From contig JABMNT010000132.1 in assembly GCA_013203595.1 (NCBI GenBank), positions 1 through 64,000 of the forward strand: a stretch of DNA of 64,000 nucleotides, written 5' to 3'. The position numbers and the translations under genes were made by a program. Shown here one piece after another: positions 1 to 64,000 of the stretch. The DNA is from Rhodospirillales bacterium (GTDB taxonomy: Bacteria; Pseudomonadota; Alphaproteobacteria; Rhodospirillales; Casp-alpha2). Positions within the stretch are counted from its first letter, which is position 1. The number at the start of each line of letters is the position of its first letter. The notes beneath the pieces are model-generated. The model saw only the letters and a program-made list of their open reading frames with translations, had not been told where the DNA came from and searched no databases.

Positions 1-302
1 GCCGAATGGACCCCGAACGTCAATCCCTAACGCCTCTAAAAATTAACCTCTAAAAAACGCCGTCGACCCGGCTGACGCCCTGTGCTCCGATTAAATCCGA
101 CGGTAGTCATGAATAATGTGGGCTAGCTTCTCAAATTTCAATGCTTTTTACCCTTGATATGCGATGCCACACGAATTCCCTCGGAGGCTATAATTAAATG
201 GATAAGCGATAAGTGAAAGGTTTGATTTCCAGCTTCCGCCTGGCGCTGTTTCTCCTCATCAACCGTCACCTGCGTTCTGTGACCAGGCACGCCTCTTTCA
301 GC
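1..302. other. left-edge non-coding stretch
   Basis: No convincing gene is seen. The sequence is more AT-rich than the coding regions and ends at the stop codon of the minus-strand gene that follows. It may hold the 3' flank of that gene and of a neighbour outside the window. No terminator hairpin with a T-run was found. Confidence 0.4.
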
Positions 303-1214
303 CTATTGACCAAACCGCTGGCGAAGGGTGGCCAGAATGGCTCGAAATATCTCCGGTTTCTGGCGGCGACCGGTAAAATGATAGATTCGTGAATCCGGAA
401 ACGCCGCAGATTCGCGGTTTTCCATGTCGAAAAAGTTAAATTCTTCACAGGCGACAAAGCGCAACCGGACCGGTCCGCCATCCAGGTCCACCGTCACCCG
501 TTTTTCCGGTGCGAAATCATCGCGGGGAACGGAGCGCTCAATCATCCGTACCAGCGCCGACTGTTCGCGCAGCCATTCATCGTTGGCATGCGCTTCCGAC
601 CACCAGGCGTCGAGAAACCGGTTTCTCAGCTGTCGGTCCGGGCCAAAGAAAAGCACCCCGCTGTTCAAGACAAAACAGGCGTTGTAGGCCCAGGATATTT
701 TCGACATCACGGTCAGGGTGATATCCGCAGTGGTGTCGAAGGCATCATCGATGGGCTGAAACAAAAGCGCATCGGCATCCAGAAAAACCAGCCTGTCGTC
801 GGCCGCCCGGTCCGATGCATCGCGCATGCAGCGGATTTTCTGAATCAGCAGATTCTCGAACCGGATCGCCTTGATTTTCATGGCCCGGGCAAAACGACTG
901 GACGGGAACCGCTTGAAGAGCGCCTTCTTGAGGCGCTTGCGAATACCAACCTGACGGGCGTTCAGGGCCAGCGCCAACTTGCGTTTTTGCGGCTCCGACG
1001 TGCTTTCCCAAATGCCCTGAAAATCCTCGATTTTGGCATGCCAGTTGACCACTTCAAGGGGCTGGAACCGGCGTTCCAGTTCCGCAATCTGATCCGTTTT
1101 CAGGCCAAAGTCATAAATGATCAGCGGCGCGTCCTGGTAATGGGTTCGAACCTGGGCGCAATTCTCCCGCATAAAAATGAAATACTTCGCATCACCCGCC
1201 ATCATGAAGTGCAT
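303..1214 (-). CDS. glycosyltransferase-like protein (nucleotide-sugar transferase fold)
   Basis: A protein of about 303 residues with a DxD-type motif (FLDADALLF, D146/D148), the usual metal/nucleotide-sugar site of GT-A fold transferases, followed by a segment resembling the acceptor half of family 8-like enzymes (LNSGVLFFGP). No signal peptide is apparent, so it is probably cytoplasmic and acts on a surface glycan; substrate unknown. The start is uncertain: ATG at 1214 or the MM pair nine bases further in, neither with a strong ribosome site. It is transcribed divergently from the methyltransferase gene only about 20 bp away, so their promoters must overlap. The glycosyltransferase assignment is by motif only. 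Confidence 0.5.
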   Translation of the reverse strand: MHFMMAGDAKYFIFMRENCAQVRTHYQDAPLIIYDFGLKTDQIAELERRFQPLEVVNWHAKIEDFQGIWESTSEPQKRKLALALNARQVGIRKRLKKALFKRFPSSRFARAMKIKAIRFENLLIQKIRCMRDASDRAADDRLVFLDADALLFQPIDDAFDTTADITLTVMSKISWAYNACFVLNSGVLFFGPDRQLRNRFLDAWWSEAHANDEWLREQSALVRMIERSVPRDDFAPEKRVTVDLDGGPVRLRFVACEEFNFFDMENRESAAFPDSRIYHFTGRRQKPEIFRAILATLRQRFGQ

Positions 1215-1233
1215 ATATAAGAGGCCCTATTAA

Positions 1234-2223
1234 TTGGCATTTCGTCTCGCAGGTTATCTATTGCCAGCGTTGCTACCGGTTCGCAATGGTTTGTTGCCTC
1301 GCCTGCCGGACGTTGCTAAAGCTATGGTTCCTTTGGGGCGCCTTGTTTTGTCAAGCCAAAGGCTTCTTTTCGTTGCCAATTTCAATGGGATTTTCCAGGT
1401 GTCTGTTGTTTCACGTAGTGCCGTTCGGCTCGCCTATCATCTTCTCAAATGGGCAGGGGATGAGCCTTCAAAGGCCTCAGCCAGCCGTTTCCGCAAAATA
1501 CTGGACCATGCGCGACGCCAGCGGCGCCGGGACTTGCTCACCACCATCGTCGGCAACAGCAACGGAACCGTTGTTGAGGGCCCGTTTACAGGGATCACAT
1601 TCTCGACAGCCACATGCCAGCATGACGTCTACATCGGCGCCAAACTCCTTGGCTTCTATGAACGGGAGATTCAGGATCTTTTGCTATCGTGGCAGGGCAA
1701 ATCCTTTGATGCCATTGTCAACGTGGGATCAGCGAGCGGTTTCTTCGCGCTCGGCAGCAGCAAACTGCTGCAGCCCAGACAGATCTGGGCCGTCGATATT
1801 GAAGAAGCTGAACTGAAAATCTGCCAGGAGAATTTTGCCCTCAACAAACTCGACGGGGTGGTGCACTATCGGTCCGCCATGAACGCACAGGAATTGGCCG
1901 ATATCGCCAGCGAACATCCGAAAACTTTGATCATATCCGATTGCGAGGGCTTTGAGGCGGAGATATTCACCAGCGAAACCGCAGCAAGCCTCAAAACCGC
2001 CCACCTGATCATTGAATGTCATGATTTTGTCGACCCGGCAATCACCCGGACGTTGAAGGATCTGTTTTCAGAAAGCCATGACCTGACCATCATCGAGGAG
2101 GGCAGCCGTGACCCCAATGGGTCTGAACACCTGCGATCCCTGTCCAGCAACGACCGCTGGCTGGTAATTTCCGAAGACAGGCCTGAAACCATGCACTGGC
2201 TGATTGCCACACCGAAGACCTGA
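1234..2223 (+). CDS. SAM-dependent methyltransferase, FkbM-like
   Basis: A 329-residue reading frame opening with TTG; an in-frame ATG at 1324 (MVPLG) may be the true start, because the first 30 residues look unlike a domain. Residues about 160-175 (VNVGSASGFFAL) form a SAM-binding motif I, followed by an acidic strand (IWAVDIEEAEL) and a later IISDCEGFE segment, as in Rossmann-fold methyltransferases acting on sugars or small metabolites. It diverges from the glycosyltransferase-like gene. The substrate cannot be read from the sequence; polysaccharide modification is a guess from the neighbour. Confidence 0.6.
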   Translation: MAFRLAGYLLPALLPVRNGLLPRLPDVAKAMVPLGRLVLSSQRLLFVANFNGIFQVSVVSRSAVRLAYHLLKWAGDEPSKASASRFRKILDHARRQRRRDLLTTIVGNSNGTVVEGPFTGITFSTATCQHDVYIGAKLLGFYEREIQDLLLSWQGKSFDAIVNVGSASGFFALGSSKLLQPRQIWAVDIEEAELKICQENFALNKLDGVVHYRSAMNAQELADIASEHPKTLIISDCEGFEAEIFTSETAASLKTAHLIIECHDFVDPAITRTLKDLFSESHDLTIIEEGSRDPNGSEHLRSLSSNDRWLVISEDRPETMHWLIATPKT

Positions 2224-2244
2224 CAGCAGATACCCGACGATCAA

Positions 2245-3258
2245 TTAATTCACCATGACCGCGGCGTTTCGCTGATCGGATTCTCTGGCCCGTTCAATAA
2301 GCAATTGCGACCGCCGCGCCCGGGCTATCAATTGTGCCTGGACATCGACGTCATGAAGGCCGCGGACAAACACCGCAACCATTTCCACGAACTGATTAGG
2401 GTTGTCGAAAGCGATTGTCTGCGATCGTCCCTGCCGGTCGGTCAGCCGGACAGAGGGCTCACGGGACTGGGGTTTGGAGAAAAACGGCTCCGCCACCAGC
2501 GAAGCTGCCGATCCGGTAACCGTTAGGTGGTTTTCATAGGCGTATCCGTAGCCCCAGACCAGATGGGCCGTCGCCCCCCCGGCAAAGGCCATCAGCGCCC
2601 GGCCACCGGTGTCGACCTGATAACCGGAGTCTGTGACCAACTGACATTCAAGACTTTCCAGTTCTTCGTCAATCAGGTCATCAACAAGGCTGAGCAGATA
2701 AAAGCCCACATCCAGCAAGGCACCACCGCCCTGGTCCGGGTTATAGCGAAAATTGTCCGGCGCCAAATGGGGAAACCGGAAGCCGGCCTCGATATGGCGC
2801 AGATCTCCCAGCACATGGCTGTCCAATTGCTCACGGACGGCGGCAAAATGCGGATGATAGCAGGGCCCGCAAACCACCGCCAACGACAACCCCCGAGCCG
2901 TTGCCACGCCAAGCAATAGCTCCGCATCCGCCATCCGGGTCGCCAGCGGCTTTTCGCACCACAGATGCTTGCCCTGCGCCAAAACCTGCTGACCCTGGCT
3001 ACAATGCAGTCCCGTTGGGCTCGCCAGGTAGACCACGTCAACGGCCGGGCTGGCCAGCATTGGCTCAGGCGATGACCAGGCCAGACACTGATGGGCGGCG
3101 GCCTGCGTGGCCAGGGTTTGCCCATTGCGGCTGCACAGCCCGATCAACTGAACATCCGGACTGGCGGACAGGGCAGGCAGCACCGAACGTACGGCATGGG
3201 CGCCAATTCCCCACACAGCCACACCAACCGGCCGGTCGTTGTTTGACGGGTTACGCAT
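2245..3258 (-). CDS. Gfo/Idh/MocA-family oxidoreductase
   Basis: A 337-residue NAD(P)-dependent sugar or cyclitol dehydrogenase-like protein. The N-terminal Rossmann fold begins with VAVWGIGAHA, the family EKPLA motif is at about residues 95-100, and a C-terminal alpha/beta domain carries the substrate pocket (GGALLDVGFYLLS). Length is normal for the family. It is convergent with the upstream methyltransferase gene and divergent from the DMT exporter gene. The oxidised substrate is unknown. Confidence 0.85.
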   Translation of the reverse strand: MRNPSNNDRPVGVAVWGIGAHAVRSVLPALSASPDVQLIGLCSRNGQTLATQAAAHQCLAWSSPEPMLASPAVDVVYLASPTGLHCSQGQQVLAQGKHLWCEKPLATRMADAELLLGVATARGLSLAVVCGPCYHPHFAAVREQLDSHVLGDLRHIEAGFRFPHLAPDNFRYNPDQGGGALLDVGFYLLSLVDDLIDEELESLECQLVTDSGYQVDTGGRALMAFAGGATAHLVWGYGYAYENHLTVTGSAASLVAEPFFSKPQSREPSVRLTDRQGRSQTIAFDNPNQFVEMVAVFVRGLHDVDVQAQLIARARRSQLLIERARESDQRNAAVMVN

Positions 3259-3377
3259 CAGCTCTTATTTCCAGCCTCGGGTGCACGGTTTCACTGGTAC
3301 CAGACCTCCAAGCATGTTCATTACACAGACGAACCGATAAATCTATGGAAAGCGGATGGGTATTCCGCAGGCACATC

Positions 3378-4307
3378 ATGTCCGACCACAAGCCAATTGC
3401 CGACTTATTGCCCGATGCCGGGCAGCGCCGCCATCTGACCGGTATCGGGCTGATGGTGCTGGCCATGTTCATCATTCCTTTTGTCGATACCATCGCCAAG
3501 GAACTGAGTTCACGCTACGCCACCACGCAGATTGCCTGGGCCCGGTATTTTTTCCATTTTGTCCTGATGCTGCCGCTGGTGCTTTATAAACACGGTCCCC
3601 GGGCCCTGTTTCCGCTTCATCCGGGCGCCCAGATCCTGCGCGGCGGGTTGCTGATGGTCTCGACCTTTATGTATTTTTCCGCTGTCGCATTGATTCCTCT
3701 GGCCGACGCCCTGGCCTTGGTTTTTATTTATCCGGTCGTGATGACCGCGCTTTCCGCCCTTGTCCTCAAGGAAATCGTCGGGGCACGGCGCTGGTCAGCG
3801 GTTTTTGTCGGCCTGGTCGGCGCCTGCATCATTATCCGCCCGGGGCTGCTGGCTGTCGGCCCCGGCACCTTACTGGCGCTGGGCGCAGGGATCACCTACG
3901 CCTGTTATCTGGTCGCTACCCGCCGACTGGCCAATCACACCCCGCCGCTGGTGACCCTGACCTTTACGGCCCTGATGGGGGCGGTGGTGTTTTCCATGCT
4001 GGTGCCGGCTTTCTGGCAGACCCCGAGCCCCGTCGATATGCTGTTGATGGGTCTGATGGGGGCGCTGGCCGCCTGTGCCCATTATCTGATCATCCGGGCG
4101 TTCGATTATGCCGAAGCCTCCGTGCTGGCGCCTTATGGTTACGCGGAGGTGATCATGACGATCGCGCTCGGTTACCTGATCTTCGGTGATTTCCCGGATG
4201 CGTTCACCTGGCTGGGGATCGCCATCATCATCGCCAGCGGCATCTATATATCCTTTCGCGAACGCAAGAGACGGGTGCAGGTACCCAAAAAAAAGGGCCG
4301 GGTATAA
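3378..4307 (+). CDS. EamA/DMT-superfamily transporter
   Basis: An inner-membrane protein of about 309 residues with ten predicted hydrophobic helices in two EamA repeats, typical of drug/metabolite exporters. The frame is open far upstream, but the residues before 3345 are arginine/proline-rich and look like shadow coding; ATG at 3378 (MSDHKP) or 3345 is the likely start. The C-terminus is very basic (RKRRVQVPKKKGRV). Substrate unknown. The gene ends inside a strong 9-bp hairpin. Confidence 0.8.
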   Translation: MSDHKPIADLLPDAGQRRHLTGIGLMVLAMFIIPFVDTIAKELSSRYATTQIAWARYFFHFVLMLPLVLYKHGPRALFPLHPGAQILRGGLLMVSTFMYFSAVALIPLADALALVFIYPVVMTALSALVLKEIVGARRWSAVFVGLVGACIIIRPGLLAVGPGTLLALGAGITYACYLVATRRLANHTPPLVTLTFTALMGAVVFSMLVPAFWQTPSPVDMLLMGLMGALAACAHYLIIRAFDYAEASVLAPYGYAEVIMTIALGYLIFGDFPDAFTWLGIAIIIASGIYISFRERKRRVQVPKKKGRV

Positions 4308-4317
4308 AACCCGGCCC
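4295..4317. terminator. terminator-like hairpin at end of DMT gene
   Basis: A perfect 9-bp stem (GGGCCGGGT / ACCCGGCCC) with a 5-base loop overlaps the stop codon of the DMT gene. An A-run lies immediately to its left, so the best T-tailed terminator is on the minus strand; to the right on the plus strand there is no clean T-run. It separates the DMT gene from the nirK control region. Confidence 0.5.
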
Positions 4318-4663
4318 AAGTTAGTGCTCTTGAGGGAAGGGATGGATTTCAATCTTGAAATCCTTCCAACCCCTGCATTGTGCCGGATCTGCGGTGCTGC
4401 CGCTGTGACCGGCATCACATAGCGACAAAAATAATTCACCTCGAATTTTATATAATAATATCAAGGTGCTATCAGGAAAAACCGTCCCCACGCCCGATCA
4501 ATTCGACGGGCCTGACGGAAGTTGCGGAAAATCAGGCGGCAATTGACCCAGATCAAGGCGCCATCCCCTGTATGGCAATAACTTACCGTCAGCAGTTCCG
4601 AGTACGGCTGTACGAACACGAGGGATGTACCCATCGATAACTTTTCGCACAATGGAGCAGAAA
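4318..4663 (+). promoter_or_regulatory. nirK upstream control region
   Basis: A gene-free stretch in front of nirK. It contains the FNR-type box listed separately and an AT-rich patch with a TATAAT hexamer at 4451-4456 that lacks a clear -35 partner. A GGAG ribosome site lies at 4654-4657, six bases before the nirK ATG. Confidence 0.5.
4543..4556 (+). promoter_or_regulatory. FNR/Dnr/NnrR-type operator upstream of nirK
   Basis: TTGACCCAGATCAA is an imperfect dyad of the form TTGAC-N4-ATCAA, a good match to the CRP/FNR-family half-sites (TTGAT-N4-ATCAA). It lies about 107 bp before the nirK start. Regulators of this family (FNR, FixK, Dnr, NnrR) commonly control nirK by oxygen or NO; which one acts here is not visible in the window. 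Confidence 0.65.
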
Positions 4664-5830
4664 ATGAACAAGACAGTTAAAAATCTAGAGAACGCATCGA
4701 GGAGGAATTTTCTTTCCGCTACAGCCGCTGTCGGCGCCGGATTTGTCGTTACCGAGGTCGCATCCTCGGCAGCCAAGGCCGCAACCCCTCAAACAGCAGC
4801 GCCCGTTTCCGCAAAAACGGAAAAAGAGATCGCAGCACTGCCACGTATCAAGCAGGAGTTGGTGGCTCCGCCATTTATGCCCAAGCATGACCAGGTCGCC
4901 AAGGGTGGCCCGAAAGTCGTTGAAATACGCTTGGTTATCAAAGAGAAGATAATGGTTCTCGATGACGAAGGCGCTGAGATCTGGGCCTTGACCTTCAACG
5001 GTTCCGTACCCGGACCGATGATTGTCGTGCACCAGGATGACTATGTGGAACTGACCCTGGTCAACCCGGACACCAACGCCATGGAGCATAACATCGACTT
5101 CCATGCCTCAACCGGAGCGCTGGGTGGTGGCGGGCTTACCCATGTATCGCCGGGCGAAGAATGTGTATTGCGTTTCAAGGCAACCAAAGCCGGGGTTTTT
5201 GTCTATCACTGTGCCCCTGGCGGGGTCATGATTCCCTATCATGTGGTCCATGGCATGAACGGTGCCATCATGGTATTGCCACGCGATGGCCTCAAGGACA
5301 AAGCCGGACAGCCGATTACCTATGACCGGGCCTATTACATCGGCGAGCAGGATTACTATCTGGCCAAGGATGAAGACGGCGAATACATCAAATACGAGAC
5401 CGCTGGCGAAGACTATGCGGATTCACTGCAAGTCATGGCCACACTGACCCCGAGCCATATTGTTTTCAATGGTGCCGTCGGGGCGCTGACCGGCGACAAT
5501 GCCTTGCTCGCCAACGTTGGCGAGACGGTGTTGATGATCCATTCACAAGCCAACCGCGATACCCGTCCCCACCTGATCGGTGGACACGGCGACTATGTCT
5601 GGTCGACGGGTTCCTTTACCGACGATCCGCAAACCGGGCTGGAAACCTGGTTCATCGCCGGTGGCGCAGCCGGTGCAGCGACCTATACCTTCAAGCAGCC
5701 CGGGCTCTATGCCTACGTGAACCATAACCTGATCGAAGCCGTGCTCAAGGGCGCTGCGGCCCACTTTAAGGTTGAAGGCAAATGGGACAACGACCTGATG
5801 ATGCAGGTCAAAAAACCCACAGCCATTTAG
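4664..5830 (+). CDS. nirK: copper-containing nitrite reductase
   Basis: A periplasmic enzyme reducing nitrite to nitric oxide. The 388-residue protein starts at ATG 4664 (GGAG six bases upstream) and opens with a twin-arginine signal ([10 protein letters not shown], residues 12-21). Two cupredoxin domains follow. The copper and catalytic residues are visible: H142, D145 and H147 in EHNIDFH; H182/C183, H193 and M198 in the YHCAPGG...[10 protein letters not shown] segment (type 1 copper plus one type 2 ligand); H265 in [10 protein letters not shown]; and the [10 protein letters not shown] segment that supplies the last type 2 histidine. Length is normal. It leads the cluster, under an FNR-type box, and is followed by a cytochrome c and nirV. 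Confidence 0.95.
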
Positions 5831-5844
5831 TCCTTTTCAACTGC

Positions 5845-5887
5845 ATGCCCTGCCGGGAATCCCGTAACCAACGATCCGGCAGGGCAT
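5845..5887 (+). repeat. 12-bp perfect inverted repeat between nirK and cytochrome c gene
   Basis: ATGCCCTGCCGG at 5845-5856 pairs perfectly with CCGGCAGGGCAT at 5876-5887 across a 19-base loop. There is no strong T-run after it, so it is either a weak attenuator or an mRNA-stabilising/processing hairpin that lets nirK transcript accumulate above the downstream genes. Confidence 0.55.
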
Positions 5888-5905
5888 TAAAATCAGGAGA
5901 GTACC

Positions 5906-6619
5906 GTGAAACTTAAATATTTGATATCGACCTGTATCGGCAGCGTCATGTTTGTGTCCGCAGCCGGGGCGATCGCTGCCGGTGATGCGGCCAGCGGTGA
6001 GAAACTGGCCAAAAAATGCGCGGCTTGCCACACCATGGACGAAGGCGGAAAAAACCGTTTGGGCCCCAATCTCTTCAATATTCTGGACAAGCCGGCTGGG
6101 GCCGTTGAGGGTTACAAGTATTCCTCGGCCATGAAGGAATCCGGAATCACCTGGGATGCGGCAACCTTTCAGGACTTCATCGCGAAGCCCAAAAAAGTTG
6201 TAAAAGGAACGAAGATGAGTTTCTCCGGCCTGAAAACGGCGGCGCAGCGGGCTGATCTGCTGGCTTATTTTCAGACTTTACGCAGCTCAACCGCTGAAAT
6301 CGAGAGCCATGGCAACGCTGAAGACGGCAAGGTCGTTGCCCAAAAGCATTGCATTGTCTGCCATAGTTTCGAGAAAGGCGGCAAGACTGTGTATGGACCG
6401 AACCTGTTTGACATGGCCGGAAAGCCGGCTGCAGCCATCGCCGGTTATGACTATTCGGACGCGCTGAAAACGTCCGGACTGACCTGGACGGATAAGAACC
6501 TGATCGGGTTTTTAGCTGATCCCGAACAGTTCCTGAAGGGCACAAAGGCGCGCTTTCCCGGCTTGAAATCGGCCCAGGACAAGGCCGACATTCTGGCCTA
6601 TATGAAGACCCTGAAATAA
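5906..6619 (+). CDS. di-heme cytochrome c with two c2-like domains
   Basis: A secreted 237-residue protein starting with GTG at 5906 after an AGGAGA site. A Sec signal covers about residues 1-25. Domain 1 has heme site CAACH (C38-H42) and a canonical axial methionine in KGTKMSF (M104). Domain 2 has CIVCH (C149-H153), but the corresponding segment reads KGTKARF, so the axial methionine is replaced by alanine (A215). It probably carries electrons to NirK and/or the CuA subunit downstream. The two halves are clearly homologous, an internal duplication. Confidence 0.9.
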   Translation: MKLKYLISTCIGSVMFVSAAGAIAAGDAASGEKLAKKCAACHTMDEGGKNRLGPNLFNILDKPAGAVEGYKYSSAMKESGITWDAATFQDFIAKPKKVVKGTKMSFSGLKTAAQRADLLAYFQTLRSSTAEIESHGNAEDGKVVAQKHCIVCHSFEKGGKTVYGPNLFDMAGKPAAAIAGYDYSDALKTSGLTWTDKNLIGFLADPEQFLKGTKARFPGLKSAQDKADILAYMKTLK

Positions 6620-6639
6620 GCGGGGGCAGGGAGCTCGCG

Positions 6640-7473
6640 ATGCGGCTTCAGCGCGTCCTGATCAGCATTTCATTGCTCGGATTAATCGCCGTCGGTCTGG
6701 TTTACACTCTAAAAACCAGAACCGACGGTTCGCCGGTTCCGCCGCTGGCCGGTTTGCACATGATCCCGGTTGCTTCCGGTCACTATGATCTGACCATTCT
6801 GGTCCCCGATTCCTTTGGCCGGACATACCATTCAAAGCCGGTGACAATCGCGCAGCCCTTTCATATCAGCCAGCACGAAATCACCATCGATCAATGGAAT
6901 AGCTGTTATGCCGGAGGCGGCTGCCCCGAAGAGGCAAAACAACGCCCCTATCAGACCGGCAACCATCCGGTCACCCGCATTTCCTGGTACGACGCAATGC
7001 TGTTTACCCAATGGCTGTCGGCAAAAACCGGCGACAGCTATCGGCTGCCGACCGAGGAGGAATGGGCCTTTGCGGCGATGGCCGGCAAGGATTTCACCCG
7101 GCAAACGATTGATGGCCTGATTGAACAACGCCAGATGATCCAGACCGCATCAATGAGCCGGTTCCGCCAAACCCTGCCTGTCGGCAGTAATGGCCAGAAC
7201 GACTGGGCAATTGCCGATATGACGGGATCTGTCTGGGAATGGACTCTGACCTGCTGGTTCTCGTCCGATGAGGAAAACCAGCGACCGTGGTCGATTGCCC
7301 AGCTGAGCGACCCGGATCTGTGTCCGAACCGGATCGTCCAGGGCGACGAACGGGCCCATGTGCCGTTTTTTATCGATAAAGTCTATACCGGTGGATGTGG
7401 CACCGGCAGTCCCGTTGATCATATCGGTTTCCGTGTGGTCCGGGGCGAGGACACATTGTCCACGCCCGGCTGA
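6640..7473 (+). CDS. nirV: NirV-like formylglycine-generating-enzyme-family protein
   Basis: A 277-residue protein with an N-terminal membrane anchor or signal (residues about 6-25) and an FGE/SUMF1-type sulfatase-modifying fold: ISQHEITIDQWN, HPVTRISWYDA, YRLPTEEEWAFAA, GSVWEWT and the terminal GFRVV signature. A member of this family called NirV accompanies nirK in several denitrifiers, so the position after nirK and a cytochrome c supports the name. Its function is not settled; a role in nitrite reductase maturation is only presumed. The cysteine pattern of true FGE catalysis is not obvious. Confidence 0.8.
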   Translation: MRLQRVLISISLLGLIAVGLVYTLKTRTDGSPVPPLAGLHMIPVASGHYDLTILVPDSFGRTYHSKPVTIAQPFHISQHEITIDQWNSCYAGGGCPEEAKQRPYQTGNHPVTRISWYDAMLFTQWLSAKTGDSYRLPTEEEWAFAAMAGKDFTRQTIDGLIEQRQMIQTASMSRFRQTLPVGSNGQNDWAIADMTGSVWEWTLTCWFSSDEENQRPWSIAQLSDPDLCPNRIVQGDERAHVPFFIDKVYTGGCGTGSPVDHIGFRVVRGEDTLSTPG

Positions 7474-7507
7474 CTCAAGACGCCCTGAAATTCCACTTAC
7501 AAAGTAA

Positions 7508-7521
7508 ATGATCTAAATCAA
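7508..7521 (+). promoter_or_regulatory. FNR/Dnr-type operator upstream of the heme-copper reductase genes
   Basis: ATGATCTAAATCAA matches TTGAT-N4-ATCAA at all positions but the first. As at nirK, the right half-site is followed by AAGGCG. A TATGAT hexamer at 7539-7544 could be the -10 element, although its spacing from the box is about five bases shorter than the classic class II arrangement. It suggests that the reductase genes have their own promoter, co-regulated with nirK. Confidence 0.6.
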
Positions 7522-7593
7522 GGCGGTTGCTCGTGGATTATGATTTTCTCCACAATCAGCCCATTTTCTTTCGGGTTTAGAGGAGGAGATCAG

Positions 7594-7788
7594 ATGTCAG
7601 ATACACCACTGGATCAACCGCATACGCAGCCAAAACAGGCAACGGATGATGAGTTGGATCCAATACCGTTTATGCAGCAACTTTTAGACAATCCGTTTTT
7701 GCTTTTATTCCTGGGAGTTACCTTTCCCACGGTTTTTTACATTATCTGGGGGATCATCGAAATTACGTCGATCCCCTTAGCTAACTGA
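7594..7788 (+). CDS. small single-helix membrane protein, probable accessory subunit
   Basis: A 64-residue protein starting at ATG 7594 after a strong AGGAGGAG site. The N-terminal half is polar and acidic (about residues 1-28); one hydrophobic helix follows (LLLFLGVTFPTVFYIIWGII). It sits 10 bp before the subunit II gene. B-family (ba3-type) oxidases have a one-helix subunit IIa encoded in this place, so an equivalent role in the heme-copper complex is likely but unproven. No homologue is recognised by sequence. Confidence 0.7.
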   Translation: MSDTPLDQPHTQPKQATDDELDPIPFMQQLLDNPFLLLFLGVTFPTVFYIIWGIIEITSIPLAN

Positions 7789-7798
7789 AGGGGGTCGC

Positions 7799-8341
7799 AT
7801 GTCTATTTTCCCACCCGAAAAACGGATCTGGTGGAAGGAGCCCATTGAGCGCTCCGAGATCCTCTGGATCGTTATCGCCTTGGTCTGGTCACTGATCATG
7901 TTTGTCATGATGCCCTACTGGCATATTGCCGGAGAGCAGAATTTATCCAATGAAGCCTACCGGATCAGACCGGAAGTCTTTGCCGAACGCACCGAAGCGA
8001 TGGCAGAAAAGTATACTGTTCGCGAAGAAGGAGACACCGGAATCCCGGTTGTTCACCCACCCGCCGGCAGCGATATTTACATGCTGGCGCGGCTTTGGGA
8101 ATGGTGGCCGGTACTGGAACTCGAGAAGGACCAGACCTACCGGCTGCATTTGTCTTCCATGGACTATCAGCATGGGTTTTCGCTGTTACCGGAAAACATC
8201 AACCTGCAAATCCATCCGGATTACGAGATGGTGGTCACCATCAAACCAAACCGGTCGGGTGAGTATTCTGTGGTCTGCAACGAGTTTTGCGGCATTGGTC
8301 ATCACACCATGGTCGGCAGAATTCATGTCGTGGACAAATAG
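7799..8341 (+). CDS. heme-copper oxidoreductase subunit II with CuA site
   Basis: A 180-residue protein with a single N-terminal transmembrane helix (residues about 21-40) and a periplasmic cupredoxin domain. The CuA ligands are complete: H125 (YQHGF) and CNEFCGIGHHTM giving C160, E162, C164, H168 and M171. Short length and one helix are typical of B-family (ba3-like) subunit II. The CuA centre would accept electrons from a cytochrome c, plausibly the di-heme protein upstream. If subunit I is an NO reductase, this is the counterpart of NorY in the NorSY type described in ammonia oxidisers (from memory). Confidence 0.9.
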   Translation: MSIFPPEKRIWWKEPIERSEILWIVIALVWSLIMFVMMPYWHIAGEQNLSNEAYRIRPEVFAERTEAMAEKYTVREEGDTGIPVVHPPAGSDIYMLARLWEWWPVLELEKDQTYRLHLSSMDYQHGFSLLPENINLQIHPDYEMVVTIKPNRSGEYSVVCNEFCGIGHHTMVGRIHVVDK

Positions 8342-8352
8342 GGGACGAGATC

Positions 8353-10050
8353 ATGATTAATACAACAAATTACCGAACTTGCCCCGACACCGGGTTCAAG
8401 ATCGACCTAAGCGCCGATAAACTGATTAAATGGAATGCCGTGAGCGGCGTCGTCTTTTTGCTCATCGGCGGTCTGTTCGGGCTGGGTGTGGCCCTGACCC
8501 GCTGGCCAGCCGTGCATCTGCTGCCTGCCGACTGGTTCTATCTGGCCCTGACCGCACATGGCTTTGATGTCCTGCTGGTTTGGATCATCTTCTTCGAGGT
8601 TGCTGTGCTCTATTTTGCCGGTGCCGTTCTGCTGGGTTCCCGGCTGGCCGCCCCGAAAGTTGCATGGCTGGCCTACTGGATGATGCTGGGCGGTGCCATC
8701 ATCACCAACATTGCCGTCCTGCGCGGTGATTCAACAGTGATGTTTACCTCCTATGTGCCCATGAAAGCGGCACCGGAGTTTTACTTAGGAATCATCATCT
8801 TTGCCGTCGGCGTACTACTCGCCTGTATTGTGTTCTTCGGCACCCTGGTCATCGCCAAACAGGACAAGACCTACACCGGCTCGGTGCCGCTGGTGGTGTT
8901 CGGTGCCACCGTCGCCGCCATTATTGCCGTGTTCACCATTGCCGCAGGCGCGATCATTCTGATCCCGACCCTGTTATGGTCGGTTGGCTATGTGGGTCAC
9001 ATCGACACCCTCATGTACAAGATTGTCTGGTGGGCAATGGGCCACTCCTCGCAGCAGGTCAACGTTGTTGTCCAGATTTCCCTCTGGTATGCCCTGGCAG
9101 CCATTCTGTTCGGGGCCAAGCCGCTGTCGGAAAAAGTCAGCCGCACGGCATTCCTGCTCTATATCCTGTTCCTGCAACTGGCCAGTGTGCACCACTTGCT
9201 GGTCGAGCCGGGGCTAAGCTCCGAATACAAAATCTTCAACACCAGCTACGCGCTTTATCTGGCCGTGCTGGGCAGCATGATCCACGGCCTGACGGTTCCG
9301 GGCGCGGTTGAGGCGGCCCAGCGTAAGAAAGGCTACAACAAGGGCCTGTTCGAATGGTTACGCAAGGCGCCCTGGGGCAATCCGGCGTTTTCCGGTTTCG
9401 CCCTGTCCGTGGTCCTGTTCGGTTTCCTGGGCGGTATTACCGGTGTCATGATGGGGGCCGAGCAGCTCAACATCATCATCCACAACACGCTCTATGTACC
9501 AGGCCACTTCCATGGCACCGTGGTTGTTGGCACCACCCTGGCGTTCATGGCCTTTTCCTACTGGTTCGTTCCCGTACTGTGGCAGAAGGAACTGGTGATG
9601 CCGGGTATTGCCAAATGGCAACCCTACCTGTTCGGTATCGGCATGGGGCTGGTTTCGGTGTTCATGATGGGGGCAGGGACCCTGGGCGTTCCCCGCCGCC
9701 ACTGGGACATCAACTTTTCCGACGCGGCGATGGCCTATGAGTTCCCGGGTGCTGCACATTTGATGATGGGCCTGAACGGCATGGCGGCACTGGTCGGTGG
9801 CCTTGGCGCAGCCATCTTCATCCTCAATATGGTTGGCACCATTCTGTGGGGCAAACCGAAAACAAAGGCGGCGCCAGCGGCCGAGCCGTCAACCGATACC
9901 CACGGTGCCCAGGTATTGGCGAGCCACGGTTCAGCCGAAGGCATGTCTGTTCCCGGCACCTTCACCCTGGCCATGGTCTTCCTCGTTGCCTTCGTTCTCT
10001 ACTACTTTGTCAACTGGAAGTATCTGGCCGGTGTATGGCCACTGAGTTAA
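8353..10050 (+). CDS. B-family heme-copper oxidoreductase subunit I, probable NO reductase
   Basis: A 565-residue polytopic membrane protein; ATG 8353 chosen because earlier codons overlap subunit II. Ligands: H69 and H387 (low-spin heme), H385 (high-spin heme), H231, H280 and H281 (CuB). The HHLLVEPG segment resembles the HH-x3-DPG of ba3-type enzymes, placing it in the B family. The residue four after H231, where oxygen reductases have the cross-linked tyrosine, is glutamine (Q235, in GHSSQQV). Loss of that tyrosine characterises B-family-derived NO reductases (sNOR, eNOR and relatives). With nirK, nirV and hemerythrin adjacent, NO reduction to N2O is the favoured role; an atypical oxygen reductase is the alternative. 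Confidence 0.8.
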   Translation: MINTTNYRTCPDTGFKIDLSADKLIKWNAVSGVVFLLIGGLFGLGVALTRWPAVHLLPADWFYLALTAHGFDVLLVWIIFFEVAVLYFAGAVLLGSRLAAPKVAWLAYWMMLGGAIITNIAVLRGDSTVMFTSYVPMKAAPEFYLGIIIFAVGVLLACIVFFGTLVIAKQDKTYTGSVPLVVFGATVAAIIAVFTIAAGAIILIPTLLWSVGYVGHIDTLMYKIVWWAMGHSSQQVNVVVQISLWYALAAILFGAKPLSEKVSRTAFLLYILFLQLASVHHLLVEPGLSSEYKIFNTSYALYLAVLGSMIHGLTVPGAVEAAQRKKGYNKGLFEWLRKAPWGNPAFSGFALSVVLFGFLGGITGVMMGAEQLNIIIHNTLYVPGHFHGTVVVGTTLAFMAFSYWFVPVLWQKELVMPGIAKWQPYLFGIGMGLVSVFMMGAGTLGVPRRHWDINFSDAAMAYEFPGAAHLMMGLNGMAALVGGLGAAIFILNMVGTILWGKPKTKAAPAAEPSTDTHGAQVLASHGSAEGMSVPGTFTLAMVFLVAFVLYYFVNWKYLAGVWPLS

Positions 10051-10141
10051 GCGTTCAGGGCGGCGGTGGATGCCGCCGCCCCGAATACCTTCGCTCCACA
10101 CGGCCATCGGCCCAACAAGACAGGATCGGACAGACAAAATC

Positions 10142-11008
10142 ATGAAAGCCCAGTGCGCCTTGTTTTACAGCGTTTTCAAAATCCGGATTGGCCTGGCGAT
10201 CATGGCCAGTGCGCTGGTCGGGAGCGCTGTCATGCCCGGTCCTGCCTTAACCGGCTGGCAGCTTTTAATCCTGGCCCTGACCGTACTTGGATCGTCGGCT
10301 GCGGCAGGTGCCTTCAACCAGCTAGTTGAACGCGATCTGGATGGGCGCATGAAACGCACCGCAAACCGGCCTTTCGTTACCGGACGGCTTCGCGCCGGGC
10401 CCGGTTGGTATATAATCATTCTGTCTTTGCTGGTGGTTTCCGTTGGAACCGCCTTTTTTGCCCTGAACGGAGCCAGTGCGCTCTATGTATTTCTGGGGGC
10501 CTTCTTCTATGGCGTTGTCTATACGGTCTGGCTGAAGCGCCGGACGGTCTGGAACATCGTCATTGGCGGGCTATCGGGAAGTTTTGCCGTGCTGGCCGGT
10601 GCCGCCGCGGTCGATCCGGGCCTGTCGGCGACCGCTCTCGGCCTGGCCGTGATTTTGTTCCTGTGGACGCCACCGCATTTCTGGAGCCTGGCCGCGGTCC
10701 TGCGCGACGATTACGCGCAAGCCGGAATCCCCATGCTGCCGGCGATAATCGACGAACGGGCCGCAGCCTGGACCATATTGATCAACACCGTCGGGCTGGT
10801 TATCGCATCGATGATGCTGACCATGTACGGATTGGGCTGGTCCTACTGGCTGATGGCGGCAACAGGCGGCAGCTATTTTCTCTATCGCAGTGTTCAGTAT
10901 GTGATGGCGCCATCACCGGAAACCGCCATGAAAAACTTCTTCGCCTCGCTGGTGCAGCTTTGCCTTTTATTTATCGGTGTTTTCCTGGGAGCCATGACAG
11001 GCCTATGA
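10142..11008 (+). CDS. ctaB: protoheme IX farnesyltransferase (heme O synthase), UbiA family
   Basis: A 288-residue protein with about eight or nine hydrophobic helices. The polyprenyl-binding motif is N59-x3-E-R-D-L-D with MKRTANRP after it; the second conserved loop (YTVWLKRRTVWNIVIGG) and the WTPPHFW motif are family hallmarks. It farnesylates heme B to heme O for heme-copper enzymes. ATG 10142 is chosen over an upstream in-frame start because homology begins there. It overlaps the next gene by ATGA. Its presence implies that the neighbouring reductase uses heme O or A, unlike classical NorB, which uses only heme b. Confidence 0.85.
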   Translation: MKAQCALFYSVFKIRIGLAIMASALVGSAVMPGPALTGWQLLILALTVLGSSAAAGAFNQLVERDLDGRMKRTANRPFVTGRLRAGPGWYIIILSLLVVSVGTAFFALNGASALYVFLGAFFYGVVYTVWLKRRTVWNIVIGGLSGSFAVLAGAAAVDPGLSATALGLAVILFLWTPPHFWSLAAVLRDDYAQAGIPMLPAIIDERAAAWTILINTVGLVIASMMLTMYGLGWSYWLMAATGGSYFLYRSVQYVMAPSPETAMKNFFASLVQLCLLFIGVFLGAMTGL

Positions 11009-11889
11009 GACCGGCATTTCGGCGCATATTCGGGGTACTCGGTCTGTGTGGACTCTGGGTTTACGCGCTTCCGTCAGCCGGCGCCGAAAGCCCGACCGCA
11101 GCCTTTCAGGAAGCCTCGGCCCTGGCAACCAGCCAGTCCGCTATCGGCAAACGCATCCCCGACCTGAGCTTTCGCGACGGCCGCGGCGGCACCGTCCGGC
11201 TATCCGATTATCTGGGCAAGCCGCTGGTTCTGAATTTTATCTATACCGGCTGCGTGCAGAGCTGCAACGTCAATACGGCGTGGCTGGTTGAGGTTTTCGA
11301 CACGGCGAAGGAAGCCCTGGGCAATGACAGCTTCACCGCCCTGACCATCGGTTTCGACACCGTGCATGACTCGCCCGGACGAATGCAGGACTTTGCCAGC
11401 CAGCGGCGCGCCGATGAAATACCCGGTTGGCATTTCCTCAGTGGTGATGCCGACAGCGTCGGGCAGTTGACGCAAGTGGCCGGCTTCACCTATTTCAAGT
11501 CGGCCAAGGGCTTCGATCACCTGGACCAGGTAACTCTGATCGACGGCAACGGGGTTATTCAGGCCCAGGTATACGGCGAGCTGTTTGCAAAACCGACCTT
11601 GATTGATCCCCTCAAAGCCCTGGTTTTCGGCACGACAACACCGTATCGGAGCCTTGACGACCTGATCAAGAAAGTCCGCCTGTTCTGTATCCTCTATGAC
11701 CCGGCGACGGAACGTTATAAGTTCAATTATGCGCTTTTCATCCAACTTGGAGTAGGGGCCTTGTTTATTGGCGCTGTCCTGGTTTTTTTGGGACGCGACC
11801 AATTACAACAATACCGTCGCCGCCGCCTGGCAAAACGGTTGCCGGCCGCCAGTGAGCAACCGCAGGCAAGGCATAACGACGCCGTTTGA
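11005..11889 (+). CDS. Sco1/SenC-family copper chaperone
   Basis: A 294-residue protein with an N-terminal signal/anchor, a thioredoxin-like domain with the copper-binding C83-x3-C87 (YTGCVQSC) and the distal histidine H172 (FDHLDQV), then a C-terminal transmembrane helix (about residues 236-258) and a basic tail. Sco proteins deliver copper to CuA. It is translationally coupled to ctaB (ATGA) and fits the CuA subunit upstream. A senC gene also accompanies norSY in ammonia oxidisers as I recall, which strengthens the NO-reductase reading. The frame stays open upstream within ctaB, but that part is shadow. Confidence 0.85.
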   Translation: MRPAFRRIFGVLGLCGLWVYALPSAGAESPTAAFQEASALATSQSAIGKRIPDLSFRDGRGGTVRLSDYLGKPLVLNFIYTGCVQSCNVNTAWLVEVFDTAKEALGNDSFTALTIGFDTVHDSPGRMQDFASQRRADEIPGWHFLSGDADSVGQLTQVAGFTYFKSAKGFDHLDQVTLIDGNGVIQAQVYGELFAKPTLIDPLKALVFGTTTPYRSLDDLIKKVRLFCILYDPATERYKFNYALFIQLGVGALFIGAVLVFLGRDQLQQYRRRRLAKRLPAASEQPQARHNDAV

Positions 11890-11911
11890 TGAAAAAGTTG
11901 ACTAGAAATCC

Positions 11912-13474
11912 ATGCTGAACGCGATCCACTATCCCATTCGACGCCTTTTCGAAGGCCTTGAATCCGTCTTTGACGGCCCCTTCGGCCCGGCCTGGAATCC
12001 GATCCGGCAACTGGGAACATTGGCCTTCTTCTTCTTTTGGATTGCTGCCGTCAGCGGCATCTATCTGTTCATTTTTTTCGATACCAGCCTGTCCGGTGCC
12101 TATGACTCCATTGCTTATCTGACCCGGGAGCAATGGTATCTGGGCGGCATCATGCGCAGCCTGCATCGCTACTCATCCGATGCCATGGTCGCCTGCATGA
12201 TATTACATTGTCTGCGCGAATTTTCCATGGACCGCTATCGGGGCGCGCGCTGGTTCACCTGGTTTACCGGCGTTCCCCTGATCTGGCTGCTGCTTATATC
12301 AGGGATCAGCGGCTACTGGCTGGTGTGGGATGAACTCGCCCAGTATGTGGCCATCGGCTCCATGGAATGGCTCGACTGGCTTGGAATTTTCGGGCAATCG
12401 GTGGCCGAGAACTTTCTGACACGCGGCAGCCTTGATGACCGCTTCTTCAGCCTGCTCGTGTTTATGCACATTTTCGCACCGCTTTTTCTGCTGTTTGTGA
12501 TGTGGGTCCATATCCTGCGGGTCAGCCGGGCAAAAACAAATCCACCGCGCGGCTTGGCGATCGGCAGTTTTCTGATGCTGCTGGCTCTGTCCATCGCTGT
12601 GCCGGCCGTCAGCCATGCCCCCGCAGACCTGGGGCGCGTACCGGCGACGCTCAATCCCGACTGGTTTTTCATGGCCCTGTATCCGCTTTACGATCTGGCC
12701 GGCGCCGGGCCGCTCTGGGCGCTTGGTTTTGGCGGCTCGCTGCTGCTTTGTGTGCTGCCCTGGCTGCCACCGCTGAAGCGGGCAAAAGCCCCGGTGGTTT
12801 TTCTCGACCAATGCAATGGCTGTACCCGGTGTTTCGAGGATTGTCCCTACAGCGCGATCACCATGCAGGCGCGCACCGATGGCCGGCCCTTCGAGATGGA
12901 GGCGGTGGTCAATGCGGATCTGTGTACGGCCTGTGGGATCTGCGTCGGATCCTGTCCGATGTCGACACCGTTCCGCCGCGGCGCGGCGCTCGAAACCGGG
13001 ATTGATCTGCCGGGCCTTTCCCTCGACACCGTGCACAAGAAAATCAACGCGGCGATCACCGAGGCCAAGTCCAGTGCCGGCGACCGCCCCAGCCTGCTGG
13101 TTGTCGGCTGCGACCACGGCGTGCCTGTGGGCGGCTATGGTGGCCACGGCATGGCCCCCGTATCCTTGCCCTGCATCGGCATGCTGCCGCCGTCGTTCCT
13201 GGATTACGCGTTGTCCGGAGACCGGGTTGATGGGGTGATGTTGACCGGTTGCGCACAATGCGACTGTCATCACCGGCTTGGCATCCAATGGACCGAAGAG
13301 CGGCTGACCGGCATGCGCGACCCCTATCTGCGCAAACGCGTTCCCCGGGACCGCCTCGATGTGTATTGGGCCGCAGCCAATGAAAGCGCCGCACTGGGCC
13401 AGGAGATCGATCATTTCAGGGAGCGGCTGGAGCAGCAGAAACAATCCGCCGATGGCGAGAAGCAATCAACATGA
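11912..13474 (+). CDS. cytochrome b - 2[4Fe-4S] ferredoxin - MvhD-like fusion protein
   Basis: A 520-residue protein with three parts. Residues 1-290 are a bc-complex-type cytochrome b with heme ligand pairs H85/H99 and H186/H200 (both H-x13-H) and a PDWF motif (249-252) equivalent to the PEWY quinol-site motif of cytochrome b/subunit IV. Residues 300-350 carry two [4Fe-4S] motifs (C301, C304, C307, C311; C338, C341, C344, C348). Residues 395-480 resemble MvhD/FrhD hydrogenase delta subunits (C400, C421 in LPCIGM, C447, C450, C452). It probably links the quinone pool to iron-sulfur carriers. No Rieske protein or cytochrome c1 gene is nearby. It overlaps the next gene by 4 bp. The architecture is unusual and its direction of electron flow is unknown. 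Confidence 0.8.
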   Translation: MLNAIHYPIRRLFEGLESVFDGPFGPAWNPIRQLGTLAFFFFWIAAVSGIYLFIFFDTSLSGAYDSIAYLTREQWYLGGIMRSLHRYSSDAMVACMILHCLREFSMDRYRGARWFTWFTGVPLIWLLLISGISGYWLVWDELAQYVAIGSMEWLDWLGIFGQSVAENFLTRGSLDDRFFSLLVFMHIFAPLFLLFVMWVHILRVSRAKTNPPRGLAIGSFLMLLALSIAVPAVSHAPADLGRVPATLNPDWFFMALYPLYDLAGAGPLWALGFGGSLLLCVLPWLPPLKRAKAPVVFLDQCNGCTRCFEDCPYSAITMQARTDGRPFEMEAVVNADLCTACGICVGSCPMSTPFRRGAALETGIDLPGLSLDTVHKKINAAITEAKSSAGDRPSLLVVGCDHGVPVGGYGGHGMAPVSLPCIGMLPPSFLDYALSGDRVDGVMLTGCAQCDCHHRLGIQWTEERLTGMRDPYLRKRVPRDRLDVYWAAANESAALGQEIDHFRERLEQQKQSADGEKQST

Positions 13475-14190
13475 ACAGCCCTGATAACGTTTATTTTTTT
13501 ATTGTTCCGGTGCTCATATTCGGCCCCCTTTTCCTGTGGATCCTGTATAACTTCGGAATCAAGGAACTGGTTAAAATACCGGGCGAGCTGCGCCGCAAGC
13601 GGAGCCGCGAGGCGGCGCAGGCGGCGGCCTTTGAGGCGGAGCGCCAGCGCAAGCGGGGCACCGGGGCGGTCTGGCTGGTACGCGGACCGAACACAAGCCT
13701 TTTCGGGGTATTCATGCAGGGCCTGACCTTCGCCTGGTTTGCCGGCAGCATCGGTTTCTTTGCCTCGTCACTGGCCTATGAATACAGAAGCCCGGACATG
13801 GCCCTGATCAAGCTCAGCCTCAACCATGCCGGCCAACGCAAAGTCGAATGCACAACCCGGAGCGCCAAGGAACTGGCCAAACTGGAACCCAATATGCGGG
13901 CCAAACTGTCATGCCCGCGCGAACGCTGGCCCGTGCATGTGGAACTTGAACTCGATAGCCGGGTCCTTTTCAAGGAAAGCGCCAAGCCGGCCGGGCTCTC
14001 CACCGACGGCCCCTCCAGCTTTTATAAGTCCTTTGTCGTGCCGGCTGGCCAGCACCAGCTGACGCTGCGTCTGCGCGACCGCGGCGATACCGGCTTCGGT
14101 TTCGAGGCGACACAGCAACTCACCATCGCGCCGCGCCAGGTGATCGCTGCTCAGTTCAACGCCGCCAGGGGCGGTTTTATTATCCGGTAG
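13471..14190 (+). CDS. unknown two-helix membrane protein of the nitrogen-oxide cluster
   Basis: A 239-residue protein overlapping the fusion gene by ATGA, so translationally coupled to it. Hydrophobic helix 1 spans about residues 8-28; a highly basic, coiled-coil-like stretch follows (about 40-62, rich in R, K, E and A); helix 2 is at about 74-97; the rest is a soluble beta-rich domain with two cysteines. I do not recognise a family. Coupling to the cytochrome b fusion suggests an assembly or partner subunit. Confidence 0.75.
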   Translation: MNSPDNVYFFIVPVLIFGPLFLWILYNFGIKELVKIPGELRRKRSREAAQAAAFEAERQRKRGTGAVWLVRGPNTSLFGVFMQGLTFAWFAGSIGFFASSLAYEYRSPDMALIKLSLNHAGQRKVECTTRSAKELAKLEPNMRAKLSCPRERWPVHVELELDSRVLFKESAKPAGLSTDGPSSFYKSFVVPAGQHQLTLRLRDRGDTGFGFEATQQLTIAPRQVIAAQFNAARGGFIIR

Positions 14191-14199
14191 GGAACGACC

Positions 14200-14622
14200 A
14201 TGAACGACAGCAGAAAAATACCCCAGATAGAATGGCGGGCCGAATTCGAAACCGGCGATGCGGCCATTGATCACGAACACAAAGACATGATTGAGCGCAT
14301 CAATCATTTTCTTATTGCCGCCGACACCGATCCCACAGCCGATGATCTGCTTGCCCATCTTGGCGAAATCCATGCCTGGATATCGGCGCATTTCGCGCTT
14401 GAGGAAAAAATTATGCGCGATCAGAAGTACGACGCTTATGAGCCGCATAAAGACGATCATGAAACATTACTCGATGACCTGCGCGACATCATGGAGGAAA
14501 TCGAGACGGAGGGATACGCAGGGGCAGGGCAAAAACTTCAGCAACGCCTGTCGGACTGGTTTATCAATCATTTCAAAACCCAGGACGCCCGCTGGCATTC
14601 GTCCCAGGCAAAAAACCCCTAG
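14200..14622 (+). CDS. bacteriohemerythrin
   Basis: A 140-residue four-helix protein with all seven di-iron ligands in place: H27 (IDHEHK), H64 and E68 (HFALEE), H83 and H87 (PHKDDH), H124 and D129 (HFKTQD). Hemerythrins bind oxygen and, in bacteria, can bind or help handle NO. It starts 9 bp after the unknown membrane gene and closes the cluster, so it may buffer oxygen or NO around the reductases. No extra output domain is present. Confidence 0.9.
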   Translation: MNDSRKIPQIEWRAEFETGDAAIDHEHKDMIERINHFLIAADTDPTADDLLAHLGEIHAWISAHFALEEKIMRDQKYDAYEPHKDDHETLLDDLRDIMEEIETEGYAGAGQKLQQRLSDWFINHFKTQDARWHSSQAKNP

Positions 14623-15088
14623 GGCGAACAACTGCGGGTAGGGCCGCTATGCATCAAAGGCCGTTCTTATACACCTGGCGGTCAACATTTTCAGGCGGTC
14701 ATTTCGGCGGAAGGTGACCCAAGGCGGACGAATTCGCGCCTGATAAAACAGGTCGTTTCTGCCATTAGGTGAGGGTCGCTCTATGGTTTTGCCCTTGATT
14801 GGTGGACACCTAGAATAGGCGCTTAGCGCTTGAGGAGGTGTCCACCAATCAAGGGCAAAACCACGTCTCGCGCAAAAATCGTGAGGTCGAATTTCGGCGG
14901 AAAATTGGTATAGAACAGACATAATTCCGGGTGACCGGTACAACGCTTAAGGTGTCATTTCGCCGCCATTCGCACAGGCCTCCTGCATCAGAACCTGCCA
15001 GCCGCGCTGTCAGACATATTCCGTAAAGCGACCGCTTGGTTTGATTTACCGCAGTGAAAAGCCGTGCAACGGAGGGCGGCCTGAGCCG
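14623..15088. other. gene-free stretch with mobile-element-like sequence
   Basis: No gene is convincing here. The stretch holds the long inverted repeat listed separately. On both sides are similar short phrases (for example ATTTCGGCGGAA at 14701 and 14891, GGTGACC at 14713 and 14930), the sort of repeated end sequence left by insertion elements. No transposase remains, so identity as an IS remnant is only a suggestion. Confidence 0.4.
14785..14862. repeat. 27-bp perfect inverted repeat with 24-base spacer
   Basis: The left arm 14785-14811 and right arm 14836-14862 are exact reverse complements over 27 bases. The arms begin and end with GGTTTTGCCC / GGGCAAAACC and meet at GGACACCT / AGGTGTCC. 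The spacer contains a small GCGCTTAGCGC palindrome. No T-run follows. Possible readings are a MITE, abutted IS ends or a structured RNA; an ordinary terminator is unlikely. Confidence 0.7.
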
Positions 15089-15433
15089 TCACGACCCCAG
15101 TAAATCGAGGGGCAGGGTCTGTTCCTTGTTGGTGCCACACAGGTTTTCCAGTTCGTCCAGGAGGGACGGGACGTCTGCAATCGACTTGCCGAGGATAAAG
15201 CGGCCACCGGGCGCCAGGCGGATGCTGGGGCCTTTCTGGCAATGCCCGAGGCATACACTGCGTTCGATCCTGATATCTATTTTCCGTTCGCGAATTCCGG
15301 CTTCCAGGGCATCGGCCAGGGCCCGGCTCTGGCGCGCCGCACAGGACGCTTCGTCGGCCCGGAAGCGCCGGTTGACACAAACCATCACAAATTTGGGTTT
15401 GATGGCTTCGGCTGGCGTGTCAGATGGCGGCAA
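15089..15433 (-). CDS. thioredoxin-like (2Fe-2S) ferredoxin
   Basis: A 114-residue protein with the four cysteines of the thioredoxin-fold ferredoxin family: VCVN, then SC about 12 residues later, and the VCLGHC pair. The GPSIRLAPGG segment is also typical. It carries one electron on a [2Fe-2S] cluster; the partner is unknown. It lies 9 bp downstream of the STAS-domain gene on the same strand and is probably co-transcribed with it. Confidence 0.8.
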   Translation of the reverse strand: MPPSDTPAEAIKPKFVMVCVNRRFRADEASCAARQSRALADALEAGIRERKIDIRIERSVCLGHCQKGPSIRLAPGGRFILGKSIADVPSLLDELENLCGTNKEQTLPLDLLGS

Positions 15434-15442
15434 GGCAAACCC

Positions 15443-15757
15443 TCAGTGGTCGCGAATGATAAAAAACCGGTCGAGCTGGGCCAGCCCCAGAACCCGCATG
15501 ACCTGCGGACTGGGCGCCGCCAGTTCGAAGCTGTGGCCGCGTCGCTTGGCGACCTGCCGCCCGTCCAGAAGGCTGGCAATGCCGGAGCTGTCGATAACAC
15601 TTACGCCTGACAACTCGACCACAGTCAACGGATATTTACCGACAACATCGAGCAGGATCTGACGGACCTGAGCGGAGCACGACAGGTCGATTTCGACCCG
15701 AAAATGGACGTAGGTACAGCCATCCCTGATCTCGACTTCATGGTTCATTCCCAGCAA
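15443..15757 (-). CDS. STAS-domain protein (anti-anti-sigma type)
   Basis: A 104-residue single-domain protein with the SpoIIAA/RsbV signature VSVIDSSGIASLL, which contains the regulatory serine normally phosphorylated by an HPK-like anti-sigma kinase. ATG 15757 or the ATG three codons later may be the start. No kinase partner adjoins it; a PP2C phosphatase with a receiver domain lies at 55277-56422. A role in partner-switching signalling is likely by family. Confidence 0.8.
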   Translation of the reverse strand: MLGMNHEVEIRDGCTYVHFRVEIDLSCSAQVRQILLDVVGKYPLTVVELSGVSVIDSSGIASLLDGRQVAKRRGHSFELAAPSPQVMRVLGLAQLDRFFIIRDH

Positions 15758-15873
15758 CCCTACGCCTTATTATTCTTCCATCGAAATGAAAAACTGAATT
15801 TCAAGTTTCAGATCACCCGATCGACAAAACCGTTACCCTGTCAAAACGTTTGCAGCGCCTGAAGAGGAACAAC

Positions 15874-16149
15874 TCATTTATCGACCGTCCTGCGACCGCG
15901 CTCCGTCAACCTGCAAATCTGCCAGTCGGGCTTGATGGGGTTTTCAAACCAGGGTTCCGCCCAGCCATTTTTGAGGCAGCTTTTTATGGTGCGGTCGCTG
16001 ACACGTTTGCCGTTTTCATCAAACAGCGGCAGTTTTCCACCCGCCTGGTGTAAACCGCGGACCAGCCATTTGACCTGTGCGACGCTTGGAGAAACTGCGT
16101 CACCGCCGGCATGACTTTCGTTTGATTGCTCTTCTGCCTGTCTCGCCAC
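15874..16149 (-). CDS. small hypothetical protein
   Basis: A 91-residue basic protein. The N-terminal 20 residues are polar and probably disordered; the rest (AQVKWLVRGLHQAGGKLPLF ... CRLTERGRRTVDK) resembles a winged-helix-like fold, with the terminal LTERGR typical of such domains. It lies alone between the STAS gene and the response regulator gene, all on the minus strand. No function can be assigned. Confidence 0.6.
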   Translation of the reverse strand: MARQAEEQSNESHAGGDAVSPSVAQVKWLVRGLHQAGGKLPLFDENGKRVSDRTIKSCLKNGWAEPWFENPIKPDWQICRLTERGRRTVDK

Positions 16150-16228
16150 GCCGTCAACCTCCCGTTCCCCTCTGGATGTACAGGGCCATGCCCGGCTGCA
16201 AAATTCAATTCACCAAATGGTGTTTAAT

Positions 16229-17146
16229 TTACATGCTGCCAATTTGCGCCGCAATGGCTTTAACCTGGGCAACATCCGTGATGGCGCCGCTGAAACAGGC
16301 CTGGATGGCCTGTGACAGGGGCTTTAACAGGCGCACATCCCTGGGTTCCGGTTCGCCGCCCCGTGACGCTATAATTGAACTGGCCACGTTGCCAAGCGAG
16401 TTGCACAGCTCTGCCACATGTTCGTATTTGCTGCCCCTCAACTTTTCATCGGAAGTATCGGTAATATCCAGCAACGCCAGCAATTCCGTGCGTATCGCCG
16501 GATTGACCTTGCCTCCGCGTTCCAGAAGCGGAACCAGATTGGTCACATGGGCGGCAATTTGAATACCAATAACATCGACTTTCAGCATTTTCAGATCACT
16601 GGTTGCCTGATGGATCATGTTTTCGACATCGGCAAAGCTCAGGACTTCGCCATTGGCCCGGGACTTCAGAGTATTGGGCGCATCAATACCGGGCACCCCG
16701 CCATCCTTGCGGCGGATCGGGCCAATGTAACCGTCGGCAATAACGAACTTTTTCCGGGCATCAATGAGGTCCTGTACCCGGTCCAGGACCTGCGCCGTGG
16801 AAAACGGTTTGGCGATAACTGTGTCGGTTCCCGACTCAACGATCCGCCGGACCAGCTCCGGGGTGGGTTCGCCAACCATTGTGATGATCGGAATAAACGG
16901 GTTGTTGCCGGCTTTGCCTTTACGGACTTCGCGGACATATTCGATAAAGTCGCCATCCTTGATATCGGTCGAACCAACCAGCAAATCCGGCATGCCTTTC
17001 GACAGAAACCCGCGGATATCAGCCATCGTCCGACCGGTACGCAGTTTTCTGTAACCGTGATTGTGGAGGATGTTCTTTACGCTCTGACGGGAGTTAAGAT
17101 CTTCATCAACCAGGATCACATCACATTCTGTAAAGTCTTGAGCCAT
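16229..17146 (-). CDS. response regulator-like protein with atypical receiver
   Basis: A 305-residue protein. Residues 8-125 form a CheY-like receiver with the acidic cluster (VDEDLN) and the conserved lysine (IAKPF), but the position expected for the phospho-aspartate (end of strand beta 3, PDLLVGSTD) appears to be S59; D61 is two residues displaced. The C-terminal 150 residues are helical, with no DNA-binding or enzymatic motif that I recognise. It may act as a phosphorylation-independent or altered signalling protein. Confidence 0.75.
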   Translation of the reverse strand: MAQDFTECDVILVDEDLNSRQSVKNILHNHGYRKLRTGRTMADIRGFLSKGMPDLLVGSTDIKDGDFIEYVREVRKGKAGNNPFIPIITMVGEPTPELVRRIVESGTDTVIAKPFSTAQVLDRVQDLIDARKKFVIADGYIGPIRRKDGGVPGIDAPNTLKSRANGEVLSFADVENMIHQATSDLKMLKVDVIGIQIAAHVTNLVPLLERGGKVNPAIRTELLALLDITDTSDEKLRGSKYEHVAELCNSLGNVASSIIASRGGEPEPRDVRLLKPLSQAIQACFSGAITDVAQVKAIAAQIGSM

Positions 17147-17260
17147 ATTTCCGATTTCTGCCCTGCCGGCCTATCAACCAATTGTTTTTATTCTAGTCAT
17201 TAGTTTAGAGCAATCAATCCGGTTTATGAAATAGGTCAAAATAGATGCCTGTGCCGACAA

Positions 17261-18415
17261 TCACCCGGCACTGGAAATCTCCACATTGGCCACCGCCTGA
17301 GCGGCAATGCCTTCGCGCCGGCCGGTGAAACCCAACTGTTCAGTTGTCGTCGCCTTCACATTCACACGATCCCCGGCCAGCCCCAGAATCTCGGCCACGC
17401 GATCGCGCATTTGCAGGCGATGGGGGCCGATTTTCGGCGCCTCACAGATCAGGGTAATATCAACATTTACGATACGGCCGCCGCGGCCGCGAATGAGATC
17501 GACCGCATGGCTGACAAACTGGTCCGAGGATGCACCGCGCCAGCGGGCATCGGATGGCGGGAAAAAATGCCCGATATCGCCTTCTCCGATGGCTCCCAAA
17601 AGCGCATCGGTCAGCGCGTGCAGGCCAACGTCGGCATCCGAATGCCCGTCCAGTGACTGCGAATGGGGAACGGCGACCCCACATAAGATGACCTGGTCGC
17701 CACTTGTGAAGCGGTGCACATCGAAGCCGGACCCGGTTCGTGTCTGCATCTGCGGATTTCCTCCCAAACGCCTGACAACATCCTCGGGCGTCGTTATCTT
17801 GATATTTGCCGGATCACCGTCAACGGCCACAACCTCCAGGCCGGCGGCTTCGCATACCGCGGCGTCATCGGTCAGATTCTGGCCAGCCAACCGTAAATGC
17901 GCCGCCAGAATATCGCCATACCGGAAGCCCTGGGGCGTTTGCGCGCGCCGCAGGGCGGCCCGGTCCTCGGTCGCCATGATGCGGTCACCGGCAACCCGTT
18001 TGATGGTATCGGTCAGGGGCAGGGTAGGGACCACACCCGGCACCGTCTCGAGCGCCGCCAGCACCCGGTCGATAATCGCTTCACTGACATAGGGGCGGGC
18101 CCCATCGTGGATTAAAACCAGATCCGGTGGGTTCTGGCTCAGCTGTTGCAGCCCCAAACGCACGGAATCCTGGCGCAGCGCGCCTCCGAAAACGGGGGCC
18201 TCCAGACCGAGGTCTTTGGTCGCTTCCTGGTACAGCGGCAAATCATCGGGATGAATTACCACGCGCACCTGGGAAATGGCCGGATGGCGCTGCAAGGCAA
18301 TGACGGTCTGGCGCAGAACCGGCGTGCCGTTGACCGCGATATACTGCTTTGGCATTTCTCCGCCAAATCGGTGACCGCGCCCGGCAGCGACAATAAGTGC
18401 AATCGTTTTTTTCAC
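17261..18415 (-). CDS. ispDF: bifunctional 2-C-methyl-D-erythritol 4-phosphate cytidylyltransferase / 2,4-cyclodiphosphate synthase
   Basis: A 384-residue fusion of two MEP-pathway enzymes. Residues 1-225 are IspD ([16 protein letters not shown] nucleotide loop, VLIHDGARP). Residues about 228-384 are IspF (GSGFDVHRF zinc-binding motif, [20 protein letters not shown], ending in the [19 protein letters not shown] block). It makes isoprenoid precursors in the cytoplasm. The fusion is typical of alphaproteobacteria. It is divergent from the cytochrome c assembly-type gene. Confidence 0.97.
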
Positions 18416-18569
18416 CAGAACCTGCCTTTGGCTGTTACATTTGGCGCGAGATTAATCAGCCCCCCATCGAAAGCCAAGGTCAAACCTGATTATGACTTGC
18501 CAAGCGCGCTAACTAGAGCAATCTTCTCGACTTACGAAAAAAACCCATGGTCTTAGCGGAACCCCTTCA

Positions 18570-19379
18570 ATGGCTGACCTGACACTTCTGAACTTCAGCG
18601 CCCTCATCGCTCTCTTGCCGGTGTCTCTGGCTGCGCTGTGGAAGCCAAAGGCCGCGGACCGCATTCACTGGCTGTTATTGATGGTGGCCATAGCCGGACC
18701 CGGGTTGCTGCTGTTTTACATTTCCGCAGATGGCTGGCAAACGGATTTGTCGACGTCAATCTGGGTTTCCATTGACGCCAGTCTGGTTCTTTTTGCCGCG
18801 ACCTGCGCCCTGCAACCGGCCGCCTGGCGGCTGCGCGGGTTAATCACGCCCTATATGTTCGTGCTCGCTATATTCGCCGTTATCTGGAGCCATGCAGCCA
18901 CTGATTTCACGGTCCTGTCGCCGGTGTTTTCAAGCGGCTGGATCGCCGTTCATATCTTTGTCTCGGTTACCACCTATGGCCTGGTTACGATTGCTGCCGT
19001 GGCTTCGCTGGCGGCGATTTTGCAGGAACGGGCCCTGAAGGCGAAACAGCAAACCCACTGGCTGCGTGGCCTGCCTGCTCTGGCCGATTGTGACCGGCTG
19101 GTGATGCGCCTTCTGTGGGTGAGCGAGGCGGTCCTGGCCCTTGGCCTGATCAGCGGCATCGCCGTGCAGATTGAAGACACCAGCGCGCTGTTTAAGCTTA
19201 ATCACAAATCCATTCTTTCGGTGACCGCCTTTGTCGTGATTGGCTGCCTGTTATTTGCCCACTACAGATCAGGAATACGCGGCCGCAAAGCGGCGCGCCT
19301 GGTGCTGCTGGGCTATTTACTGCTGTCCCTCGGCTATCCCGGCGTCAAATTTGTTACGGATGTCCTGCTGGCCGGATAA
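18570..19379 (+). CDS. cytochrome c assembly-family (CcsA/HemX/YpjD-like) membrane protein
   Basis: A 269-residue polytopic protein with about eight helices. The WIAVHIFVSVTTYG segment and the later NHKSILSV region give the conserved histidines of the CcmC/CcsA/HemX family. It is about the size of YpjD/HemX-type proteins and shorter than CcmF. It could support heme delivery or cytochrome c maturation, which the di-heme cytochrome in this window would need, but family members also have other roles. It stands alone ahead of dusB. Confidence 0.7.
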   Translation: MADLTLLNFSALIALLPVSLAALWKPKAADRIHWLLLMVAIAGPGLLLFYISADGWQTDLSTSIWVSIDASLVLFAATCALQPAAWRLRGLITPYMFVLAIFAVIWSHAATDFTVLSPVFSSGWIAVHIFVSVTTYGLVTIAAVASLAAILQERALKAKQQTHWLRGLPALADCDRLVMRLLWVSEAVLALGLISGIAVQIEDTSALFKLNHKSILSVTAFVVIGCLLFAHYRSGIRGRKAARLVLLGYLLLSLGYPGVKFVTDVLLAG

Positions 19380-19465
19380 AACGCCGTTAGCTGTATCAGT
19401 CTTCTTGTGTTTTAAGCGCCAATTGCCTAATTAATGGGCAGTGAAATAGAGAAAGATCTTTGTCG

Positions 19466-20446
19466 ATGAAAATTGGTCCCGTTCAACTGGATAACCCGAT
19501 CATTCTTGCGCCGATGTCGGGGGTGACGGATTTACCGTTCCGACGGCTGGTAAAGCGTTGGGGAGTCGGCCTGGTGGTATCCGAGATGATCGCCAGTAAA
19601 GCCATGGTCTATGCGGCAAAGAAGACCATGAAAATGGCAACACACTGTGCAGAAGAACATCCCATGTCGGTGCAACTGGCCGGCTGTGAGCCGGAGATCG
19701 TGGCCGAGGCGGCGCGTCTGAATGAAGATCGTGGTGCGGCGATGATTGACATCAACATGGGCTGTCCCGTCAAGAAAGTCACCAATGGCGATGCCGGCTC
19801 AGCGCTGATGCGCGATGAAAAACACGCCGGCGCGATCCTGTCGGCGGTTGTTAAGGCGGTCTCCATTCCGGTGACCCTGAAAATGCGCACGGGCTGGAAT
19901 GATGACAACCGGAACGCGCCGTCTTTGGCTAAAGTCGCCGAAGATTGCGGTGTCCAGTCGCTGGCTGTGCATGGCCGCACCCGCTGCCAGTTTTACAAAG
20001 GTCACGCCGACTGGAAATTTATCCGCAAGGTCAAAGAGGCTGTAAATCTGCCGGTGTTCGGCAATGGCGACATCAATACGGTGGAGGACGCCGCCCAGAT
20101 GCTCGCCGACTCAGGCGCTGACGGCGCGTTAATCGGGCGTGGCACCTATGGACGGCCCTGGTTTCCCAACCAGGTCTGGCATTTTCTGCAGACCGGAGAA
20201 AAATTGCCGGACCCGTCGATTGAGCTGCAGCTGGCGACTGTGCTGGAACATTACGAGACAATCCTCAGCCATTATGGGGTATCAGCCGGTGTTCGCATCG
20301 CCCGCAAACATCTGGGCTGGTATTCGAAAGGCCTTCCGAAATCCACGGAGTACCGGGCCCTGATCAACGGCCTTGATGATCCGGTGCAGGTCAAAGATGA
20401 AATCCTCCGGTTCTATGACCCGCTTATTGAACGAATTGCCGCCTGA
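19466..20446 (+). CDS. dusB: tRNA-dihydrouridine synthase B
   Basis: A 326-residue FMN-dependent TIM-barrel enzyme reducing uridines in the tRNA D-loop. Visible motifs: [14 protein letters not shown] near the N-terminus, [12 protein letters not shown] with the catalytic cysteine, and [12 protein letters not shown] 19466 is preferred to the TTG two codons upstream. Its stop overlaps the ntrB start (TGATGG). dusB at the head of ntrBC is a conserved alphaproteobacterial arrangement that couples it to the nitrogen-regulation operon. Confidence 0.95.
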
Positions 20447-21564
20447 TGGCCATTCGCGCCCTTGTTAGCGACAGCGAACCGCCCGAGCGCATTAACGGCG
20501 ATCATCTGCTGAATGCCATTACCGCAGCACTGCTGGCCGTCAATGAGGAAAATGTCGTGGTATACGCCAATACCGCCGCCGAACAGCTGTTTCGCTCGAG
20601 CGCTGAATATATGGTGAGCAAGCCGTTAACCTATTTTCTACCCGCCGACAGCCCGGTTTTCGCCCTGATCACGCAGGTACGGAGCCAGCGCAGCGTGGTT
20701 TCTGAATACGGGTTGACCCTGGAAACACCACGCATTGGAATCAATTTCATGAATATCCAGGCGACCCCGGTTGTCGAACAGCCCGGCGTGGTTGCCCTGA
20801 CCCTGCAACAGCGCTCCATTGCCGACAAAATCGACCGCCAGTTAACCCACCGGGGAGCAGCGCGATCGGTAACCGCCATGGCCGCCATGCTGGCCCATGA
20901 AGTCAAAAACCCGCTTTCCGGAATTCGCGGTGCCGCGCAGCTGCTTGAGCAAAACGCCAACGAAGAAGATAAGCCATTGACCACCCTGATCATGGATGAA
21001 GCCGACCGGATCTGTGATCTGGTCGATCGCATGGGTGTTTTTTCCGATACCGGACCGCTCAAACGCGAAGCCGTGAACATACATCAGGTCCTCGACCGGG
21101 TTCATAAACTGGCCAAAAACGGTTTTGGCAGCCATCTGGTCTTTGTTAACGAATTTGACCCATCGCTACCGTACGTCCTTGGCAACAGGGATCAGCTGGT
21201 GCAGGTGTTTTTGAATTTGGTCAAAAACGCGGCCGAAAGTGCGCCTGCAAATAACGGGCAGATCACCTTGTCAACCGCCTACCAGCAAGGTGTCCGCTTT
21301 GCCGTACCCAATAGCGACCAGCGCGTGCACCTGCCGCTGCAAATCAGTGTGACCGATAACGGCCCGGGCATTCCAGACGATATCAAACCCTACCTGTTTG
21401 ATCCGTTTGTTACGTCAAAACCCCAGGGAAGCGGCCTCGGGCTCGCTTTGGTGGCGAAAATAATTGGCGACCATGGCGGTGTCATCGAATGTGATTCAAA
21501 CCCGAATAAAACCACCTTCCGGGTCATTTTACCCATGTTTACAGAACCCCGGAACGCAGAATGA
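20446..21564 (+). CDS. ntrB: nitrogen regulation sensor histidine kinase NtrB
   Basis: A 372-residue soluble kinase: PAS domain (about 15-130), dimerisation/phospho-acceptor motif [13 protein letters not shown] with H151, and an ATPase domain ending in DNGPGIP and GSGLGLALV. It phosphorylates NtrC when nitrogen is limiting and is controlled by PII. It overlaps dusB by one base and ntrC by ATGA, so the three are translationally coupled. Confidence 0.96.
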
Positions 21565-22991
21565 TCTCAAAAACCATTCTCGTTGCCGACGACGATGCCG
21601 GGATTCGTACCGTCGTCACCCAGGCCCTCAACCGCGCCGGTTACGATGTGCGCGCCACCGGCAATGCCGCAACCCTCTGGCAATGGGTCAATAACGGCGA
21701 AGGAGATCTGGTGATCACCGATGTGGTGATGCCGGACGAAAACGGTCTCGATCTGGTTCCCCGCATCCTGAAAGTCAGGCCAAAGCTGCGCGTGGTCGTG
21801 ATGAGCGCCCAGAACACCCTGCTGACGGCGGTCAAGGCGACGGAACGCGGTGCCTTTGAATATTTACCAAAACCCTTTGATATCAACGAATTGGTGAACG
21901 TTGTTCGGCGCGGACTTGAAATTCCTGCGGAGTCTGGACAGGCCCGCGCCGAAAGCAGCGAAGAAGCCTTGCCGCTGATCGGCAGATCACCGGCGATGCA
22001 GGATATTTACCGCACCCTGGCCCGCCTGATGGGGACAGATTTGACCGTCACCATCACCGGCGAGTCGGGAACCGGCAAGGAACTGGTGGCTCGGGCCCTG
22101 CATGATTACGGAAAACGCAAATCCGGTCCCTTCGTTGCCTTGAATATGGCGGCAATTCCAAGGGAACTGATCGAAAGCGAATTATTCGGCCATGAAAAGG
22201 GGGCTTTTACCGGGGCCGCCAGCCGCGCCGCCGGCAGGTTCGAACTGGCAGCCGGTGGAACGCTTTTTCTCGACGAGATCGGTGATATGCCGCTGGAAGC
22301 GCAGACGCGATTGCTGCGGGTGCTGCAGGAAGGCGAGTTTTCCACGGTCGGCGGGCGAACCACAATTCAATCGGATGTGCGCATCGTTGCCGCAACGCAC
22401 CGGGATTTAAAACAACTCATTCGGCGTGGCCAATTTCGCGAAGACCTCTATTTTCGCCTCAACGTTGTTCCCCTGCGGCTGCCGCCCCTGCGCGAGCGGA
22501 CCGAAGACATACCGGAACTGGTACGCGCGTTCCTGACACAGGCGGTTGAACTGGGACTTCCCTGGAAAATCATCGATACCGACGCCATGACCCGTCTGAA
22601 GGCCCATACATGGCCCGGTAACGTGCGTGAACTTGAAAATATGATTCAACGTCTGGCCGCCTTGTATTCACACGAGGTTATTACGGCTGACGATATTGAC
22701 CGTGAGCTCGGCGAGGTTTCGACTACGTCCACACATCCCGACAGCAAGGGGCTGGCCGATACGGTTGAAGAGCGCCTGGCGACTTATTTCAGTGCCCACG
22801 GAGGCGAATTGCCGTCGGCCGGCCTCTATGACCGTATTATCAAAGAAGTCGAGCGACCGCTGATTACCCTGACACTGCAGGCAACGCGAGGCAATCAGAT
22901 CAAGGCGGCGGAAGTGTTGGGCGTCAACCGCAATACCCTCAGAAAGAAAATCAGGGATCTGGATATTCCTGTTATTCGAGGCGGCAAATGA
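21561..22991 (+). CDS. ntrC: nitrogen regulation response regulator NtrC
   Basis: A 476-residue sigma-54 activator. Receiver domain with D54 ([12 protein letters not shown]), AAA+ domain with Walker A GESGTGKE and an intact GAFTGA loop that contacts sigma-54, and a C-terminal Fis-type helix-turn-helix ([20 protein letters not shown]). It activates nitrogen-assimilation promoters. It overlaps both ntrB and ntrY by ATGA. Confidence 0.97.
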
Positions 22992-25297
22992 TCCGCCCGA
23001 CGCGCATGATCCCGTTTATTCCCGGTTTAGCCGCCAAAATGGGCAATAGCCGCGGCTTGTCCTATGCCCTGGCCGCGGCAGCCGTGATCTCCGGCATCGC
23101 TACCGTCGCCTCACTGACCACACCGGATTCCGACACCTTTAATGTTTTAACCGTCGTTACGCTGCTTTACATTGACGGTATCATCCTGCTGCTTTTATCC
23201 GTTGTCGTGGGACGTCGCTTGTTTTTATTGTGGCGGGAGCGGCGGAACAAGGCGGCAGGCTCGGGCCTTCAGGGCCGCTTGGTCACACTTTTCAGTTTTG
23301 TCGCCGTCACTCCGGCCATTCTGGTCGCCGTATTTTCCGCGTTGTTTCTCAACCACGGACTGGAAGTCTGGTTTTCCGATCGGGTAAATACGGCACTTAA
23401 TCAATCGCTTATTGTTGCCAAGTCGTACCTGGATGAGCACCAGAAAACCATCAGCTCCGATATTCTGGCAATTGCCAATGATTTGAATTTCAATGCAGCA
23501 CGGCTTTTCAGCAACCCGCTGACCTTCAACCAGATACTGACCACGCAGTCACTCGACCGCTCCCTGTCGGAAGTCATCGCCATCGATGGTGCCGGCAATG
23601 TGCTGGCGCGATCGAATTACAGCACGACGGAAAAGCTGGAGTCTCTGCCGCCCTCGGCTTTCGTCAGCGCCGATTCCGGAAAAATCGCTGTTCTGGATTC
23701 GTCCGATTCCAAGCGTGTGCGCGCCCTGATCAAGCTGGAACGGTTCATTGGCACCTATCTGGTTGTCGAACGGTTTATCGATAACCGGGTGAGTGACCAT
23801 ATCACCTCGATCCACAAAGCCGTCAGCGAATACAACGAAATGAAGAAAAAACGCGGTGGGTTCCAGGTTACCTTTGTTGTTATTTTCGCGGTGGTTGCGC
23901 TGTTGCTTTTACTGGCTGCGGCCTGGATTGGCCTGACCGTGGCGAAACAATTGGCGACTCCGATCAGCCGCCTGATCGGTGCCGCCGAGGACGTCAGTAA
24001 AGGTGATCTGAGTGTACGGGTGAGTGTGGCCGAGGAAGACGATGAAATCCGGTCGCTCGGCCAGGCCTTCAACAAAATGACCAGCCAGCTTGAAACCCAG
24101 CGGGACGGCCTCGTTCAGGCAAACCGCGAACTGGACGAACGGCGCAGATTTACCGCAACGGTGCTTACCGGTGTTTCGGCGGGCGTCATTGGACTGGATG
24201 CCCAGGGCCTGATCCATTTACCCAACCGTTCCGCGTCATCCCTGCTGGCAGTGGATCTGGACGCGGCTGTCGGTCGGCCGCTCGGCGAAGTTATCCCGGA
24301 AATGCGTGAATTGCTGCATGCGGTCATGGAGCAGGGCGGACGCATGCGCCAGGACGAGATCGAATTAATCCGTGACAACACGCCGTTAACCCTGCATGTG
24401 CGTATCGCCACGGAATTCCTGGATCAGGAAACCATCGGTTACGTTGTCACCTTTGATGATGTCACCGAACTTTTATCGGCACAACGCAAGGCGGCCTGGG
24501 CCGATGTGGCGCGGCGTATCGCCCACGAAATCAAAAACCCGCTGACGCCGATCCAATTGTCGGCGGAACGCCTGGAGCGCAAATATTTAAAGGAGATCAG
24601 CACAGAACCGGAGGTTTTCAAGGCCTGCATTGGCACCATTATACGCCAGGTCGAGGATATCGGCCGGATGGTGGATGAGTTCTCGGCGTTTGCGCGGATG
24701 CCGGAACCGTCCATGCAAACGGAAAATATTTCGGAAATCTGTCGCCAGGCTGTTTTTCTCGAGGAAAACAGATATCCGGAGATCAATTTCACGACCCGTT
24801 TTCCTGATAAGGATGTGTCGATCAATTGCGACGGCCGGCAAATCAGCCGCGCGTTGACCAATCTTCTCAAGAATGCCTCGGAATCCGTGATCAGCAAAAT
24901 TGAAGAATCAGGAGATGACCCGGGAACCGGCGAGATTGTCATCAGCCTTGAGCAAGCCGCCGCAGTAACCGACGATAACCCGCAGGGATCAGGGTTTGTT
25001 ACCATTAAAATTGTTGATAATGGCAAAGGTTTACCCGTTGAAAACCGTGACCGCCTGACGGAACCCTATATGACCACGCGGAGCAAAGGCACCGGTCTCG
25101 GCCTGGCCATTGTCAAAAAGATTATCGAAGATCACGGCGGCAACCTGAAACTGGCTGACAACCCGCAGGGGGGTGCCGAAATTTCCTTCACCCTGGCTGT
25201 CCTGTCCTCCCAGGAACTGGGCAATTCACTGGCGAAACCTGAAAAAAGTCCGCTGCAGGCAGAAATTCAACTCGCTATGAGAAGTGCCGGGGAATAA
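22988..25297 (+). CDS. ntrY: membrane sensor histidine kinase NtrY
   Basis: A 769-residue kinase. Two N-terminal helices precede a further helix pair bracketing an extracytoplasmic sensor region (about 115-290); a HAMP domain follows ([17 protein letters not shown]), then a PAS domain, the HisKA motif [17 protein letters not shown] and an ATPase domain with [12 protein letters not shown]. It pairs with NtrX and is linked in alphaproteobacteria to nitrogen and redox control. It overlaps ntrC by 4 bp. Confidence 0.95.
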
Positions 25298-25307
25298 AGT
25301 CGCAGCC

Positions 25308-26714
25308 ATGAACCAAGATATTTTGATTGTCGAAGACGAAAAAGACATCCGAACTCTGGTCGCCGGGATTCTGGAGGACGAGGGTTACGAAACCCGCGCG
25401 GCCGCAAATAGCGACCAGGCCCTGCTCGAAATTGAGACGCGAAGGCCACATCTGGTGCTTCTCGATATCTGGCTGCAAGGCAGCCGCCTCGATGGCCTGG
25501 GAATCCTCAAATCCGTCAAGCGTGATCATCCGGACTTGCCGATACTGATGATGAGCGGGCACGGAACCGTTGAAACCGCGGTGCAGGCCATAAAAGACGG
25601 TGCCCACGACTTTATACAAAAACCGTTCAAAACGGACCATCTGCTGCTCATGGTACAACGCGCCATTGATGCCGGGAAATTACGCCGCGAGGTCAAGGAA
25701 CTGCGCCTGCAGGCCGGGCTCAATAGCGAAATGATCGGTAAATCAGCAGCCATCCGGGACATCAGGCAGGCCCTAGAGCGGGTCGCCCCGTCAAACAGCC
25801 GGGTTCTGATTACCGGTCCTGCCGGTTCGGGCAAGGAGATTGCGGCACGAACCATCCATAAGCTCTCAAAACGGGCCAACGGGTCCTTCGTTGTCGTCAA
25901 CTGCGCGACCATGACCCCTGAATCCGTCGAAGAATCGCTGTTTGGCAGGGAGACCCAGCTGGCCGACGCTTCGACCTCGATCCAGGTCGGAACTTTCGAG
26001 ACAGCCCATAACGGCACCCTGTTTCTCGATGAAATTGCGGATATGCCCATGGAAACCCAGGGCAAAATTGTTCGCGTCCTGCAGGAACAGAATTTTTCCC
26101 GGATCGGTGGATCAACGCGGGTCCAGGTCGATGTTCGGGTTATCGCGGCGACGACAAAATCCATTCCCGAGGCAATCGCCAGCGGGCGGTTTCGTGAAGA
26201 TCTGTATTATCGCCTGAATGTGGTTCCTCTGGAAATTCCGTCCCTCAATGCCCGTCGCGAAGATATCGAGAGTCTGGCCGGACATTTTATGGCGCAGGCG
26301 GCCGCCTCGACCGGACAGGCGCCCCGAAAAATCGGCAACGACGCGCTGGCCGCCCTACAGACCTATATATGGCCAGGCAATGTCCGGGAACTGCGCAATG
26401 TTATTGAACGGATGCTGATCATGGCCCCGGGCACGCCTTCACAAGCCATTGGAATATCCGGATTACCTCCGGAAATCGGAGCCGATGCCCCGATCAGCCG
26501 GGCCGCCTCTGATCAGAATCAGGAAATCATGGGATTGCCACTGCGCGACGCCAGGGAAGTCTTCGAGCGGGAGTATCTGAATGCACAGATTGTCCGGTTT
26601 GGCGGAAACATATCGAAAACGGCTGAGTTTGTCGGTATGGAACGCTCGGCATTGCACCGAAAACTGAAATCATTGGGTATCCAAAGCCCGGAACGCCCAA
26701 CGACCGATGCCTAG
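25308..26714 (+). CDS. ntrX: nitrogen regulation response regulator NtrX
   Basis: A 468-residue NtrC-like regulator. Receiver D53 (LLDIWLQG), AAA+ domain with Walker A GPAGSGKE, and a C-terminal Fis-type helix-turn-helix (NISKTAEFVGMERSALHRKL). The loop that reads GAFTGA in NtrC here reads ETQLADAST, so it probably cannot engage sigma-54; other alphaproteobacterial NtrX proteins also lack the motif. ATG 25308 lies 10 bp after ntrY; an in-frame GTG at 25284 would overlap ntrY. Confidence 0.95.
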   Translation: MNQDILIVEDEKDIRTLVAGILEDEGYETRAAANSDQALLEIETRRPHLVLLDIWLQGSRLDGLGILKSVKRDHPDLPILMMSGHGTVETAVQAIKDGAHDFIQKPFKTDHLLLMVQRAIDAGKLRREVKELRLQAGLNSEMIGKSAAIRDIRQALERVAPSNSRVLITGPAGSGKEIAARTIHKLSKRANGSFVVVNCATMTPESVEESLFGRETQLADASTSIQVGTFETAHNGTLFLDEIADMPMETQGKIVRVLQEQNFSRIGGSTRVQVDVRVIAATTKSIPEAIASGRFREDLYYRLNVVPLEIPSLNARREDIESLAGHFMAQAAASTGQAPRKIGNDALAALQTYIWPGNVRELRNVIERMLIMAPGTPSQAIGISGLPPEIGADAPISRAASDQNQEIMGLPLRDAREVFEREYLNAQIVRFGGNISKTAEFVGMERSALHRKLKSLGIQSPERPTTDA

Positions 26715-26775
26715 AGCGTTTGCATATCAATATGAGGGGCTCTGGACCGTCGGTGCAGGAAAGGACTGAACTGAA

Positions 26776-28152
26776 ATGAAAGTGATCGTTTGCGGGGCAG
26801 GGCAGGTTGGCTCCAGTATTGCCCGCCATCTGGCGCTGGAAAACAATGATGTGACGATTGTTGATCGCTCTCCTGATCTGATTCGTCGCATTAGCGATAC
26901 TTTGGATGTAAACGGAATTGTCGGCCATGCGTCGCTGCCGGATGTGCTCGAGCGCGCCGGGCTGGCGGATGCGGACCTGCTGATCGCGGTCACCTATTCC
27001 GATGAAGTGAACATGGTTGCCTGTCAGGTCGCCCATTCCCTGTTTGCGGTGCCCACTAAAATCGCCCGTGTTCGCCAGCAGGGCTATATGGACCCCATGT
27101 GGAGCAATCTGTTTTCGCGCGACCACATGCCAATCGACTTTATCATTTCCCCGGAGATGGAAGTGGCGCGGGCCGTGAGCCGCCGCCTGCGAGTGCCCGG
27201 CGCATTCGAAATGATTCCCCTGGTCGACGACAAGGTGAAGCTGCTGGGCGTGCGCTGTGAAGACGACTGCCCGCTGGTGAATACACCGCTGCGTCAGCTG
27301 ACACAGCTGTTTCCCGATTTAAATATCGTGATTATTGGAATAACCCGCGACAACAAGGCCATCATTCCCAGCTCCGACGATCAAATGCTGCCGGGAGACG
27401 AGGTCTATTTTGTTGTGGACAGTGAACAGGTTTCCCGCGCCATGGCCGCTTTTGGTCATGAAGAGACCGAAGCCCGCCGGCTCCTGATCTTCGGCGGCGG
27501 CAACATCGGCCTGTTTCTGGCACAGGAAATTGAACGCGAACACGAATGGGTCAAAACCAAAATCATTGAATCCGACCGCGAACGGGCCGAATATATTGCC
27601 GGCGTTCTCGACAAGACAATGGTTCTGCAAGGCGACGTCCTGGATCAGGATATTCTGGAAGAAGCCAACGTCAGCGCCACCGAAACCGTGGTCGCCGTTA
27701 CCAACGACGACGAAACCAATATTCTGGCATCCCTGCTGGCGAAACGCTACGGCTCGCAGCGCGCCATCACCCTGATCAACAAAAGCACCTATGAGCCGCT
27801 CATCAACTCACTGGGGATTGATGTTGTTGTCAGCCCCAGAAACATCACCGTTTCAACCATTCTCCAGCACGTGCGGCGCGGTCGCATCCATTCTGTTCAC
27901 ACCCTGCGCGAGGGGTTTGGCGAACTGATCGAGGCGGAAGCCCTGGAAACATCCAATCTGGTCGGCAAGCCCCTGCGCGAAGTCAACCTGCCTGCGGGGG
28001 TCATCCTGGGTGCGATAGTTCGCAATGATGTCATGATTTGCCCGACAGGGAGTACCATCGTGCAGGCGAAAGACCGGGTCGTGCTGTTCGCGGCGACCGA
28101 TTCCATCCGCAAGGTCGAGAAGATGTTCTCGGTCCAGCTTGAATATTTCTAG
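26776..28152 (+). CDS. trkA: Trk potassium uptake regulatory subunit TrkA
   Basis: A 458-residue cytoplasmic protein with two tandem RCK modules. Each begins with a Rossmann NAD-binding motif (VIVCGAGQVGSSIA at residue 3; LLIFGGGNIGLFLAQ near 237) and ends with a TrkA-C lobe. It gates the TrkH/TrkG potassium channel. Its place after ntrX is standard in alphaproteobacteria. No trkH is in the window. Confidence 0.96.
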   Translation: MKVIVCGAGQVGSSIARHLALENNDVTIVDRSPDLIRRISDTLDVNGIVGHASLPDVLERAGLADADLLIAVTYSDEVNMVACQVAHSLFAVPTKIARVRQQGYMDPMWSNLFSRDHMPIDFIISPEMEVARAVSRRLRVPGAFEMIPLVDDKVKLLGVRCEDDCPLVNTPLRQLTQLFPDLNIVIIGITRDNKAIIPSSDDQMLPGDEVYFVVDSEQVSRAMAAFGHEETEARRLLIFGGGNIGLFLAQEIEREHEWVKTKIIESDRERAEYIAGVLDKTMVLQGDVLDQDILEEANVSATETVVAVTNDDETNILASLLAKRYGSQRAITLINKSTYEPLINSLGIDVVVSPRNITVSTILQHVRRGRIHSVHTLREGFGELIEAEALETSNLVGKPLREVNLPAGVILGAIVRNDVMICPTGSTIVQAKDRVVLFAATDSIRKVEKMFSVQLEYF

Positions 28153-28180
28153 GGTCTGCCCGAACAGGAAAGCAAATATC

Positions 28181-29062
28181 ATGTCCCGAATTGCCTACGT
28201 TAATGGCCAGTATGTCCCCCATTCACGCGCCTTCGTCCATATTGAAGACCGTGGCTATCAGTTTGCCGATGGCGTTTATGAAGTCTTTGCGGTGCATCAC
28301 GGCCGTCTCATCGGTCAGCAGGGTCACCTGGACAGGCTGGCCCATTCCCTTGCCGCGCTGCAAATTGACTGGCCCATGGGTAAACGTCCGTTCATGGTCG
28401 CGGTCAATGAGGTTGTCCGCCGCAACCACGTGACCAACGGCCTGGTCTACATCCAGATCACCCGCGGTGTCGCCCGCCGGGACCACGGGTTTCCAGCCCA
28501 ATGCGAGAGTGCGCTGGTGATCACCGCACGCAAAATGCCCGCGCTCCATAAACCCACATTAAGCAAGGGCATCAACATTATCACGATTCCCGATATTCGA
28601 TGGAAACGTAAGGATATCAAGTCGATATCCCTTTTACCTAATTGTCTGGGAAAGCAGCAGGCGCGTGAGGCCGGGGCCTTTGAAGCCTGGATGTACAACG
28701 AACAGGACGAGATAACGGAAGGCACCTCATCAAATGCCTGGATTGTAACCGCCGATGGCGAACTGGTAACCCGGGATGTCAGCCATTCCATCCTCAATGG
28801 CATCACCCGTCTGGCGGTGCTGGAAGCCGCCGCCGCCGCCGGACTGACGTTTTCGGAACGGGCCTTTTCCCGACAGGAGGCCGCAGAAGCCAAAGAAGCC
28901 TTCATTACCAGTTCGACCTCCCATGTCAAAGCGGTAACACGCATCGACGACGCCCCGGTCGGCAACGGTCACATTGGCGAAATGACGGCCAGATTGCTTG
29001 ATCTTTACGTCGCCTATATCGAGGAAAAGGGCGGGCCGGTGAAAACCGATCGCTGGAGCTGA
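28181..29062 (+). CDS. dat: D-amino-acid aminotransferase
   Basis: A 293-residue class IV PLP-dependent transaminase. The IEDRGYQFADGVYEV motif near the N-terminus and the PLP-lysine region (LLPNCLGKQQAREAGA...EAW) with EGTSSNAWIV downstream match D-alanine transaminases, which make D-glutamate or D-alanine for the cell wall. ATG 28181 follows an AGGAAAG site; an upstream in-frame start overlaps trkA and is unlikely. Confidence 0.9.
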   Translation: MSRIAYVNGQYVPHSRAFVHIEDRGYQFADGVYEVFAVHHGRLIGQQGHLDRLAHSLAALQIDWPMGKRPFMVAVNEVVRRNHVTNGLVYIQITRGVARRDHGFPAQCESALVITARKMPALHKPTLSKGINIITIPDIRWKRKDIKSISLLPNCLGKQQAREAGAFEAWMYNEQDEITEGTSSNAWIVTADGELVTRDVSHSILNGITRLAVLEAAAAAGLTFSERAFSRQEAAEAKEAFITSSTSHVKAVTRIDDAPVGNGHIGEMTARLLDLYVAYIEEKGGPVKTDRWS

Positions 29063-29073
29063 CGGCCCGCATA

Positions 29074-29730
29074 ATGACTGAAACTCCCGTTCCCCGCGCA
29101 ATCCTTTTCGATTGGGACAATACCCTGGTCGACAGTTGGCCGGTGATTCATGACGCCCTGAATACCACCCTTGTCGCCTATAATCATGAACCCTGGACCC
29201 TGCAGGAAACGCGTACCCGTGTCCGTAAATCATTGCGCGAAAGTTTCCCCGACCTGTTCGGTGACTTGTGGCAGGAGGCAGCAGCTGTTTTTTATGAGCG
29301 CTACGGTAACATTCACGCCACAATGATCGAGCCGATCAGCGGTATTGCCGACTTGTTATCGGAAATTTCTGAATCAGGGATTTACCTGGGTATCGTCAGC
29401 AACAAGCGCGGCGACTTTCTGCGCAAGGAAGCCGACGCCCTGGCCTGGACCAACTATTTTGGCCATATCGTCGGTGCCACCGACGCGCCACGTGACAAGC
29501 CGGCGACCGACCCGGTCTTTATGGCCCTCGCAGATAGTGGTATCGTGCCCGGCCAAGACGTCTGGTTCGTGGGCGATACGGACATCGACATGGAGTGCGC
29601 GATTGCCGCCAATTGCCTGCCCGTACTGATGCGCGCTGAACCACCGGAAGTGGACGAATTTAATGACTTTCCACCACATTTCCACTTCGATTGCGCCGAA
29701 GCTCTTTGCAAGCGCCTGCGGAAGCTGTAA
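29074..29730 (+). CDS. HAD-family hydrolase, phosphoglycolate phosphatase-like
   Basis: A 218-residue HAD subfamily I phosphatase with the nucleophile motif FDWDNTLVDS, motif II IVSNKRG, a conserved lysine (RDKPATDP) and motif IV VGDTDIDMECA. A cap-type helical insert lies between motifs I and II. It starts 11 bp after dat and sits in the conserved trkA-dat-HAD-hfq order. Substrate unproven. Confidence 0.85.
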   Translation: MTETPVPRAILFDWDNTLVDSWPVIHDALNTTLVAYNHEPWTLQETRTRVRKSLRESFPDLFGDLWQEAAAVFYERYGNIHATMIEPISGIADLLSEISESGIYLGIVSNKRGDFLRKEADALAWTNYFGHIVGATDAPRDKPATDPVFMALADSGIVPGQDVWFVGDTDIDMECAIAANCLPVLMRAEPPEVDEFNDFPPHFHFDCAEALCKRLRKL

Positions 29731-29876
29731 GCTTTAAAAGCGGCGTTGCTGATCCCACATAGGATGGTGGGAAATGAAGTCGTTGCGGTCGAGGAATTAC
29801 CGAATAAAGTCGCAGTGATTTCGGCACATATCTGAAGTTAACGTGTTGCGATAACAAAAAAAGAAGGGGGGCAGAT

Positions 29877-30131
29877 ATGCCATCGGAAAAGTCCCAAAAC
29901 GTACAGGACGTATTTTTAAACTATATAAGAAAACAAAAAACACCAGTAACGGTATTTTTGGTCAATGGTGTGAAGTTGCAGGGTATCGTTACCTGGTTTG
30001 ATAATTTTTCCGTATTGCTGCGGCGCGACGGACACACACAACTGGTTTACAAGCATGCGATTTCCACTGTCATGCCGTCAACGCCGGTACAGCTGTTTGA
30101 ACCCGAAAAAGATATCGATGACGAAGACTAG
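29877..30131 (+). CDS. hfq: RNA chaperone Hfq
   Basis: An 84-residue Sm-like protein. Sm1 ([20 protein letters not shown]) and Sm2 ([12 protein letters not shown], with the YKHA signature) are both intact. It forms a hexamer binding small RNAs and mRNA. ATG 29877 follows a GGGGGG site. An upstream gap of about 146 bp probably holds its promoter. The acidic C-terminal tail is short, as is usual in alphaproteobacteria. Confidence 0.97.
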
Positions 30132-30143
30132 TCCGGAGGTTGC

Positions 30144-31499
30144 TTGAGCGCCCATCCCGGTTTCGAAGGCAACGGTAACGAGCGCCCCGCAGGGGGCGAC
30201 AATTGCCTTGTCATTCACCCCGACTTAAGCCGTAACGCCACCAGCGAGCGGGCTCCCGAGGCAGGCCTTGAGGAGGGGGTAGGGCTTGCCCTGGCCATCG
30301 ATCTGAATGTTCTGCATGCGGAAGTCATCCGCGTCAGCAAACCGAAACCGGCGACACTTATCGGCGGCGGTGGTGTTGAGCGGATCGCTGAAATCGTCGC
30401 CGGTGACACGGATGTCTGTGATCAATGTGATCTGGTAATCGTAAACACAGCCCTGACGCCCATTCAGCAGCGTAATCTGGAACGGGCCTGGCATTGCAAG
30501 GTGATCGACCGGACCGGCCTGATCCTCGAAATATTCGGAGCCAGAGCGCAAACCAAGGAAGGGCGGTTGCAGGTCGATCTTGCGGCCCTGAACTACCAAC
30601 GCAGCCGCCTGGTGCGCAGTTGGACCCACCTGGAACGGCAACGGGGCGGCGCCGGCTTCATGGGCGGGCCCGGGGAAACCCAGATTGAAAATGACCGCCG
30701 CCAGATCGACCAGCGGATCACACGCCTGAAACGCGAACTCACTGACGTCAAACGCACCCGCACCCTGCACCGGCAGGCACGCAAGCGGGTGCCTTACCCG
30801 ATTATCGCCCTGGTCGGATATACCAACGCCGGAAAATCAACCTTGTTTAACCATCTCACCAACGCCGACGTGGTTGCCAAGGACCAGCTTTTCGCCACTT
30901 TGGACCCGACCATGCGCAAGTTGACCCTGCCGTCGGGCAAACCGGTCATTCTGTCTGATACCGTCGGCTTTGTATCCGATCTGCCCCATGAACTGGTGAA
31001 TGCCTTTCACGCAACCCTGGAGGAGGTGATGGCGGCCGATATCATCGTCCATGTGCGCGACGTCTCCCATGCGGATACCCAGGTGCAAAGAACCGACGTC
31101 TATGCCGTTCTGCAGGAGCTTGGGGTCGATACCAGCGCCAGCAATCACTGTTTTGTCGAGGTTCTGAACAAGGCCGATCTGCTCGATGCGGAACAACTGG
31201 CCTACCAGCAAAACCGCGCCGTGAACGACACCCGCCCACCTTTTCTGGTGTCGGCGCTTACCGGTGCCGGCTGCGCCGAATTGATCCGCGCGCTGGATCA
31301 GCTGATAACCGCAAATTATGAAGAAATCGAGCTGTGCCTCGACCATGAGGACGGCGCGACCCTGGCCTGGATCTATGAACATGGCGATGTTGTTGCACGC
31401 AAGGACGCAGCATCGGCGATTGAACTGGTCGTTCGCCTGGCATCAGCGGACGCTGAAAGGCTGCGCCGTCGGCAGGCCAAACGGAACCTGAAAGTTTAA
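30144..31499 (+). CDS. hflX: GTPase HflX
   Basis: A 451-residue ribosome-associated GTPase starting at TTG 30144 after a GGAGG site, 12 bp after hfq. The N-terminal HflX domain contains GGGGVERIAEIV and the glycine-rich GGAGFMGGPGETQIE linker. The G domain has GYTNAGKST (G1), DTVGFV (G3) and NKAD (G4). It splits stalled ribosomes. The hfq-hflX pair is conserved. Confidence 0.95.
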   Translation: MSAHPGFEGNGNERPAGGDNCLVIHPDLSRNATSERAPEAGLEEGVGLALAIDLNVLHAEVIRVSKPKPATLIGGGGVERIAEIVAGDTDVCDQCDLVIVNTALTPIQQRNLERAWHCKVIDRTGLILEIFGARAQTKEGRLQVDLAALNYQRSRLVRSWTHLERQRGGAGFMGGPGETQIENDRRQIDQRITRLKRELTDVKRTRTLHRQARKRVPYPIIALVGYTNAGKSTLFNHLTNADVVAKDQLFATLDPTMRKLTLPSGKPVILSDTVGFVSDLPHELVNAFHATLEEVMAADIIVHVRDVSHADTQVQRTDVYAVLQELGVDTSASNHCFVEVLNKADLLDAEQLAYQQNRAVNDTRPPFLVSALTGAGCAELIRALDQLITANYEEIELCLDHEDGATLAWIYEHGDVVARKDAASAIELVVRLASADAERLRRRQAKRNLKV

Positions 31500-31636
31500 A
31501 TGCGGCTATTGTTATAAAATCAGGAATGTGATTTCATCGTTTTGGTTGCCTGTTGGTGACCCTAACCGCCCATCGCCTGTGAGGACCTTTCCTTGGCCAA
31601 TTCTGGATGCCAGACCGACAGCGAATATAACCGGAA

Positions 31637-33838
31637 ATGACGATTGGTCGGCGGAAACTGGCTGTTGGAGCCGCCCTTTTGTGCTTCACTTTTCTGGGGC
31701 TGGGCACCTCACTTCTCACCGGAGAACGGCTAAGAACCGCCGCCAACGAGGCCTGGATCGACAAGGGCAAAGTCGACGCCCGGCGAATGACGGAAAGCGT
31801 GCTGTTTTGGATATCCAAGGCCGAAGTTAATCTGCGGGCCTTGGCTGGCCAGTTTCAAAACCAAGATTACCGGGATCAGAAGTCATTTTTTGCGTTTATC
31901 GACAAGGCCGAATCCTGGGATCCGGATGTCACCTTTGACTCCGTTGTCTACGCACAACGGATTCTCCGCGAAGGCCGGACCGCCTATGAAGCACAGATCG
32001 ACAGTCATCTGAAAGTCATCGGCAAACCGGATCTGCGGGCGCCGGAAGTGTTTGAAAGCTTCGCCGTCAGACTGGTTTCCCGTGAAGACGGGATTTTCCA
32101 GATGAATACGGACCTGACGACGCTTCCTGCCGTGAAGGTTGCCGTCATAACCGCCCGCCAGACCCCGGGGCATGTCATTCTCGGCCCCGCCTTCGAATCG
32201 AGCAAAGGCGGGCGTCACGCGGTCATTGCGACGGCAACGGACCTGGTTGACGGGACCGGGGTGATGGCGGCAACCATCGACCTGGTGAAGTTTTTTGCCG
32301 GTTTTTCAGCCGATTATCTGCCCAATGGTATTCAGGTCCGTCTCATAGAGCGCGACAGCGAATCGCACGCCGTGAATTCTTTCATTCCCATCATCGGCTC
32401 CAGGCAACCGCCGGCAGGTGCCGCAGACACGGAGATCATCCGGATAACCAGTGGCCAGGCACGCTGGGACCTGCACTGGGACATCATGCCGGACTACCTG
32501 GATGGCCCGGACGACAAACTGGCCCTTCTGGTCAGCGTCGGCGGTTCGCTGCTGACCCTGATGATCGCCTGGATTCTTTATGCGATTTCCATGCGGAATA
32601 TTCATTTTCAGCAACTGGTTGAAGACAGAACGGCCGAATTGTCACAAAATTCAATGCTTATCCAACTGACAATGGATTCCATTGATCAGGGTTTCGCCGT
32701 CTGGAATGCCGATCGCAGGCTGGTAGTCTGGAGCCAAAGGTGCGTTGACTTCTGGCATCACCCGCCGGGGTTGCGGCCCGGAATGCATATGTCCGATCTG
32801 TTGAAGCATCTGGCCGAGCGCGGCGCACTGGGTGATGGCATCGTCGGGGATATTGTTAACCGTAAGCTCGAAGAGATCGTCGATGCGGGCGCCGCATCCG
32901 ATGAAAAATTTGCAATGTCCGATGGCCGGCGTATGCATATCCGCCGTTTCCCGCTTACCCGCGGCGGCCATGTGTCAGTGTACACGGATATCACGGAGCG
33001 GGAACAGGCGACCGAGGAACTGTTGAAATCCCGCGATGATCTGGAAATCCGGGTCCAGGCAAGAACCCTCGACCTGCAGCGGGCCCGCGATGAAGCGATC
33101 AAGGCAAACCAGACGAAAAGCGAGTTTATGGCGAATATGAGCCATGAGCTGCGCACCCCCCTGAATGCCATCATCGGATTTTCCCAGCTCGCCGCCTACG
33201 AAACATTCGGTCCCCTTGGGAATTCCAAATATCAGGAAAACGCTTCCATTGTCGCCACCGCCGGCGAATATTTGCTGCAGCTGATTTCCGATATCCTTGA
33301 TCTTTCAAAAATTGAAGCCAACGCCATCAGCCTGGACAACGATGCCATAGATCTAGCCGGTGTTACGGATAAAGTAGTCAGCCTTATCCGGCCGAAGGCG
33401 CAGACGGCTGACGTCGCAATAACCGCATCTGTGGATGAAAATCTTCCCTTCCTGCAGGGCGACGAGCTCCGGGTAACCCAGATGATCCTCAATTTGCTCG
33501 ATAATGCCGTCAAATACACGCCCGCCGGCGGCTCTGTATCCATACATATCGGCACGACAGCCGACCAGGCCATTGAAATTAAAATTTCCGACAATGGGGT
33601 CGGGATTTCGAAAGACAATATTGCCCGCGTGATCCTGCCGTTCAATCAGGTTAACTCAAACACCATGGTCCGCAACGGCGACGGTATCGGTCTGGGTCTG
33701 GCCCTGGTCAATCATCTGATTGAAATGCACGGTGGCCGATTGTCGCTGAAAAGTGCCCTTGGTGAGGGAACGACGGCAACATTGACCTTCCCCAGCGGGC
33801 GCAGCATCAGCCCGTCCCCGAAAAACCCGGCTTCTTGA
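31637..33838 (+). CDS. CHASE-PAS sensor histidine kinase
   Basis: A 733-residue membrane kinase. After one N-terminal helix comes a periplasmic CHASE-like sensor domain (about 55-285), a second helix (about 297-318), a PAS domain (about 340-450, DSIDQGFAVWNADRRLV), a coiled coil, the HisKA motif NMSHELRTPLNAIIGF with H503, and an ATPase domain (DNGVGISKD, GDGIGLGLALV). The ligand and the cognate regulator are not evident; no response regulator gene adjoins it. It is convergent with the PagL-like gene. Confidence 0.9.
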   Translation: MTIGRRKLAVGAALLCFTFLGLGTSLLTGERLRTAANEAWIDKGKVDARRMTESVLFWISKAEVNLRALAGQFQNQDYRDQKSFFAFIDKAESWDPDVTFDSVVYAQRILREGRTAYEAQIDSHLKVIGKPDLRAPEVFESFAVRLVSREDGIFQMNTDLTTLPAVKVAVITARQTPGHVILGPAFESSKGGRHAVIATATDLVDGTGVMAATIDLVKFFAGFSADYLPNGIQVRLIERDSESHAVNSFIPIIGSRQPPAGAADTEIIRITSGQARWDLHWDIMPDYLDGPDDKLALLVSVGGSLLTLMIAWILYAISMRNIHFQQLVEDRTAELSQNSMLIQLTMDSIDQGFAVWNADRRLVVWSQRCVDFWHHPPGLRPGMHMSDLLKHLAERGALGDGIVGDIVNRKLEEIVDAGAASDEKFAMSDGRRMHIRRFPLTRGGHVSVYTDITEREQATEELLKSRDDLEIRVQARTLDLQRARDEAIKANQTKSEFMANMSHELRTPLNAIIGFSQLAAYETFGPLGNSKYQENASIVATAGEYLLQLISDILDLSKIEANAISLDNDAIDLAGVTDKVVSLIRPKAQTADVAITASVDENLPFLQGDELRVTQMILNLLDNAVKYTPAGGSVSIHIGTTADQAIEIKISDNGVGISKDNIARVILPFNQVNSNTMVRNGDGIGLGLALVNHLIEMHGGRLSLKSALGEGTTATLTFPSGRSISPSPKNPAS

Positions 33839-33913
33839 AAACTGTCAGGCCCAATGGCCGTTGATTAATCGAAGCGGCCGCTGGCCGCAATCGCTTGCAA
33901 ATGATGACCGGGC

Positions 33914-34708
33914 CTAAAACAGGTAGCCGTAGCGGACACCCAGGGTTTCAAGGCCCTCGTTGAGGGTCACCGTATGGCGGCCACCGGTGGCATCGTTGTC
34001 CACTTCCTTTTCGCACAGGCTGGCGTTTGAGATGTGATCAAGCTGCACCATAACCGCATGGCGTCCGCCAAACCGGTAGCCCAAATTCAGGGCTTCCCGA
34101 AAGAGCAGGCGGCAGCCCAGGGATTTTCTGTCGGTCTTGCCCGCCTTGTCGCCGACAAGATGACCATCGTGAACCGCGCCACCGAAGCCGAAACTGGCAA
34201 ACCAGCCATCCCAGAATCCATATTCCCATTCAAGCCCCATATAGGCCTGGCTGGTATCGCCGCTGGTATTGTAATTGATCCCCAGTTGCGGACGCGGCGA
34301 CCAGATCACATCGAGAAATTCAGGTGACGCAAAAAGAACTTCCAGGTTGGTGTCCATCCCGTCTTCCTTTTTAGCGGAAAACGGGCCCACATCATGGGCC
34401 AGGGCGCCAATCCGGACTTCCGAGATGAAACCACCCCATGGTTTTGCTGTGATTGTGTTATTTGCCGGGGTCATTGCCATTTCCGAGGGCGCATTGACCG
34501 CCTGGCGGGCCACGGCCCTGGTCGGTCTGGCTTTTGCCACAGGGCGGGCTGCCGGTTGCGGCGCGGCGACGGGGGCCGGCGACTTCACCAGAAAGGGATG
34601 CTGCTGGTTCAGAAAAATGCTCATATCATAATTCTTGTCGACGGCACGGGCCTGACCCTGCAGGGCAAACACCGCAACAACACAGAGAACGGGAACACTT
34701 TTGCGCAT
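33914..34708 (-). CDS. PagL-like lipid A 3-O-deacylase
   Basis: An outer-membrane protein of about 264 residues. ATG 34708 (MRKSVPVLC) gives a clean signal peptide; an upstream start would bury it. The C-terminal 150 residues are a small beta-barrel of the PagL type with the catalytic H-x-S motif in LDHISNAS and a terminal aromatic residue (YLF). A proline/alanine/arginine-rich linker of about 50 residues (APVAAPQPAARPVAKARP...) precedes the barrel and is unusual for PagL. It would remove an acyl chain from lipid A. Confidence 0.75.
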   Translation of the reverse strand: MRKSVPVLCVVAVFALQGQARAVDKNYDMSIFLNQQHPFLVKSPAPVAAPQPAARPVAKARPTRAVARQAVNAPSEMAMTPANNTITAKPWGGFISEVRIGALAHDVGPFSAKKEDGMDTNLEVLFASPEFLDVIWSPRPQLGINYNTSGDTSQAYMGLEWEYGFWDGWFASFGFGGAVHDGHLVGDKAGKTDRKSLGCRLLFREALNLGYRFGGRHAVMVQLDHISNASLCEKEVDNDATGGRHTVTLNEGLETLGVRYGYLF

Positions 34709-34815
34709 GACACCACCCAGATTATCGTTATTTATGACTTTACCCCCCTGGCACGGGCTTATCATTCTATGCCCGCCGCGTCAGTTCAAGGACAGATTTC
34801 CTGCCGTCTCGCCGC

Positions 34816-36609
34816 TCACCCCTGTTTGACCAGTTCCAGTTCAAGCCAGCGCTCCTCATAATGAGCCAGCTCTTGCGTCAGCGTCGCCAGTTTTTCCGAT
34901 AGGGCGATGATCTCCGTATTTGCCAGTCCATTGCCTGAAAGACTTTGATTTAAGGCGGCAATATCTCCCTCAAGCTGTTTGATCCGGGTTGGCAATTTCT
35001 CCAGTTCGCGTTTGTCCTTGTAGCTCATGCGGGCCCGTGCGGGCTCGCCCTTATCTGCAGCCGGTGCCGCCGCAGCGGCTGGTTTGGGGCGCGGGGCAGC
35101 CGGCCGGTCCTTCGATTGTTTCTTCTGCACCAGATAGTCGGAATAACCGCCCGCATATTCGGCAATGGTGCCATCGCCCTCCAGCACAACGGTCGAGGTC
35201 ACAACCCGATCAATGAAATCGCGGTCGTGGCTGACCAGAATAATGGTGCCCTTGTAATCGGCCAGCATTTCCTGGAGCAGATCAAGGGTCTCCATGTCGA
35301 GATCATTGGTTGGCTCATCGAGGATCAGTAGATTGGACGAGCGGGCCAGATGCTTGGCCAGCAACAGGCGGTTTTTCTCGCCGCCCGACAGGCTTTTGAC
35401 CGGGCTGCGCGCCTGCTTCGGATCAAACAGGAAATCGCGCAGGTAACCGACTACGTGGCGGGGTTCGCCCAGGACGGAAATGGAATCGCCGCCGCTGTCG
35501 GCCAGGGTATCCCACAGCGTGGCTTCCGGGTCGAGGGCCTCGCGGTTCTGATCAAACACCAGGGGTTCCAGATTGGTGCCGAGCCGGACCGAACCGCTGT
35601 CGGGTTGCAGTTCACCACAAATCATTTTCAGCAAAGTGGTTTTTCCGGCGCCATTGGGACCGATGATCCCCAGCCGGTCGCCGCGCATCAGGCGCATGGA
35701 AAAGTCCGAGATGATCACCCTGTCACCATAGCTTTTGCTGACCTCGGTCAGCTCAGACACCAGGCGACCGGATTTTTGCCCGGAATCAGCCTTCAGTTCC
35801 GCCATATTCTGGGTCTTTGGCCGGCCCTGGCGCTCCTCGCGCAGATCACCAAGGCGGCGCAAACGGCCCTGGTTGCGGGTCCGGCGCGCGCTGATCCCTT
35901 CGCGCGACCAGCGGGTTTCCTCGGCAATCAGTTTATCCAGCTTGGCCGTTGATTCCGCCTGCTGGGCGAGCAGAGTTTCCGACCACTCATCGAAGGTCGC
36001 AAAGCCCTTTTCGTGACGAAACACGCGTCCCCGGTCGAGCCACAGGATGGCCCGTGACAGCCGGCGCAGGAAGGCCCGGTCGTGGCTGACCGTAACAATG
36101 GCACCGCGAAAGCCCGCCAAGGTATCTTCCAGCCATTCAATGGCCGAAATATCGAGATGGTTGGTCGGCTCGTCGAGCAGCAATACATTCGGCTCGCCGA
36201 CCAGTGCCCGGGCCACCGCGGCGCGGCGGGCCTCGCCACCGGACAGGCCCTGGGTCTGGCGTTCCGGGTCAAGGCCAACGTCATACAGGCAGGCATCGGC
36301 CAGATAGGTGGCATCGGCCAGATCGGCCGACAAACCCGAGGCAACGAAGTCCTGCAGGGTCTTGTGGGCACCGAACTGCACGTCCTGGGACAGATAGGCG
36401 ATCCGGGTGCCCGGCTGCACGAAGCGGTTGCCGCCGTCGGGCTCGACGATCCCGGCCATCATTTTCAGCAGGGTCGATTTTCCCGACCCGTTACGCCCGA
36501 CCAGGGCAATCCGGTCGCCTTTGCCAATATCGACACTCAGGCCGCTGAACAGCGGCGGCGTGATAAAGCCGGCAACGACATCGGTCAGGGACAGGATCGG
36601 AGGAGCCAC
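34816..36609 (-). CDS. uup: ABC-F family ATPase, Uup-like
   Basis: A 597-residue soluble protein with two ABC domains (Walker A GRNGSGKST and GPNGAGKTT; signatures LSGGEARRA and LSGGEKNRL; Walker B LLLDEPTNHLD and LILDEPTNDLD) joined by a linker, and a C-terminal lysine/glutamate-rich coiled coil (about 530-595), the Uup feature. ABC-F proteins act on ribosomes or DNA intermediates and have no membrane part. Uup against other ABC-F groups is decided by the coiled coil. Confidence 0.85.
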   Translation of the reverse strand: MAPPILSLTDVVAGFITPPLFSGLSVDIGKGDRIALVGRNGSGKSTLLKMMAGIVEPDGGNRFVQPGTRIAYLSQDVQFGAHKTLQDFVASGLSADLADATYLADACLYDVGLDPERQTQGLSGGEARRAAVARALVGEPNVLLLDEPTNHLDISAIEWLEDTLAGFRGAIVTVSHDRAFLRRLSRAILWLDRGRVFRHEKGFATFDEWSETLLAQQAESTAKLDKLIAEETRWSREGISARRTRNQGRLRRLGDLREERQGRPKTQNMAELKADSGQKSGRLVSELTEVSKSYGDRVIISDFSMRLMRGDRLGIIGPNGAGKTTLLKMICGELQPDSGSVRLGTNLEPLVFDQNREALDPEATLWDTLADSGGDSISVLGEPRHVVGYLRDFLFDPKQARSPVKSLSGGEKNRLLLAKHLARSSNLLILDEPTNDLDMETLDLLQEMLADYKGTIILVSHDRDFIDRVVTSTVVLEGDGTIAEYAGGYSDYLVQKKQSKDRPAAPRPKPAAAAAPAADKGEPARARMSYKDKRELEKLPTRIKQLEGDIAALNQSLSGNGLANTEIIALSEKLATLTQELAHYEERWLELELVKQG

Positions 36610-36714
36610 AGTTTCACCTTTTCATGGGGAGATTGAAATATCTGCAGGCGTGATGCCCCAGCAAGCCCCGAGGCGCAAGGGGAATTGCCGGAAAAGCCAG
36701 AAAAGTTGCAATTA

Positions 36715-36730
36715 TATCTACTAGTAGATA
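36715..36730. promoter_or_regulatory. 16-bp palindromic operator candidate
   Basis: TATCTACTAGTAGATA is a perfect 16-bp palindrome ending 10 bp before the start of the 89-residue gene. A 14-base part recurs at 50539-50552. Position and symmetry suggest an operator, perhaps autoregulatory for the small protein that follows. Confidence 0.6.
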
Positions 36731-36740
36731 CACTCATCCC

Positions 36741-37010
36741 ATGACAACGGCAAAATCTCAGAAGAAGTGGCGCGACAAGCATCGGCTGGTGAAAACCCAG
36801 CTCAACGTCATGGCCCGCAAAGCGGTGCATGGCGAACTGGACCGCCTGGCCGAAAGTTTCGCGTTGCGCGGCAAGGGCGAGGCGGTATCCTTTGCTGTGT
36901 TCATGACCCAAGCCCTGCACCAGCGGGCCGAGTTCAACAGCGAGGCAGCGCGCATGCTTGATGATTTTGCCGCCGCCTTCCATCGTGATCGTGATCTGTA
37001 TTCCAATTAA
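36741..37010 (+). CDS. small possible ribbon-helix-helix protein
   Basis: An 89-residue basic protein. The stretch KTQLNVMARKAVHGELDRLA followed by RGKGEAVSFAVFMTQAL has the strand-helix-turn-helix spacing of ribbon-helix-helix (Arc/MetJ/CopG) DNA-binding proteins. A perfect palindrome lies just upstream. Its stop codon directly abuts the IMPase start, so the two are co-transcribed. The assignment is by pattern only. Confidence 0.55.
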   Translation: MTTAKSQKKWRDKHRLVKTQLNVMARKAVHGELDRLAESFALRGKGEAVSFAVFMTQALHQRAEFNSEAARMLDDFAAAFHRDRDLYSN

Positions 37011-37865
37011 ATGGCTAAATTGACTTTAAAATCCCCCCGCAATGCGGGAAAAGAGCCCATGCGCCCAGACCCGATCACCGTCGAGACCATCATCCGCGAA
37101 ACCGCCGAGGCCGAGATATTACCGCGGTTCCGGCATTTGTCGGCGGCTGACATTTCGGAAAAAGGTCCCGGCGACCTGGTCACGATTGCCGATACGGAAT
37201 CCGAGAAAGTGCTGGCACGGCGGCTCACCGAACTGCTGCCGGGCTCGCTGGCGATCGGCGAGGAGGGGGTGTCGGCCGACCGCGCAACGCTGGACCTGCT
37301 GGCCGGTGAGCGCCCGGTCTGGATCATCGATCCGGTTGACGGCACCAACAATTTCGCCAACTCCGTTCCCTGTTTTGCGGTCATCGTCTGTCTGGTCCAG
37401 CGGGGACAGACCCTGGCTGGCTGGATTCATGACCCGCTTGCCAATTCAACGGTGTACGGCGAACGCGGTGCGGGCGCCTGGGAAGACGGACAGCGCCTCA
37501 CCGTCAGGCCAGCCGGACCGCTGGCGGCAATGACCGGATCGCTCAAGCGTTCGGTCCGCCGTCAACTGGCCGACCGGTTGGCCCAGGGCGAAAGCGGCTT
37601 GCCGACCATCGTCAAACGCTACCGCTGTGTGGGCCGTGAATATATGGATCTGGCCCGCGGGCAACTGGACTTTGTCGCCTACGGCGGCACCCTGAAACCC
37701 TGGGATCATGCGGCGGGAGTGTTGATCTACGGTGAAGCCGGCGGTCACGCCGCGATGACCGCAACCGGCGCCGGCTATCAGCTGATCCCGCCGTCAGCCA
37801 GCGGCGATATCCTGCTGGCCCCGACACCGGCGCTGTGGACCGCAGTCGGCGCGCTCTACGGGTAA
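37011..37865 (+). CDS. inositol monophosphatase-family protein
   Basis: A 284-residue Mg-dependent phosphatase with the family motifs GDLVTIADTESE, GEEG, WIIDPVDGTNNFA and KPWDHAAG in order. Substrates of this family include inositol phosphates, PAP and fructose bisphosphate; the sequence does not decide. An internal ATG at 37059 (MRPDP) could be the start, but the first ATG abuts the previous stop and suggests coupling. Confidence 0.85.
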   Translation: MAKLTLKSPRNAGKEPMRPDPITVETIIRETAEAEILPRFRHLSAADISEKGPGDLVTIADTESEKVLARRLTELLPGSLAIGEEGVSADRATLDLLAGERPVWIIDPVDGTNNFANSVPCFAVIVCLVQRGQTLAGWIHDPLANSTVYGERGAGAWEDGQRLTVRPAGPLAAMTGSLKRSVRRQLADRLAQGESGLPTIVKRYRCVGREYMDLARGQLDFVAYGGTLKPWDHAAGVLIYGEAGGHAAMTATGAGYQLIPPSASGDILLAPTPALWTAVGALYG

Positions 37866-37873
37866 CGGTGGCG

Positions 37874-38992
37874 TCAACTGACGGCGGACCCGGCAAACAG
37901 CTTGAGGGCTTTTTCGATTATCACATCGGGCTCAAGTTCGGCGATACAGGGGAAGGCGCCGCCCCGTAAAGACTTGATGCAGGTCCCGAGACATCCCTCG
38001 CAGTCCATTGATTTATAATAAAAATCCACGTGACTTGGTTGCAGTTCAGGGGCGTAGGGGACAATCTCGCCCACATAGGCGGCACTGGCCAGACAGAGCG
38101 TCGGTGCACCGGCGGCCACACTCAGATGCATGACCGCCGTGTCCACCGAAACCACCAGCCGGGCCGTCTGCAGCAGGGCCAGCAAGGGCTCAAAACCGGC
38201 ATCCTCAAATTCCACATTGGGGCGCGCCAGCAGGGCCTTGAACGGGGGATTGGCGTCCATCTCGCCCGGTGCCCCGGTGATCCGCACCGCCACATCATCG
38301 CCCAACGCATCAATCAGGGCGCCATAGACCGCCGGCGCCAATTGCTTGGCCTTGACCGCCGAAAACGGCTGAATGAGGACCAGCGGCGGCTCTGCCTTGG
38401 CGCTGACACTGGCTTTGATCCGCTTCAGGCCGGGTTTTGCCGGCTCACCGCTAATCCAGCTGGCAAATCTGAACCAGCGCAGCAACTTGTCGTGGCGGGC
38501 CGGACCGCTGTCAAACAGCCGGGTAAACCGCCCGGCGTTGCGATCAAGCCGGTTCTGGTACTTGGCCCAGGGCCGGGCCACCATGGCGATGCATTCCGGC
38601 GCCTGCGCGGCCAGGGCCATGGCCTCGTCCAGGTCCGGATGGCGCAGATAGTCGGTCGAGATCACACGCCGGTAATTGGCCTGGTAAAGCTGGTTCGACA
38701 TCTCCAGCCGGTAGCGCATATCCCTGTGAAAGCGCTTGAAATCAACGCTCAGGGTGGCCACGGAGGCGGGCAGCAGAAAGCCCGTCCTGGCGCCATCCCT
38801 GCGCAGCAATACGGTTATTTTCTCGTCTTTGCCGGCACAGCGGCAAAACGCCTCGATAACATGGGAAAACAGAACTGTGTCACCCAGCCCGCCTGCGGAC
38901 AACAGCAACACGCCGGCCGGCGCGCCGCTCCGGACCCGGGATTTTGCCCGCCAGCGCTGATAGCGATCAACCAGACGGAACAGTTTCACCAT
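37874..38992 (-). CDS. glycosyltransferase family 9 (heptosyltransferase-like)
   Basis: A 372-residue GT-B protein. The N-terminal domain has LLSAGGLGDTVLFSHVIEAF; the C-terminal domain carries the family-9 signature VVSVDTAVMHLSVAAGAPTLCL. Such enzymes add heptose or related sugars to the LPS core. Two cysteine clusters near the C-terminus (DCEGCLGTC) are common in this subgroup. It is followed on the same strand side by the DUF6165 gene. Confidence 0.85.
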   Translation of the reverse strand: MVKLFRLVDRYQRWRAKSRVRSGAPAGVLLLSAGGLGDTVLFSHVIEAFCRCAGKDEKITVLLRRDGARTGFLLPASVATLSVDFKRFHRDMRYRLEMSNQLYQANYRRVISTDYLRHPDLDEAMALAAQAPECIAMVARPWAKYQNRLDRNAGRFTRLFDSGPARHDKLLRWFRFASWISGEPAKPGLKRIKASVSAKAEPPLVLIQPFSAVKAKQLAPAVYGALIDALGDDVAVRITGAPGEMDANPPFKALLARPNVEFEDAGFEPLLALLQTARLVVSVDTAVMHLSVAAGAPTLCLASAAYVGEIVPYAPELQPSHVDFYYKSMDCEGCLGTCIKSLRGGAFPCIAELEPDVIIEKALKLFAGSAVS

Positions 38993-39010
38993 TAGCCGGC
39001 GTCACGCGCG

Positions 39011-39403
39011 CTAGTAGGCCGCATAGGATTTTTCCTCGACCAGCCGCGAGCCCAGCAGTTCGTTAATATCGCGCTTCAGGGCGGCGCGTTTGTCATTGGT
39101 TATGTAGACGGCGCGCGCCAGTTCGATAAACCGGTCGCCGAAATCGGACGCCCGTTCGCAGTCGCGGATATCATCTTCAATCTGCCACAGCGCTTCGTTG
39201 ACGGCCTTCAGGGCCACCGTCAGCTGATCAAGGGTGTCGGAGCCGGGAATACTGGCATCACGGGCCGCGGTCAGGGTCTGCCACTCGATAGCCACGTTGG
39301 CGAGCTTGCCGGCGTCCGAAATCCGCTCCTTCTTGATATCGAGGATGGTGATTTTATCGATCAGTTCACCGGGTGCGATTTCCACTTGGATGGTGTCAGC
39401 CAA
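39011..39403 (-). CDS. DUF6165-like protein
   Basis: A 130-residue, largely helical, cytoplasmic protein with the conserved opening GELIDKITILDIKKERI. The family is uncharacterised and, as far as I recall, often lies in glycan or LPS loci, consistent with the GT9 neighbour 18 bp away on the same strand. Confidence 0.7.
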   Translation of the reverse strand: MADTIQVEIAPGELIDKITILDIKKERISDAGKLANVAIEWQTLTAARDASIPGSDTLDQLTVALKAVNEALWQIEDDIRDCERASDFGDRFIELARAVYITNDKRAALKRDINELLGSRLVEEKSYAAY

Positions 39404-39631
39404 TTTACGTTTCCTGCCGTTTCTGCAATGGATGGTTTGGATTAACCGCGTTTGGCCCCGGGTTCAATCATAATCCGCCACCCGGCGCCAGCCGAATAGA
39501 CCGGCCGCCGGACCCGGCGGGAAAGTGTTTGTGCACACGCACAGAAAAACCACTGGGTTTCAGGGCCTACGGCCCCTATACTCCGCTCCGCAGAAAACTC
39601 CATTTTCATAAGAGACGGGACATATAGATAG

Positions 39632-40498
39632 ATGACAAAGACAGCTTTTATCGGACTAGGGGTCATGGGCTATCCCATGGCGGGGCATAAGGCCAAGGCC
39701 GGACACGATGTGACAGTATACAACCGGACAGCGGCCAAGGCCGAAAAATGGGTCGCCGAACATGGCGGTGCCATGGCCGCGACACCGCGCGAAGCGGTAA
39801 CCGGTGCGGAAATCGTCTGTGCCTGCGTCGGCAACGATGACGACCTGCGCAGCGTGGTCTATGGCGATGACGGAATTATTGCCGGCATGAGCGCCGGTGC
39901 GGTATTCATCGATCACACCACAGCCTCTGCCGAGGTCGCCCGCGAAATTGCCGAAGCCTGCAAGGCCAAAGGCATCCGCTTTCTCGACGGCCCCGTCTCC
40001 GGCGGCCAGGCCGGAGCCGAGAACGGCAAACTGACGGTCATGGCCGGCGGTGAGCAGGCCGACTTTGACGCGGTCGCCGCCGTCGTTGACTGCTATTCCC
40101 AGGCCTTCACCCTGCTCGGTCCGGTCGGCAGCGGCCAGATCTGCAAGATGGTCAACCAGATCTGTATCGCCGGCCTGGTTCAGGGACTGTCCGAGGGTGT
40201 CGCTTTCGGCACCAAGGCGGGCCTCGATATGACCAAGGTTCTGGACGTGATCTCGAAGGGGGCCGCCGGTTCCTGGCAGATGGAAAACCGCGGGGCAACC
40301 ATGGTCAAGGACGAGTTCGAGTTCGGCTTTGCCGTCGACTGGATGCGCAAGGATCTGTCGATTGTCCTCAACGAAGCCCGTAAAAACGGTGCCCGGGTGC
40401 CGGTGACGGCGCTGGTTGACCAGTTCTATGCGGACGTCCAGCACCGCGGCGGTGGCCGCTGGGATACCTCGAGCCTGCTGCGCCTGCTCAACGACTAG
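39632..40498 (+). CDS. NAD(P)-dependent beta-hydroxyacid dehydrogenase (3-hydroxyisobutyrate dehydrogenase family)
   Basis: A 288-residue enzyme. Rossmann motif GLGVMGYPMAGH, substrate-binding DGPVSGGQAGAENGKL and the catalytic-lysine region GQICKMVNQICIAG identify the family, which includes 3-hydroxyisobutyrate and tartronate semialdehyde reductases and GLYR enzymes. Substrate undetermined. It is followed by a clean intrinsic terminator. Confidence 0.9.
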   Translation: MTKTAFIGLGVMGYPMAGHKAKAGHDVTVYNRTAAKAEKWVAEHGGAMAATPREAVTGAEIVCACVGNDDDLRSVVYGDDGIIAGMSAGAVFIDHTTASAEVAREIAEACKAKGIRFLDGPVSGGQAGAENGKLTVMAGGEQADFDAVAAVVDCYSQAFTLLGPVGSGQICKMVNQICIAGLVQGLSEGVAFGTKAGLDMTKVLDVISKGAAGSWQMENRGATMVKDEFEFGFAVDWMRKDLSIVLNEARKNGARVPVTALVDQFYADVQHRGGGRWDTSSLLRLLND

Positions 40499-40524
40499 GC
40501 GGCATTTCAGTTCTATTGACGGGG

Positions 40525-40549
40525 AAGGGGGCTTTGGGCCCCCTTTTTC
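40525..40549 (+). terminator. intrinsic terminator after dehydrogenase gene
   Basis: An 8-bp perfect stem (AAGGGGGC / GCCCCCTT) with a 5-base TTTGG loop is followed by a T-run, 26 bp after the dehydrogenase stop codon. It is the best-formed rho-independent terminator in the window. Confidence 0.85.
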
Positions 40550-40583
40550 TGTGGAAGGCGGCGCAAGCCCCGCAAAAACCCTG

Positions 40584-41939
40584 TCAGCCCCGGATTTTCC
40601 GCGCCGCCAGCAGCCGGGCCACCATTTCCGGGGCTTCGCCCAGGTAGTTGACCGGATCAACCAGCCGCTCCAGTTCGGCGGCATCGATGATTTCTGTGAT
40701 CGATGGCTCCCTTTTCAGGGCCTCGAGCAACGAGATCTCCTGCTCGATGGCGGCCCGGCAGCAGACGTAGACCGCATCGTGCGCGTGCTGGCGACCCATC
40801 TTCGGGGCCAGCCCCATCATCACCGCTTCGGCGACGATCAGGCCATTGGTGAAATCAAGGGTGCGGCGCATGGCATCGGGGCGCACTTCAAGGCCTTCCA
40901 GGGCCTCGCGCGCGGCACGCAGGCCGCCCGAGGCCAGAATGAAGGCGGTCGGCAGGGCCTGCCATTCGACCTGCCACTGGCCGGTGGCCCGCTCGTGGTC
41001 GACGACCATGGCGTCGAGCATGGCCGAATGCTGTTCGCGCACCAGTTTGGCGGTGGCCAGCATCATTTCGCTGGAAATCGGGTTGCGTTTCTGCGGCATC
41101 GTTGAACTGGCCCCGCGGCCGGTGACGAAGGGTTCCATCACCTCGCCGATTTCGGTCTGCATCATCAGCATGATGTCGTAGCCGATTTTACCGATACTGC
41201 CGGTGACCAGGGCGAGAAAGCCGGTTACTTCGGCAAAACCGTCGCGGATGGTGTGCCAGGTGATCGCCGGCACCGCGAGGTCGAGCTCGGCGGCCAGCGC
41301 CGCCTGGGTCGCCAGCCCTTTATCGCCGAGCGAGGCCAGGGTGCCCGCGGCGCCGGAAAAGGAGACAAACTCGACCCGCCCGCGCAGTTCGGCCAGCCTT
41401 TGCAGATGGCGGTCGATGCCGCTCAGCCAGGTCGCGGCCTTGTAGCCGAAGGAGATCGGCAGGGCGTGCTGCAAGTGGGTACGGCCCGGCATCGGTGTGC
41501 GGGCGTGGGTTTCAGCAAGCCCGGCCAGAGCGTCGGCAATGGCGGTCAGGTCCTGTTCAACAAGATCAAGGGCATCGCGGATCTGCAGAACATCGGCGGT
41601 GTCCATGATGTCCTGGGTGGTCGCCCCCCAGTGGGCGTACTGGCCGGCGCCGTCGACAGCCCAGTCGGAAAGCTGTTCGACCAGCGGCAATATGGGGTAG
41701 CCGACGAGCTGAGAACGCTCCTGCAGGCGCTGCCAGTCGACGCGTTCGACGTTGGCAGCAGCGGCGATGGCTTTGGCGGCGTCATCGGGAATGATCCCGA
41801 GCCTGGCCTGAGCGCTGGCCAGGGCCACTTCCACGTGCAGATAGCGGCCAACCATGGCTTCATCGGCAAACAAATTGCGCATCCGGTCCGAGCCGAACAT
41901 TTCTCCAAACAGATTGCTCTGCAATACCAATGGCGGCAT
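40584..41939 (-). CDS. fumarase/aspartase-superfamily lyase (PcaB/PurB-like)
   Basis: A 451-residue helical lyase with the superfamily signature GASSTMPQKRNPISSE, the upstream HWGATTQDIMDTA loop and the GRTHLQHALPISFG segment. Closest in pattern to 3-carboxy-cis,cis-muconate cycloisomerase and adenylosuccinate-lyase-like proteins. No protocatechuate pathway genes are nearby, so the substrate is open. Confidence 0.8.
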   Translation of the reverse strand: MPPLVLQSNLFGEMFGSDRMRNLFADEAMVGRYLHVEVALASAQARLGIIPDDAAKAIAAAANVERVDWQRLQERSQLVGYPILPLVEQLSDWAVDGAGQYAHWGATTQDIMDTADVLQIRDALDLVEQDLTAIADALAGLAETHARTPMPGRTHLQHALPISFGYKAATWLSGIDRHLQRLAELRGRVEFVSFSGAAGTLASLGDKGLATQAALAAELDLAVPAITWHTIRDGFAEVTGFLALVTGSIGKIGYDIMLMMQTEIGEVMEPFVTGRGASSTMPQKRNPISSEMMLATAKLVREQHSAMLDAMVVDHERATGQWQVEWQALPTAFILASGGLRAAREALEGLEVRPDAMRRTLDFTNGLIVAEAVMMGLAPKMGRQHAHDAVYVCCRAAIEQEISLLEALKREPSITEIIDAAELERLVDPVNYLGEAPEMVARLLAARKIRG

Positions 41940-41986
41940 GTGCCGTCTCCCTTATTAAGTGTGTTGTCGCAATGGTAGTAGTAGGC

Positions 41987-42613
41987 CTAGCGCAGGGCCA
42001 TGGTGATACTCGGGGTCTTGTCGAAGATGTTCTTAATTTCCCAGGTATACATTTTATAGCGGGCCCCGCGCTTTGGCAGCTGTTTGACAGAGGTTGCGTT
42101 ATGAGCGATTACGTTGGTGTCAGTGATGACCCGCAGCTCGCCGGTCATGCCCAGGCCCATGTCGTGCAGGGTGCGCCGCTGCTTGCGGCTCAGCGACCGC
42201 CCGGCCACCTGGACCCGGCCGGTTGTCGAGTTGTAGCTGATCGAGACCATATTCTCGTTGCGGCGGTAGAAGGTGACGGTTTTTACTTTTACCAGGTCTC
42301 CCTTTTTCTGCCAGTTGACATGAAAATGGCCGCGCTTGATATATTTGAACGACTTGGTGCTCGAATCCCGTTCGAAATCGGTTTTCAGGAGCTCCATCTG
42401 TTCCTTTTCTTCTTCGCGCGAGATTTCCCCTTTGTTGAGGCCGTCAAACAGCTCAACCCGGGCAATGTAGCCATCAAAAAAGAACTCGTAATACCCCTGG
42501 CGGGATATCTCCACTTCCGCATCAAAGCGAACCGGCAGATAACAGCCGCTGACGCCAAGGGTGATGACAAGCGGCAGAAAATAACGGAGCAGGGCGCGGT
42601 GCATGGTTTTCAT
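41987..42613 (-). CDS. hypothetical lipoprotein
   Basis: A 208-residue protein with a lipoprotein signal (lipobox VSGC, about residue 24), so it is probably anchored in the outer or inner membrane leaflet. The rest is a mixed soluble domain with a charged helix (SREEEKEQMELLK). No family is recognised. It is transcribed just downstream of mazG with a 26-bp gap and may be in its operon. Confidence 0.75.
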   Translation of the reverse strand: MKTMHRALLRYFLPLVITLGVSGCYLPVRFDAEVEISRQGYYEFFFDGYIARVELFDGLNKGEISREEEKEQMELLKTDFERDSSTKSFKYIKRGHFHVNWQKKGDLVKVKTVTFYRRNENMVSISYNSTTGRVQVAGRSLSRKQRRTLHDMGLGMTGELRVITDTNVIAHNATSVKQLPKRGARYKMYTWEIKNIFDKTPSITMALR

Positions 42614-42639
42614 GAGACGTGTTTTTTATCCAGGCTGAT

Positions 42640-43554
42640 TTATTCGGACTCTACCGCGTTCCCGGGGTTTCCGGCAATAGCCTCGCCATCGCCAGACGGC
42701 CCGTCACCGGTTGCCAGTTGCTTTTTTGTCAACTGCCAGGCTGCTTCCATAGCCGGCAGGTCCATATCGGCTAATTTATCTCCCGCTGCACGCAGGTTGG
42801 TTTCCATGTGGCGGAAGCGTTTTTCGAACTTGTTGTTGGCACCGCGCAGCGCGGTTTCCGCATCGATTCCCAGTTTGCGGCCCAAATTGACACAGACAAA
42901 CAGTAGATCCCCCAGCTCATCGGTCAGCCGTTCGGCGCTGCCGCCTTCGCTGATTTCCGTTTCCAGCTCGCGGGTTTCCTCGCGCAGCTTATCGATGACG
43001 GAGATCGCTTCAGACCAGTCGAAGCCAACCCGGGCCGCGCGTTTCTGAATTTTTTCGGCGCGGGTCAGGGCCGGCAGTCCGGTAATCACACCGGCCAGTG
43101 CACTGTCGTCGATGTCCTCGTCGGAACCCGATTTCGACGCCCGTTCGCGGGCCTTGATATCCTCCCAGGACACAGTCTGGGCGGCAGCTGTGGGTATCGA
43201 TTGCGCGCCAAAGACATGGGGGTGACGGCGAATCATCTTGTCGATAACCCCGTTCACCACATCATCGAAGCTGAAAACCTGCAGTTCCTTGGCCATCTGC
43301 GCGTGAAACACTGACTGAAACAGTAAATCACCCAGTTCATCCTTCAGAGCGTCCATGTCATCGTGGGCAATGGCATCGGCCACTTCATAGGCTTCCTCGA
43401 TGGTATGGGGGGCAATGGAGGCGAAGGTTTGCTCCACATCCCAGGGACAGCCACCATCGGGGCTGCGGAGCTTCGCCATTATTTCCAGAAGCTGATCCAT
43501 GGGCCGGGGTTCTGTCATTTTACCACTCTCTGGTTTTTCAGGGTCATTGCGCAC
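42640..43554 (-). CDS. mazG: nucleoside triphosphate pyrophosphohydrolase MazG
   Basis: A 304-residue tandem-MazG-domain protein. Both helical domains show the E-x-x-E metal-binding pattern (HTIEEAYEVADAI and KDELGDLLFQ in the first; RLTDELGDLLFVCVNL in the second), and the PWD motif (GGCPWDVEQT) is near the start. It hydrolyses NTPs to NMPs. An internal ATG 12 codons in may be the real start. Confidence 0.92.
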   Translation of the reverse strand: MRNDPEKPESGKMTEPRPMDQLLEIMAKLRSPDGGCPWDVEQTFASIAPHTIEEAYEVADAIAHDDMDALKDELGDLLFQSVFHAQMAKELQVFSFDDVVNGVIDKMIRRHPHVFGAQSIPTAAAQTVSWEDIKARERASKSGSDEDIDDSALAGVITGLPALTRAEKIQKRAARVGFDWSEAISVIDKLREETRELETEISEGGSAERLTDELGDLLFVCVNLGRKLGIDAETALRGANNKFEKRFRHMETNLRAAGDKLADMDLPAMEAAWQLTKKQLATGDGPSGDGEAIAGNPGNAVESE

Positions 43555-43737
43555 AATCCGCGTCCTAGTGCATAGCCCGTGACCCGTGCGATTCCAATTC
43601 GAAATAACAGGATTTATCAGGCCCCGGAAAATTTTCCGGGTAAATGGCGGAAAAGATTTGGCAAATGTTGCTGTTTCGGCGGAAATTCGTTAAGTATTGC
43701 CCATGAACACCCCCCGCTGTGAAAAACGGTAAGACGC

Positions 43738-44505
43738 ATGCATAAACCGGTTGTCGGCATAATTGCCAATCATGTCCTGATCAATGACCAGTATCCGGCC
43801 CAGGCCACCGGTCGCATGAATATTGACGCCATCGCCGAAGTCGCTGGTGCCGTGCCACTGATCATCCCTTCGCTTCCCAACGCCGTACCGCTGGCTGATC
43901 TGATGAAGATTTGCGACGGCTTTTTGTTTACCGGCGGTCGCCCCAATGTCCATCCGGAAGAATACGGTCACCAGCCGACAGCTGCCCATGGCGAGTTTGA
44001 CCGCGACCGCGACCGCATTGTGCTGCCCCTGATTCGCGCCTGTGTGGACATCGGACAGCCGGTTCTGGGCCTGTGCCGGGGCTTTCAGGAGTTCAATGTG
44101 GCCATGGGCGGAACCCTGCATCCGGAAATTCGCGACCTGCCCGGGCGCATGAACCATCGCATGCCCCCCGATGGCACCCTGGAGGAAAAATTCGAGCACC
44201 GCCATGTGGTCCACCTGAAAGCCGGCAGTCCGTTTACCCGTCTGTTCGGGGCCGACGAAGTGCTGGTCAATTCCCTGCACGGTCAGGGCATTGAAGAGGC
44301 GGGCCCCCGGGTCAGCATCGATGGTCATGCCCCCGATGGCACGCCGGAAGCCATTACCATCGACGGCGCACCGGGCTTTGCCATGGCCGTACAGTGGCAC
44401 CCGGAATACAAGGCCGCCACCGATCCGGTCTCCCGGCCGCTGTTCGAAGCCTTTGGTGCCGCCCTTATCTCCTGGCGCACGCGGATCGCGGTGGCGGCGG
44501 AGTAG
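43738..44505 (+). CDS. gamma-glutamyl-gamma-aminobutyrate hydrolase-like (peptidase C26)
   Basis: A 255-residue class I glutamine-amidotransferase-fold hydrolase. FLFTGGRPNVHPEEYG, the nucleophile elbow LGLCRGFQEFNV and QWHPEY supply the Cys-His-Glu triad of the PuuD group, which hydrolyses gamma-glutamyl bonds in putrescine breakdown. No other puu genes are near. It diverges from mazG. Confidence 0.85.
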   Translation: MHKPVVGIIANHVLINDQYPAQATGRMNIDAIAEVAGAVPLIIPSLPNAVPLADLMKICDGFLFTGGRPNVHPEEYGHQPTAAHGEFDRDRDRIVLPLIRACVDIGQPVLGLCRGFQEFNVAMGGTLHPEIRDLPGRMNHRMPPDGTLEEKFEHRHVVHLKAGSPFTRLFGADEVLVNSLHGQGIEEAGPRVSIDGHAPDGTPEAITIDGAPGFAMAVQWHPEYKAATDPVSRPLFEAFGAALISWRTRIAVAAE

Positions 44506-44667
44506 GGGCGCAAATCATGGGGACTTGCTGTCCCTGGATCGAATAAGCGATACCCTTCGGCGGCAAAGGCGTTTATAAGGATTCTATGGGAACCTGAGTG
44601 TCCCCGGGATCAGGGCAGGCTAGCTGCCTGAATGCCCGGAACCTCATAGCAGATCGGAGCTTCCGGG

Positions 44668-45015
44668 TTGATCAGATTTTCAAAAATGATGGCGTTGCTG
44701 GCCCTGGTGATTTGTATGTGGGGTGCAGAGGTGAACGCCGAACCGCTGATTACCAAGCAGTTTGACGGGCACGAACTTTCCAAAACCTGCAATAGGCTGC
44801 CTGCGGATTGCCAGCAGTTTATTCTTGTTGTCGCCAATGTGTTGCGCCAGAGCGACCTTTATAACACGACCCGAACCTGCATACCCGCCGCCATCACCGA
44901 CGAGCAACTGACAAAATCAGTTCGCAGCTGGCTCGACAAAAAATGGATTTACTGGAAGCTTTCAGCCTTCGCTCTCGTCGCCTCGGCCCTGGCAGAGACC
45001 TACCCATGCAAATGA
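44668..45015 (+). CDS. Rap1a/Tai-like secreted protein
   Basis: A 115-residue protein with a signal peptide and a four-cysteine helical domain (TCNRL, ADCQQF, RTCIPA, YPCK) matching the Rap1a/Tai family; its founding members are immunity proteins to type VI amidase effectors. TTG 44668 or ATG 44686 is the start. No effector or secretion gene is in the window, so the immunity role is not supported by context. It overlaps the next gene. Confidence 0.65.
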   Translation: MIRFSKMMALLALVICMWGAEVNAEPLITKQFDGHELSKTCNRLPADCQQFILVVANVLRQSDLYNTTRTCIPAAITDEQLTKSVRSWLDKKWIYWKLSAFALVASALAETYPCK

Positions 45016-45560
45016 GCCGCCTGATACCCGCCGTCCTGATGCTCCTGGCAGTCATGCCAGGCAACAGCCTGCAGGCGCAGGAATCGGATGTCTTCTGGCG
45101 CCTTCAAAATGAACCCGTGACCGTGTTCGATGTGGGCATCAAACGCCTGCGTGCGGCCGTCCAGATCGCATCACAGCGCCTTATATCTCCTTCCGAGCCG
45201 AAACCCGTTTTTCGGGTCCAGTTTGACGAGAAAACCAGAAAAATCGTAGTCAGCATCAAGGCCGAGATGCGCACCACTGCGGTCTCCCAGAAAGGATGCT
45301 GGGCACTCCGGGCCAATGCCATCAAGGAGATATTTTCCGTCGCCAGTGCTTACCAGACAGCTCCCCTGTCCGTCGAAGCACGCATCCAACGCCGGCTGGC
45401 ACTGATGTTTTCGCGCGAGCCTGTTCAAATTAACTCGGCCTATATCGGGCTCGGCGAACGGCTCGCAGAACTGACAATTGTTGACGTCGAGTTCGGCACC
45501 GAAACGCCGCCGCTCAGATTTGCCTGCCGGGCAACGGCGGCGGATTTAAAGTCACCTTGA
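45006..45560 (+). CDS. hypothetical secreted protein
   Basis: A 184-residue protein starting at ATG 45006, overlapping the end of the Rap1a-like gene by 10 bp. A signal peptide (LIPAVLMLLAVMPGNSLQAQ) precedes a soluble mixed domain with two cysteines that could form a disulfide. Overlap suggests that it works with the Rap1a-like protein. Family not recognised. Confidence 0.65.
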   Translation: MQMSRLIPAVLMLLAVMPGNSLQAQESDVFWRLQNEPVTVFDVGIKRLRAAVQIASQRLISPSEPKPVFRVQFDEKTRKIVVSIKAEMRTTAVSQKGCWALRANAIKEIFSVASAYQTAPLSVEARIQRRLALMFSREPVQINSAYIGLGERLAELTIVDVEFGTETPPLRFACRATAADLKSP

Positions 45561-45626
45561 ATCGACGGCGCTACAGCGACACAATGTGTCCGCTGGCCAC
45601 ATAAAGAAAGAGGGGGAAGTAAGCAC

Positions 45627-46028
45627 ATGTTCCTGCGCATGCTAAACGACGACCAGAAGCGCTCTCTTTTGGTTATCGCCTTCCAGTTGGTCCAGACCGA
45701 CCACAGCATATCCGAAAAGGAAGACGCCCTGCTTGACGAAGTGATCAACGGGCTGAGGACGGATATTCCGGTTACCCCGCAGCAACTGTATGAGCGGCCA
45801 TCGCTGACGATATTTGACACCCGACCGGTACGGGTCGCCGTCATGCTGGAGATCCTGACACTTGCCGTCGGCGACAACCGGTTTCCCGCCGCCGAATCGA
45901 AAATGGTAAGCGCATTGGCCAAGGAACTTGGTTTTTCGGCCGATGATCTGGCCTGGATGACCAGCTGGGCCGGTCGGAGCGCGGCGCTGCTGGACGAAGC
46001 GCAACAACGGATGGCCGACAGCGCCTAA
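45627..46028 (+). CDS. TerB-like protein
   Basis: A 133-residue all-helical cytoplasmic protein with the TerB/DjlA-N pattern: VQTDHSISEKEDALLDEV (acidic metal-binding loop) and AVGDNRFPAAESKMVSALAKELG. The name derives from tellurite resistance, but most members have no such role. It overlaps the end of the convergent DedA gene by 4 bp. Confidence 0.75.
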   Translation: MFLRMLNDDQKRSLLVIAFQLVQTDHSISEKEDALLDEVINGLRTDIPVTPQQLYERPSLTIFDTRPVRVAVMLEILTLAVGDNRFPAAESKMVSALAKELGFSADDLAWMTSWAGRSAALLDEAQQRMADSA

Positions 46029-46615
46029 TTTTCGGCCGGACGGCGGCGACGAAAATGCCGCTGCACGCGCCGGGCCACATGAAAGATCCCGAATACCGCA
46101 AGCCCCAGCCCGACGGCCATGAGAATCTGCTGTTCGATGGCCTTGATGTCGCCAAGCAAGGTCTCAACGGTTTTCCCGAAGACATAACCAAGTGCCGTAA
46201 AGGCGGCGGCCCAGATCGCCGCGGCGATGCCATTGAGGACCATGAATTCCCGCGCCGGTATCCCGGTCAAACCGACGGCAACCGGGCTGATCGTGCGAAT
46301 CCCGTAGATAAACCGGAAGGTAAGGATGAATTTTCGGGGATGGGCCTCGATTGCTGACGTGATTTTATTGAAAAGCGGGCGTCGGGTAAGGCGCGCAACA
46401 AGCGGGTGTTGGGCATGACGCCGTCCCAGATAAAACCACAGCAGATCCCCGAAAAACGTCCCCATATAGGCGCTGGCGGCAACGGTAATCGGATTAATAA
46501 TACCCTGGTGGGAGAGAAATCCGGCGACAACGACGATGGTTTCGCCTTCCAGGAAGGTGCCGATAAAGATCGCAGCGGGACCGTAGGTGGTTATGAAGCC
46601 TGCAAGGGTTTCCAT
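46025..46615 (-). CDS. DedA-family membrane protein
   Basis: A 196-residue inner-membrane protein with the DedA/VTT signatures FLEGETIVVVAGFLS, GTFFGDLLWFYLGRR and FRFIYGIRTISP. DedA proteins help keep envelope integrity, probably by lipid flipping. The C-terminus is arginine-rich. It stands alone, with a 264-bp gap on its 5' side that contains nothing obvious. Confidence 0.9.
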   Translation of the reverse strand: METLAGFITTYGPAAIFIGTFLEGETIVVVAGFLSHQGIINPITVAASAYMGTFFGDLLWFYLGRRHAQHPLVARLTRRPLFNKITSAIEAHPRKFILTFRFIYGIRTISPVAVGLTGIPAREFMVLNGIAAAIWAAAFTALGYVFGKTVETLLGDIKAIEQQILMAVGLGLAVFGIFHVARRVQRHFRRRRPAEN

Positions 46616-46879
46616 TCAGTTCGGGTTTCCCGGTTTGTCGCTCAGGAAATGAGCGATCGTTATTATTTTCACATCCCATACAGCCCTCACCGGAACAACC
46701 AACCTTGAACGCGGGCACGGCTCTGCGTGTTACCGGCAAATGACTTATAAGGGCGGCCGCTGCAAAGCAACCCATAATCATCAACACCGCCGATACCGGC
46801 ATGGCGCGGCCAGGCGATCCGGGGAAATTTCCGGAGATCACGCCGGCTTCGGTACCCCTTGCCTGGGCCCTTTGCAGAC

Positions 46880-47512
46880 TCAGTTAAAGGCCGAATGAGA
46901 GGCGTCGGACAGGGAGCGGAGGCGGGTCGCCTCATGATATTCCAGTGGTCCGAAGAGGCGAACGGCCAACCGAAGCAGGATCGAGGCGGCGGACAGAAAC
47001 AACAGGACCGGCCCCTTCAGAATAAAGGATTTGATCAGCCAGCGGTTATCGATCTCGTTGCCGGAGCCACCGGTTTCATCCATCACATAGGCGGTCGCAA
47101 AGAAATCCCAGGCGTAATAGATCAGAATACTGAGGAAGGGCAGCAGAAAGCCAATTCCGCCCAGAAATTCCACCCAGAGACGGCCTCTGCTTCCCAGTCG
47201 TGGCCGATAGATATCGAGGCGGACATGGGCGTTGTACACATAGGCGTAGCCGAGACTGCATAAAAAAACGACCGCATGCAGATGCCACTCCAGATCCTGC
47301 AGCACCGGCGAATTCAGGAACTGGTAGAGCTCATAATCAGAAATAAACGGAACAAACCGGACGAATTTTCTGAACAGGGCATCAAATATAATGACAAAAA
47401 CCAGCGGCAGGATCAGCCAGGAAGCCAGCGTTCCGGCCCAGATAACGAGTTTCTCGAGGCCATTGGCGACACCCAGCAGGGCCTTGCAGTATCTATGCAT
47501 TGGCGACTCCAC
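46880..47512 (-). CDS. TRAP transporter small permease (DctQ-type)
   Basis: A 210-residue four-helix membrane protein. WHLHAVVFLCSLGYAYVYNAHVRLDIYRPRL is split here as the conserved W-H and HVRLD pattern of DctQ proteins. It pairs with the large permease whose gene ends 2 bp upstream on the same strand. No DctP binding-protein gene is present in the window. Confidence 0.88.
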   Translation of the reverse strand: MESPMHRYCKALLGVANGLEKLVIWAGTLASWLILPLVFVIIFDALFRKFVRFVPFISDYELYQFLNSPVLQDLEWHLHAVVFLCSLGYAYVYNAHVRLDIYRPRLGSRGRLWVEFLGGIGFLLPFLSILIYYAWDFFATAYVMDETGGSGNEIDNRWLIKSFILKGPVLLFLSAASILLRLAVRLFGPLEYHEATRLRSLSDASHSAFN

Positions 47513-47514
47513 AA

Positions 47515-48873
47515 CTAGTCAAACAGGCGGTGGGGCAGGGTCATGGCGACTTCCGGCCAGGCCATGACCAGCCCCACACATAAAAGCTGTAAAAGCACGA
47601 AGGGGATAATGCCAACGTAAATTTGCCGCATGGTAATGGAGGCCGGGGCCACGCCTTTTATGTAAAACAGGGCAAGCCCCATGGGCGGCGTCAGAAAGGA
47701 TGTCTGCAGGGTGATGGCAACGAGGATGGCAAACCAGTAGACCACGTCCGGCTGGGCGATATGGCTGCCGAAATCCAGCGGCGTGATCAGCGGTGCGAAG
47801 ACAGGCACGATAATGAGCAGGATTTCCAGCACATCGAAGAAGAACCCCATGATGAAAATAACCGATATGGCGACCAGTAAAATGCCCCAGTTGCCCAGCG
47901 CCGAAGCGTCGATCAGGGCCAGAATCAGCTCGTCGCCACCGAGCACGCGAAACACATAGGAAAAGCAGGTGGCACCGATATAGAGGAAAAAAATCATGCC
48001 AATCATCAGCGCACTGCGATGCAGGCTGTCGCGCAGCCTTGGCAGACTGAGCTTGCCGCGCACAGCTGCCAGCAGCAATGCGCCACCGGCGCCGACAGCC
48101 GCTGACTCGGTGATGGTGACGAAGCCGGTCAGGATCGAGCCCATCACCATGGCGATGAGCAAAACCGGCGGCAATACGCCACGCACGAAGATCATAAATA
48201 ATTCCCGTCCTGTCAGCGGCGTTTTCAATGGCGCCAGCCGGGGCGCCGCCGCCGGAACAAGGAAGGTGTAGAGAGCGATATAGATCAGATAAAGCAGCGA
48301 CAATAAAAGCCCCGGATAGAGGGCGGCGGCAAACAGGGTGCCAACCGACATGGGCAGCAGTTCAGCCAGGAAAACCAGCAGAATGCTGGGCGGAATCAGG
48401 ATTCCCAGGGTCGAGGAGGCGGCGATGGTGCCGAGCGCCAGAGACGGGCGGTAACCGGCGTCCAGCATGGGCGGCAGGGCGATCAGGGTGAGCACCACCA
48501 CGGAGGCGCCGACAACACCGGTGATCGCGGCAAAGATGATGCCCATGATGGTGACCGCAAGCGCCATCCCGCCGGGCACCCGCCGGAGCAGCAACTGCAG
48601 GGTCTCGAGCAGGTCCCTGGCAATTTCCGCACGTTCCAGCATCACCCCCATGAAGACGAACAAAGGCACGGCAATGATCTGCAGATTTTCGGAAACGTAC
48701 CAGATGCGCGGTACGAAATTGAAAAACTCGACGAAGGTGAAAACCCCCAGACTCCAGCCGATAAGCCCGAACAGGACCGACAGACCGGCCAGCAAAAAGC
48801 CGATGGGATAGCTGGAGAAAACCAGCACCAGCAGGGCGACGAACATGAACAGCGGTAAATAATCAGAAACCAT
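47515..48873 (-). CDS. TRAP transporter large permease (DctM-type)
   Basis: A 452-residue polytopic protein of about 12 helices, with the DctM hallmarks LAVTIMGIIFAAITGVVGAS and LGTIAASSTLGILIPPS, and FFDVLEILLI with VPVFAPL later. It drives solute uptake with a sodium or proton gradient together with the small permease. The substrate, often an organic or keto acid, cannot be deduced without the missing binding protein. Confidence 0.92.
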   Translation of the reverse strand: MVSDYLPLFMFVALLVLVFSSYPIGFLLAGLSVLFGLIGWSLGVFTFVEFFNFVPRIWYVSENLQIIAVPLFVFMGVMLERAEIARDLLETLQLLLRRVPGGMALAVTIMGIIFAAITGVVGASVVVLTLIALPPMLDAGYRPSLALGTIAASSTLGILIPPSILLVFLAELLPMSVGTLFAAALYPGLLLSLLYLIYIALYTFLVPAAAPRLAPLKTPLTGRELFMIFVRGVLPPVLLIAMVMGSILTGFVTITESAAVGAGGALLLAAVRGKLSLPRLRDSLHRSALMIGMIFFLYIGATCFSYVFRVLGGDELILALIDASALGNWGILLVAISVIFIMGFFFDVLEILLIIVPVFAPLITPLDFGSHIAQPDVVYWFAILVAITLQTSFLTPPMGLALFYIKGVAPASITMRQIYVGIIPFVLLQLLCVGLVMAWPEVAMTLPHRLFD

Positions 48874-49109
48874 TTACATCCAGTATCAGGCGGGGGGAAT
48901 GCCGCTGCGCCCACAGTCTTGGTTTTTCGGCTGGCAGCCGCACTAATGCCGGCGCGATTATGCCAGCCCACCGGCCAAATGCAACCCGCAGTACCGGCAG
49001 CGGCATGCACTGAAGAAATTGCCAAGAAACCAGGCTTCCTGTAGATTAATTGTCCTGGCCGGATAGATGGCAGAAGCGGGTTCTGGCGGGTCAGGTTTCG
49101 GGAAATTCC

Positions 49110-50471
49110 ATGCCGGTTCAAACGGAACTCACTTCCATTGCCATCATTGTTCTGGTGGCCCTGGCCTGTGGATTGATCTGCAGCCGCTTCAAGCTGCCGT
49201 CGATCATCGGCTATATTCTGGCCGGTATCGCTCTCGGCCCCTCCGGTTTCTCTTTGGTTGATGACCGCGGAGACATCGGCGTCGTCGCCGAACTGGGCGT
49301 TCTGCTTCTGCTTTACTCGATCGGCATGCAGCTCAGTCTGCGGGGGTTTCGCGCGATCTGGAAGACCGCCGTCGGTACCGCCCTGCTGCAGATCGCCGGC
49401 GCCATCGGTGTCATGCTGTTGCTGGGGCTGACCATGGACTGGCCGATCGGGGTCTGCATTGTTCTGGGGTTTGTGGTCGCGCTCAGCAGCACCGTGGTTG
49501 CGATCCGCATCCTTGAGGACCTGAACCTGCTGCGCACCCAGGTCGGCCAGATGACGGTGTCGATCCTGATTGCTCAGGACCTTGCCGTGATTCCGATGAT
49601 TCTGGTGATCCAGATGCTGGCGGGGGGGCCTGTGGAAATCATCGATTTCGCCCGCATTCTCGCCGCCGCCGGATTTCTCGGCTTTCTCTGCTGGTATCTC
49701 AGCCGCCGTGCGCGGGTTCACCTGCCGCTGTCCGGCCTGTTGGCACAGGAGACCGATTTGCGGCCGCTCTACGGGGTCGGCGCCTGTTTCGGCTTCGCCG
49801 TGCTCGCCGCCTATCTGCACCTGACCCCGGCCTACGGAGCCTTTCTCGCCGGCCTGCTGGTCGGCAACAGCAATATCCGCAATGTGATGATCCGGAGTGT
49901 GCGGCCGATCCAGAACCTGTTGATGATGGCTTTCTTTGTTTCCATTGGCTTACTGGTCGATCTCACCTTCATCGCCGGCAACATCGGCACCGTGCTCGTC
50001 ATCGTGCTCACCGTGACCGTGCTCAAGACCCTGTTCAACATCGGCGTCCTCCGCCTGCTGGGCGAGCCCTGGCCGCACGCCTTTATCTCCGGCCTGCTGA
50101 TTGCCCAGATCGGCGAGTTTTCCTTCCTGATCGGTGAAACCGGCTTCGATGTGGGGCTGATCGATGTGCAGGAGAAAAACCTGATCGTCGCAGTCACCGT
50201 GATAACCCTGCTGATCAGCCCGATCTGGCTGGCCACCGCCCGGCGCATTGTGCGTATCGCCTTCACCAACGCCCGCACGCTCGGCGAAATCCTGGCCCGC
50301 TTTCGCGACGGCGGGCTCACCGCGATCATCCTGGCGGCCCGCAAAGCGGCACCCAGCCCCCGCGCCGCCAGCCTCTATTTCGGCCGCGCCGGCAACCGCC
50401 GCCATCGCGGGGTTATTGCCGAGGAGGATACGGAGGAAAATCCGGGAGCAGGGGGCCCGGCCAAGCCTTAG
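49110..50471 (+). CDS. CPA2-family cation:proton antiporter
   Basis: A 453-residue membrane protein, KefB/RosB-like, with LPSIIGYILAGIALGPSG and the paired helices around DLAVIPM and SSTVVAIRIL of the CPA2 core. It lacks a C-terminal TrkA-N domain; the tail is short and basic. ATG 49110 (MPVQTE) is chosen over an upstream start with no hydrophobic content. It diverges from the TRAP operon. Confidence 0.88.
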   Translation: MPVQTELTSIAIIVLVALACGLICSRFKLPSIIGYILAGIALGPSGFSLVDDRGDIGVVAELGVLLLLYSIGMQLSLRGFRAIWKTAVGTALLQIAGAIGVMLLLGLTMDWPIGVCIVLGFVVALSSTVVAIRILEDLNLLRTQVGQMTVSILIAQDLAVIPMILVIQMLAGGPVEIIDFARILAAAGFLGFLCWYLSRRARVHLPLSGLLAQETDLRPLYGVGACFGFAVLAAYLHLTPAYGAFLAGLLVGNSNIRNVMIRSVRPIQNLLMMAFFVSIGLLVDLTFIAGNIGTVLVIVLTVTVLKTLFNIGVLRLLGEPWPHAFISGLLIAQIGEFSFLIGETGFDVGLIDVQEKNLIVAVTVITLLISPIWLATARRIVRIAFTNARTLGEILARFRDGGLTAIILAARKAAPSPRAASLYFGRAGNRRHRGVIAEEDTEENPGAGGPAKP

Positions 50472-51523
50472 GCAGGAGTGAATCAGCAAAGCCAGTTAAC
50501 CGCCCTGGTGGGCTTAATTTGGCCCTGTCAGACATATTTCTACTAGTAGATAAAATCGGAATCCAAAATAATAAGCAGGGCGGCAATAAGAATGCATCCC
50601 GAAGCGCTGGCACCGCCCCGCCAAACTTCAATCGGGTCAACGCGCGCGTGAAAAGACAGCGGTCCGCAATTTCCGGAATCTTTGCATTCCCGGCTTCCGT
50701 ACTTTGCTGAAGGAGGGTATGTGGACATCCGAAAAAGAGGCGTTCCATTCAGACGAAAAACCATGACTGGCAGGACCAACAGCCAGCTGGTTATGAATCC
50801 ACATTAACTTCCCCCGACGGATGGTACGAACCGATTGATCGGGCATTTCGGCGCGAACCTTTGAACCTCAAGTCGATCCTGCCAGAGCCAGGTGAACTCG
50901 CTTCAGCGCGCCTCCGTCGTCGTCCAAATCCATAGCTATCCGGTATCGACAGATAACCAGTCCCGTATAAAACTGTCTCCTCAGGTTTCTTTCTGGCCAC
51001 CCCTTAAATTTTGCCCGGAGGAGTTCCGACCGGCACTTTTCGACGCCCGCTTTGCGTGCAAAAAATATCCCATCACCATCGGTTAATAACTCCAGACCAT
51101 AGGTTGACGGTCCGGCATTTCTCACTGATCCGATTTTCTCCTGGCTTAAGTTCCGTGTCGATTTTGCCGCACTGATTATTTTCAGCCGACCTCCCATGAG
51201 CCCGTCGCCGGGTGCGACCGCAACGTCGAAGGACAGTTCGGAAAGGGAATGGAAACGCCGACGGTGACCTGACCCGGTTGACGGGCGGCGCGTGGTTTAT
51301 CGCTAGCCTGAGATTTCACATGAAGCGAAAATTCGAATTTTTGCGGGAAGGTAGGTAGGCGAATTGATATCTAATTATCGCATAATTTATATTATGGAAA
51401 ATTAAACTATATAATTATATATCAATACCTTAACCGTATATAATGATTGCATGGTGGATTCTGAAAATGGCTGCTGTGGGCGCCGGATTGTGGCCCGGGC
51501 GGCCCGGGTCCCGGCTCCCCTGT
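50472..51523. other. 1-kb gene-poor region
   Basis: No reading frame here looks like a gene. It holds the second copy of the CTACTAGTAG palindrome near its left end and a strongly AT-rich tract at about 51355-51440, both unlike the GC-rich surroundings. No tRNA or transposase was found. It may be decayed coding sequence or a recombination scar. Confidence 0.5.
50539..50552. promoter_or_regulatory. second copy of the CTACTAGTAG palindrome
   Basis: TCTACTAGTAGATA shares 14 bases with the palindrome at 36715-36730; its perfect core is 12 bp (50539-50550). No gene start follows closely on either strand, so it may be an orphan operator or the remnant of a duplicated control region. Confidence 0.5.
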
Positions 51524-52309
51524 TCAGGCGTCAGGCAGCGAAATCTGAAATCCGTCGTAGGCCGCGTCGACCGAATCCGGCAGCAAATTGCAGAGCTGAT
51601 CGTAGTCCAGATCGGGACCCAGATGACTGAGCACGGCATGCCGTGGGGCCACCCTGTCGATCCAGCCGAGGGCCTTTTCGACATGCACATGGGTCGGATG
51701 CTCGCGGTCGGTGAACACCCCGACCACCCAGGTGTCTATTCCGGCCAGCACCTCAAAGCCAGGTTCCGGCAGGTTGACCAGATCCGTCGAATAGGCAAAA
51801 TTTCCGATCCGGAAGCCCAATGTCCGGGACCGTCCATGGTCCTGATCGAAGCAGCTGACCGGGACCCCGCAGACGTCGAAAACATCGCCGGCGGCAATTT
51901 CATGAGGCACCAAAGTCGGCTTGAAATAGTGGCCATCGCCGTCGACCGGCAACGGTCGCAGGGCGTAGGCAAAACGGCTCCGTATCTCGGCCAGCGTCGG
52001 GCGGTCCGCATACATGGGGATCGGTGCTGCCATCACCCGGTTGATCCCGCGCAGGTCGTCGATGCCATGCAGATGGTCGGCATGGGCATGGCTATAAATC
52101 ACCGCATCAATATGTCGAATATCGGTGTTCAGGAGCTGCTGACGCAAATCAGGCGAGGTATCGATGAGCAGCGTTTTGCCCCGGGTCTCGATCAGAATCG
52201 ACGGGCGCAGTCGCATATTTTTTGGATTTTCAGGATCGCATTTGCCCCAGCCGGTTCCAGCCACGGGCACCCCGCCGGAACTGCCGGACCCCAGAATGGT
52301 TACCCGCAC
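51524..52309 (-). CDS. MBL-fold metal-dependent hydrolase (PhnP-like)
   Basis: A 261-residue metallo-beta-lactamase-fold protein with the metal motif H74-x-H76-x-D78-H79 (SHAHADHLHG) and the N-terminal GSGSSGGVPV with GKCDPENPKN typical of the PhnP phosphodiesterase group. It overlaps the upstream tatD gene by 10 bp; the tatD-MBL pair is conserved in alphaproteobacteria. Substrate unknown. Confidence 0.88.
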   Translation of the reverse strand: MRVTILGSGSSGGVPVAGTGWGKCDPENPKNMRLRPSILIETRGKTLLIDTSPDLRQQLLNTDIRHIDAVIYSHAHADHLHGIDDLRGINRVMAAPIPMYADRPTLAEIRSRFAYALRPLPVDGDGHYFKPTLVPHEIAAGDVFDVCGVPVSCFDQDHGRSRTLGFRIGNFAYSTDLVNLPEPGFEVLAGIDTWVVGVFTDREHPTHVHVEKALGWIDRVAPRHAVLSHLGPDLDYDQLCNLLPDSVDAAYDGFQISLPDA

Positions 52310-53106
52310 GTGGCCGTCTCCCGGTCTGCCTTGGCAAACAGGTTAAAGAAATTATCCGTCGTCTGTGTGGCCAGTTGCTGCGCGGACACGCCTTTGATAT
52401 CCGCCACCACGGCAGCCGTATGGGCGGTGAAGGCCGGCTCGTTGCGCCGGCCGCGCATGGGGATGGGGGCCAGATAAGGGGAATCGGTTTCCACCAGAAT
52501 GCGCTCAATGGGCACATTTGCCACGGTGTCGCGCAAAGCTTGCGCCGACTTGAAGGTGACGATCCCGGAGATGGAGATGTAAAACCCCAGTTCAAGCACC
52601 GCCCAGGCCAGCTCCGGCCCGGCACTGAAGCAATGGATGAGGCCGGGAAACGGGCCTTTCTGGTATTCATCGCGCAGCATCTCGACGGTATCATCATCAG
52701 CATCGCGGGTATGGACGATCAACGGCAGACCGGTCCGTCGCGACGCCTCGATATGGGCCAGGAAACTCTGTTTCTGGGCGGCACGCGGACTATGCTCATA
52801 GAAATAATCGAGGCCGGTTTCGCCAATGCCGATGACTTTCGGCTTGTTGGCGATGGCGCAGAGCGCGTCAACCGAGGCCAAAGCCCCCTCTTCGCCCGCA
52901 TTGTGGGGGTGCACGCCCACCGTACAGGACATGTTGGCATAGGTCGCGGCGACGGCATGGACCGCGTCAAACTTGCTCATATGGGTGCAAATCGTCACCA
53001 TATAGCCGATCCCCGCGTCCATGGCGCGGGCGACCACGGCGTCGCGTTCATTATCAAAGTCCGGAAAATCCAGGTGGCAGTGGCTATCAACAAGCATGGG
53101 CATCAA
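52300..53106 (-). CDS. tatD: TatD-family metal-dependent hydrolase
   Basis: A 268-residue TIM-barrel deoxyribonuclease-like protein. LVDSHCHLDF supplies the first metal ligands; GETGLDYFYEH, LPLIVHTRDAD, IHCFSAG and ILVETDSPYLAP complete the site in family order. It normally follows metG in alphaproteobacteria; here metG is 7.3 kb away, with opposite-strand genes between. Confidence 0.93.
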   Translation of the reverse strand: MMPMLVDSHCHLDFPDFDNERDAVVARAMDAGIGYMVTICTHMSKFDAVHAVAATYANMSCTVGVHPHNAGEEGALASVDALCAIANKPKVIGIGETGLDYFYEHSPRAAQKQSFLAHIEASRRTGLPLIVHTRDADDDTVEMLRDEYQKGPFPGLIHCFSAGPELAWAVLELGFYISISGIVTFKSAQALRDTVANVPIERILVETDSPYLAPIPMRGRRNEPAFTAHTAAVVADIKGVSAQQLATQTTDNFFNLFAKADRETATCG

Positions 53107-53299
53107 TCATGGTTAATTTTTGTTAACGATTTCGATGTCCGCGAACATACACAGCCATCCTGTCCGGAGCAATCCATGTCCTCTGGACCGGTAAATAAAC
53201 TGGCTGAGGCTGGCCCATGGCGGGTTGCGGAGGCTGGCGGTCTGTCATAGGGTTTCGCCAAAGTTCATTGACACACAGGCCATCAGGGAGAATCGGGTT

Positions 53300-54409
53300 A
53301 TGGAAACCAAAGCCGCCGTCGCATTCAAAGCCGGGGATCCACTACGTATCGAGACGGTCACCCTCGACGGCCCCCGCGCCGGCGAAGTGCTGGTCGAGAT
53401 GAAGGCCACCGGGATCTGCCATACGGACGAGTTCACCCGCTCCGGTGATGACCCTGAGGGCCTGTTCCCGGCAATTCTCGGCCACGAAGGGGCCGGAATT
53501 GTGGTTGATATCGGGCCCGGCGTCACCTCTGTGGTCAAGGGAGATCACGTGATCCCCCTGTATACCCCTGAATGCCGCCAATGCAGCTACTGCACGTCGG
53601 GGCGCACCAATCTCTGCCAGGCGATCCGCGAAACCCAGGGCCAGGGCCTGATGCCCGACGGCACCTCGCGGTTTTCCCTGAATGGTGAAAAGATCTTCCA
53701 CTATATGGGCTGCTCGACCTTTTCCAATTATTCGGTAATGCCGGAAATCGCCGTCGCCAAAATCCGCAAGGACGCGCCGTTCGACAAGGTCTGCTACATC
53801 GGCTGCGGAGTGACCACCGGGGTTGGCGCGGTTATCAATACAGCGAAAGTCCGGCCCGGCGACAATGTCATCATCTTCGGTCTGGGTGGCATCGGCCTGA
53901 ACGTGGTGCAGGGCGCCCGCCTGGTCGGCGCCAATAAGATCATCGGCGTCGATCTCAACGACAGCCGCAAGGAACTGGCCGAAAAGTTCGGGATGACCCA
54001 TTTTGTCAATCCAAAGGAAGTGGAGGGCGACCTGGTCCCCTACCTGGTTGATCTGACCGATGGCGGCGCCGACCATTCGTTTGAATGTATCGGCAACACC
54101 CATACCATGCGCCAGGCCCTGGAATGCTGTCACAAGGGCTGGGGCGAAAGCACGATCATCGGCGTCGCCGGTGCCGGTCAGGAAATCTCGACCCGTCCGT
54201 TCCAGCTGGTCACCGGCCGGGTCTGGCGGGGCACTGCCTTTGGCGGCGCCAAGGGACGCACGGACGTTCCGAAAATCGTCGACTGGTACATGGAAGGCAA
54301 AATCAATATCGATGACCTGATCACCCACAAGATGCCGCTGGAAGACATCAATCGGGCCTTTGATCTGATGCATGCGGGCGAAAGCATCCGCAGCGTCGTC
54401 GAGTTCTAG
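53300..54409 (+). CDS. adhC: S-(hydroxymethyl)glutathione dehydrogenase / class III alcohol dehydrogenase
   Basis: A 369-residue zinc-dependent enzyme that oxidises the formaldehyde-glutathione adduct with NAD. Catalytic zinc ligands C40 (GICHTDEF) and H62 (GHEGAG); structural zinc cysteines C92, C95, C98 and C106; nucleotide loop FGLGGIGLNVVQGA. ATG 53300 follows a GGGAG site. The fghA gene comes 22 bp later, giving the two-step glutathione-dependent formaldehyde pathway. Confidence 0.95.
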   Translation: METKAAVAFKAGDPLRIETVTLDGPRAGEVLVEMKATGICHTDEFTRSGDDPEGLFPAILGHEGAGIVVDIGPGVTSVVKGDHVIPLYTPECRQCSYCTSGRTNLCQAIRETQGQGLMPDGTSRFSLNGEKIFHYMGCSTFSNYSVMPEIAVAKIRKDAPFDKVCYIGCGVTTGVGAVINTAKVRPGDNVIIFGLGGIGLNVVQGARLVGANKIIGVDLNDSRKELAEKFGMTHFVNPKEVEGDLVPYLVDLTDGGADHSFECIGNTHTMRQALECCHKGWGESTIIGVAGAGQEISTRPFQLVTGRVWRGTAFGGAKGRTDVPKIVDWYMEGKINIDDLITHKMPLEDINRAFDLMHAGESIRSVVEF

Positions 54410-54431
54410 GACCGGAGACCATATATATAAT

Positions 54432-55277
54432 ATGACGATCATCACTGTCAGCGAACAGAAGGCCTTTGGCGGCAGCCAGGGGGTTTACCGCCATTCGTCC
54501 AAGGAAACCGCCTGTGATATGGAGTTCAGCCTGTTTACGCCTCCGGCCGCCGCCCAGGGGCCGGTTCCGGTGGTCTATTACCTGTCAGGCCTGACCTGCA
54601 GCCAGGACAATGTGACGACCAAGGGCGGTTTCCAGCGCATGGCGGCCGAACTGGGCCTGTGTATCGTCTGCCCCGATACCAGCCCGCGCGGTGCCGGTTA
54701 TGCGGGCGAAGACGATTCTTATGATTTTGGCAGCGGTGCCGGCTTTTATGTGGATGCGACGCAGTCGCCCTGGTCCGGCATGTATCGCATGTACAGCTAT
54801 GTCAGCAGTGAGCTCCCTGCCCTGATTGCTGAGCATTTTCCGGTTGATCCGAACCGCAGCGGCATTTTCGGCCATTCCATGGGTGGCCACGGGGCGCTGA
54901 CTATCGCCCTGAAAAACCCGGCCACCTACCGGTCCGTATCCGCTTTCGCCCCGATCGTCGCGCCGATGCAGTGTCCGTGGGGGGAAAAGGCCCTGGCCGG
55001 CTATCTCGGCCCGGACCGGGAGACCTGGCGGACCTATGATGCCACGGAACTGGTGGCCAGCGGTTGCCGGGTCAACAGCCCCATACTGATCGATCAGGGC
55101 AGCGCCGACGGTTTTCTGGAAGAGCAGTTGAAGCCGCAGCTGTTCGAACAGGCCTGCCGGACTGCCGGCCAGGCGCTGACGCTTCGTATGCAGGACGGCT
55201 ATGATCACAGCTACTATTTCATGGCAACCTTCATGGAAGATCATCTGCGCCATCATGCAGCGCTGCTCAAAGACTGA
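54432..55277 (+). CDS. fghA: S-formylglutathione hydrolase
   Basis: A 281-residue alpha/beta hydrolase (esterase D family). The nucleophile elbow GHSMGGHGA holds S149; the acid lies in DQGSADGF and the histidine in DGYDHSYYF. It releases formate and glutathione after adhC. ATG 54432 is chosen because homology begins there. Its stop overlaps the next start by one base. Confidence 0.95.
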   Translation: MTIITVSEQKAFGGSQGVYRHSSKETACDMEFSLFTPPAAAQGPVPVVYYLSGLTCSQDNVTTKGGFQRMAAELGLCIVCPDTSPRGAGYAGEDDSYDFGSGAGFYVDATQSPWSGMYRMYSYVSSELPALIAEHFPVDPNRSGIFGHSMGGHGALTIALKNPATYRSVSAFAPIVAPMQCPWGEKALAGYLGPDRETWRTYDATELVASGCRVNSPILIDQGSADGFLEEQLKPQLFEQACRTAGQALTLRMQDGYDHSYYFMATFMEDHLRHHAALLKD

Positions 55278-56422
55278 TGATCCGCGCCCTCGTCATCGAC
55301 GATGATGCCCGCACGGAAGCCCTGTTGGCCGATTATTTTGCCCGCCTGGGAGGCGATGGAGACGCGGTTTGCGCCTTTGCCCGCAGCGACCGGGAAGCCA
55401 TGGAGATCATCACGTCGGGCGCCGAATTTGACGTCGCCCTGATTGCTGTCGACCGCTCCCCTATCAGCGGCGTCGGTTTGTTTCACCAGATAACCGACCG
55501 CACCTTCCGGGTGCCGCGCATCGCCCTGTCGTCGGGCCAGGACATTGGCCTGATCCGCCGCGCCATGAACGAAGGGGCCGTCGACTTTATGGTCAAGCCG
55601 CTGCTGTTCAATGATTTCGAGGCGACCCTGCTGCGCATTCTCGAAACCGTTGCCCGCCGCCGCAAGAACTGGCAGGACAGTGCCGCCTATTCGGCGCTCA
55701 AAAAAGAGATCGATATTGCCGCCGATATTCAGCAGCGGATCCTGCCGACCCGGTTCCCCGCCATTCCCGGCTACGAGATCGCTGCCCACATGCTTCCGGC
55801 CCGGGTCATGGGCGGTGATTTTTTTGATGTGTTTACCTGCGAAAACGGCGATATCGGTTTTGTTGTCGCAGACGTGTCGGGCAAGGGCGTGCCCGCGGCC
55901 TTCTATATGGCCGTCGCCCGCACTCTGATCCATTCGGCGGCCCAGTCAACGGCGCAGCCGGCGGACTGTCTGCGCCAGGTCAATGAACTGCTGTGTAACC
56001 ACCAGATACCGGGGATGTTTGTTTCCGTCTTTTATGGCCGTCTGAACACCACAACCCACACCGTCACCTACGCCAACGGTGGCCACCAGTTGCCGTTCAG
56101 GATCGGCCAGGGCACGCCGGCCCAGGAACTGCACGGTGGCGACGGCGTGGTGTTGGGCGTGATGACTGGTCTCGACTATCAGCAGGCTCAGGTCCGCCTG
56201 CAACCGGGTGAATTTCTGTTCGTTTTCACCGATGGCGTGACCGAAGCCTTCGATGGCCACCGCCAGGCCTTCGGCGAGGACCGCCTGGCGGCCTGTCTGG
56301 ATAACCTGACCCACGTCGCCGCCGCCGAGGGCATCGACCGGGTGAGTGCCGCCATCGATGCCTTTGTCGGCGACGCCGACCAGCATGACGATATCACCAG
56401 TTTGATCGTCAGGCGGCTGTAG
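55277..56422 (+). CDS. response regulator with PP2C-type phosphatase output
   Basis: A 381-residue RsbU/SpoIIE-like protein. The N-terminal receiver has an acidic cluster (IDDDAR), the phospho-aspartate in IAVDRSPISG and a lysine in MVKPL. The C-terminal PP2C domain has MGGDFFDVF, VADVSGKGVPAAFYM, FTDGVTEAF and the terminal HDDIT aspartates. Such proteins dephosphorylate STAS anti-anti-sigma factors; the STAS gene at 15443-15757 is a possible target. One-base overlap with fghA suggests coupling to formaldehyde detoxification. Confidence 0.9.
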   Translation: MIRALVIDDDARTEALLADYFARLGGDGDAVCAFARSDREAMEIITSGAEFDVALIAVDRSPISGVGLFHQITDRTFRVPRIALSSGQDIGLIRRAMNEGAVDFMVKPLLFNDFEATLLRILETVARRRKNWQDSAAYSALKKEIDIAADIQQRILPTRFPAIPGYEIAAHMLPARVMGGDFFDVFTCENGDIGFVVADVSGKGVPAAFYMAVARTLIHSAAQSTAQPADCLRQVNELLCNHQIPGMFVSVFYGRLNTTTHTVTYANGGHQLPFRIGQGTPAQELHGGDGVVLGVMTGLDYQQAQVRLQPGEFLFVFTDGVTEAFDGHRQAFGEDRLAACLDNLTHVAAAEGIDRVSAAIDAFVGDADQHDDITSLIVRRL

Positions 56423-56585
56423 GTATAATTGCAGAACCGGAAAATGCGGCAGCCTGTGAATAGGCGCAACCGGCATCGCTCACTCGGCCCCATAGTCTCC
56501 CACGAAAAAAATCGGGAAAGTTGAATTGCATTCATGCGGGAATCTGTGAGAAGCTGAATTCTACATATTATTGTGTGAGAACAGA

Positions 56586-58244
56586 ATGACGCATACGGAC
56601 CACCTGCAGGGACAGTACAGCGATTCTCTACTGAGCCTGGTGAAAGGCAAGGCACTTTACGAGGGTGATTCGAAGACTGCGTTTCAGGAAATTGCAGAAG
56701 CCGCAGCGGGTACGCTCAACGTAGAGCGGGCAAGTATCTGGATGTTTGCCGGTGATCAGACGAAAATCCAATGTGTTGATCTTTTTGAAAAAAGCAAAAG
56801 CTGGCATTCTGAAGGCGCTGAGCTGAAAGCCGTCGATTACCCGGCCTATTTTGCGGCCATGGACCAGGACCACGCCATCGATGCCCACGATGCCCATCTG
56901 GATCCAAGAACAAGCGCATTTTCCCAATCCTATTTAAGGCCCCTGGGCATTACCTCGATGCTCGACGCCCCCATCCGCTTTGGCCACACCATCATTGGCG
57001 TCATCTGCCTGGAACATATTGGTCCGGCCCGCCACTGGTCGTCGGAGGAAATCATTTACGCGGGCTCCCTGGCCAACCTCGTCTCCCACGCCATTGAAGC
57101 CAGAAAACGTAAAATCGCGGAGCAGGCCCTGAGAGAAAGTGAGCAGCGGTTTCGTGACTTTGCTGAATCGTCGTCGGACTGGATGTGGGAAATGGACGAG
57201 CATCTCCGTTTCACTTTCATGTCTGACAACATCCGAAGTATCGGCATGAACCCGGAAGATCTCTACGGCAAAACGCGAAGGGATATCATCGGTGACCAAT
57301 CCAATGACCAAAAAGTACGCGAGCATTTGCAGACCCTTGATGACCACCTGCCTTTCAGAGACTTCGAATTTCTCCGGGTCCTCGAAGGCAGGGAGCCAGT
57401 CTGGACCCGGACAAGCGGCATTCCCGTCTATGACCAGGACAACAACTTCAAGGGCTATCGGGGCACGGCCATCAATATAACCGACCGCAAGGAGCTTGAG
57501 GCCGCCCGGGATGCGGCGATGGTTGAAGCGGAGCGGGCCAACCAGGCCAAATCAGAGTTTCTGGCGACAATGAGCCATGAATTCCGAACCCCCTTAAACG
57601 CAATATTGGGGTTTAGTGACATGATGAGGGGCCAATATTTTGGCCCCCTGGGTTCGGATAATTACCGCGACTACGCAAACGACATTCACCACAGCGGCAA
57701 CCTCATGCTGGCTCTGGTCAACGATGTCCTCGACATTGCCGCAATCGAAGCCGGCAAGCGCTCGCTTGCCAATGAGCATATAAACATCAAGGCCTTGTTG
57801 GCAAACTGCATCAAAAGCATTGAGCAGGCCGCGGTCACTGCGGGAATTACCGTCACCAGTGACGTTCCCGATAATCTGCCAACCCTTTATGCGGACAAGC
57901 GATCAGTCACCCAGATCCTGCTCAACCTGCTGTCCAACGCGGTCAAGTTTACCCGGACAAACGGGACGGTGACGGCATCTGCCGAATTTGCCGATGGCAC
58001 TTTCACCATTCAGGTGAGTGATACCGGTATTGGCATCCCGCCCGACAAGCTGCCGACCATAACCCAACCGTTCACCCAGTCACACCCCGATCCCCATCGC
58101 AGCCAAACCGGAACGGGTCTGGGCCTGTCGATCGTCGCCTCTCTTGTTGACCTGCATCAGGGAACATTCGCGATTGAAAGTGCGGTCAATAAGGGGACAA
58201 CGGTAACCGTCGTGTTATCCTCCCAGGACACGACCGCCGGTTAA
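56586..58244 (+). CDS. GAF-PAS sensor histidine kinase
   Basis: A 552-residue soluble kinase: GAF domain (about 25-170), PAS domain (about 185-305, FAESSSDWMWEMDE), HisKA motif TMSHEFRTPLNAILGFSD, and an ATPase domain (DTGIGIPPDK, GTGLGLSIV). ATG 56586 is preferred over the TTG at 56571. No transmembrane helix is visible. It may pair with the PP2C response regulator upstream. Its last bases overlap the duplicated metG 3' end. Confidence 0.9.
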   Translation: MTHTDHLQGQYSDSLLSLVKGKALYEGDSKTAFQEIAEAAAGTLNVERASIWMFAGDQTKIQCVDLFEKSKSWHSEGAELKAVDYPAYFAAMDQDHAIDAHDAHLDPRTSAFSQSYLRPLGITSMLDAPIRFGHTIIGVICLEHIGPARHWSSEEIIYAGSLANLVSHAIEARKRKIAEQALRESEQRFRDFAESSSDWMWEMDEHLRFTFMSDNIRSIGMNPEDLYGKTRRDIIGDQSNDQKVREHLQTLDDHLPFRDFEFLRVLEGREPVWTRTSGIPVYDQDNNFKGYRGTAINITDRKELEAARDAAMVEAERANQAKSEFLATMSHEFRTPLNAILGFSDMMRGQYFGPLGSDNYRDYANDIHHSGNLMLALVNDVLDIAAIEAGKRSLANEHINIKALLANCIKSIEQAAVTAGITVTSDVPDNLPTLYADKRSVTQILLNLLSNAVKFTRTNGTVTASAEFADGTFTIQVSDTGIGIPPDKLPTITQPFTQSHPDPHRSQTGTGLGLSIVASLVDLHQGTFAIESAVNKGTTVTVVLSSQDTTAG

Positions 58245-58360
58245 GCCCCCTCCTCCTCCGCATAGTGGGGAAACACCCCTTCCGGCTTGGCCACGGCACT
58301 GCCGCTGGCCAGGGCAGCACCGCTTTCAAGGGCACCAAATGAGCGCGCATCGGCAGCCAC
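58241..58360 (-). pseudogene. duplicated 3' end of metG
   Basis: 120 bases matching the last part of the intact metG (60371-60490) at 113 positions by eye. Read on the minus strand, it encodes the final 39 residues of MetG in frame to the stop, with three amino-acid changes (G to S, R to H, V to A) and four silent ones. Three further upstream codons (SQL-A against DQL-G) still look related, then homology stops. There is no start codon or domain; it is a remnant. Confidence 0.85.
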
Positions 58361-58506
58361 GGCTAGCTGTGACTTATCAAAGAGAAAAAAGTATGTCTGT
58401 TGTTAAAATTCATCCTGATTAAACGGTCTTGAATTTCGTATCCCGACATCAGAATTAGAAGTAAACTAAGCCCTCCGATCCCATTGCTTACGAAGGATAC
58501 AGGGTC

Positions 58507-60363
58507 ATGCTGCTGCCGACGTTGGCGCCATCTTTCCATATGTGGGTAACGTTCGCCTTCGTTGCCGCGTTGATCGTCTTCTACATATGGGAGCGGCTTG
58601 CGATTGAGGTCTCGTCCGCTCTCTGCCTCGCAGTAATGATAGTCGTCTTTCACGTCGTCCCGCTACGCGGCCCCAATATGCAGAACCTGTTGGACGCGCA
58701 TACTCTGCTTGCCGGTTTCGGTAATCCGGCGCTGATCACCGTGCTTTCCATGATCATCATTGGTCAGGCGCTGGTGTCCACCGGCGCACTCAACAGGGTC
58801 GCCTATATTATGTATGACGTTAGCGGCGGCAACATGACTTATGCGGTAGCCATTATCCTGACTGGTGTTTCAGTAATGTCTGCTTTTTTGAACAATACCC
58901 CGGTGGTGGTGATTTTCATTCCCGTCCTGCTCGCCCTATCAGCGAAAATGGACCATTGCGCCGCGCAGGTAATGATGCCCTTGAGCTTCGCCGCTATTCT
59001 CGGCGGTATGACCACCTTGATCGGGAGCAGCACCAACTTGCTGGTTTCCCGCTCGCTTGCCGATCTGGGTTACGCGCCCCTTGGGTTTTTTGATTTTTCA
59101 CCAATGGGCATCATCCTGGCGGCAGTGGGGCTTGCCTATATCTTATTCCTATGTCCGCTGCTACTTCCCAAGAAAACCTCGGAACGAGAAGGTTTGACAG
59201 CGCGCTCCGGACAACAGTTCCTTTCCCATCTCACCGTCCAGAAAAACTCTCCCCTGATCGGAGTCGTTCCGGTGGCCGGCCATTTCCAGGACTTGTCTGT
59301 TGACGTCACTGTGCTGGTTATCTGGCGTCAGCGCCGGGCGGTTTTACCGCCCTTCGATCAGTTCCCATTGGAACCCGGAGACATTCTGGTCATCGCGACA
59401 ACGCGAAAAGTGCTGAGCGACATCAAAATGCACGAGTTTGGCGTGATTCCAAGCGATTCCGAACTGGAACTGGAATTAGGTCCGGGCGGGACCCCGCCTT
59501 CGGCCCATCGTCAAATTGTCGAAGCTATGGTGGCACCGGGCGGCGGCCTGGCCGGAAGAACAATTCGAAGCAAGCGGTTTCTGCAGAGCTATGGTTGCCT
59601 GGTTCTGGGGCTCCAGCGCCGAACCCGCATGATCCGCTCAAAAATGAACGACATTACACTGGAGGTCGGCGACATTCTGTTGCTTTACGGTACCGACGAA
59701 GTGATCGCTTCTCTACCAAACCAACGTGACTTGGTGGTCCTCGAGGAATCGGCGGTAGATGTGCCAACTTTTCGCCGCTCGAAACGGGCCCTGACTGTCT
59801 TCGTTGGCGTGATTATGCTCGCAGCAACCGATCTACTGCCGATCGTCGTGGCGGCGCTTCTGGGTGCAACCCTGATGATTTTACTTGGCGCAATTCGCCT
59901 GAGTGCGGCTCTACGCAGCATCGACTTTAAGCTTGTCTTCATTGTCGCCACATCCCTGGCACTGGGAACTGCGCTGGAAGTAACTGGAGGTGCCACATTC
60001 ATAGCCGAACAGATTATGATCGGACTGTTTTTCGGTGCTGGTCCCGCCGTATTGTTATCTGCCCATTTCCTGATTGTGGTCATATTCACCAACTTGATTA
60101 GCAACAATGCCTGTGCAGTGCTGTTCACCCCGATCGGGGTTCATATCGCCTTGGCCGCAGGAATCGACCCACATATCTTTGCCGTCACCACCCTATTTGC
60201 CGCGAACTGTTCCTTCTGCACGCCGATCGGCTACCAGACCAACCTGCTGGTCATGGGCCCAGGCCATTACCGCTTTATCGATTTCCTCAAAGCCGGCGTA
60301 CCGTTGGCGGTTCTTATCTGGGTTACCTTCTCGCTGGTTGCCCCGCTCTATTACGACCTGTAA
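58507..60363 (+). CDS. SLC13-family permease with two TrkA-C domains
   Basis: A 618-residue transporter. Two membrane halves (about 10-225 and 430-618), each with a re-entrant signature (GMTTLIGSSTNLLVS and CSFCTPIGYQTNLLVMGPG), flank two cytoplasmic RCK_C/TrkA-C domains (about 240-315 and 335-415). This layout is that of the SLC13/ArsB-NhaD-like carriers for sulfate, dicarboxylates or similar anions; substrate unproven. It is bracketed by the metG 3' end and its partial copy, so it was probably inserted. Confidence 0.88.
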   Translation: MLLPTLAPSFHMWVTFAFVAALIVFYIWERLAIEVSSALCLAVMIVVFHVVPLRGPNMQNLLDAHTLLAGFGNPALITVLSMIIIGQALVSTGALNRVAYIMYDVSGGNMTYAVAIILTGVSVMSAFLNNTPVVVIFIPVLLALSAKMDHCAAQVMMPLSFAAILGGMTTLIGSSTNLLVSRSLADLGYAPLGFFDFSPMGIILAAVGLAYILFLCPLLLPKKTSEREGLTARSGQQFLSHLTVQKNSPLIGVVPVAGHFQDLSVDVTVLVIWRQRRAVLPPFDQFPLEPGDILVIATTRKVLSDIKMHEFGVIPSDSELELELGPGGTPPSAHRQIVEAMVAPGGGLAGRTIRSKRFLQSYGCLVLGLQRRTRMIRSKMNDITLEVGDILLLYGTDEVIASLPNQRDLVVLEESAVDVPTFRRSKRALTVFVGVIMLAATDLLPIVVAALLGATLMILLGAIRLSAALRSIDFKLVFIVATSLALGTALEVTGGATFIAEQIMIGLFFGAGPAVLLSAHFLIVVIFTNLISNNACAVLFTPIGVHIALAAGIDPHIFAVTTLFAANCSFCTPIGYQTNLLVMGPGHYRFIDFLKAGVPLAVLIWVTFSLVAPLYYDL

Positions 60364-60370
60364 CCGCCAG

Positions 60371-61918
60371 TTAAGCCCCCTCCTCCTCCACATAGCGGGG
60401 AAACACCCCTTCCGGCTTGGCCACGGCACCGCCGCTGGCCAGGGCAGCCCCGCTTTCAAGCGCACCAAAGGAGCGCGCATCGGCGGCCACACCCAACTGG
60501 TCGAGAATACGGGCCGAGGCATCGGGCATGAACGGCTGGGTCAGGATCGCCAGATGGCGGATGGTTTCGGCCAGGGTATAGAGCACCGTGTTCATGCGGG
60601 CCGGATCTTCCTTTTTCAGCTTCCACGGTGCCTGCGCATCCACATAGCCGTTGGACTGGCGGATCACCACCCAAATCGCCTCCAGGGCCTCGTGAAAAGC
60701 CTGCACGTCCATTTTCTCACGCACATTGCCAAGCGCTGCCTTGGCCGCGTCGAGCATGACCTGGTCATCGGCGGAAAACGGGCCGGGAGCCGGCATCCGG
60801 GCGTCGCAGTTCTTATGAATCATCGACATCACCCGTTGCGCCAGATTGCCGTAATCGTTGGCCAGGTCACTGTTCATGCGACCGACCATGGCGCGCCTGG
60901 AAAAGTCGCCGTCGTTGCCAAAGGGCACCTCACGCAGTAGGAAATAACGGACCTGATCAAGGCCGTAGGTATTGACCAGTTCCAGCGGATCAATGACATT
61001 GCCCAGGGACTTGGAAATCTTTTCGCCCTCATTGGTCCACCAGCCATGAGCAAACACCCTTTTCGGCGCCTCAAGGCCGGCAGCCAGCAGGAAGGCCGGC
61101 CAGTAGACCGCATGGAAACGCAGGATATCCTTGCCGACCATGTGCAGATCGGCGGGCCAGAACTTTTTGTAAAGGGCTGCCTCGGTGTCCGGATAACCAA
61201 CGGCGGTGATGTAATTGGTCAGGGCATCGAGCCAGACATACATGATATGCGCATCGTTGCCGGGCACCGGCACCCCCCAGTTGAATGTGGTGCGCGAAAT
61301 CGACAGATCCATCAGGCCACCCTTGACGAAACTGACCACTTCATTGCGCCGGGTTTTCGGTAGAATGAAATCCGGGTTTTCATCGTAGAATTTCAGCAGT
61401 CGCTCGTCCCAGGCCGACAGGCGGAAGAAATAGCTGGGTTCCTCGACCCATTCAACGGGGGCGCCGGTGGGCGCCAGCTTACTGCCATCGGGCGCTTTTT
61501 TCAGTTCGTCCTCGCCGTAAAAGGCCTCGTCGCGGACCGCGTACCAGCCGGCGTAGGAGCCCAGATAGATATCGCCGGATTCCTCCAGCCTGCGCCAGAT
61601 ATCCTGACAGGCCGCCTTGTGGCGAGGCTCGGTGGTGCGGATGAAATCATCGTGGGTAAAATCCATGACATCAGCCAGATCACGAAAATTCTGGGACACC
61701 CGGTCGGTAAAGGCCTGCGGGTCAACACCGGCGGCCTGTGCCGATTTCTCGACCTTTTGTCCATGCTCGTCGGTGCCGGTCAGAAAATAGACTTCATAGC
61801 CGTCCAGCCGCTTGAACCGGGCCAGCGCATCACAGGCAAGCGTCGTGTAGGCATGTCCGATATGCGGTGAATCATTGACATAGTAGATCGGCGTGGTGAC
61901 GTAGTACCGTTTGTCCAT
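60371..61918 (-). CDS. metG: methionyl-tRNA synthetase
   Basis: A 515-residue class I synthetase charging tRNA-Met. HIGH-type motif PHIGHAYTTL at about residue 18, the KMSKS-type motif KISKSLGN, and an anticodon-binding helical domain; no C-terminal EMAP dimer domain. Length suits the short bacterial form. It is followed upstream in reading order by holB and tmk, the usual alphaproteobacterial order. Its last 120 bases exist again at 58241-58360. Confidence 0.96.
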   Translation of the reverse strand: MDKRYYVTTPIYYVNDSPHIGHAYTTLACDALARFKRLDGYEVYFLTGTDEHGQKVEKSAQAAGVDPQAFTDRVSQNFRDLADVMDFTHDDFIRTTEPRHKAACQDIWRRLEESGDIYLGSYAGWYAVRDEAFYGEDELKKAPDGSKLAPTGAPVEWVEEPSYFFRLSAWDERLLKFYDENPDFILPKTRRNEVVSFVKGGLMDLSISRTTFNWGVPVPGNDAHIMYVWLDALTNYITAVGYPDTEAALYKKFWPADLHMVGKDILRFHAVYWPAFLLAAGLEAPKRVFAHGWWTNEGEKISKSLGNVIDPLELVNTYGLDQVRYFLLREVPFGNDGDFSRRAMVGRMNSDLANDYGNLAQRVMSMIHKNCDARMPAPGPFSADDQVMLDAAKAALGNVREKMDVQAFHEALEAIWVVIRQSNGYVDAQAPWKLKKEDPARMNTVLYTLAETIRHLAILTQPFMPDASARILDQLGVAADARSFGALESGAALASGGAVAKPEGVFPRYVEEEGA

Positions 61919-61952
61919 CGTTAGCCTAAACCCGGTTTTTCAATGGTGGCTT

Positions 61953-63086
61953 TCAGCGGTTGCGAAGCGCGCCATCGAATTCAAGAAATATGTTCAGGAC
62001 CACTTGTTTGCGATCCAGGTGGATGGCCCCTGTCCGCTCCAGAAGCCCGCACATCTTTTCCCATACCTCAAGCCATCGATCAAGACCGGCTCCCGGGATC
62101 AGGCGCATGAACAGGTCTCTTTCATCGGCGAACCCCTGATCGCCGCCGGAACCGGCAGCCCCTGCTTCGGCAGCAAACCGCAAAAACCGCGCGAGGATGC
62201 ATCTGAGCAGGTCCATGGCCGTATAAAACTGCGCTTCAGCGCCGGCTTTCGCCAGGCGATCCGCCAACAGATGCAATTTGGCGACACTGAGTTCAGGCAG
62301 AGTGGACAGCAGGTCAAGAATATCCCGATAGAGCTCGATCCCGCCAGCTGCAATCAAATCCACGGCGCGGCCAATACTGCCATCGGACAATTCGATCAGC
62401 CTGGCCCGGTCGTCAGCACCGAGATCGGGGGCATAGCTGACCAGCAAAGCGTCCATATGGGCCGCATCCAGGGCCTTCATATGCAGCATCCGACAGCGCG
62501 AGCGGATGGTTGGCAGCAACTGACCAGGGTTATGGCTGACCAGCAGCAAAAGCGCCCGGTTCGGCGGCTCTTCCAGCACCTTGAGCACGGCGTTGGCCGC
62601 ATGTCTGTTCATTTCGTCGGCGCTGTCGACAATCACAATCCGCCAACCGCCTTCCGATGCGGTCATGCTGAAAAACTCACCAACGTCGCGGACGTCCTCG
62701 ACAACCACTTCGCCGCGCAGCTTGCCCCTGTCGTTGAGCGACCGCTCAACGCTCAGCAGATCCCCGTGACTGCCGGCGGCCACCCGTTTGAAGACGGGTG
62801 ACAGGGGATCCGTAAACAGGCTGTCCGGCACCATCGCCTCACCAAATAAACCCTGGCTCGGGCCATCGGGGTTTTGCGACAGGACGTGACGCGCGAACCG
62901 GTAGGCCAGTGTCGCCTTGCCGATGCCTTTCTGTCCACACAACAGCCAGGCATGGGCCATGCGGCCGCCATGAAAGGCGTCCAGCAGCACCCGCTCGGCA
63001 TCGGCCTGGCCGGTCAGTTCCGGATTTAACCGGGCCGGTGGTGGCCAGGCGGGTTCGTCAACGCTGGCGGCTTTTTTGGCATTCAT
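61953..63086 (-). CDS. holB: DNA polymerase III subunit delta prime
   Basis: A 377-residue AAA+ clamp-loader subunit. Walker A-like CGQKGIGKATLAYRFA, DEMNRHAANAVLKVLEEPP and the SRC sensor motif (TIRSRCRML) are in place. It loads the beta clamp. The start overlaps the tmk stop by 4 bp. The zinc module is weak or absent by eye. Confidence 0.93.
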   Translation of the reverse strand: MNAKKAASVDEPAWPPPARLNPELTGQADAERVLLDAFHGGRMAHAWLLCGQKGIGKATLAYRFARHVLSQNPDGPSQGLFGEAMVPDSLFTDPLSPVFKRVAAGSHGDLLSVERSLNDRGKLRGEVVVEDVRDVGEFFSMTASEGGWRIVIVDSADEMNRHAANAVLKVLEEPPNRALLLLVSHNPGQLLPTIRSRCRMLHMKALDAAHMDALLVSYAPDLGADDRARLIELSDGSIGRAVDLIAAGGIELYRDILDLLSTLPELSVAKLHLLADRLAKAGAEAQFYTAMDLLRCILARFLRFAAEAGAAGSGGDQGFADERDLFMRLIPGAGLDRWLEVWEKMCGLLERTGAIHLDRKQVVLNIFLEFDGALRNR

Positions 63087-63721
63087 TGGAAGCGCCCGGG
63101 AAACTTATGCTGGAGGGCAGCCCAAATGGACTGCTGAATGGTATCCATATCCGCTGTCCCGTCGATGACCACGCAGCGTTCCGGATCGGCACCGGCGATT
63201 TCCAGAAACCCGTCGCGCAGGCGATTATGAAAATCGATGCCCATCCGTTCGTAACGGTCTTCGCCGTCCCCTCGGGCCATCGCCCGGCGCAATCCTTCCT
63301 CGACCGGCAGGTCCAGCACATAGGTTAAATCGGGCTGAAAATCGCCCAGTGTGATATGGTGCAGGCTTTTCAGTTTTTCCGGATCCAGACCATGGCCATA
63401 ACCCTGGTAGGCCAGGGTTGAGTCGGCAAACCGGTCCGAGACGACCCAGTCGCCCCGCCGCAGGGCCGGCTCTATGGTTTGCGCCACATGCTCCGCGCGC
63501 GCCGCATAATTGAGCAGGGCTTCGCTCATCGGCTGCCAGCGGTCAATGGCACCGGAAACCAGAAGACTGCGGATTTGCTCGGCCCCGGCGGCGCCACCCG
63601 GCTCACGCGTCGTCAGGACCGGCTGGCCCGCTGCCGCCATGGCCGTGGCCAGCCTGCGAACCTGGGTTGACTTGCCAGCCCCCTCGCCGCCTTCAAAGGT
63701 TATGAATTTACCACCGGTCAT
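63083..63721 (-). CDS. tmk: thymidylate kinase
   Basis: A 212-residue P-loop kinase converting dTMP to dTDP. P-loop FEGGEGAGKSTQ near the N-terminus, the TREPGG motif, the DRF motif (VSDRFADSTLAYQGYG) and a lid region rich in arginine. It overlaps holB by 4 bp and begins 4 bp after the carboxypeptidase stop, forming one operon. Confidence 0.96.
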   Translation of the reverse strand: MTGGKFITFEGGEGAGKSTQVRRLATAMAAAGQPVLTTREPGGAAGAEQIRSLLVSGAIDRWQPMSEALLNYAARAEHVAQTIEPALRRGDWVVSDRFADSTLAYQGYGHGLDPEKLKSLHHITLGDFQPDLTYVLDLPVEEGLRRAMARGDGEDRYERMGIDFHNRLRDGFLEIAGADPERCVVIDGTADMDTIQQSIWAALQHKFPGRFQ

Positions 63722-63725
63722 GGGG

Positions 63726-64000
63726 TTAACCGGTCTGCCCCCATAGAATCGACGTTAACGCCGCGCCCAGCCGACCTATCAGCCCCAGCCGTTCCACATT
63801 GGCACCGGCAAGCAAGGGAATTTCGATGACTGCCTGATCCGGCGCCGTAATTCTAAGGACTGCAATTCTGTCACCAACGGCAATAGGGGCCGGGACCGGG
63901 CCGGTAAAGGCGACCGTGACCTTCATTTGCCGGCGGACCTTGCGCGGCAGCGTAATCTTCACATCCTGATCAATAACCAGGGGCACCGTCAGGCTTTCGC
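63726..64000 (-). CDS. D-alanyl-D-alanine carboxypeptidase (C-terminal fragment, cut by window)
   Basis: At least 91 residues of the C-terminal part of a penicillin-binding-protein-5-type carboxypeptidase: the beta-sandwich domain (TLPRKVRRQMKVTVAFTGPV and PIAVGDRIAVLRI) followed by a short amphipathic tail. The frame remains open to the window edge, so the catalytic domain lies outside. A dac gene ahead of tmk is usual in alphaproteobacteria. A GTG near 63984 is internal, not a start. Confidence 0.8.
   Translation of the reverse strand, partial: ESLTVPLVIDQDVKITLPRKVRRQMKVTVAFTGPVPAPIAVGDRIAVLRITAPDQAVIEIPLLAGANVERLGLIGRLGAALTSILWGQTG

What the first reader, a model, noticed from the sequence alone, without database searches (positions are those of the whole stretch)
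11912..13474. Cytochrome b fused to a 2[4Fe-4S] ferredoxin and an MvhD-like domain
One polypeptide carries a bis-heme, bc-type cytochrome b with a PDWF quinol-site motif, eight ferredoxin cysteines and a C-terminal domain like the MvhD subunit of methyl-viologen hydrogenase/Hdr complexes. MvhD normally feeds heterodisulfide reductase, which is absent here. This could be a new quinone-to-iron-sulfur (or reverse) conduit, perhaps bifurcating, devoted to the NO reductase.
Basis: partly seen in the sequence, partly recalled or inferred. Interest (0 to 1): 0.85.

Follow-up and report, generated by a model that had tools for sequence, protein, structure and literature searches.

The report
Cytochrome b wired to NO reductase
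A real and widely conserved bacterial membrane protein, seen in nearly every sampled proteobacterium that has a particular type of nitric oxide reductase and almost nowhere else, appears to carry electrons from inside the cell across the membrane for that enzyme; a sister form with an NAD(P)H-reductase tail shows the likely direction of flow.

Summary
Window 11912-13474 is one intact 520-aa ORF: bis-heme cytochrome b, 2[4Fe-4S] ferredoxin, MvhD/FlpD domain. In 36 aligned homologues all four heme His, eight ferredoxin Cys and four MvhD Cys are invariant; of 'PDWF' only D-W is conserved. It is no frameshift or assembly artefact. The gene lies in SU2-SU1-(CtaB)-SCO-CYTB-P239 operons. SU1 is an eNOR (Gln replaces the active-site Tyr); SU2 keeps CuA. 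CYTB and eNOR nearly always co-occur in Pseudomonadota: 34 and 30 of 399 genomes, 29 shared, even where unlinked. Key result: in one order a sister CYTB carries a MmoC/BenC-like 2Fe-2S/FAD/NAD(P)H reductase instead of ferredoxin-MvhD, beside the MvhD form or replacing it; eNOR is present in 16/16 such genomes, 0/26 controls. The tail is best read as an electron-input arm: cytoplasmic donor to heme bH, bL, periplasmic face. This disfavours quinol-to-Fe-S flow or bifurcation. The acceptor (eNOR, its copper-loading machinery, or quinone) is unproven. I found no description in the open papers searched; Murali et al. (2024) was not held.

The parts
11912..13474 (+). CYTB: 520-aa cytochrome b / 2[4Fe-4S] ferredoxin / MvhD fusion
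11912..12787 (+). Cytochrome b domain (residues 1-292), 6 predicted TM helices
   Evidence: Pfam Cytochrome_B; AF2 model and Foldseek to bc1 cyt b; loop charges
12164..12208 (+). Heme ligands H85 (bL-type) and H99 (bH-type), helix B
   Evidence: invariant in 36 and 95 sequences; bL/bH assignment by homology
12467..12511 (+). Heme ligands H186 and H200, helix D
   Evidence: invariant in 36 and 95 sequences
12659..12664 (+). D250-W251, the remnant of the PEWY ef-loop (Qo-type) motif, periplasmic side
   Evidence: invariant in 95 of 95 sequences; preceding P not conserved
12812..12955 (+). Two CxxCxxCxxxC motifs (C301-C311, C338-C348), 2[4Fe-4S] ferredoxin
   Evidence: Pfam Fer4 models; all eight Cys invariant
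13094..13441 (+). MvhD/FlpD domain with invariant C400, C421, C447, C452 (probable [2Fe-2S])
   Evidence: Pfam FlpD; alignment to MvhD chains of 9sw2 and 5odc
13471..14190 (+). P239: membrane-anchored periplasmic beta-sandwich partner, invariant C127, C148, H195; its ATG overlaps the CYTB stop
   Evidence: found downstream of CYTB in all 46 loci; A2; AF2 pLDDT 89; no Pfam hit
11005..11889 (+). SCO/SenC-type protein with CxxxC (copper delivery)
   Evidence: Pfam SCO1-SenC; sequence; upstream of CYTB in all 46 loci
10070..11008 (+). CtaB heme O synthase (present in part of the clusters)
   Evidence: TIGR01473 above cut-off
8353..10050 (+). SU1: eNOR-type heme-copper subunit I (GHSSQQV: Gln at the active-site Tyr position)
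   Evidence: sequence; COX1 Pfam; eNOR criterion in PMC8756737
7799..8341 (+). SU2: subunit II with complete CuA motif CNEFCGIGHHTM
   Evidence: sequence; compared with Thermus, Thermomicrobium and Defluviimonas
7594..7788 (+). 64-aa single-TM protein, probable subunit IIa of B-family enzymes
   Evidence: similar small ORFs upstream of SU2 in three annotated plasmids; subunit IIa described in PMC3128077
14200..14622 (+). Bacteriohemerythrin-like protein, frequent neighbour

Best explanation
CYTB and P239 form a membrane module dedicated to the proteobacterial eNOR nitric oxide reductase. A cytoplasmic flavoprotein (not identified here) passes electrons to the MvhD [2Fe-2S] cluster, then through two [4Fe-4S] clusters to heme bH and on to heme bL at the periplasmic face. 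There the conserved D140/D250-W251 region, with P239, hands them to an acceptor that serves eNOR, most simply eNOR itself (CuA or a docked carrier). It would thus be an electron-input arm that links cytoplasmic reductant to NO reduction beside the usual cytochrome c route. Shown: architecture, invariant cofactor ligands, operon, near-strict co-occurrence with eNOR, and exchange of the tail for an NAD(P)H reductase. Inferred: cofactor loading, direction of electron flow, the donor, and the final acceptor.
For: Domain and ligand conservation. Operon in all 46 loci (some contigs fetched twice): SCO upstream and P239 downstream of CYTB, eNOR subunit I in the 42 whose contig reaches that far. Phylogenetic profile: 399 genomes, CYTB 34, eNOR 30, both 29; 0/28 CYTB-less genomes of the window's order have this SU1; 16/16 versus 0/26 in the order of G460. 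The association persists where CYTB-P239 lies away from eNOR. CYTB and SU1 distance matrices correlate, Mantel r 0.87, 0 of 2000 permutations as high, partly shared ancestry. Tail exchange: cytochrome b fused to Fer2-FAD_binding_6-NAD_binding_1, full-length in 15 of 150 genomes. It stands without an MvhD-tailed copy in G509, a single-contig genome, and in G578; the MvhD form stands alone in G501; elsewhere both are often present. Across both tail types the heme ligands, D140 and D250-W251 are unchanged, so the donor end varies and the membrane and periplasmic end is constant. In Hdr complexes MvhD carries a [2Fe-2S] as connector next to the HdrA flavin (PMC12350162).
Against: eNOR subunit II keeps a full CuA site, and the eNOR clusters of Thermus and Thermomicrobium plasmids have no CYTB, so eNOR as such does not need this module. 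The genome has a canonical bc1 cytochrome b that could supply cytochrome c. No donor flavoprotein is encoded next to CYTB. No periplasmic acceptor is shown; P239 shows no cofactor motif. The tail exchange is probably a single ancient event, not repeated swapping.
Confidence: 0.5

Rival explanations
1. Maturation reductase: CYTB-P239 brings cytoplasmic electrons to the periplasm to reduce copper or the thiols of SCO while CuA/CuB of eNOR are assembled, working like CcoG/RdxA (cbb3 biogenesis) or like metalloreductases of the FRE/STEAP kind, and not in catalysis.
For: SCO with an intact CxxxC lies upstream of CYTB in all 46 loci; CtaB is often in the same operon; the eNOR clusters of Thermus and Thermomicrobium lack both SCO and CYTB. 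Strict dependence on eNOR fits a dedicated assembly factor. CcoG as a cupric reductase is from my own knowledge.
Against: In several genomes CYTB-P239 has moved away while SCO and CtaB stayed with eNOR. No CcoG/FixG or FixH Pfam match in CYTB or P239. Two differently wired CYTB forms side by side seem excessive for assembly.
Confidence: 0.27
2. Quinone reductase: electrons from the cytoplasm go through the b hemes to quinone at a Qo-like periplasmic pocket, and quinol then reaches eNOR through bc1 and cytochrome c.
For: bc-type cytochrome b with invariant D-W at the PEWY position and conserved cd-loop residues; bc1 cytochrome b is present in the genome.
Against: A generic quinone reductase would not be expected to track eNOR so strictly. 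The Gly of the bc1 Qo loop is Asp140 here, the Qi ligands are missing and the Pro of PEWY is lost.
Confidence: 0.15
3. One reading: quinol is oxidised at the PDWF site, and electrons flow to, or are bifurcated towards, the iron-sulfur domains in the cytoplasm, driven by NO reduction.
For: Qo-like D-W motif and bis-heme chain; NO/N2O is a very strong oxidant (own knowledge).
Against: No Rieske or other high-potential one-electron acceptor in the operon; sister proteins carry an NAD(P)H reductase at the same place. Electrons moving from periplasmic quinol to a low-potential cytoplasmic cluster go uphill in potential and against the membrane potential (own reasoning with textbook potentials).
Confidence: 0.05
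4. Frameshift, assembly error or chance ORF.
For: None found.
Against: Unbroken homologous ORFs in dozens of genomes, including a complete plasmid, with invariant ligands.
Confidence: 0.01

Closest known systems
Cytochrome b/b6 of bc1 and b6f complexes (PF00033)
   Same: Fold, four heme His, D-W at the PEWY position, six of the helices
   Different: No Rieske or c1/f in the operon, Qi ligands lost, Gly of the Qo loop replaced by Asp140, Pro of PEWY not conserved, cytoplasmic redox tail added
HdrA2 C-terminal arm (ferredoxin + MvhD)
   Same: The same domain order, aligned over about 200 residues to HdrA2 572-772
   Different: Joined to a membrane cytochrome b instead of the HdrA flavin domain; no other MvhD domain in the genome
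eNOR nitric oxide reductase (also called ba3-a1)
   Same: SU1 Gln at the Tyr position, cupredoxin SU2 with CuA, SCO in the operon
   Different: CYTB and P239 are extra genes, absent from the Thermus and Thermomicrobium eNOR clusters and not mentioned in the papers read
NADPH oxidase / ferric reductase / MsrQ-Fre type transmembrane reductases (own knowledge)
   Same: Cytoplasmic NAD(P)H-flavin input, b hemes, output on the outer side: a functional analogy to the NAD(P)H-reductase-tailed sister form
   Different: Unrelated membrane domain; no ferric-reductase Pfam match
CcoG/RdxA/FixG (own knowledge)
   Same: Membrane protein with 2[4Fe-4S] that serves a heme-copper enzyme
   Different: Different membrane fold, no Pfam match
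ExtP b-type cytochrome (NF040969)
   Same: Best NCBIfam match of the cytochrome b domain (101.7 bits)
   Different: Far below the family cut-off of 290 bits; no tail

Membership tests
bc-type cytochrome b | Cytochrome_B domain with four heme-ligating His | tested here: met
bc-type cytochrome b | PEWY quinol-site motif | tested here: inconclusive
   Only D-W invariant; P usually L, F, M or I; E replaced by D
bc-type cytochrome b | Qi-site residues corresponding to bovine H201 and S205 | tested here: not met
   Variable in this family, while the genome's own bc1 cytochrome b has H and S there
bc-type cytochrome b | Rieske and cytochrome c1/f partners in the operon | tested here: not met
   None among the ORFs around the gene or the conserved neighbours
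MvhD/FlpD | FlpD match above cut-off and conserved Cys | tested here: met
   49.9 bits against 22.3; four invariant Cys; alignment to solved MvhD
MvhD/FlpD | Hydrogenase or HdrABC partner in the cluster | tested here: not met
   None in the conserved cluster; only one FlpD domain in the genome
eNOR (for SU1/SU2) | Gln at the active-site Tyr position of subunit I | tested here: met
   GHSSQQV; criterion from PMC8756737
eNOR (for SU1/SU2) | Cupredoxin subunit II with CuA ligands | tested here: met
   CNEFCGIGHHTM plus upstream His
eNOR (for SU1/SU2) | NO reductase activity | not testable with these tools
   Needs biochemistry
CcoG/FixG cupric reductase | FixG/CcoG membrane and C-terminal domains | tested here: not met
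   No such Pfam match in CYTB or P239
NOX/FRE/MsrQ | Ferric-reductase-like transmembrane domain | tested here: not met
   No match in CYTB or in the NAD(P)H-reductase-tailed sister

The most novel reading that the evidence does not exclude
CYTB-P239 docks on eNOR and passes electrons from cytoplasmic NAD(P)H, ferredoxin or a flavoprotein through its b hemes straight into the NO reductase. NO reduction would then be driven independently of quinone and bc1, with an exchangeable donor arm (ferredoxin-MvhD or NAD(P)H reductase).
Probability: 0.28. Interest if true: 0.8.

Novelty: new variant of a known kind. Interest (0 to 1): 0.62.

Why it matters
eNOR enzymes make the greenhouse gas N2O and are usually annotated as oxygen reductases. 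In Pseudomonadota they come with a conserved cytochrome b module that the genomes and papers seen here do not name. If the module feeds eNOR from the cytoplasm, the electron budget and energy yield of these denitrifiers differ from the textbook cytochrome c route. If it serves assembly, it is a missing biogenesis factor needed to express proteobacterial eNOR. Either way the gene is a sharp marker for this enzyme, and the exchanged tails make the direction of flow testable.

Tried and rejected
Frameshift or assembly error: rejected. P239 as FixH, FixG or a cofactor carrier: no Pfam, PDB-sequence or convincing fold match. An HdrA-MvhD partner in the genome: none. Co-migration with one fixed donor gene where CYTB is unlinked: two loci (L103, L104) show cysteine-desulfurase/Fe-S assembly and serine acetyltransferase neighbours without an obvious donor. 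The apparent eNOR-without-CYTB case G168: its eNOR cluster runs to near the end of the contig right after SCO, so absence is uncertain. Non-proteobacterial genomes could not be sampled by the genome search. Literature: ten searches and about ten papers consulted gave no description of the fusion; Murali et al. (PNAS 2024) was not held, and the operon drawing in PMC6431628 Fig. 5 could not be seen.

Full report
Observation. The ORF at 11912-13474 encodes 520 aa without interruption. Pfam places Cytochrome_B at 31-204, Fer4-type domains at about 294-351 and FlpD/MvhD at 414-508, above curated cut-offs. NCBIfam matches residues 294-510 to the C-terminal part of HdrA2. AlphaFold with 36 homologues gives mean pLDDT 81, and its best solved matches are bc1 cytochromes b. 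The profile's best sequence matches in the PDB are cytochrome b6 for the membrane part, and MvhD chains are matched by the tail.

Conservation. Among 36 homologues (51-79% identity to the window protein) the four heme histidines, all eight ferredoxin cysteines and four MvhD-domain cysteines are invariant. Three of the last four align with MvhD cysteines in solved structures. The positions of the bc1 Qi ligands vary. By homology and loop charge the protein's tail is cytoplasmic, next to the N-side heme.

Neighbourhood. In 46 loci (some contigs fetched twice) CYTB is preceded by an SCO protein and followed by P239, and eNOR subunit I is present in the 42 whose contig reaches that far. P239 starts inside the CYTB stop codon (ATGA); it is a membrane-anchored periplasmic beta-sandwich with invariant C127, C148 and H195 and no convincing fold match. 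SU1 has Gln in place of the active-site Tyr (GHSSQQV), the stated hallmark of eNOR (PMC8756737). The same enzyme was called ba3-a1 and is reported as an NO reductase using cytochrome c (PMC8879329; PMC6431628). SU2 has a complete CuA motif. A 64-aa single-TM ORF at 7594-7788 resembles subunit IIa of B-family enzymes.

Phylogenetic profile. In 399 genomes of the phylum CYTB occurs in 34 and eNOR SU1 in 30, with 29 shared. The CYTB-only genomes are mostly incomplete, and in the one eNOR-only genome the cluster ends near a contig end after SCO. None of 28 CYTB-less genomes of the window's order has this SU1. In several genomes, mostly of one family (f75), CYTB-P239 is away from eNOR but both are present. 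CYTB and SU1 distance matrices correlate with r = 0.87, part of which reflects shared ancestry. Outside Pseudomonadota the eNOR clusters of Thermus and Thermomicrobium plasmids lack CYTB, P239 and SCO, so the module is an addition and not part of the minimal enzyme.

The tail exchange. In G460 a second cytochrome b of this family carries Fer2, FAD_binding_6 and NAD_binding_1 in place of ferredoxin-MvhD. The tail matches the MmoC and BenC reductases. Full-length relatives occur in 15 of 150 genomes of that order. They mostly lie with P239 and eNOR, usually beside an MvhD-tailed copy. In G509 and G578 only the NAD(P)H-reductase form was found, and in G501 only the MvhD form. All 16 genomes with either form have eNOR; none of 26 others from the order does. 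The two tail types separate in the tree, so one ancient exchange is enough. Heme ligands, Asp140 and Asp250-Trp251 are common to both. The periplasmic and membrane end is thus constant and the donor end is exchangeable. Because reductases of that kind take electrons from NAD(P)H, the tail is best read as input. In Hdr complexes MvhD's [2Fe-2S] is the connector next to a flavin (PMC12350162), so the MvhD-tailed form is predicted to dock on a separate flavoprotein. That donor is not identified.

Mechanism. Best explanation: cytoplasmic flavoprotein to [2Fe-2S] to 2[4Fe-4S] to heme bH to heme bL to a periplasmic acceptor serving eNOR. Cofactor occupancy, direction and acceptor are inferred. The main rival is a maturation role: reducing SCO or copper for CuA/CuB assembly. 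It is supported by the SCO neighbour and the joint absence of SCO and CYTB in Thermus and Thermomicrobium clusters, and weakened by clusters where SCO and CYTB separate. Quinone reduction at a Qo-like pocket is possible but does not explain the strict tie to eNOR. Quinol-driven or bifurcating flow to the clusters is disfavoured by the domain exchange, the absence of a Rieske-type partner and textbook energetics (own knowledge).

Novelty. I found no description of this fusion or of its NAD(P)H-reductase sister form in the open papers searched. The key eNOR paper (Murali et al. 2024) was not available, so prior notice cannot be excluded. All building blocks are known; the combination and its dedication to eNOR make it a new variant of a known kind.

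Noticed in passing
7594-7788 (+): Unlisted 64-aa single-TM ORF directly upstream of SU2, probable eNOR subunit IIa; similar small ORFs in Defluviimonas, Thermus and Thermomicrobium.
   Followed up: partly
L093:6127-7557, L183:12214-13641, L185:5043-6926, L194:9996-11438, L195:6685-8157: A second heme-copper subunit I-like protein (about 476 aa, His ligands apparently kept, Phe at the Tyr position) sits next to CYTB/P239 in many eNOR clusters of the G460 order; distant relatives near some other clusters (L094-L096, L160) and at G000:C202 in the window's genome. No NCBIfam match.
   Followed up: partly
L094, L095, L096, L097: Tandem duplicated CYTB genes in one family (f66), suggesting a heterodimer as in dimeric bc complexes.
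   Followed up: no
L143 (NZ_CP156080.1, Defluviimonas sp. SAOS-178_SWC): The whole eNOR-CYTB-P239-hemerythrin operon lies on a 165-kb plasmid; SU2 and P239 are annotated only as hypothetical proteins.
   Followed up: partly
4625-7473 (+): Cu-type nitrite reductase NirK, a c550-like cytochrome with two heme domains, and a SUMF1/FGE-domain protein (NirV-like) directly upstream of the eNOR operon.
   Followed up: no
L103, L104: Where CYTB-P239 is unlinked from eNOR it lies beside cysteine-desulfurase/Fe-S assembly and serine acetyltransferase genes.
   Followed up: no
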